Assembly (NCBI GenBank): GCA_009787085.1
Contig: WRGR01000040.1
Span: forward strand, 1 to 64,000
Length of the DNA: 64,000 nt
Origin: Actinomycetes bacterium
GTDB lineage: Bacteria > Actinomycetota > Coriobacteriia > Coriobacteriales > UBA8131
Reading direction: 5' to 3'
Part shown: one piece after another, positions 1 to 64,000 of the stretch
Position numbering within the stretch: the first letter of the stretch is position 1
How the letters are laid out: each line of letters opens with the position of its first letter
The notes under the pieces: model-generated
Database searches by the model: none
What the model saw: only the letters and a program-made list of their open reading frames with translations
What the model was told of the DNA's origin: nothing
Translations under genes and position numbers: made by a program

Positions 1-2
1 CC

Positions 3-380
3 CGCCGTTTCCTCGACCACCTGCCGCAGGAGCAATACCCCGGAGGCAGCCTAGCTGCCGCCATCTACTTGGCGGGCGGCATTCGCGCCTTCGACCGGGG
101 CACGATGTCCGAGGAGCGCAATCCTGACGGCAGCGAACACCTCGCCAATATGGAGATGACGTGTCTCGCACTGCCAAAGCGGGTTTTCAGCCTGTCTCAG
201 CTGGCTTATGTTGCCGACCGCATTGCTTGGCTTTACGAGTGCCGCCGAATGATCGGCGGCTTACGCTTCACCGAAGAGCCGGGGCGGCTGCGCTGCTTTT
301 TCGGGCGCCTAGAATCCATCGGCGACTGGCCGGAGCAGTTGCTGGCAGCCTTCAAGAAGGAGATGCCTAGTGGCATATAA
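3..380 (+). CDS. Beta-eliminating lyase (tryptophanase / tyrosine phenol-lyase family), C-terminal part
   Basis: This frame is open from the left edge, so the gene is cut by the window. The roughly 125 visible residues end in the pattern of the C-terminal domain of PLP-dependent tryptophanases and tyrosine phenol-lyases: an AAIYLAGGIRAFDRGT stretch, a LALPKRVFS stretch and a final IGGLRFTEEPGRLRCFF stretch. Such enzymes split tryptophan or tyrosine into indole or phenol, pyruvate and ammonia. The PLP lysine lies upstream of the window, so the substrate cannot be decided here. The stop codon is 2 bp before the response-regulator start, but the two genes are functionally unrelated. Confidence 0.75.
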   Translation, partial: RRFLDHLPQEQYPGGSLAAAIYLAGGIRAFDRGTMSEERNPDGSEHLANMEMTCLALPKRVFSLSQLAYVADRIAWLYECRRMIGGLRFTEEPGRLRCFFGRLESIGDWPEQLLAAFKKEMPSGI

Positions 381-382
381 GC

Positions 383-1081
383 ATGATGCCTGAGATACTG
401 CTCGTCGAAGACGACCAGTCAATCGCCAAAAACCTCACCTTACTGTTAAGGTCGGAAAGCTTCAATATCACCCCTGCCGTGACACAGGCCGAGGCTTTAG
501 CACTGCTGGATGAGATGCACTTCGATTTGGCCCTAGTGGATATATCGCTGCCAGACGGCAACGGCTTTGCGCTCTGCACGGCAGTCAAAGAAGGGCAGGG
601 CATACCGGTGATCTTTCTGACCGCTGCTGATGACGAACTGAGCGTGGTCACTGGCCTGAACCTCGGTGCCGCCGACTATGTCATCAAGCCATTTCGCCCC
701 CGGGAGCTGATTGCCCGAATCAGAGCTGCGCTGCGCAAGACCGGCCAAGCCTCGGCAGTTTTCGAGGCCGGCGCGGTAAGCGTAGACACCACTCGCAGCC
801 TAGTGACGAAACATGGCTACGAAGTCTGCCTCTCGGCCTTAGAATACCGCTTGCTGCTGGTATTTGTGAACAACCCCAACCGGATCATCCAGCGCGACCG
901 GCTGATGGACGAGCTATGGTATGCTGCTGGGGAATTCGTCAACGACAATACCTTGACGGTCTACATCAAGCGCCTACGAGAAAAAATCGAAGACGACCCG
1001 CAAAACCCACAGATCATCCTGACAGTGAGGGGTATGGGCTACCGTTTAGGAGGGCAGCGTGTTCCGCAACAAGGAGCTTAG
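383..1081 (+). CDS. OmpR-family response regulator
   Basis: This is a two-domain response regulator of 232 residues. The receiver domain (about 1-115) has the acidic pair near D10/D11, a phospho-acceptor at about D53 in LALVDISLPDG, T80 and K102 in YVIKPF. The C-terminal winged helix (about 135-225) ends in the typical TVRGMGYRLG stretch of OmpR/PhoB proteins. Its end overlaps the GTG start of the histidine kinase by 23 bp, so the two are translationally coupled. An ABC exporter follows, which suggests that this pair controls that transporter, as in BceRS-type modules. The target is inferred from position only. Confidence 0.93.
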   Translation: MMPEILLVEDDQSIAKNLTLLLRSESFNITPAVTQAEALALLDEMHFDLALVDISLPDGNGFALCTAVKEGQGIPVIFLTAADDELSVVTGLNLGAADYVIKPFRPRELIARIRAALRKTGQASAVFEAGAVSVDTTRSLVTKHGYEVCLSALEYRLLLVFVNNPNRIIQRDRLMDELWYAAGEFVNDNTLTVYIKRLREKIEDDPQNPQIILTVRGMGYRLGGQRVPQQGA

Positions 1082-2147
1082 GCGCCTCAGCCTGCTCTTC
1101 CTAATACTGGCCGTGGCGGCAACAATCACAGGCTTTGCATTGAACATTGCCGCTGGCGTTGTTGCCATATGCTCTGCTGCCGCCTTCGGGACGGCCTTTC
1201 TTATCTTCACTAGGTCCCGCTACCGTGAGCTGGCCGAGATCGCCGACCAAGTGGATGCAGTAATGCACCACGAAGAATATCTACATTTGGAAGGCTTTGA
1301 GGAGGGCGAGCTAGCCATCCTGAAAAGCGAGATCAACAAGATGGCCATTTGTATCCGTGAACAAAACGCCAGTCTTAAAGAAGACAAGCGCTACTTGGCA
1401 GACTCTTTGGCCGATATCGCCCACCAGCTGCGCACCCCTCTGACTTCTGCCAACTTGATCGTCTCGCTGCTTAGGCAAGACGGCGGCACTGACAGCTCAA
1501 AAGAACTCGTCCATGAACTGGAAGAGCTGCTGCTGCAGATGGACTGGCTGATCACTACGCTGCTGAAGATCTCCCGTTTAGATGCCGGAGTTGTGGACTT
1601 TCAGATTAAGCCGGTGCCTGTACGCAAGCTGATAGCAGCCTCCCTACGGGCACTGGCAATCCAAATTGAGCTTATGGACATTGAAATACAGGTGAATGTA
1701 CCTGATGACTGTGTGATTCCGGGTGATTTTCATTGGCTGGTCGAAGCAGTGCGAAACATCCTCAAAAACTGTGTGGAGAGCAGCGGCCATGGCGGTCGTA
1801 TCGAGATCAGCTGCAAGGACAACCCGCTTTTCTTGAGGCTCATCATCCACGACTCCGGCCCGGGTTTTGACCTCGACGAACTGCCTTATATCTTCGTCCG
1901 CTTCTTCAGTGGCAATAAAATGGCGGCAGAGGCGGCCGAGCGCGACAACAGTTGCCCATCGACCAAAGACAACCCGAATGAGAGCAGCGGCAGCGGCCTA
2001 GAGGCTCAAGACGCAAACGAACGAACCTGCGGCTGGGGCATCGGACTAGCCTTGAGCAAGATGATCGTAAACAGGCTAAACGGCAGCCTGACTGCTGCAA
2101 ATCACCCGATTAAGGGCGCAGTGTTCTCCATACGCTTCGAAAAATGA
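1059..2147 (+). CDS. Sensor histidine kinase with short membrane domain
   Basis: This 362-residue kinase starts at GTG, preceded by an AGGAGGG site inside the upstream gene. Two membrane helices (about 10-30 and 33-52) are joined by almost no extracellular loop, as in intramembrane-sensing kinases. The dimerisation helix holds the phospho-acceptor in DIAHQLRTPLTS (about H122). The ATPase domain shows the N box (ILKNCVE), the G1 box (HDSGPGFD) and a final WGIGLALSKMIV. The ATP-lid region carries an extra stretch of about 40 polar residues. With the response regulator and the following ABC exporter this resembles peptide-antibiotic sensing and detoxification modules, but the ligand is unknown. 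Confidence 0.92.
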   Translation: MFRNKELRRLSLLFLILAVAATITGFALNIAAGVVAICSAAAFGTAFLIFTRSRYRELAEIADQVDAVMHHEEYLHLEGFEEGELAILKSEINKMAICIREQNASLKEDKRYLADSLADIAHQLRTPLTSANLIVSLLRQDGGTDSSKELVHELEELLLQMDWLITTLLKISRLDAGVVDFQIKPVPVRKLIAASLRALAIQIELMDIEIQVNVPDDCVIPGDFHWLVEAVRNILKNCVESSGHGGRIEISCKDNPLFLRLIIHDSGPGFDLDELPYIFVRFFSGNKMAAEAAERDNSCPSTKDNPNESSGSGLEAQDANERTCGWGIGLALSKMIVNRLNGSLTAANHPIKGAVFSIRFEK

Positions 2148-2301
2148 GAGATGTGTCACCTGAAAATCATGATCTTGTCAGGTCTAGACGATATAGTATT
2201 TATTGTGAATCGAGCAGTTGGGAACCCCGCCGCAGAGGATCGTACCACTCACCGGGCAAACGCCCTGCCCGGATGCCCAAGACTCAAGGAGAGGGTCACA
2301 C

Positions 2302-2338
2302 TGTCCGGCAGCCAGACAACGCCCCTGGCTGCCGGACA
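2302..2338. promoter_or_regulatory. 14-bp inverted repeat in front of the ABC exporter genes
   Basis: TGTCCGGCAGCCAG is followed after a 9-base loop by its exact reverse complement. It sits 37 bp before the ATPase start, inside the 228-bp gap between the kinase and the ABC genes. No T-run follows on the plus strand, so it is a poor intrinsic terminator. It may be an operator for the response regulator or a leader hairpin. Confidence 0.5.
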
Positions 2339-2375
2339 AATTATCAGGGAAGCATCGCAGAGAAACGGTTAAAGC

Positions 2376-3056
2376 ATGGAACTCCTAAAGCTGCTAGATG
2401 TCTGCAAGTACTACGGCAAGGGCGAAAACAGGGTAACCGCCCTCAACCATGTGTCGTTTGCGGTTGAGAAAGGAGAGTTCGTGGTGATTGTCGGTGCCAG
2501 TGGCTCCGGTAAATCCACCTTGCTGCATACGATCGGCGGTGTGGACGCCCCTAGCTCTGGCAAGGTCTGCCTCTATGACCAAGACGTCTACGCCCAAAGT
2601 GCCGAAAAACTGGCCGTTTTCCGTCGCCGCCAAGTCGGCTTGATCTATCAATTCTACAACCTCATCCCAACCCTGAACGTAGTGGAGAACATCACTTTGC
2701 CGGTTTTGCTAGACAAGCGTCAAGCCGATCCGCTGCGCGTCGAAGAGCTACTGCAGTTGCTGGATCTTTCAGAGCGCCGCGACTGCCTGCCCAACCAACT
2801 CTCCGGTGGCCAGCAGCAGCGGGTATCCATCGGTCGGGCGCTGATGTCGGCACCGGCAGTGGTGCTAGCCGACGAGCCCACCGGTAACCTGGACAGTCAG
2901 AACAGCCAAGAAGTACTCGAACTGTTGAAGCTGAGCCAGCGCGAATATGGTCAGACTTTGATTATCGTTACCCATGACGAGCGTATTGCCCTGCAAGCTG
3001 ATCGAGTGATCAGCATTTCCGACGGCCGTATCTCCCGGGACGAGTGGGTATACTGA
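2376..3056 (+). CDS. ABC transporter ATPase, MacB/LolD/BceA type
   Basis: A 226-residue ATPase with Walker [12 protein letters not shown], a Q-loop (YQFYNLIP), the signature [15 protein letters not shown], Walker [14 protein letters not shown] and the switch histidine in IIVTHDE. The length and the PTGNLDS form are typical of ATPases that pair with FtsX/MacB-fold permeases. Its TGA shares one base with the permease ATG (TGATG), so the two are coupled. It should power the large permease encoded next. Control by the upstream two-component system is inferred from gene order. Confidence 0.93.
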
Positions 3057-5689
3057 TGCATATCCTGCATCAAGCCAGCCTACAAAGCTTGAGGGAGATG
3101 CGCTCGCGAACACTGGCGACTATTGTCGGCATCGTCTTGTCCGTAGCCCTGATCACCGCGGTCCTTACCTCTGTGTCCTCATTTCAGAACTACCTGGTAC
3201 AATCACAAATCGAGGCCGCTGGCAACTGGCAAGTCAGGCTGACGGGAGTGAGTTTTGCTGTTTTGGACGATTTACGATCCGATGATCGGGTTGCTGCCAC
3301 AGCAGAAGTGCAGCATGTCGGCTATGGCCTGTTAAACCAAGGGCAAACAGACCAAGCCAGCCTTTTTGTGGTCGGCCTGAACGATGAGGCCTTCGGTAGC
3401 CTGCCAGTACGGATCGTCGCCGGTAGGCTGCCTGAGAACAACCACGAGATAGTGATTCCCGGGCTTCTGAGCGTAGGTAACGAAAACAGCAAGAGCAGCG
3501 CCCTTAAGATCGGCGCTGAGGTCAATCTGGTCTTGGGCGAATACCCGAATGATGCACAGCTGCCCGCCCAAGGCCAAGCCTCGAATAGCGGTACCATAGT
3601 CACTGCCTCCAAAGCATCAGCTTTCTCAACGCCAATACACCAAGAAAGCTACACTGTGGTCGGCATCTGCAACAGCATAGATCTTGGCGGTTCTCCATAC
3701 TCAGACTTCACCCTGATCACCAAAACAAACATCACTGCCACAGCCGGTGTCAATGGTGCCGATAGCACTGATAGTCCTGCCGTTTTTGATGCCTACGTTC
3801 GGCTGAAGTCGCCATCTCAAGCCGCTGCCTTTGCCCAAGGCCTCGATGCCGCCTACACGCCTGAACTGAACTCCGTCTTGTTGGAGCTAATGGGGCTGTC
3901 AGACAACAACAGCAGCTCGTATGTCCTGATCTACTTGCTGGAGGCGGTTCTTATCGCCTTGATCATGGCTTGTTCGATATTGCTGATCTACAACGCCTTC
4001 GCCATTTCCTTCAGCGAGCGCTCCCGCCAGTTCGGCATACTTGCCTCAGTGGGCGCCACCAAAAGACAGTTGATGGCCACCGCCGTTTTTGAAGGCCTTT
4101 GCCTCGGTGCAGTTGGCATACCCATCGGCCTGATGGTGGGAGCCGTTGGCATTGGGGCGACCTTGAGCTTCGTCGGCATTATGTTCAAACAGATGACCGG
4201 CATCGACGCTACCTTGTCACCGCATCTCTCAGCGCCAGCCATCCTAGTGGCCATCGCGGCCAGCATCATCACCGTATTGGCCTCAGCCTACATACCGGCA
4301 CGCAAGGCCTTCCAAACCTCGATAATCGATGCCATTCGCCAATCTGACGACATCAAAATCAGCGCCAGGTCGGTCAGAAGCCCCAAATTGGTTCAAAAGA
4401 TCTTCGGTTTGGATGGTACGCTGGCACTGAAGGGCTTCAAACGCAACAAAAGGCGCTACCGCAGCACAGTCCTTTCGCTGTCTATCAGTGTGGTGCTATT
4501 CGTTTCCGCCGCCGCCTACGGCATGCACCTCAATAGCGCCGCCAATGCGCCGAGTAGCTATGGTTTCGACCTGGCGCTAATGCCACAGCAAGCCAGAGAC
4601 AGCAGCGGCAATGTTCGAATGTTGCAGCTTTTTGCCAATTTGAAGCAAACAGACCAAGTCTATCAGGGTACCTACATCAGTGCCATCAGCTGCACTGCAA
4701 GTATCCCCAGCGACTATCTGAGCCAAGGCTATCCTCGCCTTCAGGGCCTGGTCAACGGCTCGGAGGCCGGGTCATCTGTCCCCGTCACACTGCTATTCCT
4801 TGATGATACGAGCTACCAAGGCTATCTCACGTGCCTTGGCCTACCTGTTGATGAATACCGCCCAGAACAAGGAATGCTGCTGGCCTGGGTCGCAGGCGGG
4901 GTGGCCAGCAGCAACGACAAGCCTAGCAATGGCGACAGTATCCGCAACGACAAACAGGACGCCTTGCAGATTAACCTGAGCATAGACAGCGCCAACGGGA
5001 CAACAGTGCATCGCGCTCTGGCCTGTACCGTTGTTGACCAGCCTCCTGAGCTTGGCCTCGTAGCGCAGTTCGGGGGGCTCATGGCATTCGCCCCTTATTC
5101 CTCAATGGCCTTCTTCGGTAAAACCGTCCAGAACAGCGCAAGTGTCTATATGGCCTTCTTGTCCCACGACCCAACGAAGTCAGAGGCGGCAATGCGCTTG
5201 ATAATCAAGGAAGCCGGGCTGTCTTCGAGCTATGTGTTGAGGTCATCGGCCGATACGGGCATGCAGATCCGAAACGCCACCCTGATACTCAATGTCTTCA
5301 GCCATGGCTTTGTGATCATGATCGGCCTGATCAGCACGGCCAACGTTTTCAACACCCTGTCTACCAGCGTAAAACTGCGGAGACGAGAGTTTGCCATGCT
5401 CCGCTCGATGGGTATGGACAACCGAATGTTCAACAGGATGGTCAGCCTCGAATGCCTGGTCTACGGTTTGAAGGCACTGGCTTGGGGTTTGCCGGCTTCG
5501 GTGCTCGCCAGCTTCCTGATCCACCGTGCCATGGGCAACGCCACCAGTACGCTTTTCATGCTGCCGTGGGTAGGCATAGCTATCAGCGTCTTTAGCGTGT
5601 TCACGGTGGTCTTCGCCACTATGCTCTATGCCACCAGTAAGCTAAAGCAGACGAATGTCATCGAGGTGCTGCGCAACGACACGGCTTAA
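3056..5689 (+). CDS. ABC transporter permease, FtsX/MacB fold (877 aa)
   Basis: The track start (GTG 3044) lies inside the ATPase gene. The ATG at 3056 overlapping the ATPase stop is preferred and gives about 877 residues. An N-terminal helix (about 15-40) is followed by a soluble domain to about residue 280. A three-helix FtsX block follows, with the typical [19 protein letters not shown] stretch. A second helix near 480, a second soluble domain and a second FtsX block ([17 protein letters not shown]) complete the protein. Two FtsX blocks in one chain suggest a duplicated permease that can act without a second subunit. Such systems export or dislodge peptides, lipids or antibiotics. The stop overlaps that of convergent oppF (TTAA). 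Confidence 0.9.
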
Positions 5690-6819
5690 GGGGTTTCTCC
5701 TCGAACTCCTCTTGCGCCTACACAATGGCAGGCACAGAAGTGGCGGGGGGCGACCTCCAACAACTCGGGTTCAACCTCATCGCAAAGCGGTACCTTGGCA
5801 AAACAGCGGCTAGAAAAACGACACCCCGGCGGCGGATCGATGGGCGAAGGCACATCGCCCTCCAAAATGATGCGCTGGCGCTTCTTGGTGCGCTCAACTG
5901 TCGGGATAGCCGAGAGCAAAGCTTGGGTGTAAGGTGAGAGCGGCCGGTCGTACAGTTCGTGCTTGGGCGCCACCTCAAAAAGCTTGCCCAAATACATCAC
6001 CCCAACTTGATCGGAGACATGCTTGACCACATTCAGGCCATGGGCGATGAACAGATAGGTTAGGCCGAACTGCTCTTTCAGGTCATCCAAAAGATTTAAG
6101 ACCTGCGCCTGAATAGAAACATCGAGAGCCGACACCGGTTCATCGCAAACGATGAAACGTGGCCGCAGGGCAAGCGCCCGGGCAATGCCAATACGTTGCC
6201 GCTGGCCACCGGAGAACTCATGCGGATAACGGTTGCGCATGTAGTTGGCTAGACCGACGTGCTCCAAAAGCTCGTTGACTCGCGCCTCCACCTGCTTTTT
6301 GGGCAACATCTTATTGGTCAACATCGGCTCGGCAATAATATCACCGACTCGCATCCGCGGATTCAGTGAAGCATAGGGGTCTTGGAATATCAGCTGGATG
6401 TCACGACAGTAGGTTTTGCGCTCCGCCGGCTTCAAGGCCAACAGGTTATGGCCGTCGAAGAATATCTCACCGGCAGTCGGCCTAACCAAGTTCACCAGCA
6501 TCTTGCCCACTGTGGTCTTGCCACAACCGGACTCCCCCACCAGTCCGAAAGTCTCACCAGGACGGATCGAGAAACTAACATTGCTGACAGCGTGCACCAA
6601 GGAACGCTTGGAGCCAAAGCGGCTGTTGTCGGCGACATAGGTCTTGCTTAGATGGCGGATATCCAAGAGCACATCGCTTCGCGGTAGCTTGGAGCCTAGG
6701 CTGTCTGGGACATCTGACGCCCCGCCATCAGCTTGGCTAGTGTCGCGGTCGCAAGCCCCAGCACTGGTGGAGAGCTGCGCTGTTTGGCCTTTGTCACTGC
6801 CCTTGGAACGTGGCTTCAT
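5686..6819 (-). CDS. oppF: Oligopeptide/dipeptide ABC transporter ATPase OppF
   Basis: A 377-residue ATPase with Walker [13 protein letters not shown], signature [16 protein letters not shown] and Walker [13 protein letters not shown]. The C-terminal extension is the Opp/Dpp ATPase domain, with a Cys-rich stretch ([15 protein letters not shown]) likely to bind an iron-sulfur cluster. About 40 polar residues precede the ATPase fold. It is the last gene of the minus-strand oppBCDF run and overlaps oppD by 4 bp. With OppD it forms the ATPase heterodimer for peptide uptake. Confidence 0.93.
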
Positions 6820-8117
6820 GAAACATCATCCCCTAGTGCCTTCTCATAGAGATGGCAGCGCACCATATGCGTCCTCTGGTGGTTGATCAGCCTTGGAACA
6901 TCCTTACGACAAACATCCATGCAACTGTCGCAGCGGTCTGAGAAATGGCAGCCGGGCGGCATGTGCAAAGGATTGGGTACCGAACCCTTGATCATATAGA
7001 GACGACCGCTGTCGTCATCGTCAATGCTCGGCACAGATTTCAGCAAACCCAAGGTATAGGGGTGCAAGGGCTTCTCGAAGAGCTCTCGGGCAGAAGCAGC
7101 CTCGACCACCTGCCCGCAATACATCACCACCACCTTGTCGGCGACCTCCGAGACTACACCTAGGTCATGGGTGACCAAAAGCACAGCCATCTGGGTCTCA
7201 GAGCGCAACCGGTTGATGAGGTCAAGGATCTGCGCTTGGATAGTAACGTCCAGCGCTGTGGTCGGCTCATCAGCAATCAACAGCTTCGGCGAGCAGGCCA
7301 GCGCCATGGCGATCATCACCCGCTGGCGCATACCGCCGGACATCTGATGCGGATAATCACGAGCACGCTGCTCGGGCGACGGAATGCCCACCCAGCGCAG
7401 CATCTCCACAGCATGCGCCCAAGCTTCTCCCTTGCTGATCGGCTGATGGGCAGAGATAGCCTCGACGATCTGCCTACCAACCCGGTAGACCGGGTTCAGG
7501 GAGGTCATCGGCTCTTGGAAGATCATCGCCATCTCTGAGCCACGCAAAGCGCAATACTCTGACTCCTTGATGGTTGGCAGGGGCTTTACCCTGTTCTTTT
7601 TGAGCCTTTTTGGCTCTGCTTCAGGTGTTGCCGGAACAGGCGGACTTTCCGGCCTCCCATTCGTAGGCCGGAAAGTCCCAGTAGTCTTGCCATTGCCCTC
7701 AGCCAAATCATGGCCGTTCCCAGCATCATAGCCAGCCAAAGTCTGGCCATTGAAGCGGATCCTGCCGCCTGTCACCATGCCGGTTTCAGAAAGCAGCCCC
7801 ATGATCGAAAGCACAGTGACCGACTTGCCGGAACCAGACTCGCCGACGATAGCCAAGGTCTGGCCGGTGTCCACTTCGAAACTGACATCCTCGACTGCCG
7901 CAACGGTGCCATCCTTGACCGCGAACTCGCAACGCAGGTTACGCACCGAGAGCAGCGGCTCAGCCGCGGCAGCCTCAGTGGCCGCGGCAGCCTCAGTGGC
8001 CGCGGCAGCCTCAGTGGCCGCGGCAGCCTCAGCAGTCTCGTTTTGGGTCGCTTTGTCGGGTGCCACGTTGCTCGCAAGCTTCCTGTTCGTCTTGGTCATC
8101 TCAGCCACCCTGATCAC
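6816..8117 (-). CDS. oppD: Oligopeptide/dipeptide ABC transporter ATPase OppD with low-complexity N-terminus and an insertion
   Basis: A 433-residue ATPase with Walker [14 protein letters not shown], signature [16 protein letters not shown], Walker [14 protein letters not shown] and the C-terminal Cys motif ([15 protein letters not shown]). Two parts are unusual. The N-terminal 50 residues contain EAAAAT repeated several times, encoded by an 18-bp tandem repeat. About 60 Pro/Glu/Lys-rich residues are inserted between Walker A and the Q-loop (MIFQEP). The start is uncertain: the GTG used here overlaps the oppC stop, and an ATG six codons downstream is an alternative. It pairs with OppF. Confidence 0.9.
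7963..8031. repeat. 18-bp tandem repeat inside oppD
   Basis: Three exact copies and one 15-bp partial copy of GCCGCGGCAGCCTCAGTG lie in frame near the 5' end of oppD and encode the EAAAAT repeats. Copy number may vary between strains because the unit is a multiple of three. Confidence 0.9.
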
Positions 8118-9085
8118 CTCTTCCGGGTTTTCGGATCAAGGCCGTCACGGATGCCATTGCCCAACAGATTGAAGGCCAGCACCGTGGACATGATGGCCAG
8201 TCCCGGGAAGAGCATCAGCCAAGGAGCGCGGAGAATCTCATCGCGGCCACGGCCGAGCATATCCCCCCATTCGGCCAAAGGCGGCTGCACGCCCAGCCCC
8301 AAAAAGCCCAAGGCCGCTGTGTCCAGCACCGCCGTGGAAATGCCCAAGGTGGCACGAACGATAATCGAGGGCAAAACATTGGGCAGGATGTGGCGGAAGA
8401 TAATCTTGGAATCCGAGTCGCCGATCACCCGGGCGGCAGCTACGTAGTCGCTTTCTTTGATAGACAGTATCTCGCTGCGAACAATACGCGCATATTCCGG
8501 AATGGAAACCAAGCCAATGGCAATCACGGCCTTCTCCACGCCCTTACCCAGCGCCGCCATCAAAGCAATGGCCAACAGGATGGATGGGATGGCCAGCATC
8601 ATGTCCATGACCCGCATCACCACCGCATCCGTTCTGCGGCCACGATAGCCGGACACCGCCCCCAGCAGCACACCAATGGAAAGCGAGATGGCCACGGCCG
8701 AAAAACCGACTGTCAGCGATATCTGCGTACCTACCAGTATGCGGCAGAAAATATCACGGCCTTGCAAGTCGGTGCCGCACCAATGTGCTGCAGATGGGCC
8801 GAGCAGGGTGTTTTTCAAGTCTTGGGCAAAAGGATCATAGGGCAGCACCTGGGGAAAGACCTTGGTCACCAAAGCCACCAGCCCAAGAATGAGGATGAAG
8901 AGCAAGCTGATAAAGGCGGCTTTATTGGAGAAGATACCGCTCCAAACATCTTTCCAGAAGCTCTGACGCCCCTCCAGCATAGCCTCTTCGTCAATCAGAG
9001 AGACACTGCCCCTAGCGTCCAAGGTCAAGTCTGGGTAGGCCACAGAGGCCATTTTACGGGAGTTCCGCCTTGCCATCTTCCTCAC
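8114..9085 (-). CDS. oppC: Oligopeptide ABC transporter permease OppC
   Basis: A 323-residue permease of the DppC/OppC family. A cytoplasmic N-terminal stretch of about 50 residues precedes the first helix (AAFISLLFILILGLVAL). An OppC-type periplasmic segment follows (HWCGTDLQGRDIFCRILVG), then further helices and the EAA loop that contacts the ATPases (EYARIVRSEILSIKESDYVAAARVIG, in part). The C-terminus ([19 protein letters not shown]) is characteristic. It overlaps oppB and oppD by 4 bp each and forms the channel with OppB. Confidence 0.94.
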   Translation of the reverse strand: MRKMARRNSRKMASVAYPDLTLDARGSVSLIDEEAMLEGRQSFWKDVWSGIFSNKAAFISLLFILILGLVALVTKVFPQVLPYDPFAQDLKNTLLGPSAAHWCGTDLQGRDIFCRILVGTQISLTVGFSAVAISLSIGVLLGAVSGYRGRRTDAVVMRVMDMMLAIPSILLAIALMAALGKGVEKAVIAIGLVSIPEYARIVRSEILSIKESDYVAAARVIGDSDSKIIFRHILPNVLPSIIVRATLGISTAVLDTAALGFLGLGVQPPLAEWGDMLGRGRDEILRAPWLMLFPGLAIMSTVLAFNLLGNGIRDGLDPKTRKR

Positions 9086-10101
9086 CCCTCGTCCAAGCTG
9101 CCGTACTTGATACGGGGGTCAAGGAAGGCATAGATGATGTCCACTATCAGGTTGATGGCCACGAAGATCACGGCAATCAGCAGTACCACGCCTTGGATCA
9201 CCGGAAAATCGCTTTTCAACACACACTCCACCGTGTATTTGCCAATACCAGGCCAGGCAAAGACCGTCTCGGTGAGTATCGCCCCGCCCAGAAGGCTGCC
9301 CAGCTGTAGGCCGATCACTGTGGTGACCGGCAACATCGCGGTGCGCAAGGCATGCTTGCCGTTGACCACCCGTCTGCTCAGGCCCTTAGCGCGGGCCGTG
9401 CGCACAAAGTCTTCGTTTAAGGAGTTAACCATACTGGAGCGCGTCATGCGAGTGATGATGGCCATAGAGTACAGCGCCAAAGCAACGGTTGGCAATATCA
9501 GGTGCAGCAAAACATCGCCCAGCGCCCGCCAGTTGCCCTGCACTATGGTGTCCAAGATGAACAGGCCGGTGCCGCCAGAAGGCTGGAGCATCGGTGCTGC
9601 CCGACCGCCAGACGGCAGCCAATGGAGAATACCAGCAAACAACAATATCAGTAAGATGCCGCTCCAAAATATCGGCATCGACACCCCGATTAAGGCAAAG
9701 AGCATACTAGCGTGGTCAACCAGCTTGTTCTTACGCACCGCCGCCACCCTGCCCAACGTAACCCCGAGCACGGAGGCTACCAAGATCGCGCAGATTGCCA
9801 GCTCGATGGTCGCTGGGAAACGAGCACCGATCTCCCGGACAACCGGTGCCTTGCTGTAATAGGATTTGCCAAGGTCGCCATGTAGGGCGCCGCCGATAAA
9901 ATTAACATATTGCAGCCAGATCGGGTCGCTCAAGCCGTTGTCTTGGCGCCAAGTGGCCATTTGCTCCATCGTGGCATGCTCGCCCAAGACCACTGGTGCC
10001 GGATCAGGCGAAAGCACCCTAGTGATCAGGAATATGATAATCGTCACTCCAAGGAGCACCGGAATCATCATCAAGAGGCGTTTAAGGATATATTTCAGCA
10101 C
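9082..10101 (-). CDS. oppB: Oligopeptide ABC transporter permease OppB
   Basis: A 339-residue DppB/OppB-family permease. It begins with the typical first helix (RLLMMIPVLLGVTIIIFLITR), has the GDLGKSYYSKAPVV stretch, and carries the EAA-type loop around SLNEDFVRTARAKGLSRR. The C-terminus includes the LDPRIKYG stretch. It is separated from oppA by 124 bp that contain a hairpin, so the binding protein may be made in excess over the membrane part. Confidence 0.94.
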   Translation of the reverse strand: MLKYILKRLLMMIPVLLGVTIIIFLITRVLSPDPAPVVLGEHATMEQMATWRQDNGLSDPIWLQYVNFIGGALHGDLGKSYYSKAPVVREIGARFPATIELAICAILVASVLGVTLGRVAAVRKNKLVDHASMLFALIGVSMPIFWSGILLILLFAGILHWLPSGGRAAPMLQPSGGTGLFILDTIVQGNWRALGDVLLHLILPTVALALYSMAIITRMTRSSMVNSLNEDFVRTARAKGLSRRVVNGKHALRTAMLPVTTVIGLQLGSLLGGAILTETVFAWPGIGKYTVECVLKSDFPVIQGVVLLIAVIFVAINLIVDIIYAFLDPRIKYGSLDEG

Positions 10102-10176
10102 TTAGCTCACGTTCTAGACGGCCAAATCGGCCAAATCGGGGCGGTCGGGACGAGCTCGGTCGGAGCAGTCAGGAGA

Positions 10177-10206
10177 GGAAGCCGACAACATCTGTCGTCG
10201 GCTTCC
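10177..10206 (-). terminator. Hairpin between oppA and oppB
   Basis: GGAAGCCGAC and GTCGGCTTCC form a perfect 10-bp stem around a 10-base loop in the oppA-oppB gap. There is no good T-run, so it probably acts as an attenuator or RNA-stabilising hairpin. Confidence 0.5.
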
Positions 10207-10225
10207 CTGTTGGCACTAATCTAAC

Positions 10226-11860
10226 TCAAGCATCTTTGGTAACTCCATGTAAAAATACACTACCTGTTGGATGGTAGTAAAAATCATGGACTTTCGGGTT
10301 GACACCACAGAGGTTTTTGGAGTGGGAGATGCAGAGCAGGGGGGTTTGGTCGGCCACCATCTGCTCGCACTTCAGGTAGACAGCTTCTCGCGCTGATCCC
10401 TCCGGAGTCGTCACGCCCTCCTTCACCAGCGCCTTGTAATCGGCATTGTTCCAACGGGTGACATTCATCGACCAGTTACTGTCGGCAAAGAGGTTCATGA
10501 AGTTGTCAGGGTCGCCATTGTCACCGGTCCAACCGTAAAAGCAGATATCAAAGCTGTCCTTTTGGATCCGGTCTTTGTAGGTAGTCCAGTCGTAGGGAGT
10601 GATCTGCAGGTCGACACCTACCTGGGACAGATAGCCTTGGATGGTTTCGGCCAAGTTTTGGCCGCCCTTGGTGTTGTAGGGGCGCGGGTTGGAATAGGTG
10701 ATGCAGCTCAGCTTGGTCACCTGTTTATCGGCCAGTGTTGCCTTGGCTGCGTTAGGGTCGTAGCTGACCGGCTTGACATCCTTGTCATAGGATGCCATCC
10801 AGAGCGGCATCACCGAGTTGGCCGGGGTGGCGTAGTCGCCGTACAGCGTGCTCACCAGTTCCTCGACGTTGATGGCCTGAGCCAAGGCGCGCCGGACATC
10901 CCGGTCAGTGCAGGTGCCGCCGTTGGTGTTGAAGCCCATGTAGTTGATAGTCATGCCGTCCTCGGCAAACAGTGTCATTCCCTTGTCCACGATCTGCTGG
11001 GCACCTGACACATCAACACCGTCGATCATGTCTACCTCGCCATTGGCTAAAGCGGTGACCCGGGCGGTGTTATCCGGAATAACCTGGAAAATCACATTCT
11101 TGGTTTTTGCGGCATTGGCTGCATCCCAGTAGCCATCAAAAGCCTCGAGCTTGACATTGGAGCCCTTTATCCAAGAAACGAACTTGTAGGGGCCAGTGCC
11201 ACAGGGGTCTTCGCCAATGTTGCCACTGTTGGCCGCCAGAGCAGCAGGTGAGACGATTGGCGCGGCCAAGGTCATGGCCATGTTCTTCAAAAACGGTGTT
11301 GATGGGGCGCGCAGTGTCAGCTTGACGGTGTAAGGGTCAACAACCTCGATCGCCTTCAGGCCGGTACCGGTGGCCTCCTCGCCGAAGACAAAAGTGGCAT
11401 AGGGCATGTCGGATGTCAAATTGGGAGCCAGCTGACGCTCCCATGACGCCTTGACTGCATCGGCGGTGAAGTCCGTGCCGTCATGGAACTTGACGCCTTG
11501 GCGCAACTTGATGATATAGGTCAGGCCGTCGGCCGAGATCTCCGGCATCTCGAGCGCCAAACAGGGAGAGACTGCGGTGTCTTTGGCACCATATTGATAA
11601 AGTCCTTCGTAGATATTGCAGGCCACCTTGGCCGACTCACCATCGTCGAAGAATGCCGGGTCGAGGGAGCGAGGATCCGCTCCTTGAGCATAGGTGATGG
11701 TGTCAGCCAAACCGGCACCGCCACCAGTATCGCTGCCGGTATCAGTGGTGGTATTGTCGCTGCTGCAACCAACCATGTAGACGGCTCCGGCACCGACCGA
11801 GGCCGCGCCCAAGTACTTCATGAACTGTCGTCTGCTAAATGAGTTCTCGATTTCCTTCAT
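10226..11860 (-). CDS. oppA: Oligopeptide-binding lipoprotein OppA (SBP family 5)
   Basis: The start is set to the ATG at 11860, which has a strong AGGAGG site 5-6 bases upstream, not the longer track ORF. The 544-residue product begins with a twin-arginine-like signal (SRRQFMKYLG) ending in a lipobox (VYMVGCSS). The rest matches family 5 solute-binding proteins, with DPAFFDDGESAKVACNIYEGL near the N-terminus and the LRQGVKFHDGTDFTADAVK motif. It should capture peptides outside the membrane and deliver them to OppBC. A possible twin-arginine signal fused to a lipobox is less common for this family. Confidence 0.93.
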   Translation of the reverse strand: MKEIENSFSRRQFMKYLGAASVGAGAVYMVGCSSDNTTTDTGSDTGGGAGLADTITYAQGADPRSLDPAFFDDGESAKVACNIYEGLYQYGAKDTAVSPCLALEMPEISADGLTYIIKLRQGVKFHDGTDFTADAVKASWERQLAPNLTSDMPYATFVFGEEATGTGLKAIEVVDPYTVKLTLRAPSTPFLKNMAMTLAAPIVSPAALAANSGNIGEDPCGTGPYKFVSWIKGSNVKLEAFDGYWDAANAAKTKNVIFQVIPDNTARVTALANGEVDMIDGVDVSGAQQIVDKGMTLFAEDGMTINYMGFNTNGGTCTDRDVRRALAQAINVEELVSTLYGDYATPANSVMPLWMASYDKDVKPVSYDPNAAKATLADKQVTKLSCITYSNPRPYNTKGGQNLAETIQGYLSQVGVDLQITPYDWTTYKDRIQKDSFDICFYGWTGDNGDPDNFMNLFADSNWSMNVTRWNNADYKALVKEGVTTPEGSAREAVYLKCEQMVADQTPLLCISHSKNLCGVNPKVHDFYYHPTGSVFLHGVTKDA

Positions 11861-12372
11861 GTTTCCTCCTTTTGCCAGGCTCCGCGCCAACGGCCGCTCC
11901 GTCACCGGAAATCCTGAACTGGTCTGAATTAAAGGCACCAAACATTATAGGCCAAATCCGGTAGGACATAACAAGTACTTAGCGGAATATTCACAAATTA
12001 ACCACAGATGGCAGATATGAGGCTGCCGATTCGCCCAAAATATCCAGTTTTGTGGTTGATTTATGTAATTCATTGTTACCCAACACCCTCTTTTAAGGCG
12101 CGTCCCAGTCTTTTTGAAGGCGGATAGGTCCATGGAACAACCTGGATTGAGATTCCGCCACACTGCCGACCGCACGGCTTCAAGCGCTGGAAGGCACTCC
12201 ATGTGCGCCCCGAACATGGAGTGCCCCTTATGGAGATGCCGATCAATCATGCCACGCCATCTTGCAAATTGGCATAGCCGCATTAATCAGCATCTCCCTT
12301 GCAATCAGCATCTTTCTTGCAAAATCGGCTGATTGGCCAAGCTGTCGTCACCCGGGCTGGCAGCCCGGCAGA
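11861..12372. other. Intergenic region between oppA and metQ with a repeat element
   Basis: No convincing gene is present; the track ORFs here lack family features. The segment holds the probable oppA promoter, a short hairpin around 12198-12224 (GGCACTCCATG and CATGGAGTGCC) and a copy of the dispersed repeat called family B near 12245-12277. Confidence 0.6.
12245..12277 (+). repeat. Dispersed repeat family B, copy 1
   Basis: AATCATGCCACGCCATCTTG and the following bases closely match segments at 29793-29832 and, inverted, near 35815-35844. All three copies are intergenic. Confidence 0.55.
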
Positions 12373-13317
12373 TCAGAATACCGGCACCACTGCGCCGCTG
12401 TACTTGCTCTCGATGAACTGGCGTGTCTTGTCGGAGGCCAGGGCCTTGACCAGAGCTTGGATGCCCGGGTCGTTCTCATGGCCTTTGGGTACCGCAACGA
12501 TATTGGCATAGGTCTGGGCGGCATCGGACTGCGCGTCCTCGGTAGCCAAGGCATCTTTGATGTCCAAGCTGGCGGCTATGGCATTGTTGCCGTTGATTAC
12601 ACCGAGGTCGACCTCTTCCAGTTGCCGAGGCACGGCCGCAGCTTCCACTTCCACGAATTTGAGGTTTTTAGGGTTGGTGGCGATGTCTTTGGGGGTGATG
12701 TCCCAACCTGCGTTCTCAGGCAGGGTGATCAGTCCCTGTGCCGCCAGAAGCTGCAGCGCCCGCGCCTCGTTGGTAGGGTCATTGGGAACGGCTACTACGC
12801 CCCCATCCGGTAAGGAGGCCAAGGCTGTTGTCTTGCCAGGGTAGATGCCCAAAGGCTCGAAGTGGATGGACCCGGCGCTAACCAAGTCGGTCTTCTGCTC
12901 TTTATTGAACTCGTCTAAGTAGGGCTGATGCTGGAAGTAGTTGGCCTGCGTATCACCGGCCGCCGTGTCCAAGTTGGGTTTGACGTAGTCGGTGTATTGG
13001 ATGATCTGCAAGTCATAGCCAGCAGCAGCAAGATCCGGAATGATGTTTTCCAGTATCTCGGCATGCGGTGCTACCGAGGCGCCGACCTTCAGGGGAGTGA
13101 GTTGGGCGGGCGGTGTTGCCTCATTGCCAGTATTACCAGAAGTCGCATTGTCGCCCGTGCCCGCTGAGGCCGCATCATTGTTTGCGCCTGTACTGCTGCT
13201 GGGTGCCTGACAAGCGCCCAGCGTCATGGCCAGCAAGGCGACAGCCAACGCCGCTACCACAAAGGCCGCGAACCTGCTTTTCTGCCGAGATTTCCGAGAT
13301 ATTGCATTGCCTTTCAT
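12373..13317 (-). CDS. metQ: D-methionine-binding lipoprotein MetQ/NlpA
   Basis: A 314-residue NlpA-family lipoprotein. The signal peptide carries basic residues, a hydrophobic helix and the lipobox TLGACQ (Cys at about 36). A Ser/Thr/Asn/Gly linker leads to the binding domain, which starts with LKVGASVAPHAEILE, diagnostic of the family. Later motifs include YVKPNLDTAAGDTQANYFQHQPYL and VAVPNDPTNEARAL. It lies downstream of metI and completes a metNIQ importer for methionine, which links to the one-carbon and methyl metabolism elsewhere in the window. Confidence 0.94.
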   Translation of the reverse strand: MKGNAISRKSRQKSRFAAFVVAALAVALLAMTLGACQAPSSSTGANNDAASAGTGDNATSGNTGNEATPPAQLTPLKVGASVAPHAEILENIIPDLAAAGYDLQIIQYTDYVKPNLDTAAGDTQANYFQHQPYLDEFNKEQKTDLVSAGSIHFEPLGIYPGKTTALASLPDGGVVAVPNDPTNEARALQLLAAQGLITLPENAGWDITPKDIATNPKNLKFVEVEAAAVPRQLEEVDLGVINGNNAIAASLDIKDALATEDAQSDAAQTYANIVAVPKGHENDPGIQALVKALASDKTRQFIESKYSGAVVPVF

Positions 13318-13371
13318 TTGTTACCTCCTTTTTTCTGTTAACTGCCTAGCTGGCAGTCACTGCCATTGGAA

Positions 13372-14070
13372 TTATATACGCTTATCGATCTTCCGTGCCA
13401 CTAGATCAGCAACACTTTGGATGACTTGTACCATGATGACCAAGATAATGATACAGACGATCATTACGTCGCCTTGATAGCGATTGTAGCCATAGCGAAT
13501 CGCCACATCGCCCAAGCCGCCGTTTCCCAGCGCCCCAGCAATCGCCGAATAGCCGATTAGGGTAATTGCCGATATTGCCGCACCCCGGACCAGGGACGGC
13601 AGGCTCTCACGCAAATAAACCTTCCAAATCACCTGCATAGTCGAAGCACCAAAAGCCAACGCCGCCTCGACCCGACCGGGTGGCAACTCCTCAAAAGAAG
13701 TCTCCACCATCCTGGCAACAAAGGGTGTAGCCCCAATGATCAGTGGAAAAATAGCACCTTGGATACTCAAGGTACTGCCAACCACCGCCCGGGTCACCGG
13801 AATCAGAACAATCATCAGGATAATGTAGGGTATAGAGCGCCCCATGTTAACAATCCAGCCGATTACCACTGGCACCACCGGTATGGGATGCAACGAGCCA
13901 GGCCTGGTAATCTTGAGGATAACCGCTAGGGGGATGCCGAGAACATAGGCTCCAAGGGTCGAAAAAACCACCATCAACAGCGTGTCAATCGTACCTTTCA
14001 GCAAAAGTGGCCAGTGGGCGACAAATACTCTGTCGGCGGCATTTATCAAGTCAGTGAAAAATTCCATCAT
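13372..14070 (-). CDS. metI: Methionine ABC transporter permease MetI
   Basis: A permease of about 232 residues. The track start lies far inside metN. The ATG at 14070 overlapping the metN stop (ATGA) is chosen. The sequence has five or six membrane helices, the GRSIPYIILMIVLIPVTR stretch typical of MetI, and the coupling loop PGRVEAALAFGASTMQVIWKV. It forms the membrane channel of the methionine importer. Confidence 0.94.
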   Translation of the reverse strand: MMEFFTDLINAADRVFVAHWPLLLKGTIDTLLMVVFSTLGAYVLGIPLAVILKITRPGSLHPIPVVPVVIGWIVNMGRSIPYIILMIVLIPVTRAVVGSTLSIQGAIFPLIIGATPFVARMVETSFEELPPGRVEAALAFGASTMQVIWKVYLRESLPSLVRGAAISAITLIGYSAIAGALGNGGLGDVAIRYGYNRYQGDVMIVCIIILVIMVQVIQSVADLVARKIDKRI

Positions 14071-14975
14071 GGCCCACCTAAGCTGTGCTCCGGCGGCGAG
14101 TCTGGCGGTGCAGACCCTGACGATGACATCAACGTGGATGTGGCCGTTGATTGGCCGGATAGGGATGACGGCCATGGCAACGATGCCTCCGAGGCCGCAC
14201 CCCCGCTTCTGGAAACGCCTTCCTTGGACAGCATCTTTGATCCTAAAGTACTCAACAGCTGTTTGGTGATCTGTTCTTTGGGTGCGGCAAAAACCGATGC
14301 AGTCGGCCCCCGCTCGACAATCTGAGCAGCATGGATCACCGCCACTTTGTTGCAGATCGCCTCGATCACCCGCATCTCGTGGGTGATCAGCAAAATAGTA
14401 ACGCTCAGCTCCCGGTTGATATCGGAGAGCAACTCGAGTATCGAGTTGGTGGTCAAGGAATCCAAGGCACTGGTGGCCTCATCGCAAAGCAGATACTGCG
14501 GCCGGTTGACCAGTGCCCGAGCGATGGCCACACGTTGCTGCTGACCACCAGACAGCTGAGATGGATAGCTCTTCTCCTTGTCGGCCAAGCCCACCAGCTC
14601 CAACAGCTCGCGACCGCGTCTGAGCGCATCTGCCCGGGAGCCACGGTGGATCTCTAAAGGAAACATGACATTCTCCAACACATTGCGCTGGGCAAACAAA
14701 GAGAAGTCTTGAAAGATCATGCCAATCTTGGTACGCAGATTACGGAGTTTGTACCCCTTGAAATTGGTAACGTTGTCGTTGTCGATAATCACTGCTCCAG
14801 AGGTCGGCCGCTCCAACAGGTTAACGCAGCGGATTAGCGTCGACTTGCCAGCGCCGGAAACGCCGATAATACCATAGATATCGCCATCTTGGATTGTTAG
14901 GTCGATATCCCTCAAAGCCTCATGCGACCCATGTTTGCTGCGGAAGGTCTTGCTGAGGCCACGCAACTCTATCAC
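14067..14975 (-). CDS. metN: Methionine ABC transporter ATPase MetN
   Basis: An ATPase of about 302 residues. The start is set at GTG 14975, 10 bases after a GGGGAGGAG site. The track start is a TTG nine codons upstream. It has Walker A GVSGAGKSTLIRC, signature [16 protein letters not shown], Walker B LLCDEATSALD and LLITHEM. The C-terminal regulatory domain usual in MetN (about 100 residues) is reduced here to an Asp/Ser/Gly-rich tail, so methionine feedback may be altered. The 240 bp upstream of metN show no SAM riboswitch that I can recognise. Confidence 0.92.
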   Translation of the reverse strand: MIELRGLSKTFRSKHGSHEALRDIDLTIQDGDIYGIIGVSGAGKSTLIRCVNLLERPTSGAVIIDNDNVTNFKGYKLRNLRTKIGMIFQDFSLFAQRNVLENVMFPLEIHRGSRADALRRGRELLELVGLADKEKSYPSQLSGGQQQRVAIARALVNRPQYLLCDEATSALDSLTTNSILELLSDINRELSVTILLITHEMRVIEAICNKVAVIHAAQIVERGPTASVFAAPKEQITKQLLSTLGSKMLSKEGVSRSGGAASEASLPWPSSLSGQSTATSTLMSSSGSAPPDSPPEHSLGGP

Positions 14976-15216
14976 TTGTAAGACACTCCTCCCCGCAACC
15001 AAACGCTATAGCTAAAAGCCGCTGCATCTGCTGCTGCGCCCCAGCAGCACGGCCAACACCCGAACTCAAGAGCGCTGGAAGCGTGAGTCCGGGACAAGGC
15101 ACCACCGTGGTATAACGACAAAGGAGTATTCACAGCTCGTTATGCTATCGCAAAGAAATCAGATGGTCAAGCTCTATATTTCAAAAACATATATTTTTAG
15201 TCCTATATTCTTAGTT

Positions 15217-17877
15217 TCAATCAGTGGTCGTACTTGTGCCACCGCTGCTGCCCGCAGGCCTACTTGCCCCGGAGCCACCGGTCGTTGCCGTGCCAGTGGT
15301 GGCCGACGCACCAGTAGCAGTGGGGCTAGCCGCACCAGCAGATGCAGTCGTGTTGGTGGCAGTGGCCGAAGCAGCATCGTTCGTCGTATTGTCAGGCGGC
15401 GGCGGTGCTGGTGCCGGTTTTGTTCCCACCTCGATGATCTGATCCACCGGATCATAGCTGGAATTGAAGGTCGTGTCGCGCAGCAGCTTGCCTTGGCTGT
15501 CATAGACTTTGCGGGTCACAGAGATCTTCTTGCCGTTTTGCCCCTGTTGTTTGACGACCTCCTTGCCAACCTCCAAGCTAGGGTTATTCTCCGTCTTCGT
15601 TTGGAACTTGGCACCAGCTTGCCAAGCGCCGGTCTCGCTCTTCACGTCATAGCCGGGGTCCGTGCCCCAGAGGGTGGCGGTCACGGCATTGTCGGTATAA
15701 GACATCATCACTAAAATCCAGTTGTCGGTGTCGTTTTGCCATTTGAAGTCAAGCCACGGATAGTAGACGGTAGCATCACGGCCAGCCGGATACTGCCACT
15801 GGTAAAGGGCGTGGTTGGCGCGGGAGACTATCGGGTAGCCGGCATCGAAGACAGCGTTATAGATCGTGGTGGAAACCTGACAGATGCCGCCGCCGACCGC
15901 ATCAACATAGGTGCCGCCGGAAACCACCTTGGAAACCCGGAAGCCCCGGGCAATTGTCGGGTCTCCCACCGTATCGTTAAACGACCAGGTATCACCCGGT
16001 GCCACCAAAGAATTACTGGCCAGTCCGGCCGCTACCCGCACATTGTTGCCCCGCTCGGCAGTCGACCAACCGTATACTGTGGAGAATGACGATATCCGCT
16101 GCGTGATGTGCATGGCCTCGATATCCTCAGTGCTACGCTCCGGCTCAAGAACGGTAATGCCAAGCGCCACTGTGCGCGATGCCCTAGAAACAGCAGTTTT
16201 CATACCCGTCTCGCTAGGATTGTCAGCGTTCGCAACACTAGGGTCTGCGTCCCCGGAACTGTCGGCTGTCGGGGTCGTCGGATCGGCAGCGGCAGCACTG
16301 CCGAACAAGACGTTATGAAGGTCGCTGCTCACTTTCTTATAATCGATACCGGTGCCCTGTTTGCTAGGGAGAACCGTGATGCCATCGCCTTTGAGGGCAA
16401 AACGGGCGTTCACGGGTGCCACACCCGGGTCGCGATCGCCAAGGATGGAGCTTATCCCCTTCGCCAACTTAGTTGGCGACACATAGGCAGCAAGCCTCGG
16501 CTGCGCGTCAGCGTCCTCGATACGGGTTGCAATCCATGAACCCAAGGTAGCACTGGTCAGGCTCCAATCATTGCCATTTTCGTACACCAAGTTCACTGGC
16601 TGGGCAATGGCCTGCTGGCAGCTGTCGGCCAGCCGCTGCGCCTGATCGTCATTGATCACCACTGGCAGCTCAGTCATGGGAACAACCAAGGCGCGGGGTT
16701 CGCCTAGGAAGGCCTGCTCCAACTGTTGTTGGAACAATTCTTGGTCAACACCGATCCCAGGGGCTGAGGAAACCACTTGGAAGTTACCTTTAGAGAACTT
16801 GATATCGGCGTTTTTCAGTGGCTTGCCCAGCGCCCCATTCAGTATTTGATCCAAGCCGGCCAGCTGGCTGCTATCGAAGTTCAAAGTAGCCGGCAGTTGG
16901 ATGCCACCCGTCCAAGCCATTAGGCGACCGCTGAGAAAATCACCGCCCCGCCCCACCGCATAGGCCTGTTCAGCTAAGGCAGCACCATCAACGCTGATGG
17001 CCAGCGTTGAGGCTTGGACTCGCCAAGAGCTGGCCTTTTTCGGGTCGTCGCCAGAATCGTCGGCAGCGGCCATGCCGCTGTCCAGCTCAAAGGGCGTGGT
17101 CGGTGCACTGCCCATCTGGCTGGCAGCCAAATTTTCAGCAGTGCTATAAAGATCGACCGGAGCGGCACTGACACGCTCACCAAGCTGCTGGTTGAGCAAG
17201 GCTGCTGCATCTTCTCGGCTCATACCGCCAACACTAATGCCACCGACACTGACTCCTGAATGGATATGACCCCAGCCGTAGACACAGTCTATGCCCAGCA
17301 GGCCGACAGGCAAGACCAACAGACAAATCAAGGCGATGACCGCCTTGCGGGGTGCCGGTAGGCTGCGGCGGGGCTTATTCCCTGATGAACCACGGCGCGG
17401 CGTAGGCCCAAGTTGCCGTGGGGACTCCGGATGCTGAACTGAGTCACATCGACTCTGGCCGACGCTGCGACTGGAGGTTGCGGCACGTCGGCCAGACGGC
17501 ACGCCACTAGTGGCCGGCGGGCACGGATCGGCGGCGCGGCGCTGCCTTGCGGCACTGCGCTGGTCGGGCTGAGCACGTTGGCCTTGCTCTTTGGACTGAG
17601 GACGGCCCGGGCGGCCTGATGCTGCGTCGCCCCGTTTCCGCGCCGGAGCCGGGACGGACTCGGCATGCCGCTCAGATGCTGAGCGCAGCCCGAGGCCACC
17701 GCCGGTCAAATGGCCACTCCTGCCGCCATCACCTGAACGGGTACCTTTAAGGCGCACCTCCGAACCCTTGGAGCCTCGACCCAAGCTCTGCTTGTCAGGC
17801 CACCCGGAGCCACTCGGAGCACGCATGCTGTTGGAGCTGTTGCCCGTAATGCTGTTTCCCCTAAGTCTGCTATTCAT
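15217..17877 (-). CDS. VanW/G5-domain cell-wall protein (886 aa)
   Basis: The first 180 residues are Arg/Ser/Gly-rich and disordered, with cytoplasmic character. One membrane helix follows (KAVIALICLLVLPVGLLGI). Outside the membrane there are two putative peptidoglycan-binding (YoaR-type) segments. A VanW domain (about 610-740) contains the hallmark GGGICQVSTTIYNAVF, and a G5-like domain follows (VVKQQGQNGKKISVTRKVY). The C-terminus is an Ala/Thr/Ser/Gly-rich tail of about 80 residues. VanW proteins occur in vancomycin-resistance clusters and in many Gram-positive genomes, and their biochemical role is not established. A wall-binding role is inferred. Nothing nearby points to glycopeptide resistance. 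Confidence 0.85.
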   Translation of the reverse strand: MNSRLRGNSITGNSSNSMRAPSGSGWPDKQSLGRGSKGSEVRLKGTRSGDGGRSGHLTGGGLGLRSASERHAESVPAPARKRGDAASGRPGRPQSKEQGQRAQPDQRSAARQRRAADPCPPATSGVPSGRRAATSSRSVGQSRCDSVQHPESPRQLGPTPRRGSSGNKPRRSLPAPRKAVIALICLLVLPVGLLGIDCVYGWGHIHSGVSVGGISVGGMSREDAAALLNQQLGERVSAAPVDLYSTAENLAASQMGSAPTTPFELDSGMAAADDSGDDPKKASSWRVQASTLAISVDGAALAEQAYAVGRGGDFLSGRLMAWTGGIQLPATLNFDSSQLAGLDQILNGALGKPLKNADIKFSKGNFQVVSSAPGIGVDQELFQQQLEQAFLGEPRALVVPMTELPVVINDDQAQRLADSCQQAIAQPVNLVYENGNDWSLTSATLGSWIATRIEDADAQPRLAAYVSPTKLAKGISSILGDRDPGVAPVNARFALKGDGITVLPSKQGTGIDYKKVSSDLHNVLFGSAAAADPTTPTADSSGDADPSVANADNPSETGMKTAVSRASRTVALGITVLEPERSTEDIEAMHITQRISSFSTVYGWSTAERGNNVRVAAGLASNSLVAPGDTWSFNDTVGDPTIARGFRVSKVVSGGTYVDAVGGGICQVSTTIYNAVFDAGYPIVSRANHALYQWQYPAGRDATVYYPWLDFKWQNDTDNWILVMMSYTDNAVTATLWGTDPGYDVKSETGAWQAGAKFQTKTENNPSLEVGKEVVKQQGQNGKKISVTRKVYDSQGKLLRDTTFNSSYDPVDQIIEVGTKPAPAPPPPDNTTNDAASATATNTTASAGAASPTATGASATTGTATTGGSGASRPAGSSGGTSTTTD

Positions 17878-18014
17878 ACCCGCCGTAGCCTGAACGGCGT
17901 GTCTACCAAAAAAATGGATCCGAAAAACGTCAACCTACCTGTTTGCATCAGCCACCAGTTGGAACATCCTTGTGCTTACCCTTCTGACTGACCCCGAACT
18001 CATCTGCGCAATGT

Positions 18015-18749
18015 CTATGCGTCGGACGGTTCAGGGTATTCCTCTGCCGAAAGATTCCGACGAGTACATTTTACAACGTAGACAGCAGCAGTGATCCAGG
18101 AAAACAAAATTCCTACATAAATTAGCCAGAATCCGAGCGGCTGCGGGTCGGTGCCCAAACCAGGCAAGGCCGGCGTGTCCAACAATTGGGCACCGGGCAA
18201 GACCGGCCAAAACAAGACCAGCGAACAGAACCCCGACATCACCAGCACGGTGGTCAGTTTGCCCAAGAAAACGACTTGGAAGTCACGACCGAACTTAAGC
18301 TTTTGGTAGACGGTCAGCACAAGCAACAAGGCGTCACGCAAAACCAGCAGCAGCAGCATCCAAAGCGGTATATGGCGGACGATGAAAACGGCAATCACAG
18401 CAATAAGTATGAAGATCCGGTCAACAAGGGGGTCGAGCTGCTGGCCTAGGCGGGAGACAGTATGCGTGGCGCGGGCGACCTGGCCGTCCAGCATGTCGCT
18501 CAAAGCGGCGATGACGATCACCAAAAAGGCCATCGGGTAGTTCCCATAGCCCACGAACAGCACCCAGAACACCGGCAGCAACAGCAGACGGATCAGCGAT
18601 ATCAGGTTCGCCCAAGTAAAGATGTCGGCACCTAGAGACTTCCGCTGCCCACGCTCAGGATCTATTTTTCTGTGTGTCCCAGCGATCAACCTCGCCTGCC
18701 CTTTTCGCTGCTCTTGCCACCTTGAAAATGCACATCTTGATGTTAGCAC
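18015..18749 (-). CDS. pgsA: CDP-alcohol phosphatidyltransferase, PgsA-like
   Basis: An integral membrane enzyme of 244 residues as listed. The first 40 residues look unlike the family, so the real start may be further downstream. The catalytic motif is perfect: D-x2-DG-x2-AR-x8-G-x3-D-x3-D in DMLDGQVARATHTVSRLG and the following QQLDPLVD. Several hydrophobic helices flank it. The most likely product is phosphatidylglycerophosphate from CDP-diacylglycerol and glycerol-3-phosphate. Other alcohols, such as inositol phosphate or cardiolipin substrates, cannot be excluded. Confidence 0.82.
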   Translation of the reverse strand: MLTSRCAFSRWQEQRKGQARLIAGTHRKIDPERGQRKSLGADIFTWANLISLIRLLLLPVFWVLFVGYGNYPMAFLVIVIAALSDMLDGQVARATHTVSRLGQQLDPLVDRIFILIAVIAVFIVRHIPLWMLLLLVLRDALLLVLTVYQKLKFGRDFQVVFLGKLTTVLVMSGFCSLVLFWPVLPGAQLLDTPALPGLGTDPQPLGFWLIYVGILFSWITAAVYVVKCTRRNLSAEEYPEPSDA

Positions 18750-19093
18750 TCCCAGAGCCTAGCCATTATTACCAATTGTCACCGGTTAGCGAGACTATAA
18801 AAACAGATCATCAGGTGAGTACGTTCGTGCCAGCACAAAAATCAGCAAGTCCCGCTTCGAATTTCCGCTTGTTTTGCTTACGATATCCAACCGCCTCGAA
18901 AAGTAAGTGCTTTCTATCTGTATACAGATAGAGGTGATAGTGTGAGAACCAATCTTCCGATAGCATTTAGCATCGCGCAGGTGCAAGAACTGGGTTGGGC
19001 AAAGGGGATCCATATACCACCTGTCGAACAATGGTGGAGCAGAACGTGTCGGGCGCGGAATACTCGTCGCACCAACCGTTGTCGGTTCAAAAA
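18750..19093. other. Intergenic region with an 18-bp palindrome
   Basis: No recognisable gene. A 51-codon plus-strand frame (GTG 18942 to TAG 19097) has a GAGGTGAT site 4-5 bases ahead of its start, but its product resembles nothing I know and its end overlaps the convergent zinc-ribbon gene. Confidence 0.4.
18914..18931. promoter_or_regulatory. Perfect 18-bp palindrome, candidate operator
   Basis: CTATCTGTATACAGATAG is its own reverse complement. It lies 10 bp before a possible small GTG-initiated frame. The size and symmetry suit a dimeric repressor, but no regulator gene is adjacent. Confidence 0.45.
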
Positions 19094-19291
19094 CTAGAAC
19101 AACTCACATCCTTGTTCCTTGAATTCCTCAACCTTGACAAGCAAAAACTCCGTATCCACCTCAAGGCACTCGGCCAGACAATCAAGGCAATAGAAACGCT
19201 GGGAATTTTTGCCCAACAATCTCTTGGTCAGGCCGATTTCGTTTTTGCTCAGACCGTCTTTTTCGCAAACATAGCAGCTCTTCTTGTCCAT
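19094..19291 (-). CDS. Small zinc-ribbon-like protein (65 aa)
   Basis: A compact protein with a CYVC pair near the N-terminus and YCLDC plus another Cys near residue 40, consistent with one bound zinc. The central SKNEIGLTKRLLGKN stretch and acidic C-terminal helix resemble a short conserved protein family I have seen in anaerobic Firmicutes, for which no function is known. GAGG lies unusually close to the ATG (2 bases). It stands alone between a palindrome region and a gene remnant. Confidence 0.65.
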   Translation of the reverse strand: MDKKSCYVCEKDGLSKNEIGLTKRLLGKNSQRFYCLDCLAECLEVDTEFLLVKVEEFKEQGCELF

Positions 19292-19296
19292 TCCTC

Positions 19297-19535
19297 TTAT
19301 CCCGTTTCTTCAGAGTCTGGCCTTATGCTGAAAGATGGGAGGTCTTTGCCACGATATTCGACATCGAGAAGCCCCAACTGATATCTAATTGTGCCTCGCA
19401 TCTTCTTAGCACGATTAAGGCAATAGCGCTTGAACTCAAGGGCGGATATATCGGCTGCGCTACGAACGTGTGGAAATAGCAGCTTCAGGTACGCTGTCGC
19501 AATTATCATCAAAATGCTATTCAAATTTTTGGAAA
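19297..19535 (-). pseudogene. Remnant resembling the C-terminal end of a Lon-like BrxL protein
   Basis: The last 75 or so codons of the listed 165-residue frame look like real protein (LLFPHVRSAADISALEFKRY, then CLNRAKKMRGTIRYQLGLLD). The first 90 codons are a shadow of the oxidoreductase gene. The helical stretch with a Cys-Leu...Arg...Gln-Leu pattern reminds me of the tail of Lon-like BrxL proteins of BREX phage-defence systems. No ATPase core or other BREX gene is in the window. It is best read as a decayed fragment, and the family assignment is from memory and weak. Confidence 0.3.
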
Positions 19536-19559
19536 CCCTTCGGGGTACACTATCTCCCC

Positions 19560-21038
19560 TCAGCAAGCGTCTTTGAACCTCCGTTTGTCCTGCTTGCATA
19601 GCTCCCTTATCACGCGCTTGCCGGTGGCGGCGTTGGCGAACAGGGCACCGGTAGAGCTGACCCAGACCCCCACCATGTAAAAGCCGGCCAACCCCGGAAG
19701 GGTGTTCGGTGCCTGGGTCAGCATCGCGTTCATATTGAAGGGTTTGTTCGGCATGTTCGCAAAGCCGTGGGTTCCGCCCATAAAGCGCTCCCAAGTGCGC
19801 AGGGTAACCACATCGCTAACTTCAACATCATCGGCAATGCCGCCGAAATAGCGCCCTAAGACGACTATGACCTGCTCCGTAACCTGCCGCTTCTTGTCTT
19901 CGTACTCTGCCTCTGAAGCACAGTTCCAGTAGGAGAAGGGCGTGACCATCTCGACTTTGATCACTCCCTTGCCCGGCGCTGCCATGCTGGGGTCGAAGCC
20001 GTAGATCTGCATCTCCAGCGAGCCATGCGCTCTGCCGGTCAGAGTCACTGGCTCATCCAACAGCATCACCAGTGCACTGGGCTGGTCTGAGAGGTCGCGG
20101 TTGACCCCCAAGTAGACCATCGTGCCCCAATTCGTCTCGCCTGTGGGCGGCTTTGCCCACTGCTCGATCTCAGCCGTGGTGTAGCGCCCGCCCAGCAGCT
20201 CATAGATCGTCTTGCGGCCATCGGCATCGGAGACAACGATGTCCGCATAACGCCGCTCGCCGCCCGCCAGTTCCACCCCGATTGCCCGGCCACGCTCAGT
20301 AAGGATGCCAACGACTTTCTGGCCGAGGTGCAGCACACCGCCGAGGGCTTGGTAGCGTTCGGCAATCGAGCCGGCGAAGGCCGCGCTGCCGCCCAACGGC
20401 CAAAGGATGTCGCCCTCGGCGGCACTGGCCTGTTTGGCGAAATGGAGGGCAGTCGGGGCATCCGGTAGCGAATAGACCGCCAAGGCCAGTGCCCGCCGCA
20501 AAAGCGGGCTTTTGTAACGCTTGGCGTACTCCCCCAAGGGCATGGTCATGTATTTGCGGTTTTTGGCGACAGTACCCAGCAGCCCGGCCATGCCGAGCTT
20601 GCTGCCATCCAGTAACGCGCCCATCATATCCTTGCCAGCAAAAGAGCGAATCCGCTTGATGTATTCCTCGATCTCATCCCGGTCTTCAGGGGCTACGGCC
20701 AACATCTCTTCGCGCAGCAGCTCAAGGTCGTTTAAGTGGTAGAACATCTCGCCGCTGGAGCTCACAAAGGCAACACTCTCCCTCTGAGCCACCAGCTCAC
20801 GGGGCAGCGCCCCTAGCTCCTGCCAAAGCTGGTTGATGCTGGAGCCGTCCTTGCAACCCATCAAATGGTGGATACAGGCATCAAAAGTGTAGCCCTGCCG
20901 CTGCCAGGCGGCGCATTGCCCTCCCGGCGAGCTGTGCATCTCGTAGATCTCGGTGTCGTAGCCGTTGACCTGCCCATAAATGCCAGCAGCCAAGCCACCC
21001 ATGCCAGCACCGATGATTAGGATCGATTTTCTTCCCAC
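19560..21038 (-). CDS. FAD-dependent oxidoreductase, phytoene-desaturase/CrtI-like
   Basis: The start is set at GTG 21038, preceded by GGAAGGGGAG; the longer track frame has no such support. The product is about 492 residues. The N-terminal dinucleotide-binding motif (LIIGAGMGGLAAGIYGQVNGYD) is followed by EMHSSPGGQCAAWQRQGYTFD, typical of the phytoene dehydrogenase/NAD(P)/FAD superfamily. The C-terminus has the conserved GVWVSSTGALFANAATGKRV. No carotenoid synthesis genes are nearby, so it more likely acts on another lipid or polyunsaturated substrate. The substrate is unknown. Confidence 0.8.
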   Translation of the reverse strand: MGRKSILIIGAGMGGLAAGIYGQVNGYDTEIYEMHSSPGGQCAAWQRQGYTFDACIHHLMGCKDGSSINQLWQELGALPRELVAQRESVAFVSSSGEMFYHLNDLELLREEMLAVAPEDRDEIEEYIKRIRSFAGKDMMGALLDGSKLGMAGLLGTVAKNRKYMTMPLGEYAKRYKSPLLRRALALAVYSLPDAPTALHFAKQASAAEGDILWPLGGSAAFAGSIAERYQALGGVLHLGQKVVGILTERGRAIGVELAGGERRYADIVVSDADGRKTIYELLGGRYTTAEIEQWAKPPTGETNWGTMVYLGVNRDLSDQPSALVMLLDEPVTLTGRAHGSLEMQIYGFDPSMAAPGKGVIKVEMVTPFSYWNCASEAEYEDKKRQVTEQVIVVLGRYFGGIADDVEVSDVVTLRTWERFMGGTHGFANMPNKPFNMNAMLTQAPNTLPGLAGFYMVGVWVSSTGALFANAATGKRVIRELCKQDKRRFKDAC

Positions 21039-21153
21039 GATAACTCCCCTTCCATTTCTATGATATCTGCAATCGCAGTATAACAGGTTCGGGGATGCGG
21101 ATAACAGCACTGGAAAAACGCCGGTTTGATATCCAGCCCCAGTCATTGCCGAC

Positions 21154-21366
21154 TTGACCCGCAATCTTTACGCTGCTTATTATGGGAAACACTGGTTATC
21201 CTGTTTGCTGGCATACGCCTGCGACGAGGGCATGGAGCAGGGTGCGATTGCCATTGCCAGGAACGCACTGGCGCTAGGAGCGACACCGGAGTTTGTGGCC
21301 AAGATCACCGGATTGGACATCTCAACTGTCGAGCGGCTCCGGGCAGAGCTGGACGGACGGTGCTAG
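21154..21366 (+). pseudogene. Fragment of an Rpn / PD-(D/E)XK-type transposase-nuclease, C-terminal end
   Basis: About 70 codons encode EGMEQGAIAIARNALALGAT followed by a short helix-turn-helix-like tail (FVAKITGLDISTVERLRAEL). This pattern is the usual C-terminal tail of Rpn family recombination-promoting nucleases. The catalytic nuclease domain is absent, so this is a remnant, or less likely a small regulator. Confidence 0.45.
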
Positions 21367-21495
21367 GCGTCGGGGCAATCACGTTTCTCCTGTCTTTGCC
21401 CAAAGAAGCACCAAAGTCATGGCCACCGTCCCGCCCAAGGCGATCCTCGGGGGGGGCGGCTCCGATAGGCATCATCAGGCCGATGTCACCAACGC

Positions 21496-22104
21496 TCAAC
21501 GCTCAACCGAATCATCCCCCTCAGCTCGGGGCTTTCTTCTCCAGCCGGCCCGGCCGCAGGCTAGGCGCAGGGCTTGGGCACAGCTGATGGCTGCCGCTAG
21601 CTTCACGGCATCCGGGACGACGAAGGGCAGGACAGAGACGGTGAGCGCCGCAGGTAGCGCCATGTTGGCAGAATGCGCCAGCCAGAAAGCGCCGCAGACG
21701 TAATACACCGCCATCGCCAGCAGGCCAACTGCCACGTCCCAAGCCAAAGACTTGGGAAAAAAACCCGAGCTGCCGCTGAAAGCCTGCCGCAAAATCACCA
21801 CTAGGACGGCGGCGGCCAAAAACCCGAAGAGGAAGCCGCCGGTCGGGCCGATGAGCCAGGCCAGGCCGCCCCGAAAGCCGGCACCAATCGGCAGCCCCAC
21901 CGCTCCCAACACTAAGTATCCGAGCACGCAGAGCAACATCTCGGCCGGGGTGAAGACCAGTAAGATGACGAACAGGACTAGGGTTTGCAAGGTCACCGGC
22001 ACGGGGCCGATCGGCACTTGGATCTGCGCAGCCGCCGCCATTAAGGCGATGCCCAGCCCAGCCATTGCCAACGATTGTATTCTCTTGGATCGCCCGGCCA
22101 CCAT
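21496..22104 (-). CDS. bioY: Biotin ECF transporter substrate-binding membrane protein BioY
   Basis: The start is moved to ATG 22104 (GGGG a few bases upstream), giving 202 residues instead of 261. Six hydrophobic helices and the BioY hallmark IQVPIGPVPVTLQTLVLF near the N-terminus are present. Also visible are GAVGLPIGAGFRGG and LIGPTGGFLFGF. BioY binds biotin and works with a shared ECF energising module encoded elsewhere. Biotin synthesis genes are not visible nearby. Confidence 0.93.
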   Translation of the reverse strand: MVAGRSKRIQSLAMAGLGIALMAAAAQIQVPIGPVPVTLQTLVLFVILLVFTPAEMLLCVLGYLVLGAVGLPIGAGFRGGLAWLIGPTGGFLFGFLAAAVLVVILRQAFSGSSGFFPKSLAWDVAVGLLAMAVYYVCGAFWLAHSANMALPAALTVSVLPFVVPDAVKLAAAISCAQALRLACGRAGWRRKPRAEGDDSVER

Positions 22105-22157
22105 CTGATGACCCCTTTCGAAAAATCGACTTCCTGCACCATAATTAGTCAGTGCTT

Positions 22158-22287
22158 TTTGGGGGAAGCGCCGATAAATGCAAAACCCCAATCCCGCACG
22201 GCTACCGCGCCACAACCTTTCACCCTGCTGATCAAGGGAAAGATTGCGGCGCGGGAGCCACAATGACTGGAATTTGGGCATTAAACC
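22158..22287. repeat. Dispersed palindromic element family A, copy 1
   Basis: The core CAACCTTTCACCCTGCTGAT...AAGATTG at 22213-22246 aligns with cores at 39023-39056 and 58944-58977. Weakly matching inverted ends (AATGCAAAACCCCAATCC and GGAATTTGGGCATT) flank it. It is intergenic between bioY and the flx/hdr operon. Confidence 0.6.
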
Positions 22288-22323
22288 GGCGCTGTCCTAG
22301 GATAACATTCCTCGGACAGCGCC
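22288..22323. terminator. Hairpin downstream of the hdr-flx operon
   Basis: GGCGCTGTCC and GGACAGCGCC form a perfect 10-bp stem with a 16-base loop, 38 bp past the flxA stop on the minus strand. There is no strong T-run, so termination is plausible but not certain. Confidence 0.5.
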
Positions 22324-22360
22324 TAATACAGACCTTAACGCAACGCTGATCGGCGCTTCC

Positions 22361-23215
22361 CTAGTCGGCGCTCCATGGCAAGTCGGCTAGCTCGGCCATG
22401 GTGAACACCGGGCCGTCTAGGCAAATATACAGCGAGCCAACGTTGCAACGGCCGCATTTGCCGATGCCGCACTTCATCTTCATCTCCAGCGTGGTGATGA
22501 TGTCCTCCGGCGGAAAGCCCATCTTCTCGAGGCTCTCCAGACAGGTGCGGAACAACGACGGCCCGCCACAGAGTATGGCGATTCGACCTTCTGGAGAAAA
22601 GGCCAGCTTCTCTAGGAAGGGCGCGGTGAAGCTGACCTCACCGTCCCAGCCTTTGCACTCCTTGTACACGCTGACATGCATGTGGGTGTCAGGGTACTCC
22701 GTCCATGCGCCCTGAATGTCGGACAAAAAGACCAGATCATCAATGGTTGATCCGGAATACACCAAATCCACCCGGCCATAGTCGCTGCGATGGGCTAGTA
22801 CATAGGTCAACAAGCTGCGCAACGGTGCCAAACCGATGCCGCCGCCGACAAACAGCAGGTCTTTACCGCGCAGTCCGTCAGCCGGAAACCAGTTGCCATA
22901 TGGGCCGCGAAGGCCGACAACATCGCCGACCGAGAGGTCATGTAACTGAGTGGTGACATAGCCGACCTTCTTGATGGTGAACTCCACGTAGTCCTCGCCT
23001 TGCGCCGAGACGCAGAACATGCACTCGCCGTAGGGGATCACCGAAAGCATCGCGGTCTGGCCGGGCTCGCAGTCGAAGGGCTTTTCGCCCTCTAGGGTCT
23101 GGACACGAAAGGCCTTGACATCTGATGTCTCCTCCGAGATGGAGCTGATCTTACAGGCTATCGGCACCAGCTGCTCGGTAGCGCGGGCACAACCATGTTC
23201 AATCTCAACCGGCAT
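22361..23215 (-). CDS. flxA: FlxA-like FAD/NAD(P)-binding subunit (sulfhydrogenase gamma / AsrB type)
   Basis: A 284-residue ferredoxin-reductase-fold subunit. The FAD domain spans about 1-110. The nucleotide-binding domain begins with LLFVGGGIGLAPLRSLL and has LCGGPSLFRTCLESLEKMGF. The C-terminus carries four Cys (MKCGIGKCGRCNVGSLYIC) for a 2Fe-2S cluster, as in dihydroorotate dehydrogenase K and the sulfhydrogenase gamma subunit. It should take electrons from NADH or NADPH and pass them through FlxB/C/D to HdrA. It is the last gene of the operon and overlaps flxB by 11 bp. Confidence 0.85.
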   Translation of the reverse strand: MPVEIEHGCARATEQLVPIACKISSISEETSDVKAFRVQTLEGEKPFDCEPGQTAMLSVIPYGECMFCVSAQGEDYVEFTIKKVGYVTTQLHDLSVGDVVGLRGPYGNWFPADGLRGKDLLFVGGGIGLAPLRSLLTYVLAHRSDYGRVDLVYSGSTIDDLVFLSDIQGAWTEYPDTHMHVSVYKECKGWDGEVSFTAPFLEKLAFSPEGRIAILCGGPSLFRTCLESLEKMGFPPEDIITTLEMKMKCGIGKCGRCNVGSLYICLDGPVFTMAELADLPWSAD

Positions 23216-24278
23216 GGACGGCTCCTTCCACGTCTTGCTTCTCGTCTAGCGGCGCAGCACCGATCTGGTCGATGAGCACTGTGATGTCCAAGGCCACCGG
23301 GCACTGGGCAACACAACGCCCACAGCCAACACAAAGGCTGCACCCGTAGCGCTCTTCAAAGAAGCAGAGCTTGTGCATGAAGCGCTGACGCACCCGCGGC
23401 ATCTTGGCCGCCCGTGGGTTGTGGTGGCCGGCCATCTCGGTATAGTCAAAGAACATGCAGCTGTCCCAGCTGCGAAACCGCTCCCCCATCTGCATCCGGT
23501 TGGACTGGCTGATATCGAAGCAGTGGCAGGTCGGACAAACAAAGGTGCAAGTGCCGCAGGTCAAACACTTCTTACTGATCTGCTCCCAAAGCGGATGCTC
23601 GTACATCTGCTCCAGCTTGTCCTTCAGGCCGTTGGCCTCGACTTTCAAAGAGCAGCTGGTCGGGGCAGGAGCGACGGGCAGCTCGCCTGCGCTCAGGAAG
23701 GCTTGCCATTGGCTCAACGCCGCTTGACCCTTCTCGGTCTGGGCACTGAGCGAAAATGCCTCGTCACCAGCCACAAGCTGGATGTCGGCGTTGGCAGCCA
23801 CATTCGGGTCAATCCCCATCGAGTCACAAAAACAGCTCTCAGCCGCCTGGCCACAGGCCAAAGCGACACACAACAGCTTCTGGCGGCGGGGGGCATAGAA
23901 CTCATCCTCATAGCCTTTGGTTAAAAAGACCTGATCCATGCAGTCGATGCTGGCCATATCACAGGAGCGCAACCCGAAGACCACCACCTCGTCAGCATCG
24001 TGGATCGGGTCGATATAGGGTACGCCGTCAGTGTCGAAGCCGTAACGGTACATCTTCTGGGTCTGCGGGAAAAGCATGTCTTTGGGCGGCAACGTAGTGT
24101 TCACCAGCTCGAAATCCGGCTGGACACCAGCGGCATACTGCACGAAGTGTGACAGTGTGCCGCTGTCCGTCGACTCACCCGCGAGCGAAGCCACCTCCAA
24201 ACGGGCCGGCACATAAACCCGGGCTTGGGTTGAAAGGTGCTCCAAGAGCTCCAAAAGACGGTTTTTAGCAAGTAACAT
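23205..24278 (-). CDS. flxB: FlxB-like iron-sulfur subunit (sulfhydrogenase beta type)
   Basis: The start is ATG 24278, eight bases after GGAGGTG; the track GTG lies inside that site. The product has 357 residues. The N-terminal half matches sulfhydrogenase/anaerobic sulfite reductase subunit A proteins, with VVFGLRSCDMASIDCMDQVF. The C-terminal half has two 4Fe-4S motifs, CLTCGTCTFVCPTCHCFD and CSLCVGCGRCVAQCPVALD. It likely forms the electron wire between FlxA and the rest of the complex. Confidence 0.85.
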   Translation of the reverse strand: MLLAKNRLLELLEHLSTQARVYVPARLEVASLAGESTDSGTLSHFVQYAAGVQPDFELVNTTLPPKDMLFPQTQKMYRYGFDTDGVPYIDPIHDADEVVVFGLRSCDMASIDCMDQVFLTKGYEDEFYAPRRQKLLCVALACGQAAESCFCDSMGIDPNVAANADIQLVAGDEAFSLSAQTEKGQAALSQWQAFLSAGELPVAPAPTSCSLKVEANGLKDKLEQMYEHPLWEQISKKCLTCGTCTFVCPTCHCFDISQSNRMQMGERFRSWDSCMFFDYTEMAGHHNPRAAKMPRVRQRFMHKLCFFEERYGCSLCVGCGRCVAQCPVALDITVLIDQIGAAPLDEKQDVEGAVHAG

Positions 24279-24290
24279 CCCCAGCACCTC

Positions 24291-25166
24291 CTACATGAAT
24301 TCCTCGACGTCAGCGACGTCGTAGGTTCCCAAACTGTTTACCGCCACTGCGTCTAAGCCGGCCTCACCAGCTTGGAACAAATCGTCGAGGTCTTTGACCA
24401 GTTTGCGGTTCAGCACCATCAGCGGCAGGCCCATTGGACAAGCCCGCTCGCATTCACCGCACTCCACACAACGGTCACTGATATGGAATGCCCTAGTCAA
24501 GCTATAGAAGCGGTTTTCGGTAGTGTTGCCTTGCTTGCCCTGCCAACCCACCTCATGCTGATCGACAAAGCATTCCCGACAGGTGCAGACGGGGCAAACT
24601 TCACGGCATGCGTAACAGCGAATGCAGCGGTCGAAGGCGGCATCGAAATATTGCTCCCGGCTGGCACGGTCGCATTCCTCAAGCGCACACACAGCTCCAA
24701 AGCGATCCGGCTCGCCCTCTGCAACTGTCTCACCGAGCAGCTCGTCGTAAATCACGGGGTTTTTATGGCTGCAATTCATGCATTTGGATAAAAGCTCGCC
24801 GCTTTGGCGGTTTTTCATGCCACTGCAGGGAATGCCAAGCAGGTAGAGCCGATCCCGTTCTATCTGATTGTCCTTAAGCATCCGATTGATGCCGCGGGAC
24901 TCACAGCCGCGCACACAAATGGCCAGCTTGCCTTGGTCGGCAACCAACTCACTAAGTTCGGTAATGGCATATTTGCCCAGCGTATTCTGACAATACTCGC
25001 TATACACCAAGCCCTCGGCCTGATCGGCCTGGGTAATGAACAACGGCGTGGTCTGGTCTGGGAAACGACCGGCACCCCATCCGATCAACTCGGCCACTTG
25101 ATCGGATGCCAACAGCTCAGCAGCACGGCTGCGTAGGCTGGCTTGGATACTTTGGCTATCGCTCAT
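24291..25166 (-). CDS. flxC: FlxC-like iron-sulfur protein
   Basis: A 291-residue protein. The N-terminal part includes LAICVRGCESRGINRML, seen in CoB-heterodisulfide-associated and FrhB-like proteins. Two 4Fe-4S motifs follow: CIRCYACREVCPVCTC and CVECGECERACPMGLPL. It overlaps flxD by 4 bp and is 12 bp before flxB. An electron-transfer role in the Flx-Hdr complex is inferred from the operon order, which matches the flxABCD-hdrABC clusters described in Desulfovibrio. Confidence 0.82.
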   Translation of the reverse strand: MSDSQSIQASLRSRAAELLASDQVAELIGWGAGRFPDQTTPLFITQADQAEGLVYSEYCQNTLGKYAITELSELVADQGKLAICVRGCESRGINRMLKDNQIERDRLYLLGIPCSGMKNRQSGELLSKCMNCSHKNPVIYDELLGETVAEGEPDRFGAVCALEECDRASREQYFDAAFDRCIRCYACREVCPVCTCRECFVDQHEVGWQGKQGNTTENRFYSLTRAFHISDRCVECGECERACPMGLPLMVLNRKLVKDLDDLFQAGEAGLDAVAVNSLGTYDVADVEEFM

Positions 25167-25708
25167 TGCGCCTCACCTGCCTGGGTCGTAGCAGCAGCAC
25201 CGGCCAAGACCGGATCAGCAAGCGCTTGACGCTGATCGGTCGTCAGCGGCCCCAGGGCTCGGACCTCCTCGCAAACCCGGGTCACAGTGTCACGGAACTT
25301 GCCGGCCTCTGAACCAGATATCCAACGTACCTGAAAGCGTCCCGGCTCCAAACCGGTGAATTCCAATAGACGCTTGAAAGCCATCAAACGGCGCTTAGCG
25401 TAATAGTTGCCACTAACGTAATGGCAGTCACCGGGATGACAACCGCAGACCAACACCCCGTCGGCGCCCTTGCCCAGGGCCGACAACACGTACTGGGGGT
25501 TGACGCGCCCAGAACAGGGCACCCTCAGCAAACGCACATTGGCAGGATATTCCATACGGTTCAGCCCGGCCAGATCAGCACCTGAATAGGTGCACCAATG
25601 GCAAGCAAAAGCCAGAATCGACGGCTGCCAAGACTCGGCTGCAGCGGGGCTGTTCGCCCCAGTTGCCATTGCCCCAGTTGTCGCCACGTTCGTCTCTACC
25701 ACTGACAC
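25163..25708 (-). CDS. flxD: MvhD/FlxD-type iron-sulfur linker subunit
   Basis: A 181-residue protein whose centre is an MvhD domain with Cys motifs FACHWCTYSGADLAG, LLRVPCSGRVNP and CGCHPGDCHYVSGNYYA. These bind a 2Fe-2S cluster that links the electron donor to HdrA. Short Ala/Thr-rich extensions lie at both ends. It overlaps hdrA by 13 bp and flxC by 4 bp, so all subunits are probably made in fixed ratios. Confidence 0.9.
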   Translation of the reverse strand: MSVVETNVATTGAMATGANSPAAAESWQPSILAFACHWCTYSGADLAGLNRMEYPANVRLLRVPCSGRVNPQYVLSALGKGADGVLVCGCHPGDCHYVSGNYYAKRRLMAFKRLLEFTGLEPGRFQVRWISGSEAGKFRDTVTRVCEEVRALGPLTTDQRQALADPVLAGAAATTQAGEAQ

Positions 25709-27678
25709 AGCGCATCCACCTCCCTCATGATCTGCTCGTCTGAGAAGCCACGCAGATCCATCGCCCCCGGACGGCAGGCCACAGTACAGGCACCGCAGCC
25801 TTGGCAGAGGCCGGGGTTGACCTTGGATATCCTGCGGGTCACCTTTTTTGAGTTCTCACGCAACGTAATCTCCTCCAAGGTAATAGCACTATACGGACAA
25901 ATGCTGACACAAGCGCCACAGCCATTGCAAAGCGCAACATCGGAGCTGGCGATCATGGCGTTACTCTCCAACTCGTCGTGGGCGAAGAGCACCGCCACCT
26001 TCATGGCCGCCGCACTGGCCTGGGCGACGCTGTCTGGTATGTCTTTGGGGCCTTGGCAGGTGCCTGCCAAGTAGATACCGGCCGAGTTGGTCTCCACCGG
26101 CCTAAGCTTCGGATGCGCCTCGCTCAACCAGAGGTCCTTGTCCCGGGTGATGCCGAGCATGCTGCCCAGGCGGTCGGCATCGTTGGCAGGCACCATGGCC
26201 GTCTCCAATACCACCATGTCCGCCTCCACCGTCACTTGCTGCCCGGAGAGGGTGTCTTCTCCCTGGCAGATAAGCTTGCCGTTTTGTTGGTAGATCTTCG
26301 ACACCCGACCGCGCAAGTACAGCGCTCCGTCATGCTGAGTATTCATGTAGAACTCGTCATAGCCCTTGCCCGGCGTTCGGACATCCATGTAAAACACGTA
26401 GCAGCGGCCATCCGGCACCTTGTCCAGATACTGATGGGCATGCTTGGCCCCATACATACAACAGGCCCGGGAACAGTAGCTGCGGCCATGCTCGGGGTCG
26501 CGCGAACCGACACACTTCACTATGACCACGCTCTTCGGCTCTTGGCCGTCTGAGGGCCTAACGACATGCCCTTCGGTCGGGCCGGAAGCGTTGACCAGCC
26601 GCTCGAACTGCAAGCCGCTGATCACGTCAGCATAGCGGCCACCGCCGTACTCCCCATAGATGCTGCCCCAGTCGATGAGCTGGTAACCGATGGCCACCAC
26701 GATCGCCCCGTAAGTCTCCGCAGTCACCTTGTCGGTGTCGTCGTAGCGGATCGCCCCCAGCGGACAGACCTTCTCGCAAACCCCGCACTTGCCCGTCGTC
26801 AACTTGCGGCAGTGCTCGGCATCGATGGTCGGCTTGCCCGGCACCGCCTGGGCAAAGGGCTTGTAGATCGCCTTACGCAGCCCCAAGCCTTGCTCAAAGC
26901 TGCTGGGGGTCTTGGTCGGGCACTTGGTCTCGCAAAGGCCGCAGCCGGTGCAAAGCGAATAATCGATATACTTGGCACGCTCGCGGATGGTCACTTCGAA
27001 GTTGCCGACATAGCCGGAGATCTGCTCCACCTCGGCTAAGGACTTGACAGTGATGTTGGGGTGCGAGCCGACATCGGCCATCTTCGGTGTGCAGATGCAA
27101 GCCGAGCAGTCCATGGTGGGGAAGGTCTTGTCCAGCATCACCATCTTGCCGCCCAGCGACGGCTCCTTCTCCACCAAGGTCACCGGATAGCCGGCATCGG
27201 CGATATCCAAGGCCGCCTGCATACCGGCAATGCCACCGCCGATCACCAACGCCCGCTTGTTCACCGGGATGCTCATGGTGAACAACGGCTGGTCGCGGTC
27301 GCACTTGGCCACCGCCATCTTTATCAGGTCAATGGCCTTAGCCGTGCCTTCGGCCTTGTTCTTGTGTACCCAGGAACACTGTTCTCGAAGGTTGGCGATC
27401 TCTAACATATAGGGGTTGATGTCAGTTTGACTGAGCATCTTGCGAAAGGTCAGCTCATGCATCCTGGGCGAGCAGGAACCAATAACAATACGATCCAAGC
27501 GATGCTCGACAATCGCCTCTTTGATGGCCTGCTGCCCCTGATCGGAGCAGGTGTACTTGTTGTCTGCGGCATAGGCTACGTGGGGCAACGTCTTGGCGAC
27601 CTGCACCACTTGCTCCACGTCAACGGTTGCGGCGATATTGGACCCACAATGACAGACAATGACGCCGATCCGGCTCAT
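25696..27678 (-). CDS. hdrA: HdrA, flavin-based electron-bifurcating subunit
   Basis: A 660-residue HdrA. The N-terminal domain starts VIVCHCGSNIAATVDVEQVV. The FAD-binding Rossmann motif is ALVIGGGIAGMQAALDIADAGY. Four Cys-rich ferredoxin motifs are visible: CTGCGLCETKCP, CGVCEKVCPLGAI, CNGCGACVSICPYSAI and CQGCGACTVACRPGAMD. In methanogens the FAD of HdrA splits an electron pair between ferredoxin and heterodisulfide. Here it should couple FlxA-delivered NAD(P)H electrons to ferredoxin and an HdrB-linked acceptor. The acceptor is unknown. Confidence 0.93.
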   Translation of the reverse strand: MSRIGVIVCHCGSNIAATVDVEQVVQVAKTLPHVAYAADNKYTCSDQGQQAIKEAIVEHRLDRIVIGSCSPRMHELTFRKMLSQTDINPYMLEIANLREQCSWVHKNKAEGTAKAIDLIKMAVAKCDRDQPLFTMSIPVNKRALVIGGGIAGMQAALDIADAGYPVTLVEKEPSLGGKMVMLDKTFPTMDCSACICTPKMADVGSHPNITVKSLAEVEQISGYVGNFEVTIRERAKYIDYSLCTGCGLCETKCPTKTPSSFEQGLGLRKAIYKPFAQAVPGKPTIDAEHCRKLTTGKCGVCEKVCPLGAIRYDDTDKVTAETYGAIVVAIGYQLIDWGSIYGEYGGGRYADVISGLQFERLVNASGPTEGHVVRPSDGQEPKSVVIVKCVGSRDPEHGRSYCSRACCMYGAKHAHQYLDKVPDGRCYVFYMDVRTPGKGYDEFYMNTQHDGALYLRGRVSKIYQQNGKLICQGEDTLSGQQVTVEADMVVLETAMVPANDADRLGSMLGITRDKDLWLSEAHPKLRPVETNSAGIYLAGTCQGPKDIPDSVAQASAAAMKVAVLFAHDELESNAMIASSDVALCNGCGACVSICPYSAITLEEITLRENSKKVTRRISKVNPGLCQGCGACTVACRPGAMDLRGFSDEQIMREVDALCQW

Positions 27679-28763
27679 GCGTGCACCTCCTTCTCGTCAG
27701 CAACCGTGCCTTGGCCGGCAGCTGCCGGAACGGCATCGGCTGCGGCCTCGGACTTTTTTCTCGCAGCCTCTTCCTTGCGCACGTCCCGCTGACGGGCGGC
27801 CTCAGCGGCCTCAGCGGCCTCGCGGGCGGCTTGTTCCTCGGCCAGCTGCTGGAGTGTTCGCAGCCGCTTGGCCTGCGGCTCAGCCGGATGGAAATGCCGG
27901 TCGATGCCCAACTGGCGCACACCGCCGCCCATACAAAGGCCGAGCAACTCAGTGAAGTAGAAGACCGGAATGTCAAAGGTTGTCTGGCCGGCCTCTTGGC
28001 GCCTCTTGTTCACCTCGGCTAAGCGCAGATCGAGATTCAACATACAAAGCGGACAAGCGGTGGCGATCAGCTCAGCGCCATTGGCAGCAGCATCGACGAA
28101 GATCCGCTCGATCAGCTGGCGGGCAGCAGCGGGTTCGGTCATCTGGTGCGAGGCGCCACAGCATTCGGTCTTGAATGCCCATTCCACAGGCTCGGCACCA
28201 GTCAATGCCACCAGCCGATCCATGCTCTGGGGATTCTCATTGTCATCGAAGCGGCAGATGCTGGCCGGGCGTACCAAGGCGCAACCATAGTAACAGGCCA
28301 CCTTGAGGCCTGCCAAAGTCAGGGCGGCATCCTGAATAGCCTGCTCAATAGCCGTTGCAGCTGCTTCTTGAGCCATCAGTTCGAGGAAGGAGAAAACATC
28401 GGCCGTGGCACTGTAGCTCTCACCAATCATCGCCTCTACCCGAGCCCGCCGCTGCTCGCTGGATGCCGCGTAGTCACGGGCAGACTTCAGCGAGGCGAAA
28501 CAGCCAGCGCAGGGCGTGGCCACGTCCAAGCCAGCAGTCGCCGCGTTGTGCTCGGCGATGGCCAGCGAACGCGCCGGCAAAGCCACCGCCAAGTCGCGGT
28601 CAGTGACCAGTGCCGCCGATGTGCCACAGCAGTTCCAGTCGGGTATCTCCACTAGCTCCAAGCCGATCTTCTTGGCAATGAAGCCGGCGGACAGCGTATA
28701 GGGGATGCTCGTACCAGCGGCCGAGCAGCCAGGGAAATAGGCATATCGCATAGTATCGCTCAT
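27675..28763 (-). CDS. hdrB: HdrB, heterodisulfide-reductase catalytic subunit with charged C-terminal tail
   Basis: A 362-residue HdrB. It has two CCG domains that bind non-cubane 4Fe-4S clusters: YFPGCSAAGTS, WNCCGTSAA and CAGCFASLK in the first, and ECCGASHQMTEP with CPLCMLNL in the second. After about residue 290 there is an Ala/Glu/Lys-rich tail of about 70 residues not usual for the family, probably a helical or disordered linker. It overlaps hdrC and hdrA by 4 bp each (ATGA). The second-site substrate may be a disulfide or, by analogy with MetF-linked Hdr complexes, another protein. Confidence 0.92.
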   Translation of the reverse strand: MSDTMRYAYFPGCSAAGTSIPYTLSAGFIAKKIGLELVEIPDWNCCGTSAALVTDRDLAVALPARSLAIAEHNAATAGLDVATPCAGCFASLKSARDYAASSEQRRARVEAMIGESYSATADVFSFLELMAQEAAATAIEQAIQDAALTLAGLKVACYYGCALVRPASICRFDDNENPQSMDRLVALTGAEPVEWAFKTECCGASHQMTEPAAARQLIERIFVDAAANGAELIATACPLCMLNLDLRLAEVNKRRQEAGQTTFDIPVFYFTELLGLCMGGGVRQLGIDRHFHPAEPQAKRLRTLQQLAEEQAAREAAEAAEAARQRDVRKEEAARKKSEAAADAVPAAAGQGTVADEKEVHA

Positions 28764-29407
28764 TGCTGGCCACCATCCTTCAACACCCGGTCAACTACGG
28801 CCCGCACCGATTTCTTGTCTTTGACGCCATGGATCTTGGGACCGATCATGCCGCGGGAAAGCATCTTCGGAACACTCCCTAAATCTTGTAATAAGTGACC
28901 GCTGACCAAGTTGTACTTGGCAGCCAAGATAGCCTCGTTGCTTTTACCAAAGTTACGGATGTTGGCCACGAAGGCATCGTCGAACTTGTCTGCATCCGGC
29001 TCTGGACGCAGACCGTGCTTTTTGCCATAGTGCCGGACAGCTAGCATCAACTGCGAGATGTCCACCCCCTGCGGACAGCGGGCGGAGCAAACCATGCAGT
29101 TGGCGCAGACCCAAGAGCCTTTGGCATTCACTGCCCGTTCGACCTGGCCGAGCTGTAAGGCGCGGATAACCTGACGGGGCACGAGGTCCATGGCATGGGC
29201 CATCGGGCAACCGGCAGTACACTTGCCGCACTGATAGCAGTCGTCGAGCCCGACTCCTGCCTGACGGGCAATCTTTGCAGCCAACTTAAGGTCGTCAGCG
29301 GCAATAGCGGAGAGATCAGCTGTTTGCAATGCATGCCTCCATTCTTTCGGAACCTTTTCGGAACCTGTAGCTTGAATGTGCCGACCGGCTGTCAGCACTG
29401 GGGTCAT
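28760..29407 (-). CDS. hdrC: HdrC, heterodisulfide-reductase iron-sulfur subunit
   Basis: A 215-residue HdrC and first gene of the seven-gene operon. Two 4Fe-4S motifs are visible: CYQCGKCTAGCPMAHAMDLVP and CANCMVCSARCPQGVDI. The C-terminal half is helical with little similarity visible. It wires HdrA to HdrB. The start ATG has only a weak AGAG site; an internal start is possible but no better candidate is seen. Confidence 0.91.
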   Translation of the reverse strand: MTPVLTAGRHIQATGSEKVPKEWRHALQTADLSAIAADDLKLAAKIARQAGVGLDDCYQCGKCTAGCPMAHAMDLVPRQVIRALQLGQVERAVNAKGSWVCANCMVCSARCPQGVDISQLMLAVRHYGKKHGLRPEPDADKFDDAFVANIRNFGKSNEAILAAKYNLVSGHLLQDLGSVPKMLSRGMIGPKIHGVKDKKSVRAVVDRVLKDGGQQ

Positions 29408-30176
29408 TCTGCTCTAACGACCACTGCCTTAAACCCGCCGACGGCCAAGGCACTATTCCCGAGCCTACGACTTCCTCCCAAAAGCCAGTTGCAGATCGCC
29501 GCTGGCATAGGGCACCACAGCCTAGCCGACACGGGAATAGTGAACCTTTATATCATTTCTGATTCCGGGTATTGGCCTAAAACTAGGCCATGGCTCGGCC
29601 AAAGGCAAAAAATCCAACCCGGAATGGGTTGGCCGCGATGCGGTCGGGGCAGACCGACAGGCAAGGCGGCCTGCCGGGGCGGCTTTGTTTGCGAGCCAGT
29701 GCGACATAGTTAGGGGAGCGCCGATCAAGCGTGAAAATAGCACTGACTTTTCGTGACCGGTTTGTGCTGGCGCTGGGCAGCGACACGGTGCAAATCATGC
29801 CACGCTACCTTGCAAACTGGTATAGCATGATTGACCGGTGTCTTCTTAGGCAATGCTTCCCTAGGAATTTTTTCTGACTCAAACGCCTCGAAAACGCCCA
29901 ACATTGCCCAAAACCCAGCTACGTGGAAACTCAGAGCATAAAAAAGTACCGAAACCTAGTAGGAAAGCACAAGAAGGTATCCCTCTCAAAACATACGATT
30001 GGAGAGGTACATAACGTCAAAGACCCACAGTCCTTGTGTCCAAGCGAGATGAGCTTTCGCTATGCAATGCCCAAGCACCAGCGAAAAAGTTGTCTCGTGG
30101 TACCAGAACCGAGACTACACAAGTCAGACGACACGTGTAGGATTCAGCCTGTAAAGCGGAATGGAAGGGAGTCACA
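29408..30176. other. Divergent promoter region between hdrC and the first corrinoid gene
   Basis: This 769-bp gap separates two divergent operons. I find no credible gene; an 85-codon frame (29923-30180) has no family features. It contains a copy of repeat family B and AT-rich stretches near 29870-30000 that probably hold the promoter of the plus-strand corrinoid gene. I searched by eye for cobalamin-riboswitch signatures and saw none. Confidence 0.55.
29793..29832 (+). repeat. Dispersed repeat family B, copy 2, with 8-bp inverted ends
   Basis: AATCATGC opens and GCATGATT closes this 40-bp segment, forming exact inverted ends. The left 25 bases match the copies near 12245 and 35815. Confidence 0.6.
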
Positions 30177-30809
30177 GTGAGCGTATTCGAAGATATTTCA
30201 TTGTTCGTCCAGCAGGGAAAGGCAAAGGATGCTGTAGCGGCAGTCCAGAAGGCTATTGACGCTGGTGAGGCACCGCAGAAGATCCTGGACGACGGCCTGT
30301 TGGCCGGTATGGCAGTTATTGGCGAGAAGTTCAAGAACAACGAGGTATTCGTACCTGAGGTTATGATCGCCGCCAAGGCCCTGACCGGTGGCGTCGACCT
30401 GCTTAAGCCCCAACTGCTCAAGGCCGGCGTGGAGCCGATCGGCAAGGCCGTCATCTGCACGGTCGAAGGTGACCTGCATGACATCGGCAAGAATCTTGTC
30501 AAGCTGATGATGGAGGGTGTTGGCTTTGAGGTGACCGACCTTGGTGCTGACGTCACAGCAGCCCAAGTTGTGGATGCCGTCAAGAAGAACGATGCCAAGA
30601 TCGTTGCCCTGTCTGCCATGTTGACCACCACTATGGCCCAGATGGGCAAAGTCGTGGATGCCTTGGCTGCAGCCGGCCTGCGCGACAAAGTTAAGGTTAT
30701 GGTGGGCGGTACCCCGATCACCGATAAGTATTGTGCGGACATCGGTGCTGACAAGTACGCTGTCGATGCTGCCTCTGCTGCCGAAGCTGCCCAAGCGTTG
30801 GTGAAATAG
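30177..30809 (+). CDS. Corrinoid (B12-binding) methyltransferase protein, MtaC/MtbC type
   Basis: A 210-residue protein starting at GTG with GGAAGGGAG six bases upstream. The N-terminal four-helix cap (about 1-85) includes KILDDGLLAGMAVIGEKF. The C-terminal B12-binding Rossmann domain carries EGDLHDIGKNLVKLMM, where about H101 is the cobalt ligand. LSAMLTTTMAQM and VMVGGTPITDKYC complete the fold. It accepts a methyl group from a substrate-specific methyltransferase and donates it to tetrahydrofolate via a second enzyme. It is one of three paralogues here and followed by a strong terminator, so it is probably a single-gene unit. Confidence 0.92.
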   Translation: MSVFEDISLFVQQGKAKDAVAAVQKAIDAGEAPQKILDDGLLAGMAVIGEKFKNNEVFVPEVMIAAKALTGGVDLLKPQLLKAGVEPIGKAVICTVEGDLHDIGKNLVKLMMEGVGFEVTDLGADVTAAQVVDAVKKNDAKIVALSAMLTTTMAQMGKVVDALAAAGLRDKVKVMVGGTPITDKYCADIGADKYAVDAASAAEAAQALVK

Positions 30810-30895
30810 TCAGTATCTGTACACTTCAAACCAGTTTGGCCAAACGCATTGAATTCAGTGTGATATCGTTGTCAATCTAGATGAAGTCACAGTAT

Positions 30896-30945
30896 AAGAA
30901 GTCCCGCCGGGAGTTGGTGTTCTCCCCAGCGGGACTTCTTTCTGT
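30896..30945 (+). terminator. Intrinsic terminator after the first corrinoid gene
   Basis: AAGAAGTCCCGC and GCGGGACTTCTT form a perfect 12-bp stem, followed by TCTGTCT. It lies between the corrinoid gene and the fused oxidoreductase gene. Confidence 0.85.
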
Positions 30946-31006
30946 CTCCCTCATCTCCAACCTTCACCTCAAATGTAGGAATCCCAAAAGAAGCAGGAGC
31001 AACTGC

Positions 31007-32836
31007 ATGTCCAAACTCGAGGTATATGAAAAGAGCAAGGCTCAATCACTAGTTGAAGGTATATATTCTGAATTGGAGCAACGGATACAGGTAAGCGCCT
31101 TGGCTAGCTGCCCGGTAGAGCTCACCGCGGCCTTCGTCAAAATGGCAGCCGCCCAGAGCTGCGGAAAATGTACTCCCTGCCGTATCGGCCTCGCCCAGCT
31201 GGCAAAGCTGTTAGACAAGGTGCTCGACGGCCAAGCCGACCTTGGCACTCTAGCACTAATCGAGGAAACTGCCCAATCCATCTATTATTCAGCCGACTGT
31301 GCTGTCGGCTACGAGGCTGCTGCCGTCACCGTCAAGGCGGTCAAAGGCTTTACTGACGACTTCCGGTATCACATCGAGCACAATGACTGTGCATCTGATA
31401 GTTTCGCAGCAGTTCCTTGTGTTGCTGGCTGCCCAGCCAGCGTTGACATCCCTGGCTATATCGCCCTGACCGCAGCCGGCCGTTACGCCGACGCTGTCCG
31501 GCTGGTACGCAAAGACAACCCCTTCGCCATCGTCTGCGGCATGATTTGCGAGCACCCCTGCGAGCTGTACTGTCGTCGCGGCATGGTCGACGATCCCCTG
31601 AACATTCGCGGCCTGAAGCGCTTTGCCACAGACCACATGCAAAACGTCGAGCCGCCGACCAAAGCAGCAGCCAGCGGCAAGAGGGTTGCCGTCGTCGGCG
31701 GCGGCCCGGCCGGTTTGACTGCGGCCCACTACCTTGCCCTGATGGGGCACTCCACAGTGGTCTATGAGCAGTGCAGCAAACTTGGTGGCATGCTGCGTTA
31801 CGGCATTCCCGCCTACCGCCTACCCCGCGAGTCTCTGGACTCCGAGATCGCCTACCTTCTCGCTCCCGGAGTCGAGGTCAAGACCGGCACCTCGGTAGGC
31901 AAAGACATCACCTTGGCAGCGCTGCGTCAGGAATTCGACGCAGTTTACCTCTCCATCGGCGCCCATGCCGAGAACACGCTAGGCATCGATGGAGAGGCCG
32001 CCGAAGGTGTGATGTCGGCCGTCCAACTGCTACGCAGCATTGGCGACGACGAGAAGCCGGACTTCACCGCCAAGACCGTCTGTGTGGTCGGTGGCGGCAA
32101 TGTGGCGATGGATGTCGCCCGCACGGCCCTGCGCCTAGGCGCGGCAAAGGTGGTTATCGCCTATCGCCGCCGCCGTTTGGACATGACTGCCCAAGATGCT
32201 GAAATCGAGGCGGCGGTAGCCGAAGGCTGCGAGCTGCTGGAGCTGCATGCCCCACTGAGCATCGAGGCCAAGGGCGGCAAGGTCTGCGGCATCAAGCTGC
32301 AGCCCCAAATGATCTCGGTCATCGAGGCTGGCCGCGCCAAGCCGAAGAATGCCGCCGCCGCGCCAGTTATCGTAGCTTGCGACCTAGTACTGGTGGCTAT
32401 CGGCCAAAGCATCGACACTGCCGCCTTGGCTAGCGTCGGCGTAACGGTTGAGCGTGGTCGAATCAGTGCTGCCGACAACAGCTCCTTGGCCAATTTGGAC
32501 GGGGTATTCGCCGGCGGCGACTGCGTAACCGGGCCGGCCACTGCTATCCGTGCGGTAGCTGCCGGCAAGGCTGCCGCTCGCAACATTGACGACTTCTTCG
32601 GCTTCGACCACAAGATCACGCTTGACGTGGAGATACCGGCGGCCTTATTCAGGTCTAGGGTCTATTGTGCCCGTTCCAACATGGGTGAGCATGTTCCCGA
32701 TAACCTCTGCGGAAACTTCGATCTAGTGGAAAACGGCCTTCTGGAAGAGGAGGCCGTTCAAGAATCTTCGCGTTGTTTGCGCTGCGACCACTTCGGCTTA
32801 GGCGTTTTTCGCGGCGGGAGGGAGCTCTCATGGTAA
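31007..32836 (+). CDS. Fused NuoF-type iron-sulfur / GltD-type NAD(P)-FAD oxidoreductase, hydrogenase partner
   Basis: The start is ATG 31007 with AGGAG seven bases upstream; the first 42 codons of the track ORF run through the terminator. The product has 609 residues. Residues about 30-130 match the C-terminal 4Fe-4S part of NuoF (SCGKCTPCRIG and a later Cys). A GltD-like region follows with PCVAGCPASVDIPGY, CGMICEHPCELYCRR, the FAD motif VAVVGGGPAGLTAAHYLA and the NAD(P) motif VCVVGGGNVAMDVARTALR. A final Cys pair (SSRCLRCDHFG) ends the protein. It should exchange electrons between NAD(P)H and the [FeFe] hydrogenase encoded next, as in glutamate-synthase-linked (group A2) hydrogenases. It overlaps hydA by 7 bp. 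Confidence 0.87.
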   Translation: MSKLEVYEKSKAQSLVEGIYSELEQRIQVSALASCPVELTAAFVKMAAAQSCGKCTPCRIGLAQLAKLLDKVLDGQADLGTLALIEETAQSIYYSADCAVGYEAAAVTVKAVKGFTDDFRYHIEHNDCASDSFAAVPCVAGCPASVDIPGYIALTAAGRYADAVRLVRKDNPFAIVCGMICEHPCELYCRRGMVDDPLNIRGLKRFATDHMQNVEPPTKAAASGKRVAVVGGGPAGLTAAHYLALMGHSTVVYEQCSKLGGMLRYGIPAYRLPRESLDSEIAYLLAPGVEVKTGTSVGKDITLAALRQEFDAVYLSIGAHAENTLGIDGEAAEGVMSAVQLLRSIGDDEKPDFTAKTVCVVGGGNVAMDVARTALRLGAAKVVIAYRRRRLDMTAQDAEIEAAVAEGCELLELHAPLSIEAKGGKVCGIKLQPQMISVIEAGRAKPKNAAAAPVIVACDLVLVAIGQSIDTAALASVGVTVERGRISAADNSSLANLDGVFAGGDCVTGPATAIRAVAAGKAAARNIDDFFGFDHKITLDVEIPAALFRSRVYCARSNMGEHVPDNLCGNFDLVENGLLEEEAVQESSRCLRCDHFGLGVFRGGRELSW

Positions 32837-34629
32837 AACAGGACACATCTTTTTTGACCGGCTCGACTGATGCCTCTAGCTCAGGTGCGCAGGTCAACCT
32901 GACGATCAACGGCATCGCCGTTTCTGCGTATCGGAACATGACGATTCTGGCTGCGGCCAACAAGGCCGGCATCAAAATACCCACCCTCTGTTTTTTTTGG
33001 AACCTTAACGACATCGGCTCCTGCCGGGTCTGTGCAGTCGAGGTGGATGGCTTTGAACAGTTGGTCTCAGCCTGCAACAACTTGGTGCAAGACGGCATGG
33101 TAATCCAGACCAACAGCGCCAAGGCCCGTCAGGCTCGGCGGCTGAACGTGGAGCTTTTGCTCTCCCAGCATGATGTCCAGTGCAGCAGCTGTGTGCGTGG
33201 CGGCAACTGCGAGCTGCGCCAGCTGGCCAACGACCTGAACATCATCGATGTGCGTTTCGAGAAGCAAACCGAGTCCTTCGACTGGCCAGAGGACTACCCG
33301 CTGATCCGCGAGGCTAGCAAATGTATCAAGTGTCTGCGTTGTATTCAGATATGCGACAATATTCAAGCCAGCCATATTTGGGACCTGCGAAACCGTGCCA
33401 CCCGCTCTTCGGTAGGCGTTAGGGATGCCACCCCGATCAAGTCCTCGCTTTGCGCAGTCTGTGGCCAGTGCATCAACCATTGCCCGGTCGGCGCCCTACG
33501 CGAGCGTGACGACACTGATCGTGTTTTGGCCGCCATAAACGACCCGGAGAAGATTACCGTTGTTCAGGTTGCGCCCTCTGTGCGCACCTCTTGGTACGAG
33601 GATTTCGGCCTGACCTTTGATGCGGCCAAGCCCCAACGCCTAGTCGCTGCGCTGCGCCAAGTCGGCTTCAACTACATCTTCGACACCGACTTCTCTGCTG
33701 ACCTGACTATCATGGAGGAAGGCAGCGAGCTTTTGGCGCGCGTCGGCGCGGCCGATAAACACCCTTGGCCGATGTTCACATCCTGCTGCCCGGGCTGGGT
33801 CCGCTGGCTGAAGGGGCATCACCCAGAAATGATCGACAACCTGTCCACGGCCAAGTCACCACAACAGATGTTTGGAGCGGTGACTAAGAGCTACTATGCC
33901 GACGTCTTAGGCGTTGATCCGAAGCGCATCTTCTCTGTCTCGATCATGCCCTGCCTGGCCAAGAAGCATGAGTGCGCCATCCCCAACATGAACGATGCCT
34001 GCGGCGACCCTGATGTCGATATCGCACTGACCGTGCGGGAGATGAACCGGTTGATCCGCTCGACTTTCATTGACGTTCCCGGCTTGGTGGATGAGGAGTT
34101 TGACTCGCCGCTAGGCATTGGCACCGGTGCCGGCGAGATATTCGGTGCCACCGGCGGTGTTATGGAGGCGGCGTTGCGTAGCGCTTACTTCTTAGCCACC
34201 GGCTCCAACCCCGACCCGGATGCCTTTGCCGATGTTCGTGGTTTACAGGGCTGGAAAGAAGCCACCTTCGACCTGAACGGTGCCCCAGTACGGGTGGCCA
34301 TCGCGTCTGGCCTAGGCAATGCCGAGAAGCTGATCGCTGCCATCAAAGCCGGCGAGGTGCACTACGACTTCGTGGAGATCATGGCTTGTCCGGGCGGCTG
34401 CATCGCCGGCGGCGGCCAGCCGATTCCTGGCAAGCTGAACTTCCGCACGACACGTAGCAACGTGCTCTATGGCCTAGACCAGCAAAACCAATACCGCTTC
34501 TCACACGAAAACCCCTCGATCACCAAGGTCTACAGCGAATACTTCGGGGCACCGCTCTCTGAACGGTCCCACCATTTGCTGCACACCAACCATCGCCTTT
34601 GGAGCATGCCCAATGAAGATGAGCAGTAG
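32830..34629 (+). CDS. hydA: [FeFe] hydrogenase catalytic subunit HydA
   Basis: The start is ATG 32830 at the end of the previous gene, giving 599 residues. An N-terminal 2Fe-2S domain (CFFWNLNDIGSCRVC) is followed by a His-Cys cluster motif (HDVQCSSCVRGGNC). A pair of 4Fe-4S clusters comes next (CIKCLRCIQIC and CAVCGQCINHCPVGAL). The H-cluster domain has all three signatures: FTSCCPGWVRWL, SIMPCLAKKHECAIP and EIMACPGGCIAGGGQP. It is thus expected to be active. It makes or uses H2 with ferredoxin and probably NAD(P)H via the upstream partner. No maturases HydEFG are in the window. Confidence 0.95.
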   Translation: MVKQDTSFLTGSTDASSSGAQVNLTINGIAVSAYRNMTILAAANKAGIKIPTLCFFWNLNDIGSCRVCAVEVDGFEQLVSACNNLVQDGMVIQTNSAKARQARRLNVELLLSQHDVQCSSCVRGGNCELRQLANDLNIIDVRFEKQTESFDWPEDYPLIREASKCIKCLRCIQICDNIQASHIWDLRNRATRSSVGVRDATPIKSSLCAVCGQCINHCPVGALRERDDTDRVLAAINDPEKITVVQVAPSVRTSWYEDFGLTFDAAKPQRLVAALRQVGFNYIFDTDFSADLTIMEEGSELLARVGAADKHPWPMFTSCCPGWVRWLKGHHPEMIDNLSTAKSPQQMFGAVTKSYYADVLGVDPKRIFSVSIMPCLAKKHECAIPNMNDACGDPDVDIALTVREMNRLIRSTFIDVPGLVDEEFDSPLGIGTGAGEIFGATGGVMEAALRSAYFLATGSNPDPDAFADVRGLQGWKEATFDLNGAPVRVAIASGLGNAEKLIAAIKAGEVHYDFVEIMACPGGCIAGGGQPIPGKLNFRTTRSNVLYGLDQQNQYRFSHENPSITKVYSEYFGAPLSERSHHLLHTNHRLWSMPNEDEQ

Positions 34630-35689
34630 CCAGCGCTTCCTCCCCCTTTTGCTGTTCGTTGCCCTTGTTGGCTTGATTTTGTTCGGCATGGTTGGCTGTC
34701 AAGGTGTCCCAACCGCTGAGCAGTCAGGCGGCCCGGGCGGTAACGCAAATGACGCAGGAGGAACTACCACACAGCCGATTACCGTGCATGTTGCCTCTTT
34801 GAAGGGGCCGACATCGATCGGTTTGGTATCTTTCATTGACAAAGCCAAAAACAACCCCGGCAGCTTGACTAACAGCTACGACTTCACGGTCTTCGGTACC
34901 GGTGGCACGGCCGACACAGTCGATGCCATCCTCGCCGGGCTGGTCAGCAACAGCACCGACATCGCCTTGGTACCCGCCAATTTGGCCGCGACGCTCTATA
35001 ACCAGGAGGGTGTTGATATCCAAGTACTGGATATCAACACCCTCGGAGTGCTGCATGTGGTGTCGGCCGACGCTTCTGTCAACTCCTTGGCCGATCTCGC
35101 CGGCCGTACCGTGCTAACGACTGGCAAAGGCGCTACACCGGAATACGTTCTGAGCACCCTGCTGGCTGCGAATGGCGTTCAGAACGTCAACCTAGAGTTC
35201 AAGAGCGAGGCCACTGAGTTGGCGGCGGCACTGGTTTCTGACCCGACGGCCATCGCAGTGCTGCCTGAACCCTACGTGACCGCTGTGACATCCCAAGACC
35301 CCAGCCTTACGCCCCGCATCGACCTGACCGATGCCTGGAACAACTCGATGGCCGACGGCAGCCAACTGGTAACCAGCGTAACCATCGTGCGCAGCGGCTT
35401 TGCCGCTGAGCACCCCCAAGCAGTTCAGGAGTTCTTGGAGCAACAGCGGCTTTCTGTAGACAGCGTCAACGCTGATCCTGCAGCTGCTGCCCAGCTGGTA
35501 GTGGCTAGCGGCATTATTGAGAAGGCAGCGGTTGCCGAGCTGGCCATACCCCGCTGCAACTTGGTCTGCGTCACCGGTGCAGATGCCAAGACTTACTTGA
35601 ACGGTTATTTGGCCGCCCTATTCGCCCAAAACCCGGCTTCAGTAGGTGGCAAGCTCCCGGCTGACGACTTCTACTATCCAAGCAACTAA
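34613..35689 (+). CDS. ABC transporter substrate-binding lipoprotein, NMT1/SsuA family
   Basis: A 358-residue lipoprotein whose start overlaps the end of hydA by 17 bp. The signal helix (FLPLLLFVALVGLILFGMVGC) ends in a lipobox Cys at about 29. The mature part has the SsuA-like pattern KGPTSIGLVSFIDKAKN, VHVVSADAS/LADLAGRTVLT (seen as LADLAGRTVLTTGKGATPEY) and ALVSDPTAIAVLPEPYVTA. Such proteins bind nitrate, sulfonates, thiamine precursors or similar small molecules; the ligand is not evident. Coupling to hydA suggests a cofactor or substrate linked to the hydrogenase or methyl pathway. Confidence 0.83.
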   Translation: MKMSSSQRFLPLLLFVALVGLILFGMVGCQGVPTAEQSGGPGGNANDAGGTTTQPITVHVASLKGPTSIGLVSFIDKAKNNPGSLTNSYDFTVFGTGGTADTVDAILAGLVSNSTDIALVPANLAATLYNQEGVDIQVLDINTLGVLHVVSADASVNSLADLAGRTVLTTGKGATPEYVLSTLLAANGVQNVNLEFKSEATELAAALVSDPTAIAVLPEPYVTAVTSQDPSLTPRIDLTDAWNNSMADGSQLVTSVTIVRSGFAAEHPQAVQEFLEQQRLSVDSVNADPAAAAQLVVASGIIEKAAVAELAIPRCNLVCVTGADAKTYLNGYLAALFAQNPASVGGKLPADDFYYPSN

Positions 35690-35954
35690 GAAATCGTCGA
35701 TCTAATGATGTTACGCCAGATTGTGAACAGAACTGCTCCAAGGTCGTTCGGGCAAACGGCACCACTATTGGCGGTAAGGGTAACGTTTGCCCGGGCAGGC
35801 ATGGGGCGGCCCAGCTTGCAATCTGGCGTGGCATGATTTGCACCATGCCGCCGTCCGGAGGCAGCACAAACGGGACACGGAAAGTCAGTGCCATTTTCAG
35901 GCTTAACCACTGTCCCCTTGAGTGTACCGGCGGGCATTCGGACTTCTGCGCCGC
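35690..35954. other. Gap between binding protein and fused transporter
   Basis: No gene is supported. The gap holds an inverted copy of repeat family B near 35815-35844. This insertion separates the binding-protein gene from its presumed transporter partner. Confidence 0.5.
35815..35844 (-). repeat. Dispersed repeat family B, copy 3 (inverted)
   Basis: CTTGCAATCTGGCGTGGCAT and following bases are the reverse complement of the GGTGCAAATCATGCCACGC pattern seen at about 29788. Confidence 0.55.
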
Positions 35955-37397
35955 ATGCTGAGGGTGCTGAAAAAACTGGCCATTGTGCTCGTCTGGCTGC
36001 TGATTTGGCAGCTGGCGAGCGCTTTGGTTGCTAAGCCGATACTGCTTTGCTCACCGCTGGACGTTTTTTGGACGCTGCTGAGCAGTTTGTTCGCCCTTGG
36101 ATTTTGGTCATCCATCGCCTATACCATGGGACGGATTTGCCTTGGCTTCTTCAGCGCCTTTTTTCTCGGCATGGTGCTGGGTGCGCTAAGTTGGCGCTTC
36201 AGGCTTTTTGCCGAGTTCTTCAACCCGGCCATGCTCTGCATCAAAAGCGTTCCGATCGTCTGCTTCGTCGTTTTACTGCTGATCTGGTTCGGATCAGCCT
36301 TTGTTAGTGCCATCGCCGTGTTCTTGGTGGTTCTTCCAGCCGTCTATTTCCCGATGGCCGAAGGGCTGCGTTCCCACGACAAGAAGCTGCTGGCGATGCT
36401 GAGAGTCTTCCGGGTACCCATCGGCCGTCAAGCACTGAGCCATTATTGGTCGGCCATCGCGCCCTTCATCACCGCCAGCAGCCGTATCACTGTCGGCCTA
36501 AGCTGGAAGTCCGGTGTTGCCGCCGAGCTGATCGGCCTACCCTTAAACAGCATCGGTGAGGGCATCTACCAGTCCAAAATCACACTCTCATCTGCAGACC
36601 TCTTTGCTTGGACGATCGTCATCATCGCCGCCGCCTTGGCCTCTGAGAAGGTATTCCTATTTCTCCTAAAACAGGCCGATGACTGGCTTTGGCGACTGGC
36701 CATGCCTCGCTTTCACAGCAAAACTGATTCCAAAAACATGGCCAAAAACAGCACATCTGGCTCCGCTGAGCCAGAGGCAGTCGTGGTCCAGGGTTTGGAT
36801 AAGTGCTTTGGGGATAACATCGTGCTAAAAAACTTCAATGTCACCCTCCAGCCCGGTAGTCGCTACCTTTTGATGGGCAGCTCCGGCAAAGGCAAGACTA
36901 CCTTGCTGATGCTTCTAGCCGGAGTTATCCTTCCCGACCACGGCTCGATCAGCACCACCACCCGGACATCCGTAGTCTTTCAGGAAGCACGGCTGTTCGA
37001 GTCCCGCAGTGCTGTGGAGAACATCCAGCTGGTGGCCGGCAAATATCTTTCCGCATCAGCGATCCGGGAAATGCTGTCCCGTGTCCTCCCTGACGCCTCC
37101 TTGGACATCGAGGTCTGCCAACTCTCTGGTGGCATGCGGCGGCGGGTCGAGCTTTGTCGGGCGCTGGCCATGCCCGCCGACCTTTTGCTGCTAGATGAGC
37201 CATTCGCCGGATTAGACGCCGCCAGCAAGGCCATCTCCTGCCGCCTGTTGCTGGACTCTTTAGGGCAGCGTACCTTGGTTCTCAGCAGCCACAACCGGGA
37301 AGAGGCCGGGGTGCTCTCGGCCTTGATCCTCAAATTGCCAGATAACGTCGGACAGATGCCGACTGTCGAACACTGGCCGACGGATACCGGCCAGTAA
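35955..37397 (+). CDS. Fused ABC permease-ATPase (SsuC-SsuB type)
   Basis: A single chain of about 480 residues combines both membrane and motor parts of an SsuBC/NitT/TauT-type importer. The permease half (about 1-245) has six helices and the coupling segment EGLRSHDKKLLAMLRVFRVP. A Ser/Lys linker leads to the ATPase half with Walker A GSSGKGKTTLLML, signature QLSGGMRRRVELCRAL, Walker B LLLLDEPFAGLD and a SSHNREE switch. The ATPase is short (about 200 residues). Start choice is uncertain: ATG 35955 is used, and GTG 35922 is the track alternative; neither has a strong ribosome site. Its partner is the lipoprotein encoded upstream. Confidence 0.82.
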   Translation: MLRVLKKLAIVLVWLLIWQLASALVAKPILLCSPLDVFWTLLSSLFALGFWSSIAYTMGRICLGFFSAFFLGMVLGALSWRFRLFAEFFNPAMLCIKSVPIVCFVVLLLIWFGSAFVSAIAVFLVVLPAVYFPMAEGLRSHDKKLLAMLRVFRVPIGRQALSHYWSAIAPFITASSRITVGLSWKSGVAAELIGLPLNSIGEGIYQSKITLSSADLFAWTIVIIAAALASEKVFLFLLKQADDWLWRLAMPRFHSKTDSKNMAKNSTSGSAEPEAVVVQGLDKCFGDNIVLKNFNVTLQPGSRYLLMGSSGKGKTTLLMLLAGVILPDHGSISTTTRTSVVFQEARLFESRSAVENIQLVAGKYLSASAIREMLSRVLPDASLDIEVCQLSGGMRRRVELCRALAMPADLLLLDEPFAGLDAASKAISCRLLLDSLGQRTLVLSSHNREEAGVLSALILKLPDNVGQMPTVEHWPTDTGQ

Positions 37398-37597
37398 CGC
37401 CCAAAGCCCCGCTCCAACGGTTTTCTCAATTAAAATTGCAATTTACAACGGCACCGACAATATTTTGAATTAAAATAATACCAAAGCCATATAGTTAGTT
37501 ACTAGATTCACTTAACATTTAATGGGTCTTCATTGACCCTGATAGGAAACAGGGATGATTGATCATATTACCATGGGAAGAAAGGAAAGTCAGGACA
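37398..37597. promoter_or_regulatory. AT-rich promoter region before the second corrinoid gene
   Basis: This 200-bp gap is strikingly AT-rich for the window. It contains AATTAAAATTGCAATTT and GAATTAAAATAAT stretches and a small hairpin (GGGTCTTCATTGACCC). It probably carries the promoter of the corrinoid/CobW operon. No riboswitch is recognised. Confidence 0.45.
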
Positions 37598-38296
37598 ATG
37601 CCAAAGAACCCTTTGCTTGAACAACTTTCCGACAAAGTGCAACTTGGACGCATCAAGGATGTCGTTGAACTCATCCATAGATGCCTTGATCAGGGGATAA
37701 GCGCCCAGAGCATCTTGGACGACGGCTTGCTGCACGGCCTCGATGAGCTGAGCGTCCGCTTCCGAAACAGCGAGATATTTATTGCCGAGCTGCTGCAGGC
37801 CTCCAAGGCCATGAAGGTCGGCTTGGCCGTAATCAAAGACCAGCTCGCCTTGCAAAACGTCAGGCTCCATGGCAAGGCGATCATTGCCACCGTTGAAGGC
37901 GACTTGCACGACTTGGGAAAGTCCCTGGTCAAGCTGATGTTAGAGGGTACAGGCATGGATGTTGTCGACCTCGGGGCAGATGTTTCTGCAGAGCGGATTG
38001 TCAAGACAGTCGCTGAACTTAAACCGGACATCTTAGCCCTCTCTTCCCTGCTGACAACCACTATGGAAAACCAACGCAAGGTGATGGAAGCGTTGAAGTC
38101 AACCGGACTCCGGGACAAGGTGAAAGTGATCGTCGGCGGTGCCCCGATCACCATGGGCTACTGCCACAGCATTGAGGCCGATGGCTATGCCGAGAATGCG
38201 GCCGGCGCAGTGGAGCTGGTACGAAACCTCCTTCCTAGAAACGTGCCGATCAATGCTGTTGCGCCAGCCTACAAGCAGAGTTATCCCAAAGGCTGA
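37598..38296 (+). CDS. Corrinoid methyltransferase protein, second paralogue
   Basis: The start is ATG 37598; the track frame begins 13 codons earlier with no site. The product has about 232 residues. The helical cap has SILDDGLLHGLDELSVRF. The B12 domain has VEGDLHDLGKSLVKLMLEG with cobalt ligand about H104, followed by LSSLLTTTMENQ and VIVGGAPITMGYC. It differs clearly from the first paralogue, so each may serve a different methyltransferase. It heads a cluster with two CobW-type GTPases and a His-rich protein, 40 bp before the first GTPase. Confidence 0.92.
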   Translation: MPKNPLLEQLSDKVQLGRIKDVVELIHRCLDQGISAQSILDDGLLHGLDELSVRFRNSEIFIAELLQASKAMKVGLAVIKDQLALQNVRLHGKAIIATVEGDLHDLGKSLVKLMLEGTGMDVVDLGADVSAERIVKTVAELKPDILALSSLLTTTMENQRKVMEALKSTGLRDKVKVIVGGAPITMGYCHSIEADGYAENAAGAVELVRNLLPRNVPINAVAPAYKQSYPKG

Positions 38297-38336
38297 TAAG
38301 GGCAGTGGCAATGAGTATTTGGAGGTATTTTAGAAC

Positions 38337-38972
38337 ATGATGCGGATTATTCTTCTTAGTGGCTTCTTGGGCTCTGGTAAAACTACGCTGCTGGCTCAGT
38401 TAGCCGGATACCTAGGCCAGACAACGGTCACCGACGACCCGAGCGGCCAGAGAAGCGCCCGGGTGGCGCTGATCGAAAACGAGGTCGGATCAAAGAGCCT
38501 GAGCAGTGAATTGCCCCGCTGTGAGGGCATCACCAGCAAAGAGATGCTCTCCAGCTGCATCACCTGTGCGCTTCGGGACAACTTGGCATTGGCCATCACC
38601 CATAGCGCCAAGACAGAAAGCCCGGACTGGCTGTTGATCGAAACCCCCGAGCTGGCCAGCGCCAAGGAAGTAGCTGCCGACATCCGCTCTACCGTCGACA
38701 GAAAGCTCTTCTCCTCGATCAGCTCGATCGTCGTTCAGGATGCCAGCCGCTTGGCGATGTTCATGGAGAAGTCCGAGCGTCTGGTTGGCCGCCAACTAGA
38801 ACAAGTGGATGTGCTGATCTTGAACAAAGTCGATAAGGTGAGCCAAGCGGAGCTGGCCGGTTGCCTGGCCATCCTAGAAAAGATTAGACCTGACACCACG
38901 CCAATCGCCCTCAGTGCCGAAAGCGGCGTTTCCGGCGATACTTGGCAACAGGTTGTTTCGGTGCTCCCCTAG
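38337..38972 (+). CDS. CobW/COG0523-family GTPase, diverged copy
   Basis: A 211-residue P-loop GTPase with Walker A LLSGFLGSGKTTLLAQL, the ENEVG stretch and an NKVD specificity motif (LILNKVDKV). The metal-binding loop that is CxCC in the family reads SSCITCALRDNL here, so one Cys of the motif is lost. The family's C-terminal domain is missing; the protein is only the GTPase core. These proteins deliver metals such as zinc or cobalt to enzymes. It is 40 bp downstream of a corrinoid gene, and its paralogue follows. Confidence 0.83.
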   Translation: MMRIILLSGFLGSGKTTLLAQLAGYLGQTTVTDDPSGQRSARVALIENEVGSKSLSSELPRCEGITSKEMLSSCITCALRDNLALAITHSAKTESPDWLLIETPELASAKEVAADIRSTVDRKLFSSISSIVVQDASRLAMFMEKSERLVGRQLEQVDVLILNKVDKVSQAELAGCLAILEKIRPDTTPIALSAESGVSGDTWQQVVSVLP

Positions 38973-38979
38973 GGAAGTA

Positions 38980-39098
38980 CCGGTTTAACGCCCAAACCCG
39001 GCCCCATACGGCTTTCGAGCCGCAATCTTTCACCCTGTTTATTAGGGTAAAGATTGCGGGTCGGGGTCGCATGGGATCGGGTTTGGGCGTTAAACCGG
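38980..39098. repeat. Dispersed palindromic element family A, copy 2, with 21-bp perfect terminal inverted repeats
   Basis: CCGGTTTAACGCCCAAACCC and one more base at the left end are the exact reverse complement of the right end (39078-39098). Inside lies the conserved core at 39023-39056. The 119-bp element fills the gap between the two GTPase genes. The design is that of a MITE or a large RNA hairpin. Confidence 0.75.
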
Positions 39099-39179
39099 GC
39101 CTAAATCGGTGCTTCCCTAGCTCACGAACATGCACTATCATAGGAATCCAGTAATAAGCGGCAGCACCGGAGGTTGTTA

Positions 39180-39821
39180 ATGCGAATTATTCTTCTCAGC
39201 GGATTTCTCGGGTCAGGCAAGACCACGCTTTTGATACAGCTAATCGACTACTTGAGCCGACAGACATTTAAAGACGACTCAGGCGGTGAGAGAGCTGCCA
39301 GAATCGCCATTATCGAAAACGAGATCGGCTCGATAAACTTGGACAGCAAAATGCTCAGCGGCAAGGGTTTTGCCATGCGGGAGATGCTCTCTGGTTGCAT
39401 TTGCTGCTCGCTCCAAGACAACTTGGCAATAGAGATTACCAAGATTACCGAGACCATCGACCCGGACTGGCTGGTGATCGAGGCCACCGGGCTGGCCAGC
39501 GCCAGAGAAGTGACAGCCGGCTTGAAGTCTGCCATAGACGATAGGTACTACGATGGCGACATCCACTCTATCGTTTTGGTGGATGCCAGCCGCCTACCGA
39601 TGCTTCTGGAGAAGACCAAGACCATGGTTTCCCGGCAGCTGGAAAGGGTGGATGTCTTGGTCTTAAACAAGATCGACTTGGTATCTGATGAAGAGAAGTC
39701 CAACTGCTACGAGCGCTTACGCGAAATCAAGCCAGATACCCGCATGGTTGAGATGTCCGCAGAAAAAGATGTTGCCGACGATACTTGGCAGCAGGTCGTT
39801 ACCGACCCGAAGGCAGGGTGA
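39180..39821 (+). CDS. CobW/COG0523-family GTPase with intact CxCC motif
   Basis: The start is ATG 39180 with CCGGAGG seven bases upstream, giving 213 residues. It has Walker A LLSGFLGSGKTTLLIQL, IENEIGSINLD, the intact metal-binding loop SGCICCSLQDNL, LVIEATGLASAREV and NKIDLV. It also lacks the usual C-terminal domain, which may be replaced by the separate His-rich protein encoded 5 bp downstream. The metal is not defined by sequence; cobalt or zinc are sensible because corrinoid proteins and zinc-dependent methyltransferases are encoded nearby. Confidence 0.86.
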   Translation: MRIILLSGFLGSGKTTLLIQLIDYLSRQTFKDDSGGERAARIAIIENEIGSINLDSKMLSGKGFAMREMLSGCICCSLQDNLAIEITKITETIDPDWLVIEATGLASAREVTAGLKSAIDDRYYDGDIHSIVLVDASRLPMLLEKTKTMVSRQLERVDVLVLNKIDLVSDEEKSNCYERLREIKPDTRMVEMSAEKDVADDTWQQVVTDPKAG

Positions 39822-39826
39822 GCAGC

Positions 39827-40447
39827 ATGCTTGAACAGCACCAACACGACACCTGTGGCCATGGACATGATGGCCGTGGCTCAACACACCCCCATGACCA
39901 CGATCACGACTGCGAGCACGGGCACAGCCATAGCCACCCCCACGCCCATGACGACCATGAGCACCATGCCGCCCACGGGCAAGAAGTACACGTTCACCAA
40001 CATGGCCATGACCACGATCCGAGCTCTGCTCATGGCCATTCCCACGACCATAATTCCGACTGCCACGCCAATCTGCCAGAGGTCGAAGAGACAGACGGCT
40101 GGAGCATCAGCCTAATGGAGCACGAGGAAGCACTGGTTGCTTCGCTGACTATCGAACTTTCAGGTAATATTGATTCACTTGAAAGTTTAATTGCAGCATC
40201 ATTGGAACGTCTAGTACACCAACTGAAAGACCAAGGCGCACTGATTGGCCATATAAAAGCCGCTTTGACATGTATAACTCCAGTTATGACCTTTGCCAGC
40301 GTTGGCGACAACCTAAACACCAAGGCACATCAGCCAATATCCTATAAGCTTGAAGCTTCATCGATAGTTTTTAATATCGATAAAATGTCCCTAAGAACCC
40401 TCGTCCGAAATTTGGCAACCCATCTGGGCACCCCGCTGTCAAGCTGA
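39827..40447 (+). CDS. His-rich putative metal-binding partner of the CobW GTPases
   Basis: The start is ATG 39827, giving 206 residues. The first 85 residues contain several dozen His plus many Asp/Glu (HGHSHSHPHAHDDHEHH is one stretch), an obvious metal store. The C-terminal 120 residues have no His run and form an alpha/beta domain (SISLMEHEEALVASLTIEL, VMTFASVGDNLNTKAH) that I do not recognise; it could correspond to the detached CobW C-terminal domain. The 5-bp spacing from the GTPase gene implies joint function in metal delivery. Confidence 0.72.
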   Translation: MLEQHQHDTCGHGHDGRGSTHPHDHDHDCEHGHSHSHPHAHDDHEHHAAHGQEVHVHQHGHDHDPSSAHGHSHDHNSDCHANLPEVEETDGWSISLMEHEEALVASLTIELSGNIDSLESLIAASLERLVHQLKDQGALIGHIKAALTCITPVMTFASVGDNLNTKAHQPISYKLEASSIVFNIDKMSLRTLVRNLATHLGTPLSS

Positions 40448-40496
40448 AAGAGCAACACCACTCCCCCTCGCACCACTAGGCCACTCCTCAGCGGCC

Positions 40497-40525
40497 ATAT
40501 AAAAGTGCGCAAGCGCATTTTTATA
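40497..40525 (+). terminator. Terminator after the His-rich protein gene
   Basis: TATAAAAGTGCGC, AA and GCGCATTTTTATA form a stem with one mismatch, with a T-run on the 3' side. It closes the corrinoid/CobW cluster before metF. Confidence 0.7.
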
Positions 40526-40678
40526 CAAGAAAAAAATACAAGAAACAGCCTTTGTCTGGCGGGTAGGATGATGGTCGTTCGGCTATGTTCGGGCAGTTGG
40601 ATGTTTGCACATATCGTGCACAGGCAAACGGATAATTTTAGGCAACTGACTATCAGTAGAGTGGAATTGGAGAAATCA

Positions 40679-42307
40679 ATGTCAAATCGCTTTAGAGAGG
40701 CTTTGGAGTCTGGTGAGTTCGTCGTCACTTGCGAACTCATACCCGGCAGAGGCGCCAACGAACCCGGTCAGATCAAGGAATATGACGCAGCCGTTGCCAT
40801 CTACAACACTGGCAAGGTACATGCCATCTCCATTACTGACAACCCCGGCGGCAACCCCGCAATTGCAGCCGACACCTTTGCCGATGACCTTGAGAAGCAA
40901 GGGATCCCAACACTGGTGCACTTCACCTGCAAAGACAAGAGCCGCAATCAAATGCAGGCCCAGCTTTACGGCATGGAGCGCCGGGGGCTGCAAAACGTAC
41001 TGGTGATGACCGGCGACTATGTCTACTCCGGCTGGAACGGCCGCTCACGCCCGGTCTTTGACCTTGATCCGGTCCAAGCTGTCGGCCTAGTCAACGACAT
41101 GAACAAGGGCCTGATAGTCCCCGGCCCCAAGGGCAACAGCCAAGAGCAGCCCGCCCACTTCTATCCGGGCGCCTGCGTCAGCCCCTTCAAATGGACAGAG
41201 GCCGAAACCATCACTCAGTACCTGAAAATGGAAAAGAAGATCATGGCCGGAGCCAACTTTATCATCTCGCAGCTTGGCTATGATGCCCGCAAGATGGAAG
41301 AGCTGCTGCTTTATGTCAAAGAAAAAGGCTACGATGTGCCGATGATCGCCAATATCTACATCATCTCTGCTGGCACCGCCAAGTTCATGAAGGGTGGCAA
41401 CATCCCCGGCGGCTATATGAGCGACGAGTTCTTGAGCATCCTGGTCGAAGAAGCCAAGGCCGAGGACAAGGGCAAGGCCGCACGCCTACTGCGGGCAGCC
41501 AAGATGGTGGCCATCGCCCGCGGCATGGGCTATGACGGTGTGCACATCGGCGGCATGGGCCTGACAGCCGATATTTTCAACACCATCCTGAATACCGCCG
41601 ATCAAATCCAAGACCAGTGGCGCCAATGGGCAGATGAGATCCATTACGGTCAACCCGATGGCTTCTACCTCTACAAGCCAGCAGTCGATGTCAACGGCAA
41701 AAAGACCGGCCTGAACACCACGGAACGGGCACCTCTTACGGAGGGCTACCAAGACAAACCGAAGCTAATGAAGTCTTACGGCCTGTCGCGCTTCTTCCAT
41801 CACTGGGTGCTAACCCGTGACAAGCGCTTCTACGGCACCTTACGCAACACGATGGAGCGCAAGGAGAAGAAAAAAGGCATGCACCGCCATCACGGTATGG
41901 AACACATGGGCAAGGTCGTGCTCTATGGCTGTCTGGATTGCGGCGATTGCGGCTTGGAAACCACCATCTATACCTGCCCGATGACCCAGTGCCCGAAATG
42001 CCAGCGCAACGGACCTTGCGGCGGCAGCGCCGACGGCTATTGCGAGGTCTACCCGAAGGACAAGCCGAACTGGCGTTACTGCATCCACGTCAAAGCCTAC
42101 CATCGCCTCAAGAAATACGGCGAGCTGGAGAAGATCGACTCCTATATCACGCCCCCTAACAACTGGGATTTCTTCGAGACTTCCGGTTGGAGCAACTATA
42201 CGCACGAAAGGGACAATGCCGCTCATCGGCAGTACCTACCCACACCGGAGCTGCGGCCAGGAGCCGCTAGAGACAGAAGAACCGGAAAAGACACTGACAG
42301 TAAGTAG
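40679..42307 (+). CDS. metF: Methylenetetrahydrofolate reductase, MetF-MetV fusion
   Basis: The start is ATG 40679 with TTGGAG seven bases upstream; the first 58 track codons cross the terminator. The product has 542 residues. Residues 1-300 are the MetF TIM barrel (FVVTCELIPGRG, VLVMTGDY, ANFIISQLGYDARKMEEL). Residues 400-500 match MetV, the zinc/iron-sulfur subunit, with Cys motifs LYGCLDCGDCGLE, CPMTQCPKCQRNGPCGGS and YCIHVKAYHRLKKYGE. In acetogens these are usually separate MetF and MetV. It interconverts methylene- and methyl-THF, and the Hdr-Flx complex is a possible electron partner. Confidence 0.92.
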   Translation: MSNRFREALESGEFVVTCELIPGRGANEPGQIKEYDAAVAIYNTGKVHAISITDNPGGNPAIAADTFADDLEKQGIPTLVHFTCKDKSRNQMQAQLYGMERRGLQNVLVMTGDYVYSGWNGRSRPVFDLDPVQAVGLVNDMNKGLIVPGPKGNSQEQPAHFYPGACVSPFKWTEAETITQYLKMEKKIMAGANFIISQLGYDARKMEELLLYVKEKGYDVPMIANIYIISAGTAKFMKGGNIPGGYMSDEFLSILVEEAKAEDKGKAARLLRAAKMVAIARGMGYDGVHIGGMGLTADIFNTILNTADQIQDQWRQWADEIHYGQPDGFYLYKPAVDVNGKKTGLNTTERAPLTEGYQDKPKLMKSYGLSRFFHHWVLTRDKRFYGTLRNTMERKEKKKGMHRHHGMEHMGKVVLYGCLDCGDCGLETTIYTCPMTQCPKCQRNGPCGGSADGYCEVYPKDKPNWRYCIHVKAYHRLKKYGELEKIDSYITPPNNWDFFETSGWSNYTHERDNAAHRQYLPTPELRPGAARDRRTGKDTDSK

Positions 42308-42338
42308 GAGCAAACAGTAGAAAGTAAGGAGAGAAGAA

Positions 42339-43139
42339 ATGATCATTATTGGCGAAAAAATCAACGGTTTCATCAAGAGGACAATGGAGGCCATCGAGGC
42401 CAAGGACGAGGCTTACATTAAAGAGCTGGCAGTAAAGCAGACAGCGGGCGGCGCTGACTACATCGACGTTTGCGCTGGCACCATGCCAGACGTTGAGCGG
42501 GACACCATGGAGTGGCTGATGAACTTGGTCCAGGATGCCGTGGATACCCCCCTGAGCGTCGACAGCTCTGACCCCCAGGTGATCGTGGACATGCTGCCGC
42601 TGGCCAAAAAGCCCGGCCTGGTCAACTCGATCTCCAAAGAGGCCGGCAAGACCGAACTGGTGTTCCCGGCCATCGAAGGCACGGAGTGGAAAGTTGTTGC
42701 TTTGACCTGTAACAATGAGGGTATCCCGAACGATGCCGAAACCAAGTTTGAGATCGGCAAGCAGATCATCGAGGAAGCTGCCAGCTATGGCATCGGCCTT
42801 GACCGCATCTTCATCGACCCCTGCGTCACCACCTTGGCCACCACCCAGGACTGCCTGATCAGCTTCATTGGCGCTATGCGTCTGCTGCGCGAGGCTTATC
42901 CGGGTGTGCAGTTCACATCCGGCCTGTCCAACATCTCCTTCGGTATGCCTTACCGCAAGGCCATCAACATGCAGTTCCTAGCCTTGGCATTGTACGAAGG
43001 CATGGACAGCGCCATCATCGATCCGATGTCTGCCGATATGCAAGCCGTCCTGCACTCCGTGGAGGCACTGCTGGGCAAGGATGACTATTGCATGAACTAC
43101 CTGTCAGCCTTCCGCGAGGGACTGTTCGGTGCCAAATAG
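42339..43139 (+). CDS. Methyl-THF:corrinoid methyltransferase (AcsE/MtgA/MtvA family)
   Basis: A 266-residue pterin-binding TIM barrel with AAGGAGA upstream of the ATG. It starts MIIIGEKINGFIKRT, as in this family, and has GGADYIDVCAGT, PLSVDSSDPQVI, IFIDPCVTTLAT and TSGLSNISFGMPYRK. The last motif is typical of methyltetrahydrofolate methyltransferases. It moves methyl groups between the corrinoid proteins and tetrahydrofolate. It is 31 bp after metF and likely in the same transcript. Confidence 0.92.
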   Translation: MIIIGEKINGFIKRTMEAIEAKDEAYIKELAVKQTAGGADYIDVCAGTMPDVERDTMEWLMNLVQDAVDTPLSVDSSDPQVIVDMLPLAKKPGLVNSISKEAGKTELVFPAIEGTEWKVVALTCNNEGIPNDAETKFEIGKQIIEEAASYGIGLDRIFIDPCVTTLATTQDCLISFIGAMRLLREAYPGVQFTSGLSNISFGMPYRKAINMQFLALALYEGMDSAIIDPMSADMQAVLHSVEALLGKDDYCMNYLSAFREGLFGAK

Positions 43140-43310
43140 TCTTCTCGGGCAAAGCCCTTTGTGACGAAGCTTGGCTCTTTTGAGACGCACCTTGGGGAGG
43201 GCATCTCGTTGCTCATTTCTATTAGGTCTGTTTAGAGCCGAACGGCTCTTTCAGGGATACGCCCTGAGGAGATTAGCTGAACTCTGAATCTATTGAAGGA
43301 GATAAGGAAC

Positions 43311-44990
43311 ATGGCAGAAATAAAGTCCGATATTGAGATTGCACAATCAGTAACGCCCAAGCCCATTACCGATGTGGCCAAAGAAGCCGGTGTCGACCAG
43401 AAGTACCTAGAGCTGCATGGCAACTACAAGGCCAAGGTGGACTACAACATCCTAAACGACCTAGCCGACCGCCCCAACGGCAAACTGATCTTAGTCACCG
43501 CCATCAACCCGACCCCAGCTGGTGAGGGCAAGACCACCACGACCGTCGGTTTGGCTGACGGTCTGCGCCACGTTGGCAAAAACGTCGTTGTCGCCTTGCG
43601 CGAGCCGTCCTTGGGCCCGGTATTCGGTGTCAAGGGCGGGGCAGCTGGCGGCGGTTGGTCACAGGTTGTGCCGATGGAAGACATCAACCTCCACTTCACC
43701 GGTGACTTCCACGCTATCAGCGCTGCCAACAACCTTTTGGCCGCCTTGCTGGACAATCATATCTACCAAGGCAACAAGCTGGACATCGACACCCGCAACA
43801 TCATTTGGCGGCGCTGCGTGGACATGAACGACCGCCAGCTGCGCTTTATCGTTGACGGCTTGGGCGGCAAGTTCAACGGTGTGCCACGCGAGGATGGCTA
43901 TGACATCACCGTGGCCTCTGAGGTAATGGCTGTGTTCTGCCTGTCTTCCTCAATTGATGACCTCAAGGAGCGTTGCGCTAGGCTGATCGTGGCCTACAAC
44001 CGTTCCGGCGATCCGGTCACCGCTGGCGACCTGAACGCCCAAGGTGCCATGGCAGCACTGCTGAAAGATGCCCTGAAACCCAACTTGGTGCAAACTTTGG
44101 AGGGAACCCCCTCGTTTGTCCATGGCGGCCCCTTTGCCAATATCGCCCATGGCTGCAACTCCGTGATGGCCACTCAGATCGCCATGAAACTTGGCGACTT
44201 CGCCGTTACCGAGGCCGGCTTCGGCGCTGATCTCGGAGCTGAGAAGTTCTTGGACATCAAGTGCCGCTTCGCTGGCCTGAAGCCGGATGCCGTGGTTATC
44301 GTAGCCACCGTTCGCGCCCTCAAAAACCATGGCGGCGTAGCCAAAGCCGATCTGAACAACGAGAACTTGGCAGCCTTGGAGAAGGGCCTGCCCAACCTGC
44401 TGCAGCATGTCGAGAACATGACCCAGGTTTACAAGCTGCCCTGCGTGGTTGCCATCAACGCCTTCCCGACCGACACCGAGGCCGAGCTGAAGCTGGTCGA
44501 GGACAAATGCCGGGCGCTGGGGGTCAACGTTGCCTTGGCCACCCACTGGGCAAACGGCGGCAAGGGTGCCGTGGCCTTGGCCGAAGAAGTACTGCGCCTA
44601 GTCGAGCAGCCCAACAACTTCGAGTTCTCCTATGGCCTCGACCTGAGCATCGAGGAGAAGATCGAGGCCATCGCCAAGCGCATCTACCACGCCGACTCCA
44701 TCGAGCTGACCGGTCCAGCTAAAGCCCAAGCCAAGAAGCTGACCGAGATGGGCTTTGACAAGGTGCCGATCTGCATGGCCAAGACCCAGTACAGCTTCTC
44801 GGATAACCCGGCTCTGCTTGGTGCCCCGAAGGGCTTTAAGATCTCCGTGCGCAACCTGAAGATCTCTGCCGGTGCCGGCTTCATTGTCGCTTTGACCGGT
44901 GACATCATGACCATGCCCGGCCTGCCGCCGGTACCGGCCGCCGAGAAGATCGATGTCGACAGCTCTGGCAAGATTTCCGGACTTTTCTAA
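43311..44990 (+). CDS. fhs: Formate-tetrahydrofolate ligase
   Basis: About 559 residues from the ATG beginning [25 protein letters not shown] lies just upstream. The ATP-binding motif [18 protein letters not shown], the [24 protein letters not shown] segment and the C-terminal [17 protein letters not shown] are diagnostic. It joins formate and THF to formyl-THF using ATP, or runs in reverse to make ATP during methyl oxidation. The 170-bp gap ahead holds a small hairpin (CAGGGATACGCCCTG), so it may have its own promoter. Confidence 0.97.
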
Positions 44991-44992
44991 AC

Positions 44993-45628
44993 ATGGACAC
45001 GCTGTTCACAAAAAGAAGCTGCGAGGAATTCGTAGAGATACTGGCCTCTGCCGCCCCGGTTCCCGGCGGCGGCGGCGGGTCGGCATTGGTAGGTGCGCTC
45101 GGTGTTGCCTTGGGCAACATGGTTGGGTCGCTGACTGTTGGCAAGCCCAAATTTGCCGATGTCGAAGCCGATGTCATCGAATTGAAACGGCAAGCCGATG
45201 CCTTGCAACAGCGACTTTTGAACTTGGTTGCCAAAGATGCCGAGTCCTTTGAGCCCCTCTCCAAAGCTTACGGCCTGCCAAAGAGCACCGAAGCGGAGAA
45301 GGCCCATAAGGCCGAGGTAATGGAAGGCTGTCTGCGCGAGGCCTGTTCCGTACCACTGGCGATCATGGAGGCATGCGTAGAGGCGATCGATCTGCACCAA
45401 CAGTTCGCAGCCAAGGGTACGCCGATTGCCATCTCCGATGTTGGAGTGGGTGTCAAACTCTGCCAGGCCGCGCTGCAAGGTGCCAGCCTGAATGTCTTCA
45501 TCAACACTTCATCGATGATTGACCGTGACTACGCCAAGGCCACCGAGGACAAAGCGAACAAGATGCTCGCCGACTATGTTCCAAAAGCGGAAGCGATCTT
45601 CACAGACGTTGCGGGACGTTTCAAGTAA
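44993..45628 (+). CDS. fchA: Methenyl-THF cyclohydrolase FchA (cyclodeaminase family)
   Basis: A 211-residue helical protein of the formiminotransferase-cyclodeaminase family, 2 bp after fhs. The glycine-rich loop APVPGGGGGSALVGALGVALGNMV near the N-terminus is characteristic, as is KGTPIAISDVGVGVKLCQAAL. It hydrolyses methenyl-THF to formyl-THF. FolD, encoded next, usually carries this activity too, so the pair is partly redundant, as in acetogens and purine fermenters. A terminator follows directly. Confidence 0.92.
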   Translation: MDTLFTKRSCEEFVEILASAAPVPGGGGGSALVGALGVALGNMVGSLTVGKPKFADVEADVIELKRQADALQQRLLNLVAKDAESFEPLSKAYGLPKSTEAEKAHKAEVMEGCLREACSVPLAIMEACVEAIDLHQQFAAKGTPIAISDVGVGVKLCQAALQGASLNVFINTSSMIDRDYAKATEDKANKMLADYVPKAEAIFTDVAGRFK

Positions 45629-45646
45629 CTTAACAGACAAGCATTT

Positions 45647-45684
45647 AGAAAGGGATACCCCGAACGGCGTATCCCTTTCTGTTT
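45647..45684 (+). terminator. Terminator between fchA and folD
   Basis: AGAAAGGGATAC and GTATCCCTTTCT are exact reverse complements with a 10-base loop, followed by GTTT. folD is still only 17 bp away, so read-through or a folD promoter within the gap is needed. Confidence 0.75.
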
Positions 45685-45700
45685 AAAGAAAGGACTGAAC

Positions 45701-46552
45701 GTGGCAACGATACTCAAAGGTGCTGAGGTAGCAGAAGCCCTCAATGCTGAAATAATCAAGGAATCCGAGGCATTGAAAGCCGCGGGCATTGAGCCGACGC
45801 TGGCAATTCTGCGCGTCGGCGAGCGCGGTGACGACATCTCCTATGAGAAAGGAGTTACCAAGCGTGCCGAGAAAGTCGGAGTAGCCATCAAAAACGTGCT
45901 GCTACCGGCTGATGTCTCTCAAGAAGTGCTGATCAAAACGGTAGAAAAGCTGAATGCCGACAAATCGGTTCACGGTGTGCTGATGTTCAGGCCCCTCCCC
46001 AAGCACATCGATGAAGACACAGTATGCAACGTCCTCGACCCGGCCAAGGACATCGACGGTATCACCGATGCCTCAACTGTCGGTGTCTTCACTGATAACA
46101 GCTCGGGATTTGCTCCCTGCACCCCATCAGCTTGCATGGAGATACTTGAGCACTTCGGCGTGGATGTCAAGGGCAAGCGGGCAGTGGTCGTCGGCCGCAG
46201 CCTGGTAGTCGGCAAGCCGGCCGCGATGATGCTCCTGAAACGCAATGCCACCGTGACTGTTGCCCACTCCCGTACTACTGACCTGCCGGCCGTGGTGCGC
46301 GAGGCGGACATCGTCATCGCCTGTGTTGGTCGTGCCAAGATGGTCGATGCCAGCTATCTCAGTCCCGGCCAATTCGTGATCGATGTCGGCATCAATGTTG
46401 CCGATGACGGTTCGTTAGCTGGAGATGTCGATTTCGAGGCAGCCAGCGCCATCGTTGAGGCAATCACCCCGGTTCCCGGCGGTGTGGGCACCGTTACCAC
46501 CAGTGTCAACTTAAAGCATGTGGTGGAAGCGGCCAAGAACCAGTGTGGCTAA
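45701..46552 (+). CDS. folD: Methylene-THF dehydrogenase / methenyl-THF cyclohydrolase FolD
   Basis: A 283-residue FolD starting at GTG with AAAGAAAGGA upstream. It has the active-site lysine in ISYEKGVTKRAEKVG (usual YxxxK), VHGVLMFRPLPKHID (VHGILVQLPLP motif, variant), DIDGITDASTVGVF, VVVGRSLVVGKPAAMMLL and PVPGGVGTVTTSVNLKHVV. The FRPLPKHID variant differs from the common QLPLP. It links methylene-THF and formyl-THF with NAD(P). Confidence 0.95.
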   Translation: MATILKGAEVAEALNAEIIKESEALKAAGIEPTLAILRVGERGDDISYEKGVTKRAEKVGVAIKNVLLPADVSQEVLIKTVEKLNADKSVHGVLMFRPLPKHIDEDTVCNVLDPAKDIDGITDASTVGVFTDNSSGFAPCTPSACMEILEHFGVDVKGKRAVVVGRSLVVGKPAAMMLLKRNATVTVAHSRTTDLPAVVREADIVIACVGRAKMVDASYLSPGQFVIDVGINVADDGSLAGDVDFEAASAIVEAITPVPGGVGTVTTSVNLKHVVEAAKNQCG

Positions 46553-46945
46553 GTGTCAATTGCCCAAGGGTGTCGGGCGGAGCAGTCAAGCACAGTGGAC
46601 GTGAAGCCCATTAGCCAATGACTTGAAATGCTTGGCTTTGCTACTGTGAGATAAATAGAACTGAACATGAAACCACCCGGGACTGGCACTGGTAAGTCTG
46701 CCTTTCACCCGGGTGGTTACAGTTTTATAACACTTAGCCACCACTCATCCTACACCCTCTTTTCGGGCTGAAGAATATTGCAATATAGACATCAGGCGCT
46801 GCACTGGATCAACAAAATATAATGATAGAGATGATTGTCGGGGTGTTTCAGTCACTCTTTATCCTATAATTGGAATGACTCAAGTAGGCGCTGGGAACTT
46901 CAATGTGTGAGTTAGCGGTGAAGGGTATCCAAAAGGAGGAGTTTT
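46553..46945. other. Intergenic region between folD and the PocR/AraC gene
   Basis: The first half holds the folD terminator. The second half is AT-rich (AATATTGCAATATAGA, TAATGATAG) and likely carries the regulator promoter. No gene is seen. Confidence 0.5.
46671..46727 (+). terminator. Terminator after folD
   Basis: AACCACCCGGG and CCCGGGTGGTT form a perfect 11-bp stem, followed by ACAGTTTTATAA. Confidence 0.8.
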
Positions 46946-48214
46946 TTGCAGTTCGATTCACTCAGGGACTATTCTCTTATCACCGGGGTCGGCATCCAGG
47001 TAGTGGACAGATCCGGTGTGTCTTCGTATGTCACGGATCAGTACCTGAAAACTCAGGAGGCCTTGGAGTTCCTTGCTGACCTTCTCAATGTCGGCGAGCA
47101 AATCAAAGACGTGAAAACCAAGAGCATGATTCGCTCTGCCGAGTATGGCGGGCTGTACACATTTTTGGATCCCTGTGGCCTCACCTATATCACCACCCCT
47201 ATCGTCAAGGGCAACACCTTTAGCCGCTTCGTGATCGGCGGTCCAATCATCCTTTCTGATATTGACGATTACTTGAATTTTGAGGTGCTGCCACGAACAG
47301 CTAGTGCCAATATCGGCTTTCAGGATGCCTTGGACATCGTCAGCGCCATCCCCGTCTGCGACCCAACGCTGGTTTCTGCCTTCTCCGAACAGCTCTTTGT
47401 GAACACCGCCTTTATCACCGGCGGCAAATTGTCCGAGAACTATCTTTCAGACGACATGATGCCTAGTGTTACCAATACTTACACCTACGACAAAGACACC
47501 GAACTCGCCCATCTCCGCGTTAGACGCTATATGCATGACGACAAAGAGAAGGTCAACGAACAGTACCGCTTGCTGAAGACCCTCCAAAGCCAAGAGGAAT
47601 TGCAGGCCAAGATGCTGCTGAACGAAATACTGGAGCAAATACTCTTCCATCCACGCAACAATATGGACTTCATCAAAAACCGCGTTGTTGAGTTGATATC
47701 GATTATGACCAACTCGGCCATGCGCAACGGTGCCGATGTTAAGATCGTTGCCCAATTGCGCAACCGAGCATTTTTAGAGGTGGAAGACCACAAGACCTTA
47801 GACGACATTGTAATGTGGCTGAACCAACTGTTCGATCTGTTCTCATCCTACACCTTCCGAAACCCTCACTCCAAACATGCTGAGGCCATCAAGAAGTCCT
47901 TGGGATATATGCTGGAGCACTATGACGAGAAAATCACATTAAACGATGTTGCAGCCCATGTCTCGTTCAGCCCGACCTACCTTTGCACGATGTTCAAAAA
48001 CGAGATGGGGCAAAGCTTTAAAGGTTGCCTAAACCGCATCCGTATCGAGAAGAGCAAAGAGCTGATGCCGAACCACGAACTGAGCATAGCTGACATCAGC
48101 TACAAGGTGGGCTTTGCCGACCAGAGTTATTTCGCCCGCGTCTTCAAGCAGTACGAAGGCATCACCCCGTACCATTACCGGTTGACCAGCAAGCCTTCTG
48201 ACCCTGAACTGTAA
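46946..48214 (+). CDS. PocR-domain AraC-family regulator, Cys-poor variant
   Basis: A 422-residue regulator starting at TTG with a strong AAAAGGAGGAG site. Residues about 5-165 fit a PocR sensory domain (LITGVGIQVVDRSG, TFSRFVIGGPII) but lack the Cys-Cys-x2-Cys cluster typical of the family. A helical linker follows. The C-terminal 100 residues are an AraC-type double helix-turn-helix (YDEKITLNDVAAHVSFSPTY and ISYKVGFADQSYFARVFKQY). It sits 250 bp before mtaB on the same strand and is the obvious candidate activator of methanol genes; the ligand is unknown. Confidence 0.87.
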   Translation: MQFDSLRDYSLITGVGIQVVDRSGVSSYVTDQYLKTQEALEFLADLLNVGEQIKDVKTKSMIRSAEYGGLYTFLDPCGLTYITTPIVKGNTFSRFVIGGPIILSDIDDYLNFEVLPRTASANIGFQDALDIVSAIPVCDPTLVSAFSEQLFVNTAFITGGKLSENYLSDDMMPSVTNTYTYDKDTELAHLRVRRYMHDDKEKVNEQYRLLKTLQSQEELQAKMLLNEILEQILFHPRNNMDFIKNRVVELISIMTNSAMRNGADVKIVAQLRNRAFLEVEDHKTLDDIVMWLNQLFDLFSSYTFRNPHSKHAEAIKKSLGYMLEHYDEKITLNDVAAHVSFSPTYLCTMFKNEMGQSFKGCLNRIRIEKSKELMPNHELSIADISYKVGFADQSYFARVFKQYEGITPYHYRLTSKPSDPEL

Positions 48215-48464
48215 TATTTCCCCGTCCAGCAAGGGTCGCAAATTTTACCTATTCTCAACATTTGCCGACGTTCTTCTACCGTTTGCCGATTGCTTGGGAA
48301 GACTTATTAAAAGTTTTCGCAATTTGTGTGATTTCTTATGGATTATCGAGAAATTAATACAAGAATTCAAGTGTCCTGAACTGTATGATTAGCACAGTGC
48401 TTGGGCGAACCATTTTTCAGTAACACAATATTCTATTCATTTGATTTGAAGGAGATGTCGGCTT
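48215..48464 (+). promoter_or_regulatory. mtaB upstream region
   Basis: This 250-bp region is AT-rich (TTATTAAAAGTTTTCGCAATT, TTATGGATTATCGAGAAATTAAT). It ends in GAAGGAGATG, a strong ribosome site ahead of mtaB. It probably contains the mtaB promoter and a binding site for the preceding regulator. Confidence 0.5.
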
Positions 48465-49868
48465 ATGGGAAGACAGAACGTAACAAATGTTGCTTATACG
48501 GATCTTAAAGATTTCGTATACGGCAAAGCAGTTCACCCCGTTACGACGAAGCGGGGACTCGTAATCGGTGGGGGCACCATCATGCCTGAGGTGAACTTTA
48601 CCCTGCCTACAATGCTTGTCGAGAAAGACACGATGCCGGAAGTGCTCGATATCTACAGAGAGATCGCTGATGGTATCTGCCAGCGTGCCGTGGAGATCGA
48701 AGTTCCTGGTGTCCAGCTAGAGTGCGAGTGGGTGCCTCAGACTACTTTTGAGCCTGAGTGGGGCATTCAGCACATGGAAGTCATCGAAGAGGTCTGTGAG
48801 TCCTACTTCCAGAAGTATGGCCTGAAAGTGGCCGTTCGTTCCACCCCGGTCGATGTTCGCGAGGTCGGCTCCCATGAGGGTCTGGAGCACATGTGGCATG
48901 GCAAACTGTGGGACAAGGTCGTCCGCTCCATGGAGGGAAGCGCCGCAGCCGGCAATGACTTCCTGTCCATCGAGTCCATCGGCGGCAAGGATGTTCACGA
49001 CGAAGGTCTGCTTTTCAACGACATCTCCAAGATCATCTTCGGTCTCGGCGTCCTCGGCGCTCGCGACATGGAGAAGCTCTGGGGCATGATTGTTGACGTT
49101 GCCGCAAAGCACAAGGGCACTGTCGCTGCTGGCGATACTGCTTGCGGTTTTGCTAACACTGCTATGGTTCTGGCTGAGCAGAACTACATCCCGCGCGTCC
49201 TCGGCGCCACCGCTCGCGTCGCCGCCGCTGCTCGCTCCATGATCGCCATGGAGATGGGTGCTGTCGGCCCAGACAAGGACTGCGGCTATGAGGGTGTCAT
49301 CGTCAAGGCCATGACCGGTAAGCCGATCACCATGGAAGGCCATGTGGCTTGCGTTGCCCACCTTTCCCGCGTTGGTAACATTGCTATCTGCTGCGCTGAC
49401 CTGTGGAGCAACGAGTCCATCCAGCACATCAAGCTGCTCGGTGGCTTTGGTGAGGTCGTTGGCCTGGAGCAACTGGCCTATGACTGCCGTTTGCTGAATG
49501 GTGCCCGTGCGAAGAGTGAAGACACTGCTCTCTTGCTGCGCGACCTTTATGCCGATAGCGATAGCTATCTGGATCCGCATGCCTACATCCTGCGCCCGGA
49601 CGTTGCGCTGGAGATCGCCAAGGGCATCGTCGCCGAGAAGCCCAATGACTTCCTGCGCGTCAAGAAGGCCTGCGAGATGGCTGTCAAGGTCATGCTTGAT
49701 GGTTACAATAGCAAGAAGCTTCGCCTCTCCGATCAGGAGCTCGGCTACCTGAACAAGCTCGGCGAGGACATTGCCGCAATCACCAACGATGAAGGTGCCT
49801 TCATCGAGCAGCAGCTTGCTGAGAACGCGGACAATCCGAAGTTCAAGAAAGAGCTGTACGACCTGTAA
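48465..49868 (+). CDS. mtaB: Methanol:corrinoid methyltransferase MtaB
   Basis: A 467-residue protein of full family length. Typical MtaB stretches are present: GGGTIMPEVNFTLPTM near the N-terminus, FLSIESIGGKDVHDE, AAGDTACGFANTAMVLAEQ and GPDKDCGYEGVIVKAMTGKP. By comparison with the Methanosarcina enzyme (Glu164, Cys220, Cys269), the zinc ligands should be about E170, C227 and C273, all present. It activates methanol and methylates a corrinoid protein (MtaC type). No corrinoid gene is adjacent, so it must use one of the three encoded at 30.2, 37.6 or 63.3 kb. Its C-ending codons suggest high expression. Confidence 0.93.
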   Translation: MGRQNVTNVAYTDLKDFVYGKAVHPVTTKRGLVIGGGTIMPEVNFTLPTMLVEKDTMPEVLDIYREIADGICQRAVEIEVPGVQLECEWVPQTTFEPEWGIQHMEVIEEVCESYFQKYGLKVAVRSTPVDVREVGSHEGLEHMWHGKLWDKVVRSMEGSAAAGNDFLSIESIGGKDVHDEGLLFNDISKIIFGLGVLGARDMEKLWGMIVDVAAKHKGTVAAGDTACGFANTAMVLAEQNYIPRVLGATARVAAAARSMIAMEMGAVGPDKDCGYEGVIVKAMTGKPITMEGHVACVAHLSRVGNIAICCADLWSNESIQHIKLLGGFGEVVGLEQLAYDCRLLNGARAKSEDTALLLRDLYADSDSYLDPHAYILRPDVALEIAKGIVAEKPNDFLRVKKACEMAVKVMLDGYNSKKLRLSDQELGYLNKLGEDIAAITNDEGAFIEQQLAENADNPKFKKELYDL

Positions 49869-49919
49869 GACGCTTGCTGCCTAAGGTTGTAGCCTTCAGG
49901 CAAATAGTTCTTATGAACA

Positions 49920-49960
49920 CAAACCGGATTCTGAGAGATCAGGGTCCGGTTTGCTTTTTG
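49920..49960 (+). terminator. Terminator after mtaB
   Basis: CAAACCGGA and TCCGGTTTG form a perfect 9-bp stem with CTTTTTG after it. Confidence 0.85.
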
Positions 49961-50076
49961 ATATGAAAACCAGTCATTTCGTTGCTGTTTTATATCGACG
50001 CACTGCATTGGGGCGGAACACTGGCTGCGACCGGGCGGACGCAGTTGCTGCGACCGGGCGGACGCAATTGGCTGCC

Positions 50077-50715
50077 TCATAAATACAGCAGCATACCGAA
50101 AAAGGTCACCGTATTCTGACCAGCGCTATAGTTCATACCCAGTTGCTTGGACAACACAGTGACATTGATTCCACAAGCTTCTAGAGGAATAAAGAAATTC
50201 TCAGGATGCACACAGGGATGCCCCGGATAAGTACACTGAGCACAACTATTGCAGGAGTCCGAACCGAAAACCCGGTAAGGCTGGTTGATGTCTATCTGAG
50301 CCAAGGCAGTATCTTGGTTATGAACGACAATTCTGGCCACGTTCGCTTCTCCCGCCATTGCCTCCTGGCCATCTTCGACCAATAACTGCCGACAGTAGTC
50401 GTTGATTCTCATCAATTTGTCAAAAAGGCGGTGGCCAGCAGCCATCATTCCTTCAAAGTCAAAAGAGTCCTCAATATCGGAAACCTCATTGAAGATGGTT
50501 CCCTTACTAAAAGACTTGCAAAGGCCGATGAGGTCCTCGAAGTCTCCGACACCTGGCGGACAGTTCCACGTCTTAGCAAAACGCCCACAGGTGTTATAGT
50601 CACACATGTGGCGCATGTCATAACTGAAATCGAGTATATCGGTCTGAAAATGTCGGACTTGTGACAATCCGAGGCTTTCAACGAATGCTTCTATCTGGCT
50701 TTTGGTATCAGCCAT
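50077..50715 (-). CDS. DUF2284-type metal-binding protein
   Basis: About 212 residues from ATG 50715. Cys-rich motifs are visible: CDYNTCGRFAKTWNCPPGVG near residue 40 and SDSCNSCAQCTYPGHPCVHP near 155. Both are characteristic of DUF2284, a family of predicted iron-sulfur or metal-binding proteins without known function. It lies 60 bp downstream of the corrinoid activator on the same strand, and such genes often accompany methyltransferase clusters, so a role in corrinoid maintenance is plausible but unproven. Confidence 0.8.
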   Translation of the reverse strand: MADTKSQIEAFVESLGLSQVRHFQTDILDFSYDMRHMCDYNTCGRFAKTWNCPPGVGDFEDLIGLCKSFSKGTIFNEVSDIEDSFDFEGMMAAGHRLFDKLMRINDYCRQLLVEDGQEAMAGEANVARIVVHNQDTALAQIDINQPYRVFGSDSCNSCAQCTYPGHPCVHPENFFIPLEACGINVTVLSKQLGMNYSAGQNTVTFFGMLLYL

Positions 50716-50775
50716 GCACCACACCCTGTCTCCAGCCTCGGATCGTCTTGTTGTTATGTTGCCGTAAGCCGGTGA

Positions 50776-52293
50776 CTAGACCTCGAAGGACATATTGTCC
50801 ATGAACTGGTCGTTGAACATCGGGTGAGCCGCCAGATCGATCTCCTGGCCGCCCTTTGCCACCTCGGCAAGGCCGGCGCGAGCACTCTCGTTTAGGCAAA
50901 GCTTCACTGCCCCACTCAAGGAACTGTTGCCGATAGCCTGAACACGGCCTTCAAAGCTATGCGGCAGCATCCCGGTAATCAGGGCACTCTGGGGGTTGAG
51001 GTTTTGCCCGAAGCCACCTGCCAAGAATATCTTCTTGGGAATATCGCCGCCCATCACCGCCATGATGATCTCCAAGCCTGTTCTGGTAGCACTTTTGGCC
51101 AATTGGAACTGTCTCAGGTCGCGCTGATTGAAGTACACCTCACCGCTGCCCTCAAGCTCAGGATTCTTGGCCAACACCACTCGGCTGTCCTCAATATCAT
51201 CGTTCATCAGGCCAGTCTCGTCGATCATCTTCTCCCGCACCAGCACGGCCATCAAATCGAGAATACCGGAGCCGCAAATGCTGACAGGAGGGGCAGCACC
51301 GATTGTCTGCAAGTCCCAAGTGCCACCTGCGAATTTGACCACTGAAACCGCGCCACGAGTGCTGCCGGAACCACATTCGATGTTACCGCCTTCAAAGGCC
51401 GGTCCAGCAGCAGTTGATGTGCAGATAACCTTGTCGCCACGCTTGAAAATCATCTCGCCGTTGGTACCCATGTCCATCAGGATGAAATCGTCCTCGGCAC
51501 CAAGTGAAACCAGACCGGCGGTCAAATCGCCGCCAACATAGGCAGAGATGAATGGCACCACGGTACACTCGCAGCTCAAGGTATCCGTCTTGAAGATATC
51601 CTGGTAAGGAGTGTCAATTGCGTAATCATAAGCTGGTGTAAAGGGCACGAAACCAAGCGAGCGACAAGGCAGACCCAAGAGAATATAAGTCATGGTGGTA
51701 TTGCCAGCGATGACCACCCTCTTGACCTGCCCGGCATCGATGCCGCTGTCCTTGACCATGTTGCTGATTGCCTTGTCGATCTGTTTGGTAATCAAAGCCG
51801 AAAGCTCTGATGAGTCATCAAGCGAGCAATTGATGCGGGAAACCACGTCAGCACCATACGGCAACTGTTCATTGAGCGAAGCAAAGGATGCCAGCTCAGT
51901 GCCGGTTTCGACCACCAAGAGCTTACCGACCACGGTAGTCGTACCGATATCGACCGCAATAGCTAAGTCGGAATTGCGAGCATCTTCAACTGCTGAGCGG
52001 TCAACCAGCTCATCAGCACTGGGGCCATCGAAGTCTACTTGGATAGCATAGCCGCTGTCGCTTTCTTGGCTAGGTATCAGGACCTCCATATCGTCCATAA
52101 CGTAAGTACGGCATGCCAAGCGCTTCTTGCCGTTCACGGTGACCCGGCATTTTCCGCAACGGCCAATGCCGCCGCAGTCGGCATGGATCGGAAACTCCTG
52201 TTCCCTGATTATCTCCAGCAAATTCTTGCCGACCTCGACTTCAATTTCCTTGTTCAACTCTGAAAAACTGACTGTTTTCTTCTCTTCAGCCAT
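50776..52293 (-). CDS. Corrinoid-activating ATPase, RACo type
   Basis: A 505-residue protein. The N-terminal 2Fe-2S ferredoxin domain has ADCGGIGRCGKCRVTV and a later Cys (RLACRTY). A linker leads to the ASKHA-fold ATPase domain starting LAIAVDIGTTTVVGKLLV, with VIAGNTTMTYILLGL, ILMDMGTNGEMIF and FLAGGFGQNLNP. RACo proteins use ATP to reduce cob(II)alamin that forms when corrinoid proteins are accidentally oxidised. It is shorter than acetogen RACo (about 630 residues) but has both key domains. It is divergent from no gene; the region upstream is the accessory island. Confidence 0.92.
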   Translation of the reverse strand: MAEEKKTVSFSELNKEIEVEVGKNLLEIIREQEFPIHADCGGIGRCGKCRVTVNGKKRLACRTYVMDDMEVLIPSQESDSGYAIQVDFDGPSADELVDRSAVEDARNSDLAIAVDIGTTTVVGKLLVVETGTELASFASLNEQLPYGADVVSRINCSLDDSSELSALITKQIDKAISNMVKDSGIDAGQVKRVVIAGNTTMTYILLGLPCRSLGFVPFTPAYDYAIDTPYQDIFKTDTLSCECTVVPFISAYVGGDLTAGLVSLGAEDDFILMDMGTNGEMIFKRGDKVICTSTAAGPAFEGGNIECGSGSTRGAVSVVKFAGGTWDLQTIGAAPPVSICGSGILDLMAVLVREKMIDETGLMNDDIEDSRVVLAKNPELEGSGEVYFNQRDLRQFQLAKSATRTGLEIIMAVMGGDIPKKIFLAGGFGQNLNPQSALITGMLPHSFEGRVQAIGNSSLSGAVKLCLNESARAGLAEVAKGGQEIDLAAHPMFNDQFMDNMSFEV

Positions 52294-53037
52294 TGTTGCT
52301 CCTCCGAATCTATGTTCCAGCGTGCTAATAGGATGTTGGGTTTTAAGCCTCTATGAAGTGTATCATTATCGCCGGTCATTATCCTCCATCTTTAAAAGGA
52401 AATCGTCAAAGTAACATATAAAAACCAAAAACTGTAACCCTTGTGTGCTAGTTGCAGGGGCGGACTGGAACCGGCACCCTCCGGGCAATGAGCCCCGGCG
52501 AGCTGGCTTGCTGCTCTGCCCTGCGGTGCTGTGGTGCGTCACAATACCCATAGGCGCTTGGATAGACCGGAGGGTTTAACTGGGCGCTCTTTTTTATGAG
52601 CACCAGCGGATGCCTTGTGCAGACTTTGGCGCTCTAGTGTAACGTGGCACTTTCAGCCCATCAATAATCCGGGTTTAGCGTCACATTCTTTTGTTCGGCC
52701 CAAGAAAAGTCAATCAACAATCTGACCTGAGCGGACGCACATTGCGTTCAGCCTGTCGTTGCCATAGGGCAGAATGCCTACTTTGAGGAAAAAGCGACGG
52801 AGAAGACCCCTTTGTCTGACCGATAAAGCCTTCCCCGCCCAACAACGCACGGTTAGGACTGCACAGAGACAGGTGTTATGTTGCGGGCATTCAAACGCAT
52901 TTGCAAGCGATCAGGCACTGGGGGCGCCGAGGACATCGGCCGGGTCGCACTCCAAGCCGCCCCATACGACCCCAGCAGACTCCAATGCCCCGGGCGTAAG
53001 GCTCGGGAGACGATGATGAAGCATGTGGGCTGGAAAG
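52294..53037. other. Gene-poor start of the accessory island
   Basis: This 744-bp stretch has no credible gene; the 80-codon frame at 52774-53016 is Arg/Pro-rich without features. It contains the degenerate tRNA-fMet-like sequence. I looked for a tracrRNA-like anti-repeat complementary to the CRISPR repeat and found none by eye. Confidence 0.5.
52452..52525 (-). pseudogene. Degenerate initiator tRNA (fMet-like)
   Basis: On the minus strand this 74-base segment aligns with tRNA-fMet: GAGCAG and AGCTCG D-arm parts, a GGGCTCAT anticodon segment and GGTTCCAGTCC T-arm. The usual C1-A72 mismatch is in place. However the anticodon loop has 8 bases, the T-arm/acceptor part is one base short, T8 and G19 are C, and no CCA is encoded. 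It is most likely a decayed or mobile-element tRNA. Confidence 0.45.
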
Positions 53038-53266
53038 GTTGAGAATCACTTCACTATCCCTCTGCTAAACTAGCGCCTACAGCCATAAGGCCCATGTTCT
53101 GGTTGAGAATCACTTCACTATCCCTCTGCTAAACTAGTGCAAGTTGCCCCCTGCGCCTACCCAATGTTGAGAATCACTTCACTATCCCTCTGCTAAACTA
53201 GTGCGTGAGTGGACGCACCCTTGCTAGCTCGTTGAGAATCACTTCACTATCCCTCTGCTAAACTAG
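53038..53266. CRISPR. CRISPR array, first block (4 repeats)
   Basis: Four identical 36-bp repeats (starting GTTGAGAATCACTTCACTAT, ending CTAAACTAG) begin at 53038, 53102, 53166 and 53231. Spacers are 28, 28 and 29 bp. The geometry of 36-bp repeats and 28-bp spacers suits type II (or V) systems, and the repeat resembles actinobacterial type II-C repeats as I recall them. No cas gene and no AT-rich leader are seen on either side. Confidence 0.97.
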
Positions 53267-53267
53267 T

Positions 53268-53441
53268 ATCGAACGCGGCAACGATACCTTGTCCGATGAC
53301 TACCTCTGCATCAAGTATCGTCAAGGATATCAAAGCGGCCTGAGCATCGAATCTGCAAACCCTTCAAAAACAGATCTTAACATACTGCCACTCGCGCTGT
53401 CGCAGCTCATCGACTATCTAGAAGGGAAGGAACAAATATGA
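53268..53441 (+). pseudogene. 5'-truncated reading frame at the start of the 753-bp segment
   Basis: 57 codons are open from the first bases after the repeat (IERGNDTLSDDYLCIKYRQG at the start), with no ATG. Upstream, the frame is closed by a TAA inside the repeat. The stop TGA overlaps the next ATG (ATGA), a sign of a genuine operon. It is probably the tail of a gene whose front was left behind when the segment was captured. I do not recognise the protein. Confidence 0.6.
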
Positions 53442-53776
53442 AACAATGGACAGATTTTATCGCACGTACGAATGCCGGCGGCTGGAGATTGAAAGGAGTT
53501 AGAACCAAAATCGTGTACCATGACGGCATACCAACCCTTGAAACCGAAACCGTAGATACCCTGATCACAACTAGAGGTAAACCTTCTGACAACATCCTGA
53601 AACTCCACATTGATATCAACGTTCCGTATACGCTAGAACAGGAGACCGATAGACGAATCCTAGCAATCCCGATAGATAAGTTTGAGGAGCTAGCAACAGA
53701 AATAGGCGATGTTGACAAAACAGGCCGTCGAATCTATACTATCAGTCCTGATGAAGCGTATAAGAACTATCTGTAG
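53438..53776 (+). CDS. Unknown 112-aa protein inside the CRISPR array
   Basis: A complete frame starting at ATG with GAAGGGAAGGAAC upstream, translationally coupled to the truncated frame. The product is soluble, mixed alpha/beta and slightly acidic, with stretches VRTKIVYHDGIPTLETET and RRILAIPIDKFEELATEI. No known domain is recognised. Phage or plasmid origin is likely from its setting. Small phage proteins near CRISPR arrays may be anti-CRISPRs, but nothing in the sequence shows that here. Confidence 0.65.
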   Translation: MKQWTDFIARTNAGGWRLKGVRTKIVYHDGIPTLETETVDTLITTRGKPSDNILKLHIDINVPYTLEQETDRRILAIPIDKFEELATEIGDVDKTGRRIYTISPDEAYKNYL

Positions 53777-53791
53777 AGGAAGGAGCAAGTC

Positions 53792-54019
53792 ATAGAGCTG
53801 ATAGTCGCAGCAGTCATTGTAGGTGCGTTGGTCGTTGCCTTTAGAGACTTAGCCAGATGCAAGACAAAAGGCAACGACGACCCGGTTGCTTGGGAGTTTA
53901 CGAATGCAGGTAAACGCAAGACCAACGAGTGGTATAAACAGTCAATGTCTGCTAAAGAATTTAACGAATTGCTAAAATCCGGTGTCATCAAGCGAAAGGA
54001 CAATGACGACTGCGATTAG
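53792..54019 (+). CDS. Small single-helix membrane protein ending at the repeat
   Basis: The frame is open from 53777. A strong AGAGGAAGGAG site (53775-53785) points to codon 53792, which is ATA, an extremely rare start; the track uses a TTG twelve codons later. From ATA the product has about 75 residues: an N-terminal helix (ELIVAAVIVGALVVAF) and a charged, Lys-rich tail (KRKTNEWYKQSMSAKEFNEL). ATA could be a mutated ATG. The TAG stop is directly against repeat 5. Function unknown. Confidence 0.5.
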   Translation: MELIVAAVIVGALVVAFRDLARCKTKGNDDPVAWEFTNAGKRKTNEWYKQSMSAKEFNELLKSGVIKRKDNDDCD

Positions 54020-54759
54020 GTTGAGAATCACTTCACTATCCCTCTGCTAAACTAGTTTGACAGCTTGCCAGCTAGCTTGAAAAGTTGAGAATCACTTCAC
54101 TATCCCTCTGCTAAACTAGTTAAACAGGGGTCTTTACTGCTGGGAGGTTGAGAATCACTTCACTATCCCTCTGCTAAACTAGATAGAAGGTTATTTGCCT
54201 ATCGGCTCATGTTGAGAATCACTTCACTATCCCTCTGCTAAACTAGAACGGAGCTAGGCACCTTCGTTGATAACGTTGAGAATCACTTCACTATCCCTCT
54301 GCTAAACTAGTGAACCCTTTGACCGACGGCTCAGACAAGGTTGAGAATCACTTCACTATCCCTCTGCTAAACTAGACCTACCTTTGCTTTCTGTTTGACA
54401 ACAGTTGAGAATCACTTCACTATCCCTCTGCTAAACTAGGGATTCCTTATGCCTTAGAACAACTCATGTTGAGAATCACTTCACTATCCCTCTGCTAAAC
54501 TAGACGGGCTAAGCTCGTTTGCTATCTCACAGGTTGAGAATCACTTCACTATCCCTCTGCTAAACTAGTATCGTTGATAACCCCTTGACGAAATCTGTTG
54601 AGAATCACTTCACTATCCCTCTGCTAAACTAGAACCACGCAACAATCAATCAAAACGCTGGTTGAGAATCACTTCACTATCCCTCTGCTAAACTAGATTA
54701 ACGCGGCTAGACGAAGCGTTTGAGTTGAGAATCACTTCACTATCCCTCTGCTAAACTAG
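54020..54759. CRISPR. CRISPR array, second block (12 repeats)
   Basis: Twelve copies of the same 36-bp repeat begin at 54020, 54084, 54147, 54211, 54275, 54340, 54404, 54468, 54533, 54597, 54661 and 54724. The eleven spacers are 27-29 bp and all different. I saw no base changes in the repeats, including the last, so neither end looks degenerate. The array ends 157 bp before the convergent HipA-like gene. Confidence 0.98.
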
Positions 54760-54915
54760 CTGCGTTACCTCGGGTATGCGGTTTTGGGGAGTAAGCCCGT
54801 TCGGACATCACCTATTCTATGCCATACCCGAACGGGCGGGTGGCATCATTGCACACCAGCAGGAGGCCACCATGGCCACGGCCCCGTCGAAGCGCTGTCG
54901 GAACAAACAGCAGCC

Positions 54916-55962
54916 CTATCGTGCCGCCCTCTGCTGTGGGCCTTTGCCCGTTGCTTGGTTCCGTGAGGCCGCCTCGGCTTGCGCCCCCTTGTCTTCCAAG
55001 GACATCTGCCGGCAATCAGCGACCCCCTTATTGCCTTTCTGCTTATCGTGAATCGGGGCCAGGACCTCGGACACAGACAAGTCCATCATCCTTAAATAGT
55101 ATTCCCGGCGGGCCTCGGACATTACTTTTATTCCGTTAAACTCGACCGGGACCTCGTCGAAGATAGCCTGGACCACATCCTTGTCCCAGCGGCCAACAAT
55201 CCTGCTTACCGCCTCTATGGCGGCACCGTCTCCGGTATTCCTCAAAAACTCGGCTGGCTTGATGTGGTGCCCTTTTTCATCCAAATAAGCATTGGTGAAC
55301 ACCTCATATGCATCCTGCCTTATCAGGGCAGGGTCGTTGATCCTATGCTCAAAGGTCGTATCCGCACGTTTATTGCTAAAAGCATTGCCGTTGTCAAAAA
55401 CCGGCGCCAAGCCGATATGGCGGTAGTCGGCATCTTGCAGTATGCCCCAATTGGTGTTGTTGCGGTCGTTGTTGTGGATGATGAAATCGATGACGAACAT
55501 ATCCCAGAACCGTTGCTCGATGTCCCCGGCCGCCTTGCCTGCCTCAGAAAGCTCGATGACCCTCAATATCTCAGACAAGTCTGTCCCTGATCCAGATGTG
55601 ACGTCATCGCCCATTGAGGGCAGATAGCTGTTCTTTATGCTCTTAAAATCGGTAAAGCGCAGGCCTTGGCGCTCAAAGTCCTTGCACGCGACGACGAGCC
55701 TGCCGTCACGGACTCCCAGCATGGTCTCATGCACAGGCACACGCAAGGCCGCATATATCTTTGATCCGAGGTACTCGCTGAGCGGGCTTGAGGTATATGA
55801 CACCTGTGGACTCTTCAGGCCTTTGGTCGTTTTCGGGAATTTCAACAACCATCGCTCTGAGCCGATGTCTATGCCGAGTTTCTGCCCTGCGTCGCCGGCA
55901 TAGTACTTGTTGTTCTTTGGATGCTTGTTGAAATCCACTATGAAGCCTTCTGCCACGCTCAT
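54916..55962 (-). CDS. HipA/CtkA-like protein kinase
   Basis: A 348-residue protein with AAGGAGA about 10 bases before ATG. It matches HipA-type kinases of the CtkA group: ERWLLKFPKT (ATP-binding lysine), SSPLSEYLGSKIYAAL, and the catalytic loop DFIIHNNDRNNTNWGIL followed by LAPVFDNGNAFS (metal-binding DxD/DFD-like segment). There is no HipB-type antitoxin gene beside it, unlike classical hipBA. The last 40 residues are polar and low-complexity. It may be a solitary Ser/Thr kinase or an orphan toxin in the island. Confidence 0.8.
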   Translation of the reverse strand: MSVAEGFIVDFNKHPKNNKYYAGDAGQKLGIDIGSERWLLKFPKTTKGLKSPQVSYTSSPLSEYLGSKIYAALRVPVHETMLGVRDGRLVVACKDFERQGLRFTDFKSIKNSYLPSMGDDVTSGSGTDLSEILRVIELSEAGKAAGDIEQRFWDMFVIDFIIHNNDRNNTNWGILQDADYRHIGLAPVFDNGNAFSNKRADTTFEHRINDPALIRQDAYEVFTNAYLDEKGHHIKPAEFLRNTGDGAAIEAVSRIVGRWDKDVVQAIFDEVPVEFNGIKVMSEARREYYLRMMDLSVSEVLAPIHDKQKGNKGVADCRQMSLEDKGAQAEAASRNQATGKGPQQRAAR

Positions 55963-56339
55963 CGGCGCCTAATCTCCTTGTAATCGAATTGGCCCACTGG
56001 TTTTTGTGAATGCTTGCACCCTTTGGGCTTGTTGGACCCAAAACAAACCGAAGGGCGGCCCATCAATGCCCAACAGGATACCACCGTGGCGGCGGGGCCG
56101 TCAAACGCCGGGAAACTCCTTCATTGCCCGGCGGCTCGGGAGAAAAAACTTGTCTCTGTCAAACCGGCGTCGACACCGCCCGCAGGGCCTTGGATGGCGG
56201 GGCGGCGGCCGGCTGCTTTCACTTCCTTACTTTCTTTCACTTCTTTACCTCTCTTTCCCTATATCTTCTTTATCACTTGTGCTATAACGCAGCTATTCCC
56301 ATTCATCGCCCCAAGCCACATTCGGCAAAGATCGACCCG
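55963..56339. other. Gene-poor stretch between the kinase and the integrase remnant
   Basis: Frames here (56006-56376) are Pro/Arg/Ser-rich and overlap each other in all three phases; none looks real. A CT-rich run (56216-56285) stands out. Confidence 0.45.
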
Positions 56340-56534
56340 AGGTTCTGGACGTCGTCGCTGGGGGAGTGCAGCCTAGCCGCACACCACCTCTTCGGCGCAC
56401 TGCTGTCCATGTGCGACAGCGCCGGTAACGCCGATGCGTCCACCACGCTCAACCTGTACGCCGGTGCACTCCCCGACAACGACGCAAGGGCCGCAGAGGC
56501 CATCGGCGGCATACTCTCTGCCCCAAGGGAGTGA
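56340..56534 (+). pseudogene. C-terminal remnant of a tyrosine recombinase (integrase)
   Basis: The end of the 174-codon frame reads NADASTTLNLYAGALPDNDA and then RAAEAIGGIL, the usual end of phage-type integrases with the catalytic Tyr in TLNLY. The upstream part lacks the HxxR box and catalytic core in frame, so the gene is broken. It ends 111 bp from the 3' end of tRNA-Thr, the classic integrase position at a tRNA attachment site. Confidence 0.6.
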
Positions 56535-56645
56535 CGAATCCATGATGACGGAACATTGTACCAGCTCTGTACCAGTCGGCCATTTTTAGCTCTGAAAGAA
56601 ACAGGCCAGCGACCTTGAAAACAGCCTCTGACCTGCGTTTTTATC

Positions 56646-56720
56646 TGGAGCCAATGACAGGACTCGAACCTGCAACCGCCTGATTACAAATCAGATGCGC
56701 TACCGTTGCGCCACATTGGC
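56646..56720 (-). tRNA. tRNA-Thr (UGU)
   Basis: On the minus strand the acceptor GCCAATG pairs with CATTGGC, followed by T73 and an encoded CCA. The D-stem is GCGC/GCGC, the anticodon loop TTTGTAA gives anticodon TGT, and the T-loop is TTCGAGT. Cloverleaf pairing is good throughout. Its 3' end faces the integrase remnant. Confidence 0.96.
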
Positions 56721-56774
56721 TCAAGCAGTTAGTTTAACTGAAAATACCTTCCAAGATAATCCCTTGCATCATCT

Positions 56775-56797
56775 AATATTATATGATATATAATATT
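56775..56797. promoter_or_regulatory. 23-bp AT palindrome, candidate PadR operator
   Basis: AATATTATAT, GAT, ATATAATATT form a perfect 10-bp inverted repeat around 3 bases, 95 bp before the PadR start. PadR proteins commonly repress their own operon by binding palindromes here. Confidence 0.55.
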
Positions 56798-56891
56798 ATT
56801 GTCAATGTAAGCGGGGCAAGATGTCCCGATATGATGACATGGCCTTTACCGTCCATTAATAAGCCGTATCCCCTAGAAGGAGGTGTGCATT

Positions 56892-57203
56892 TTGAGTTTT
56901 CCGATCTCAGCCGCTTTACTTGATGCCTGTGTGCTTGCCCAACTGTCTACCAAGGACAGCTATGGTTATGAGGTCACCCAGGAGTTGAGTAGCCGTCTGC
57001 GGGTTTCTGAGTCGACCATCTATCCTGTGCTCAGGCGCCTACAAACCACAGGCCAGCTCTCCACCTATGATCAGCCTTTTCAAGGCCGCATGCGCCGCTA
57101 TTACTCCTTGAGCGACCAAGGTGCTGTTCAGCTGGAGAACTACCGGGCAGACTGGAAACAGTTCTCAAGCAACATCAACAAAATACTGGAAAAGGAGAAG
57201 TAA
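56892..57203 (+). CDS. PadR-family transcriptional regulator
   Basis: About 103 residues from TTG 56892, 6 bases after GAAGGAGGTG; the track GTG lies within that site. The winged helix includes TKDSYGYEVTQELSSRL, VSESTIYPVLRRLQTTGQL and GRMRRYYSLSDQGAVQL, classic for PadR. Its last base is shared with the DUF1700 start. It probably represses this three-gene operon; such operons respond to envelope stress or antibiotics in other bacteria. Confidence 0.92.
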   Translation: MSFPISAALLDACVLAQLSTKDSYGYEVTQELSSRLRVSESTIYPVLRRLQTTGQLSTYDQPFQGRMRRYYSLSDQGAVQLENYRADWKQFSSNINKILEKEK

Positions 57204-57958
57204 TGGATACCAGTAGCTATCTCTCTCAACTTGAGGCTCTGCTTAGTGGGCTGCCGTCGGTTGAGCGTCAAAATGCCGTCGCCTACTATGCCGAATACCT
57301 GCTGGACGCCGGTGCGGAGGACAGCGCAGCTGCTGTTCGGGTCCTAGGCACACCGGAAAGCCTAGCAGCGCAAATCAAGGCGGATGTAGCGATGAGCGAC
57401 ATTGATCCGGCTGCATGGCAGACAAGCTTTGACAGCCTCGCTCCGGGATCGGGCCTAGGGATGCCCCCGGCAGCTTCACCTGCAGCAAACTACACCGCCA
57501 CGCCAGAGTGCGCGGTGCCCTCACCTAACCAAGCCTCCCCTGCCCCTGAAAAGAAGCGGTCGACAGCCCGCACGATCCTGATTGTGATTTTGGCTATTTT
57601 CGCTTTACCTATTGGGGCACCGCTGGCCATAGCTATTATCGCCTTGGCTTTCTCACTGATAATCACGATCGGTGCCGTTCTATTATCGATACTCGTAGCC
57701 GGGCTATCGGTCGGGCTAGCCGCCTTGGCCACCATTATTGGTGGCTCTATGCTGCTGTTTGAGAGTTGGCCGCATGGGCTTTTTCTGATTGGCGCTGGAC
57801 TGATAGTCCTTTCCCTCTCGCTGCTCTTTGATATGGGCGTGTTCCACTTAATACGCCTAGCACTCAAGGGTATTGCCCGGATGTTTAACGCCATCCGTAA
57901 AAAACTGAGCAAGCGGACACAGCTAAGCTCAAAGAACTTGGAGGCCAACCATGTCTAA
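57203..57958 (+). CDS. DUF1700 (HAAS-domain) membrane protein
   Basis: A 251-residue protein. The N-terminal HAAS/DUF1700 domain has LSQLEALLSGLPSVERQNAV and AVRVLGTPESLAAQIKAD. A Pro/Ala linker leads to four or more membrane helices (TILIVILAIFALPIGAPLAIA and following). In many Gram-positive bacteria it is encoded between PadR and DUF4097 genes, as here. It overlaps the next gene by 8 bp. The exact role is unknown; envelope-stress sensing is the common guess. Confidence 0.88.
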   Translation: MDTSSYLSQLEALLSGLPSVERQNAVAYYAEYLLDAGAEDSAAAVRVLGTPESLAAQIKADVAMSDIDPAAWQTSFDSLAPGSGLGMPPAASPAANYTATPECAVPSPNQASPAPEKKRSTARTILIVILAIFALPIGAPLAIAIIALAFSLIITIGAVLLSILVAGLSVGLAALATIIGGSMLLFESWPHGLFLIGAGLIVLSLSLLFDMGVFHLIRLALKGIARMFNAIRKKLSKRTQLSSKNLEANHV

Positions 57959-58895
57959 GGCAGTTAAGGTCATCCTGATTGTTGCTGCGTCCTGTATGGC
58001 ATGCGGCATTGTTATGGCAGGCATCGGATTGGCTTGGGGCGGTTTTACGCGTTCTTACTCGATTTTCTGGCAAGACGGCTTGCGTGTTGTCACCCCTGCC
58101 AGTTACCGAATGCAAGATTTCTCTCAAGCTTTCGAGAGGTCAGAACGGCTGACAATTCGCGCTGATGCCTGCACACTGCAGTTCGTCCAAGACAGCAAAT
58201 ACAGTGTTTCCGGACACTATGACCCGACCTTTTGGGATTTGGATATTGACCAGACATCTGAGGGTATCCAAGTCAAACTGACTCCTAAATCCAACTATCT
58301 CGGAAACGTCAATTTCGGCATTATTGGGGCTCACGACAACGCGACGGCCAATCTGGTGATCGGATATCCGGACAAAGCACCTCCTGACAGTATCGACATA
58401 ACCACCAATGCCGCCAGCCTTGACCTTACGAGCATTGTTGGCAACTCGGTTTCGCTGAGTTCCAACGCTGCATCCGTGCATGTTGGACAGTTGGACTGCC
58501 AACATCTGAGCCTGAGCATGAATGCCGGCTCAATGGACTTCAACAACCTGAATGCCAGCAAGTCAGCGAGCATTGACTTGAACGCGGGCAGTTTTGAAGC
58601 CAAGAATTCCGCCTTGAGCAATTTGGACTTCGATATGAAGGCCGGATCATCACGCATCCAAGGCATCTTGCTAGGCGATAACTACGTCCATGTCTCTGCC
58701 GGGTCGGCTGATTTTGATTTGGCGCAACCCAAGAGCAACCTAAACATCACCGGCACTGCCAATGCCGGCAGCCTCACCATCAACGGGCTGCGTCCTAGGG
58801 AAAGCGACAACAACGCCAACCAAGGGCCCAATGCCGGCTTGACTAATGTCACGGCCACGGTAAACATGGGTTCGGTAGACATTATGACCCGCTAG
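57951..58895 (+). CDS. DUF4097 putative adhesin-like membrane-anchored protein
   Basis: A 314-residue protein with an N-terminal helix (VILIVAASCMACGIVMAGIGLAWGG) and a large outer domain of repeating beta strands (DITTNAASLDLTSIVGNS, SMNAGSMDFNNLNASKSA, KAGSSRIQGI). These Gly/Ser/Asn-rich strands form the right-handed beta helix typical of DUF4097. Polymorphic repeats of N-A-G-S type are visible. It is the last gene of the padR operon. Confidence 0.86.
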   Translation: MSKAVKVILIVAASCMACGIVMAGIGLAWGGFTRSYSIFWQDGLRVVTPASYRMQDFSQAFERSERLTIRADACTLQFVQDSKYSVSGHYDPTFWDLDIDQTSEGIQVKLTPKSNYLGNVNFGIIGAHDNATANLVIGYPDKAPPDSIDITTNAASLDLTSIVGNSVSLSSNAASVHVGQLDCQHLSLSMNAGSMDFNNLNASKSASIDLNAGSFEAKNSALSNLDFDMKAGSSRIQGILLGDNYVHVSAGSADFDLAQPKSNLNITGTANAGSLTINGLRPRESDNNANQGPNAGLTNVTATVNMGSVDIMTR

Positions 58896-58906
58896 GAAGG
58901 TGCCGG

Positions 58907-59040
58907 TTAAGTCACACTTCCATCCCACACGACTCCCGAGCTGCAATTTTTCTCCCTGCTGATCAGGGGAAAGATTGCCGGTCAAACCGACAATGACTGC
59001 AGTTTGGGATTGATCGGCATCTCCCTAGGGAGATGCTTCC
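58907..59040. repeat. Dispersed palindromic element family A, copy 3
   Basis: The core CAATTTTTCTCCCTGCTGAT...AAGATTG at 58944-58977 matches the copies at 22.2 and 39.0 kb. The left edge begins CCGGTTAAG, like copy 2. A small hairpin, GCATCTCCCTAGGGAGATGC, at its right end could terminate both converging operons. Confidence 0.6.
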
Positions 59041-59814
59041 CTATACCTCATCACCGCGCCTTTGATAATGCAGCCGCTGCTCACACATGTCGCCCCAGAA
59101 GCGCTTAGACATGAAACCCCGTTGAACAACGGGGTTTCGCCTTTCCGGGATGGCAATGGTTTGGTAGAAGCACCGCCAAAGCTCTTGGAACTTATCTTCC
59201 TCCACAGTCGGTAGCGATAACGCTTGTGGCAGCCCCTCTACCAGCCACCATCGTTCAGTGTCGAACACGCCCGACAGCTGATGCCGCGAGTCATGGATGA
59301 TAAAGGGCTGGACGTTGAAGCGGGCGGCAAAATGCCCCATGATCAGCGGCACCACCGAAGCCCTAGGCCGGATATGCGAGTAGAACAAGCCACTGCCGAC
59401 ATCAGCAAAACGGGCAAACTGGATCATGGCATGAGCCTCAGTTGACACCCTCTGGATAATCGCCTCAGCCTCGGCAACTGCCGGAGCCGCCAAATGGCCC
59501 AGGGAACGGTGACCGCCCCTCATGGTGTAACGCAAATAACGCAGTATCGTGCCGCCCCGGCTAGGATCCTCGGCTAAGAAGCATTCCTTAACCTTCTGGT
59601 AGGCGCTGGCACCCAGTTTACCTATAATACCGTCTCGAACCCGTTCGGCTAGCGCAAGATCGGTAATGATCGGCACATCAGAATCAAAAAGTGAGGCCTG
59701 GGTCGCCTCGTCGATAACGATGTTCGTCGGACACTCATGTTGCCGAAAGGCCACGAAGACCGCCGTCAACAGCCCTTCCAGCGTGCCATCACAAAGATAC
59801 CTCAGTTGATACAT
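59041..59814 (-). CDS. Radical-SAM-linked DNA-metabolism protein (TIGR03915-like)
   Basis: A 257-residue protein beginning YQLRYLCDGTLEGLLTAVF, as in the family found beside the radical SAM protein below. Other stretches are LRYTMRGGHRSLGHLAAP, FARFADVGSGLFYSHIRP and PFIIHDSRHQLSGVFD. Family members are called probable DNA metabolism proteins; some versions are fused to uracil-DNA glycosylase domains. It overlaps its partner by 13 bp, so they act together. The reaction is unknown. Confidence 0.82.
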   Translation of the reverse strand: MYQLRYLCDGTLEGLLTAVFVAFRQHECPTNIVIDEATQASLFDSDVPIITDLALAERVRDGIIGKLGASAYQKVKECFLAEDPSRGGTILRYLRYTMRGGHRSLGHLAAPAVAEAEAIIQRVSTEAHAMIQFARFADVGSGLFYSHIRPRASVVPLIMGHFAARFNVQPFIIHDSRHQLSGVFDTERWWLVEGLPQALSLPTVEEDKFQELWRCFYQTIAIPERRNPVVQRGFMSKRFWGDMCEQRLHYQRRGDEV

Positions 59815-61418
59815 GCCAAAGCATCCGAATCGGCAAAGGAAGGCACAGGCGCAAACCGTGCCGAGAAGGGCAGCGTAGCAGGATGGACGGGGGAAGCCTT
59901 AGCGGCAACAGTGGCAGTGCCAGCGGCACGGTCGGCGGTGGCAGCAGCGGCGGCAACAGTGGCAGTGCCAGCGGCACGGTCGGCGGTGGCAGCAGCGGCG
60001 GCAACAGTGGCAGTGCCAGCGGCACGGTCGGCGGTGGTAGCAGCGGCGGCAGTTGTAGCGGCAGCGGCGGTGACGATGGCAGCAGCACTGTCCGCGCCGC
60101 CGACCGCGCCACTGGCACTGTCGCCCATGGGCAAGTTGCCAGCAGTCGCACTGTCGGCAGCCTCGCCCTCAAAGAGGCTCAACTGCCCATCGTCTTGCCG
60201 CCTCAAGCGACGACGGGCAGACTCGGTCAGAGACTTGTGAATAGTGAGCGGGTCAAAAAGCACACCGGCATCCATCTGGCCTTTACATGTGACAAAGAGG
60301 CGGGCACGCTTCAAGGTGATGTTCAGGCGGCGTAGATCGTCGAAGTCTAGCCGCCGCTCACGCCGGGCAACCAAGATCCGTTTCGCCCCGCGCACACCGA
60401 TACCCGGAACCCGCAACAGCAGCTCATAGTCAGCCTTGTTCACCTCCACCGGGAACTGCTCCATGTGGTTTAACGCCCAATTGGCCTTGGGATCGATCAG
60501 CGGGTCTAAGAAGGGGTGCTCAGCATCAATGATCTCGTCCACATCGAACTGGTAAAAGCGCATCAGCCAGTCTGCCTGGTAAAGCCGATGCTCCCGCAGC
60601 AATGGTGCCTCGCGCACCCCAGCCAACAACGGATCGTCGTTCACCGGAATGTAGGCACTGAAAAAGACCCGCTGCATCTCCAGTTTCCGGTACAGCTCTG
60701 CCGAAAGCCTCAGTATTTGGTAGTCGCTCTCCGGACTGGCACCGATCACCATCTGGGTGGACTGCCCGGCCGGCACGAAACGGGTGCGCCTTACGGCAGA
60801 GAGCCGCTTGTCCTGATAGTTGGCCTTGATGCCATCACGGACAAAGCGCATCGGCGGCAGGATGTGATGGGCGGCCTTTTCCGGAGCAAAAACACTCAGG
60901 CTTTGCGCCGAGGGAAACTCAATGTTCAGGCTCAGGCGGTCGACCAGCACGCCTAGCCGCACTAGCAGCTCATCAGAGGTGCCGGGGATGGCCTTGGCAT
61001 GGATATAGCCCCGGAAGCCATATTCCTGCCGCAGCAGGCGTATGGCCTCGCACATCAGTTCCGTGGTACGATCCGGCGTACCCAACACGCCAGAGGAGAG
61101 GAACAGACCTTCGATATAGTTGCGGCGATAAAAGCCGATGGTCAACTCGGCCAGCTCCTGCGGTGTAAAAGTGGCTCGCGGCGTGTCATTGGAGCGGCGG
61201 TTCACGCAGTAGGCACAGTCATAGGAGCAGGCGTTGGAATAGAGTACTTTCAGCAGTGACACACAACGCCCGTCTGCTGAGAAGCTATGGCAGATGCCGG
61301 AAGTCGAGGTGGACCCCAACTGCCCTTTAACTGCCTGTCGTTCTACCCCACAGGAAGTGCAAGCCACATCGTATTTAGCAGAATCTGCCAGAATGCCCAG
61401 CTTCTCGATCAACTCCAT
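59802..61418 (-). CDS. Putative DNA modification/repair radical SAM protein with repeat tail
   Basis: The start is ATG 61418 with TTGGAGG upstream (the track ORF adds 32 codons), giving about 538 residues. The radical SAM motif is CSYDCAYC at about residue 60, preceded by a further pair CTSCGVE. A helix-hairpin-helix DNA-binding motif follows (LLRVPGIGVRGAKRIL). Residues beyond about 430 are an Ala/Thr-rich tail containing three 16-residue repeats. It matches the TIGR03916 group of putative DNA repair or modification enzymes. The tail is unusual for the family. Confidence 0.87.
   Translation of the reverse strand: MELIEKLGILADSAKYDVACTSCGVERQAVKGQLGSTSTSGICHSFSADGRCVSLLKVLYSNACSYDCAYCVNRRSNDTPRATFTPQELAELTIGFYRRNYIEGLFLSSGVLGTPDRTTELMCEAIRLLRQEYGFRGYIHAKAIPGTSDELLVRLGVLVDRLSLNIEFPSAQSLSVFAPEKAAHHILPPMRFVRDGIKANYQDKRLSAVRRTRFVPAGQSTQMVIGASPESDYQILRLSAELYRKLEMQRVFFSAYIPVNDDPLLAGVREAPLLREHRLYQADWLMRFYQFDVDEIIDAEHPFLDPLIDPKANWALNHMEQFPVEVNKADYELLLRVPGIGVRGAKRILVARRERRLDFDDLRRLNITLKRARLFVTCKGQMDAGVLFDPLTIHKSLTESARRRLRRQDDGQLSLFEGEAADSATAGNLPMGDSASGAVGGADSAAAIVTAAAATTAAAATTADRAAGTATVAAAAATADRAAGTATVAAAAATADRAAGTATVAAKASPVHPATLPFSARFAPVPSFADSDALACIN
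59904..60047. repeat. 48-bp tandem repeat inside the radical SAM gene
   Basis: Three copies of a 48-bp unit starting GGCAACAGTGGCAGTGCC lie head to tail, almost identical. They encode the Ala/Thr repeat ATADRAAGTATVAAAA. The antisense frames listed over it are artefacts of this low complexity. Confidence 0.92.
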
Positions 61419-61975
61419 ACAACCTGCCTCCAAAATCTCAAAGTACTCCCCTATCTTGCATATCAGGCACCACGCAGAGCACGAAGGAGCCAATGCCGAA
61501 CCTCCGACCCCCATTTACTGGCCACTGTGGAATGCCGTTTTACCACAACAAGGGTACACGAACAGATGTTCGATGTCAAGCTCAGAAAACACTCCTGATG
61601 CACAAGGGGCATCCCCAGCGTCCGACTCCCACCCACCAGTGGCGGCTCCCACAGCGGGTTGATGCACAAGGGGCATCCCCAGCGTCCGACTCCCGCCGGT
61701 TCCTGAGTTCCGTGGTTCCATTCCATTCGGCACGTTCGATGGCATCTTCCAAAGCTCCGGTCTCCTGATGTATAATGCCTGAAGTCCTCACTTCGTGCTT
61801 ACTTGCATTGCTTGACCGCATCATGCTCAATGCTATATCAAAATACTGCGACCGGCGCCTTTGTCTTAACCGGTGTGGCGTTGGCTTTTATTTGCACCCT
61901 CTCTTTTATTGGAATTGCCATCTGTAATCTGCAATAAATGGAAGAGTTCCTTGAACAGGAGAAGCAATCGTATAT
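61419..61975. other. Intergenic region with a 35-bp direct repeat
   Basis: No gene is supported. A 35-bp sequence starting TGATGCACAAGGGGCATCCC occurs at 61596-61630 and 61660-61694, 29 bp apart. The region should also hold divergent promoters for the radical SAM gene and the regulator. Confidence 0.6.
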
Positions 61976-63280
61976 ATGAATGCTATCGAGAACACAGTTG
62001 AAAGCAGTCGCACCAAGCTTCTGAACGTTGTTGACATTGAGGCGGTGAAGGGGATACTGGAAGCTTTCAACGAAACCACCAAGCTGATGACCAATATCGT
62101 CGATACCGACGGCCGGTCGATCTTCTCTCGCCAGCACTTCTCCAAATGCTGTTCGTTCTGTAAGCTTATCTACGGCATGAAAGGTGGCTTGGAGCGCTGC
62201 CGTGAGGCCTACCGGCGCTATGGCAAACAGGCAGCCATCCTAGGTGAGCCCCATATCTTCCGCTGCCCGGCCGGCCTTGTCGAGTGGGCAGCCCCCCTGA
62301 TAGTCGACAGCGAGCACTTGGGATCGGTGATTTGCGGTCAGGTGCTGATGTGGCAGCCAGACAACTTTTTCTGGGCTGAACTGCGAGAACTCAACTGTGG
62401 CCTCACTGACGATTACACGCTGCTCTTCGAATCGGTGAAGGAGCTTCCCGTTATATCATCTTCCGCAGTCCAGGGCGCGTCGTATTTGATGCAGATTATC
62501 GCCAACCATATTGTGATGTCAGATCAAAACAGGCAAGTCTGCACCAAGGCAACCGGCCACCAGCAGCCTTTGCCACGCTGGGAAGGCGGCGGCGGCCAAC
62601 AGCTACAAAAAGAGCTCGGCGAGAGGCCGACCGCCTACGTCTTTGCCGAGGAGCAGGAGCTAATGTGCAAGGTCAAGCTAGCTGAAGCCGATGCGGCGCA
62701 GGTGCTGATGCAGAAGCTGTTGGTCGATATCGTAGCGATGAGCGGCAACGACATCGACTTCGTGCGCACCAGCATACTTGAGTTATGCGTACTGATCTCT
62801 CGCAGTGCGGTCGAGGCCGGAGTCGATCTGAAGCAGTCCATCGACAACGACAGCCGAATGCTCGACGATATCCATAAGCAAACAACGATAGACGCAATCT
62901 GCGTACGCGCCCAAATAGCCCTAGCTTACTATCTGGAATGCGTTGCCGCCCGCCGGGAGCAGCCCTCCCACTGCAAGGTCAACGAGATCAAAAAGACGAT
63001 CAGGGAAAATTACCGCAGTGACCTAACGTTGGAGCAGATCGCCGAGTCCGTGTACCTCAGCCCCAGTTATGCCAGCCGCCTGTTCAAGAAGGTGCAGAAC
63101 TGCTCGATCATGGAATACCTGACCGAAACCCGCATCGAGGCGGCCAAGCGGCTGCTGCAAAACCCCCGCTACCCCGTAAGCGAGGTGGCAGCCAATGTGG
63201 GCTACGCTGATGCCAGCTACTTCGCCAAAGTGTTCCACCGCAATGAAGGGGTCACGCCAACCCAGTACCGCAACATGTAG
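61976..63280 (+). CDS. PocR-domain AraC-family regulator with intact Cys cluster
   Basis: A 434-residue regulator. Residues about 20-170 are a PocR sensory domain with the usual Cys cluster (FSKCCSFCKLIYG, LERCREAYRRYGKQA, FRCPAGLVEWAAPL). A linker of about 150 residues follows. The AraC DNA-binding domain has LTLEQIAESVYLSPSYASRL and VSEVAANVGYADASYFAKVF. It lies 30 bp before the third corrinoid gene and probably controls it. PocR domains respond to small alcohols or diols in known cases, which fits methanol-type substrates. GGAG lies about 14 bases from the ATG, further than usual. Confidence 0.9.
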   Translation: MNAIENTVESSRTKLLNVVDIEAVKGILEAFNETTKLMTNIVDTDGRSIFSRQHFSKCCSFCKLIYGMKGGLERCREAYRRYGKQAAILGEPHIFRCPAGLVEWAAPLIVDSEHLGSVICGQVLMWQPDNFFWAELRELNCGLTDDYTLLFESVKELPVISSSAVQGASYLMQIIANHIVMSDQNRQVCTKATGHQQPLPRWEGGGGQQLQKELGERPTAYVFAEEQELMCKVKLAEADAAQVLMQKLLVDIVAMSGNDIDFVRTSILELCVLISRSAVEAGVDLKQSIDNDSRMLDDIHKQTTIDAICVRAQIALAYYLECVAARREQPSHCKVNEIKKTIRENYRSDLTLEQIAESVYLSPSYASRLFKKVQNCSIMEYLTETRIEAAKRLLQNPRYPVSEVAANVGYADASYFAKVFHRNEGVTPTQYRNM

Positions 63281-63310
63281 GATCAAGAGAAGGGAACGAG
63301 GACACAGGGC

Positions 63311-64000
63311 ATGACGGAACAGGGCGAGAGGCCCGAAGCACACATCACAGGCGGCAGCCTCAGCAAACTGAGGGGCGCAATACTGGACGGTGACGCTCAA
63401 AAAACCAGAGAAGCCACCGAACAAGCCCTACAGCTCGGATTCAGCATTGACACGATATTCAACGATGCCTTGCTGCCAACAATGCGCCAAGTCGGTGAAC
63501 AGTTGGGCGCTAAAAAGATATTCATCCCTGATGTACTGCTCTCGGCACGCGCCATCCAAGGCGCAATGTATGCTCTGAGGCCGGTGATGGTTCACGCCCT
63601 GAGCCTCCATCAAGGAACCGTAGTGATCGGCACAGTTGCCGGTGATCTTCACGACATCGGCAAGAACTTGGTGGCCATGGCACTGAACGCCAAAGGGTTC
63701 TCAGTGGTCGACTTGGGCATTGATGTTGCAGCCGAGCGCTTCGTCGAGGCCGTGCGCGACATCAACCCGGACATCGTGGCCATCTCAGCCATGCTCTCCA
63801 CCACTATCAGCGAAATAAAGACCGTCATCGATGCCATCTGCCAAGCGGGCCTGCGCAAACAGGTGGCCATCATGGTCGGCGGCCTCTCGGTCACCAAGGA
63901 CTTCGCCCGCCAAGTGAAGGCCGACATCTACGCCGAGACGCTGTTCGAGGCCGCCGAAGCGGCTGACGACCTGATGGCCCATCGCGTCAGCCGCTACAGC
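63311..64000 (+). CDS. Corrinoid methyltransferase protein, third paralogue (3' end cut)
   Basis: This frame is missing from the ORF track because it has no stop before the window edge. From ATG 63311, 230 codons are open. The helical cap includes FNDALLPTMRQVGEQLGA. The B12 domain shows VAGDLHDIGKNLVAMALN with cobalt ligand about H114, then ISAMLSTTISEIKTV and IMVGGLSVTKDFARQ. It follows the second PocR/AraC regulator, so it probably serves a separately regulated methyltransferase that may lie beyond the window. Confidence 0.9.
   Translation, partial: MTEQGERPEAHITGGSLSKLRGAILDGDAQKTREATEQALQLGFSIDTIFNDALLPTMRQVGEQLGAKKIFIPDVLLSARAIQGAMYALRPVMVHALSLHQGTVVIGTVAGDLHDIGKNLVAMALNAKGFSVVDLGIDVAAERFVEAVRDINPDIVAISAMLSTTISEIKTVIDAICQAGLRKQVAIMVGGLSVTKDFARQVKADIYAETLFEAAEAADDLMAHRVSRYS

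Follow-up and report, generated by a model that had tools for sequence, protein, structure and literature searches.

A core-only COG0523 GTPase and its separate partner protein: a putative split metallochaperone linked to corrinoid methyltransferases

Described relatives and the gene cluster

GTPases of COG0523 subfamily 13 are tied to corrinoid methyltransferases. In methanogens they co-localise with mtaA, mtaB, mtaC and ramM, and in C. botulinum and D. hafniense, too, they are encoded beside genes for methyltransferases, according to the portion of the survey available to us (Haas et al., 2009; PMC2770081). Zinc was suggested there, MtaA and MtaB being zinc enzymes. A split C-terminal domain or a partner gene is not mentioned in this portion. 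The gene neighborhood which characterizes subfamily 13, i.e., corrinoid methyltransferases, is found again around the modules reported here and in the window, by which we mean the whole analyzed stretch of 64,000 nucleotides from an Actinomycetes bacterium.

Other relatives are more distant in architecture. The canonical two-domain COG0523 proteins YjiA and YeiR from E. coli share the GTPase motifs. They are single chains with a canonical C-terminal domain and an RxKG motif, whereas the second domain in the window is a separate protein with a GHxK motif and without a match in Pfam. CobW, the cobalt chaperone of aerobic B12 synthesis, likewise is a CxCC GTPase. UreG/UreE and HypB resemble the pair in combining a core-size GTPase with a separate His-rich helper, yet the module has a CxCC motif, an unrelated partner and no nickel-enzyme genes among the neighbors seen. 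NF041053, a CobW-related, core-only selenoprotein of about 195 aa with a UxxC motif (listed in PMC13188914), is the best NCBIfam match of both window GTPases, but these score far below its cut-off (91.8 and 66.6 bits, cut-off 180) and carry Cys instead of Sec.

Table 1. Features of the cluster and its surroundings in the window
Feature	Position	Strand	Basis or remark
Corrinoid protein of 232 aa, MtgC/MtbC/MtaC-like, at the start of the cluster	37598..38296	+	Pfam B12-binding_2 and B12-binding
GTPase A, core-only COG0523 paralogue (CITC), 211 aa	38337..38972	+	Pfam cobW, 91 bits
Imperfect palindrome of 146 bp between both GTPase genes	38972..39117	+	one copy of a repeat scattered through the genome
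GTPase B, intact core-only COG0523/CobW GTPase, 213 aa	39180..39821	+	Pfam cobW, 133 bits
Partner protein (His-rich tract and GHxK domain), 206 aa	39827..40447	+	directly 3' of GTPase B
MetF-MetV type methylenetetrahydrofolate reductase (fusion), following gene	40679..42307	+	Pfam MTHFR and DUF5981
AcsE-type methyltetrahydrofolate:corrinoid methyltransferase	42339..43139	+	NF005719, 327 bits, above cut-off
MtaB, methanol:corrinoid methyltransferase (zinc enzyme)	48465..49868	+	Pfam MtaB, 531 bits
RACo/AcsV-type corrinoid reductive activator	50776..52293	-	PF14574 above cut-off at 50782-51483

The original prediction had described four closely spaced genes for a corrinoid protein, two COG0523 GTPases without the usual C-terminal domain and a protein with dozens of histidines. 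All four open reading frames are present in this order (Table 1). In the Pfam search cobW scored above cut-off in both GTPases and CobW_C (PF07683) was absent from both; the motif is CICC in GTPase B and CITC in GTPase A, as had been read from the sequence. With 33 His in 206 aa "dozens" is a fair description. Several neighbors are less sharply classified by NCBIfam: the matches of the corrinoid protein to the MtgC/pyl_corrinoid models, of MtaB to NF040651 (430 bits, cut-off 720) and of the RACo/AcsV-type gene to NF040756 and TIGR04270 are all below cut-off.

The neighborhood is conserved outside of this genome, being kept in the relatives L027, L007 and L008. The order around the MetF-MetV fusion gene is the same in these three, and the corrinoid gene holds the same position in L027, L028 and L008. 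As a four-gene module with two GTPases, however, the cluster was seen only in the window; what recurs elsewhere is the pair of GTPase and partner. Conservation as a unit is limited to the last two genes, those for the intact core GTPase and the partner.

GTPase B retains all 24 positions which are near-invariant among 96 module GTPases, with the motifs CICC, IENEIG and NKID, and its nearest solved structure is E. coli YjiA. GTPase A departs at four of them (D56S, G73S, C76T, G105E). The two are not equivalent because GTPase A, besides having CITC, has lost the ExxG glycine (now ExxE) and two other near-invariant residues. The closest sequence to GTPase A in the tree is GTPase B. GTPase A looks like a tandem, lineage-specific and degenerate copy of B, with impaired metal and GTP motifs as judged from the alignment; it may be decaying or act as a non-catalytic partner. 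The intervening palindrome has about 45 partial matches in the genome of the window and matches itself on the minus strand. A pseudo-GTPase subunit which heterodimerizes with GTPase B, instead of decaying, is a tentative alternative, compatible with our main reading. The open reading frame is intact, P-loop and NKVD are retained and a good Shine-Dalgarno-like GGAGG is positioned upstream; yet the lost residues include the cysteine of CxCC and the glycine of ExxG, and the relatives L027 and L008, which have the same cluster, carry a single GTPase, as does L028 before its contig ends.

The GTPase and its partner as a conserved pair

Searching with the GTPase, the partner was located directly downstream in 74 of 80 loci, and four of the remaining six are cut by a contig end. 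In the reverse search, started from the partner without selection on the GTPase, 54 of 55 loci have a core-only GTPase next to the partner or fused with it; a separate set of seven loci from Actinomycetota has the same association. Some genomes possess two to four copies of the module. A chance pairing is excluded because the pair is conserved across several phyla. The pair and its conservation are thus directly established.

All 71 partner-linked GTPases contain GCxCC, with a median length of 201 aa; P-loop, ENE switch and NKxD motifs are present in the alignment. In the tree the split GTPases separate from 25 canonical COG0523 proteins of Actinomycetota (support 0.80). A plasmid search for the GTPase returned one distant match. 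The Methanosarcina control genome, M. acetivorans, has a match to PF02492 and none to PF07683, which is compatible with split members there, although PF02492 also covers HypB and the match is no proof.

The partner in the window has an N-terminal His-rich tract (about residues 1–85; 28 of the histidines are within the first 88 residues) and a conserved GHxK domain (about residues 90–206). The conserved part of the family is this domain of about 110 residues with the motif GH[IVL]K, and not the His tract. Many partners are without the tract, and the domain itself is often His-poor. The prediction of a His-rich protein as a module member therefore needs rewording: the partner is conserved, but its His tract is dispensable and the GH[IVL]K domain defines the unit. 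Searches of the partner against Pfam and NCBIfam, and of its domain by sequence against the PDB, gave no match. The AlphaFold2 model of the domain has a pLDDT of 91.8; in isolation it had no Foldseek match in the PDB at E<=0.001, and the folds retrieved were small alpha/beta ones of a generic kind. A relationship to archease was considered and rejected, the sole match being weak, below cut-off and confined to one of 57 partners.

Does the partner replace the missing C-terminal domain? Natural fusions, GTPase followed by partner, exist in Victivallales (L071), C. drakei (L166) and A. paludosum (L171). The alignment behind the fusion model combined the natural fusion with three in-frame read-through rows and with rows of the GTPase only; partner-only rows were left out because they misaligned. 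The best Foldseek matches of this model are to YjiA over about 350 columns spanning both domains, whereas HypB, UreG and MeaB align over only about 205–218 columns. As a whole the model superposes poorly on YjiA (TM ~0.44, rmsd ~20 Å); therefore, either the two domains are placed differently relative to each other or their placement cannot be relied on. Pfam recognized CobW_C in none of the 57 partners, and a profile-profile comparison with CobW_C (hhalign) was weak (E 0.0028, probability 11%; controls 0.02–0.5). The natural fusions and the Foldseek result on the model suggest that the partner takes the place of the C-terminal domain of COG0523 proteins, which makes the original proposal of such a replacement very plausible.

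Linkage to methyltransferase genes and the metal

The link between the pair and corrinoid methyltransferase operons extends well beyond this genome, as both search sets directly establish. In an independent, partner-first sample of Bacillota, corrinoid-methyltransferase genes lie within 5 kb of 26 of 29 modules; for stretches taken elsewhere in these genomes the count is 2 of 20 (p=1.8e-8). In the GTPase-first set 44 of 80 loci have methyltransferase genes within 5 kb, and their density drops from 0.32 per kb to about 0.01–0.07 beyond that distance. RACo is present in 12 of 13 partner-positive and in 20 of 48 partner-negative genomes (p=0.0013, ignoring phylogeny). Within 5 kb of the remaining 36 loci a methyltransferase gene is missing, and contig ends account for only some of these cases; therefore, other clients must exist.

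Zinc loading into MtaB-type enzymes specifically, as originally predicted, goes further than these counts, since MtaB is a far rarer neighbor than UroD-family methyltransferases and corrinoid proteins. MtaB is a candidate client in the same region of the window, and the MetF-MetV fusion protein a possible one, MetV being a zinc/FeS protein (PMC9430772; PMC8760232).

As for the metal, CobW has two extra cysteines upstream of CxCC which are absent from zinc-preferring homologues (Young et al., 2021; PMC7895991), and none of 89 scored module GTPases has a Cys in the stretch from the ENE motif to CxCC. Among UroD-family neighbors 27 of 46 have an H-x-C-G motif; counting against our reading, H-x-D replaces H-x-C in 15 of 46. 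In one locus (L029) FolE directly follows the GTPase. Zinc is favored over cobalt because the extra cysteines of CobW are missing and the neighbors are of a zinc type (UroD with H-x-C-G, FolE, MetV, MtaB). Judged from these sequence features, the split pair is more likely to handle zinc than cobalt.

MeaB gates cofactor loading for mutases; an adenosylcobalamin mutase did not appear among the neighbor families listed. The pair could supply cobalt for corrinoid synthesis or, by analogy with MeaB, gate the loading of corrinoid onto the corrinoid protein. Such a role would fit the frequent corrinoid neighbors (two genes per locus, together with RACo, in many Bacillota modules), the corrinoid gene heading the window cluster and the recovery of MeaB, a G3E relative, by fold. 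We consider it unlikely: apart from the missing cysteines, UroD-family neighbors outnumber corrinoid genes (33 against 22 of the 80 GTPase-first loci), no cobalamin-synthesis genes occur among the neighbor families examined, and beside some of the modules their place is taken by genes for an amidohydrolase, a metallophosphatase or FolE. These other metalloenzymes, the 36 loci devoid of a methyltransferase and the multiple copies in some genomes would rather suit a general zinc-homeostasis chaperone of the ZagA/ZigA/YeiR kind, situated in methyltransferase operons as big consumers of zinc. The strong adjacency in the independent sample speaks against it and renders it improbable.

Nickel chaperones typically have His-rich tracts. 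Together with the Wood-Ljungdahl genes of the organism, the tract of the partner could indicate delivery of nickel to CODH/ACS or hydrogenase by a HypB- or UreE-like helper. However, urease, hydrogenase-maturation, CODH/ACS and NiFe-hydrogenase families are all missing among the neighbor families examined, in line with the original prediction, and many partners have no such tract; this reading is very improbable indeed.

A proposed two-subunit metallochaperone

On balance, GTPase B and the His-rich protein are rather probably a split COG0523 metallochaperone which serves corrinoid methyltransferase systems, most likely with zinc. We infer a complex of the two proteins, the identity of the metal, the direction of its transfer and the clients. 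The G domain with the CxCC metal site and the C-terminal domain would each have a gene of their own, side by side, where other family members have a single one. The His tract of the partner, where present, may gather or buffer metal, and its ferredoxin-like GHxK domain may dock on both GTPase and client. Binding of GTP would create a high-affinity metal site at CxCC; GTP hydrolysis together with client docking would release the metal. The clients would be proteins of corrinoid-dependent methyl transfer, for example MtaB, UroD-family methyltransferases of the MtaA/CmuA-like kind or, in the methylenetetrahydrofolate reductase, its MetV part.

The claim that no module of this form has been described is half right because Haas et al. 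(2009) had already reported COG0523 subfamily 13 beside corrinoid methyltransferases (PMC2770081). The split architecture and the partner family appear to be undescribed in the literature searched, and the GHxK partner points to a protein family which is missing from Pfam and NCBIfam.

To our knowledge, the clients of COG0523 proteins are largely unknown, and we know of no requirement of corrinoid methyltransferases for a dedicated metal-loading protein. Probably, the widespread unit of GTPase and partner beside methyl-transfer genes of acetate-making bacteria delivers metal to corrinoid-dependent methyltransferase systems. There is about an even chance that it represents a two-subunit class of COG0523 metallochaperones, a dedicated metal-insertion step in the maturation of corrinoid methyltransferases across acetogenic and methyl-using anaerobes, with the GHxK family as client-specific adaptor. 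Operon linkage in cultivable strains (Clostridium drakei, C. carboxidivorans, Acetobacterium) provides a concrete, testable set of GTPase, adaptor and client. Further, the COG0523 C-terminal domain is enigmatic; here the two domains are separate proteins, and therefore its role could be approached by simply mixing them.

A conserved gene pair

The genome has 1.83 Mb in 46 contigs. The four genes of the original prediction, i.e., a corrinoid protein, two core-size CobW GTPases and a His-rich protein, are confirmed on the forward strand, the first three by Pfam and NCBIfam; the His-rich ORF (the partner) has no match in either collection. Downstream on the same strand follow a fused MetF-MetV MTHFR, an AcsE-type methyltransferase, Fhs, FchA (both named by inspecting translations) and FolD. 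The ABC transporter upstream, with permease and ATPase fused in a single ORF, adjoins an SsuA/NMT1-like lipoprotein. Elsewhere the genome contains a third CobW-type GTPase match (G000:C46:17983-18450, 73 bits).

Features of the window
Feature	Position	Strand
Palindrome, partial copy	22198-22289	
Corrinoid protein	30177	
SsuA/NMT1-like lipoprotein	34613-35689	
ABC transporter	35922-37397	
Corrinoid protein	37598-38296	+
GTPase A, core-size CobW	38337-38972	+
146-bp imperfect palindrome	38972-39117	
GTPase B, core-size CobW	39180-39821	+
His-rich protein (partner)	39827-40447	+
MtaB	48465-49868	
DUF2284	50077-50724	-
RACo-type activator	50776-52293	-
Corrinoid protein	63311	

Relatives were searched with the C-terminal domain of the His-rich protein. 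It is present in 11 other genomes, and wherever upstream sequence sufficed the neighbour gene is a core-only GTPase. When 397 genomes of the phylum were first searched with a profile, the partner came up in 7 others, each time directly after such a GTPase. A GTPase-profile scan of a named genome collection retained 80 loci from Coriobacteriia, Clostridia (C. ragsdalei, C. carboxidivorans, C. magnum, C. drakei, C. luticellarii), Acetobacterium, Sporobacter termitidis, Ca. Formimonas warabiya, Deltaproteobacteria, Holophagaceae, Victivallales, Chloroflexi and Thermoleophilia. The partner lies directly downstream in 74 of these. Among the six exceptions, the contig ends there in L028, L033, L041 and L063, with the partner start visible in three; L045 has an assembly gap inside the GTPase and no partner; in L029 the core-only GTPase belongs to the same subfamily, but a GTP cyclohydrolase I gene takes the partner's place immediately behind it (L029:9836-11089). 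Conversely, searching with the partner in the phylum of C. magnum (match in 24/399 genomes) and in 15 chosen genomes located a GTPase adjacent or fused in 54 of 55 loci inspected. Thus, the pair is real in both search directions.

GTPase B keeps all 24 positions which are conserved at ≥95% among 96 module GTPases. GTPase A deviates at four (D56S, G73S, C76T, G105E), which fall within the switch/Mg region and the CxCC and ExxG motifs. Since GTPase B is its nearest tree neighbour and the same cluster in two relatives (L027, L008) has a single GTPase, GTPase A is, judging by its sequence, a local duplicate, degenerate or repurposed. The palindrome which separates both genes has about 45 partial copies across the genome (71-89% identity) and resembles dispersed repeats of the MITE or REP type.

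The partner domain

In 73 partner domains the G, H and K of a GH[IVL]K motif are invariant. The His count spans 2 to 119 residues, because of which the His tract is best regarded as accessory. The most His-rich extension belongs to a Deltaproteobacteria MAG (L038:10488-11912), a 475-aa partner with 119 His ahead of the same domain. AlphaFold2 predicts the window domain confidently (pLDDT 91.8) as a pair of strands, a helix, four more strands and a final helix. In the PDB, neither a fold search (E≤0.001) nor a sequence search yields a match.

GTPase and GHxK domain are joined in a single chain in three natural fusions, L071 (Victivallales, 333 aa), L166 (C. drakei) and L171 (A. paludosum). For the modelled L071 fusion (pLDDT 83.9), Foldseek ranks YjiA first, aligned over about 350 columns, compared with about 205-218 for HypB, UreG and MeaB. 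Superposition on YjiA gives a TM-score of only ~0.44 and an rmsd of ~20 Å; the relative domain orientation is therefore tentative. Among 11 profiles CobW_C is the best match of the partner, but a weak one (E 0.0028, probability 11%), in the expected register, with GHIK on RxKG and AIVF on LVFIG. From fusions and Foldseek we conclude that the partner would be the functional equivalent of the C-terminal half of a split COG0523 protein, as originally suggested for the His-rich protein. It is probably a very divergent CobW_C, homology being likely. L166:751-1839 and L171:1399-2559 represent a second, single-chain COG0523 type with SCFCC, and ITNDQ instead of IENE; they end in the GHxK domain, and Pfam CobW_C gives no match.

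LINKAGE TO METHYLTRANSFERASES

Neighbourhoods were examined within 5 kb for corrinoid proteins, pterin-binding and UroD-family methyltransferases, RACo and DUF1638. At least one such gene accompanies 44 of the 80 loci, most frequently UroD-family genes (33), followed by corrinoid proteins (22). Their density drops from 0.32 per kb beside the pair to ~0.01-0.07 per kb at 5-9 kb. As a separate check on Bacillota loci found with the partner, 26/29 have such genes within 5 kb versus 2/20 arbitrary stretches (Fisher p=1.8e-8). The stretches were drawn from seven of the module genomes, which makes this check only partly independent, yet the effect is large. An A. paludosum locus (L233) has MtaB in its neighbourhood. 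Among 61 relatives RACo occurs in 12/13 partner-positive versus 20/48 partner-negative genomes (p=0.0013, kinship ignored, a weak partner match in G059 scored as negative), and co-occurrence lacks significance within the window's own family. As the neighbours in the 36 loci without methyltransferase genes include amidohydrolase, metallophosphatase and GTP cyclohydrolase, further metalloenzyme clients are likely.

Two uncharacterised families recur in methyltransferase operons with the module: in many loci DUF1638 frequently sits immediately 5' of the GTPase, and DUF2284, for which the annotation is predicted metal-binding protein, immediately 3' of the partner (e.g., L034:9087-9845, L047:10971-11537).

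Metal and novelty

CobW acquires cobalt, YeiR and YjiA end with zinc, and two extra cysteines conserved in CobW are missing from the latter (Young et al. 2021, PMC7895991). A Cys between the ENE motif and CxCC is present in 0/89 scorable module GTPases. The probable clients need zinc: 27/46 UroD-family neighbours carry H-x-C-G, MtaA and MtaB are zinc enzymes (PMC2770081), and MetV, in the window part of the neighbouring MTHFR, is described as a zinc/FeS protein (PMC8760232, PMC9430772). Both points would favour zinc as the module metal.

The original prediction of a metal-delivery module for methyltransferases is thus partly supported by the linkage and sharpened: the unit is one GTPase plus GHxK partner, and of zinc and cobalt the former is favoured, no more. 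That no such module had been described holds in part. Haas et al. 2009 (PMC2770081), who defined fifteen COG0523 subfamilies, reported that subfamily 13 genes sit together with corrinoid methyltransferase genes in methanogens, and similar clustering was noted for C. botulinum and D. hafniense; a functional association as such had thus been described before. Core-only CobW proteins are likewise recognised already, as the NCBIfam model NF041053 shows, but the window GTPases fall well short of its cut-off. In the available text of Haas et al. and the other literature searched we found no mention of the partner gene or the split form. Within that literature, the split COG0523 architecture and the unnamed partner-domain family appear to be new. 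The module, with metal, client and complex formation as predictions, is probably a split COG0523 metallochaperone, and in acetogens and other anaerobes it is linked to operons for corrinoid methyltransferases.
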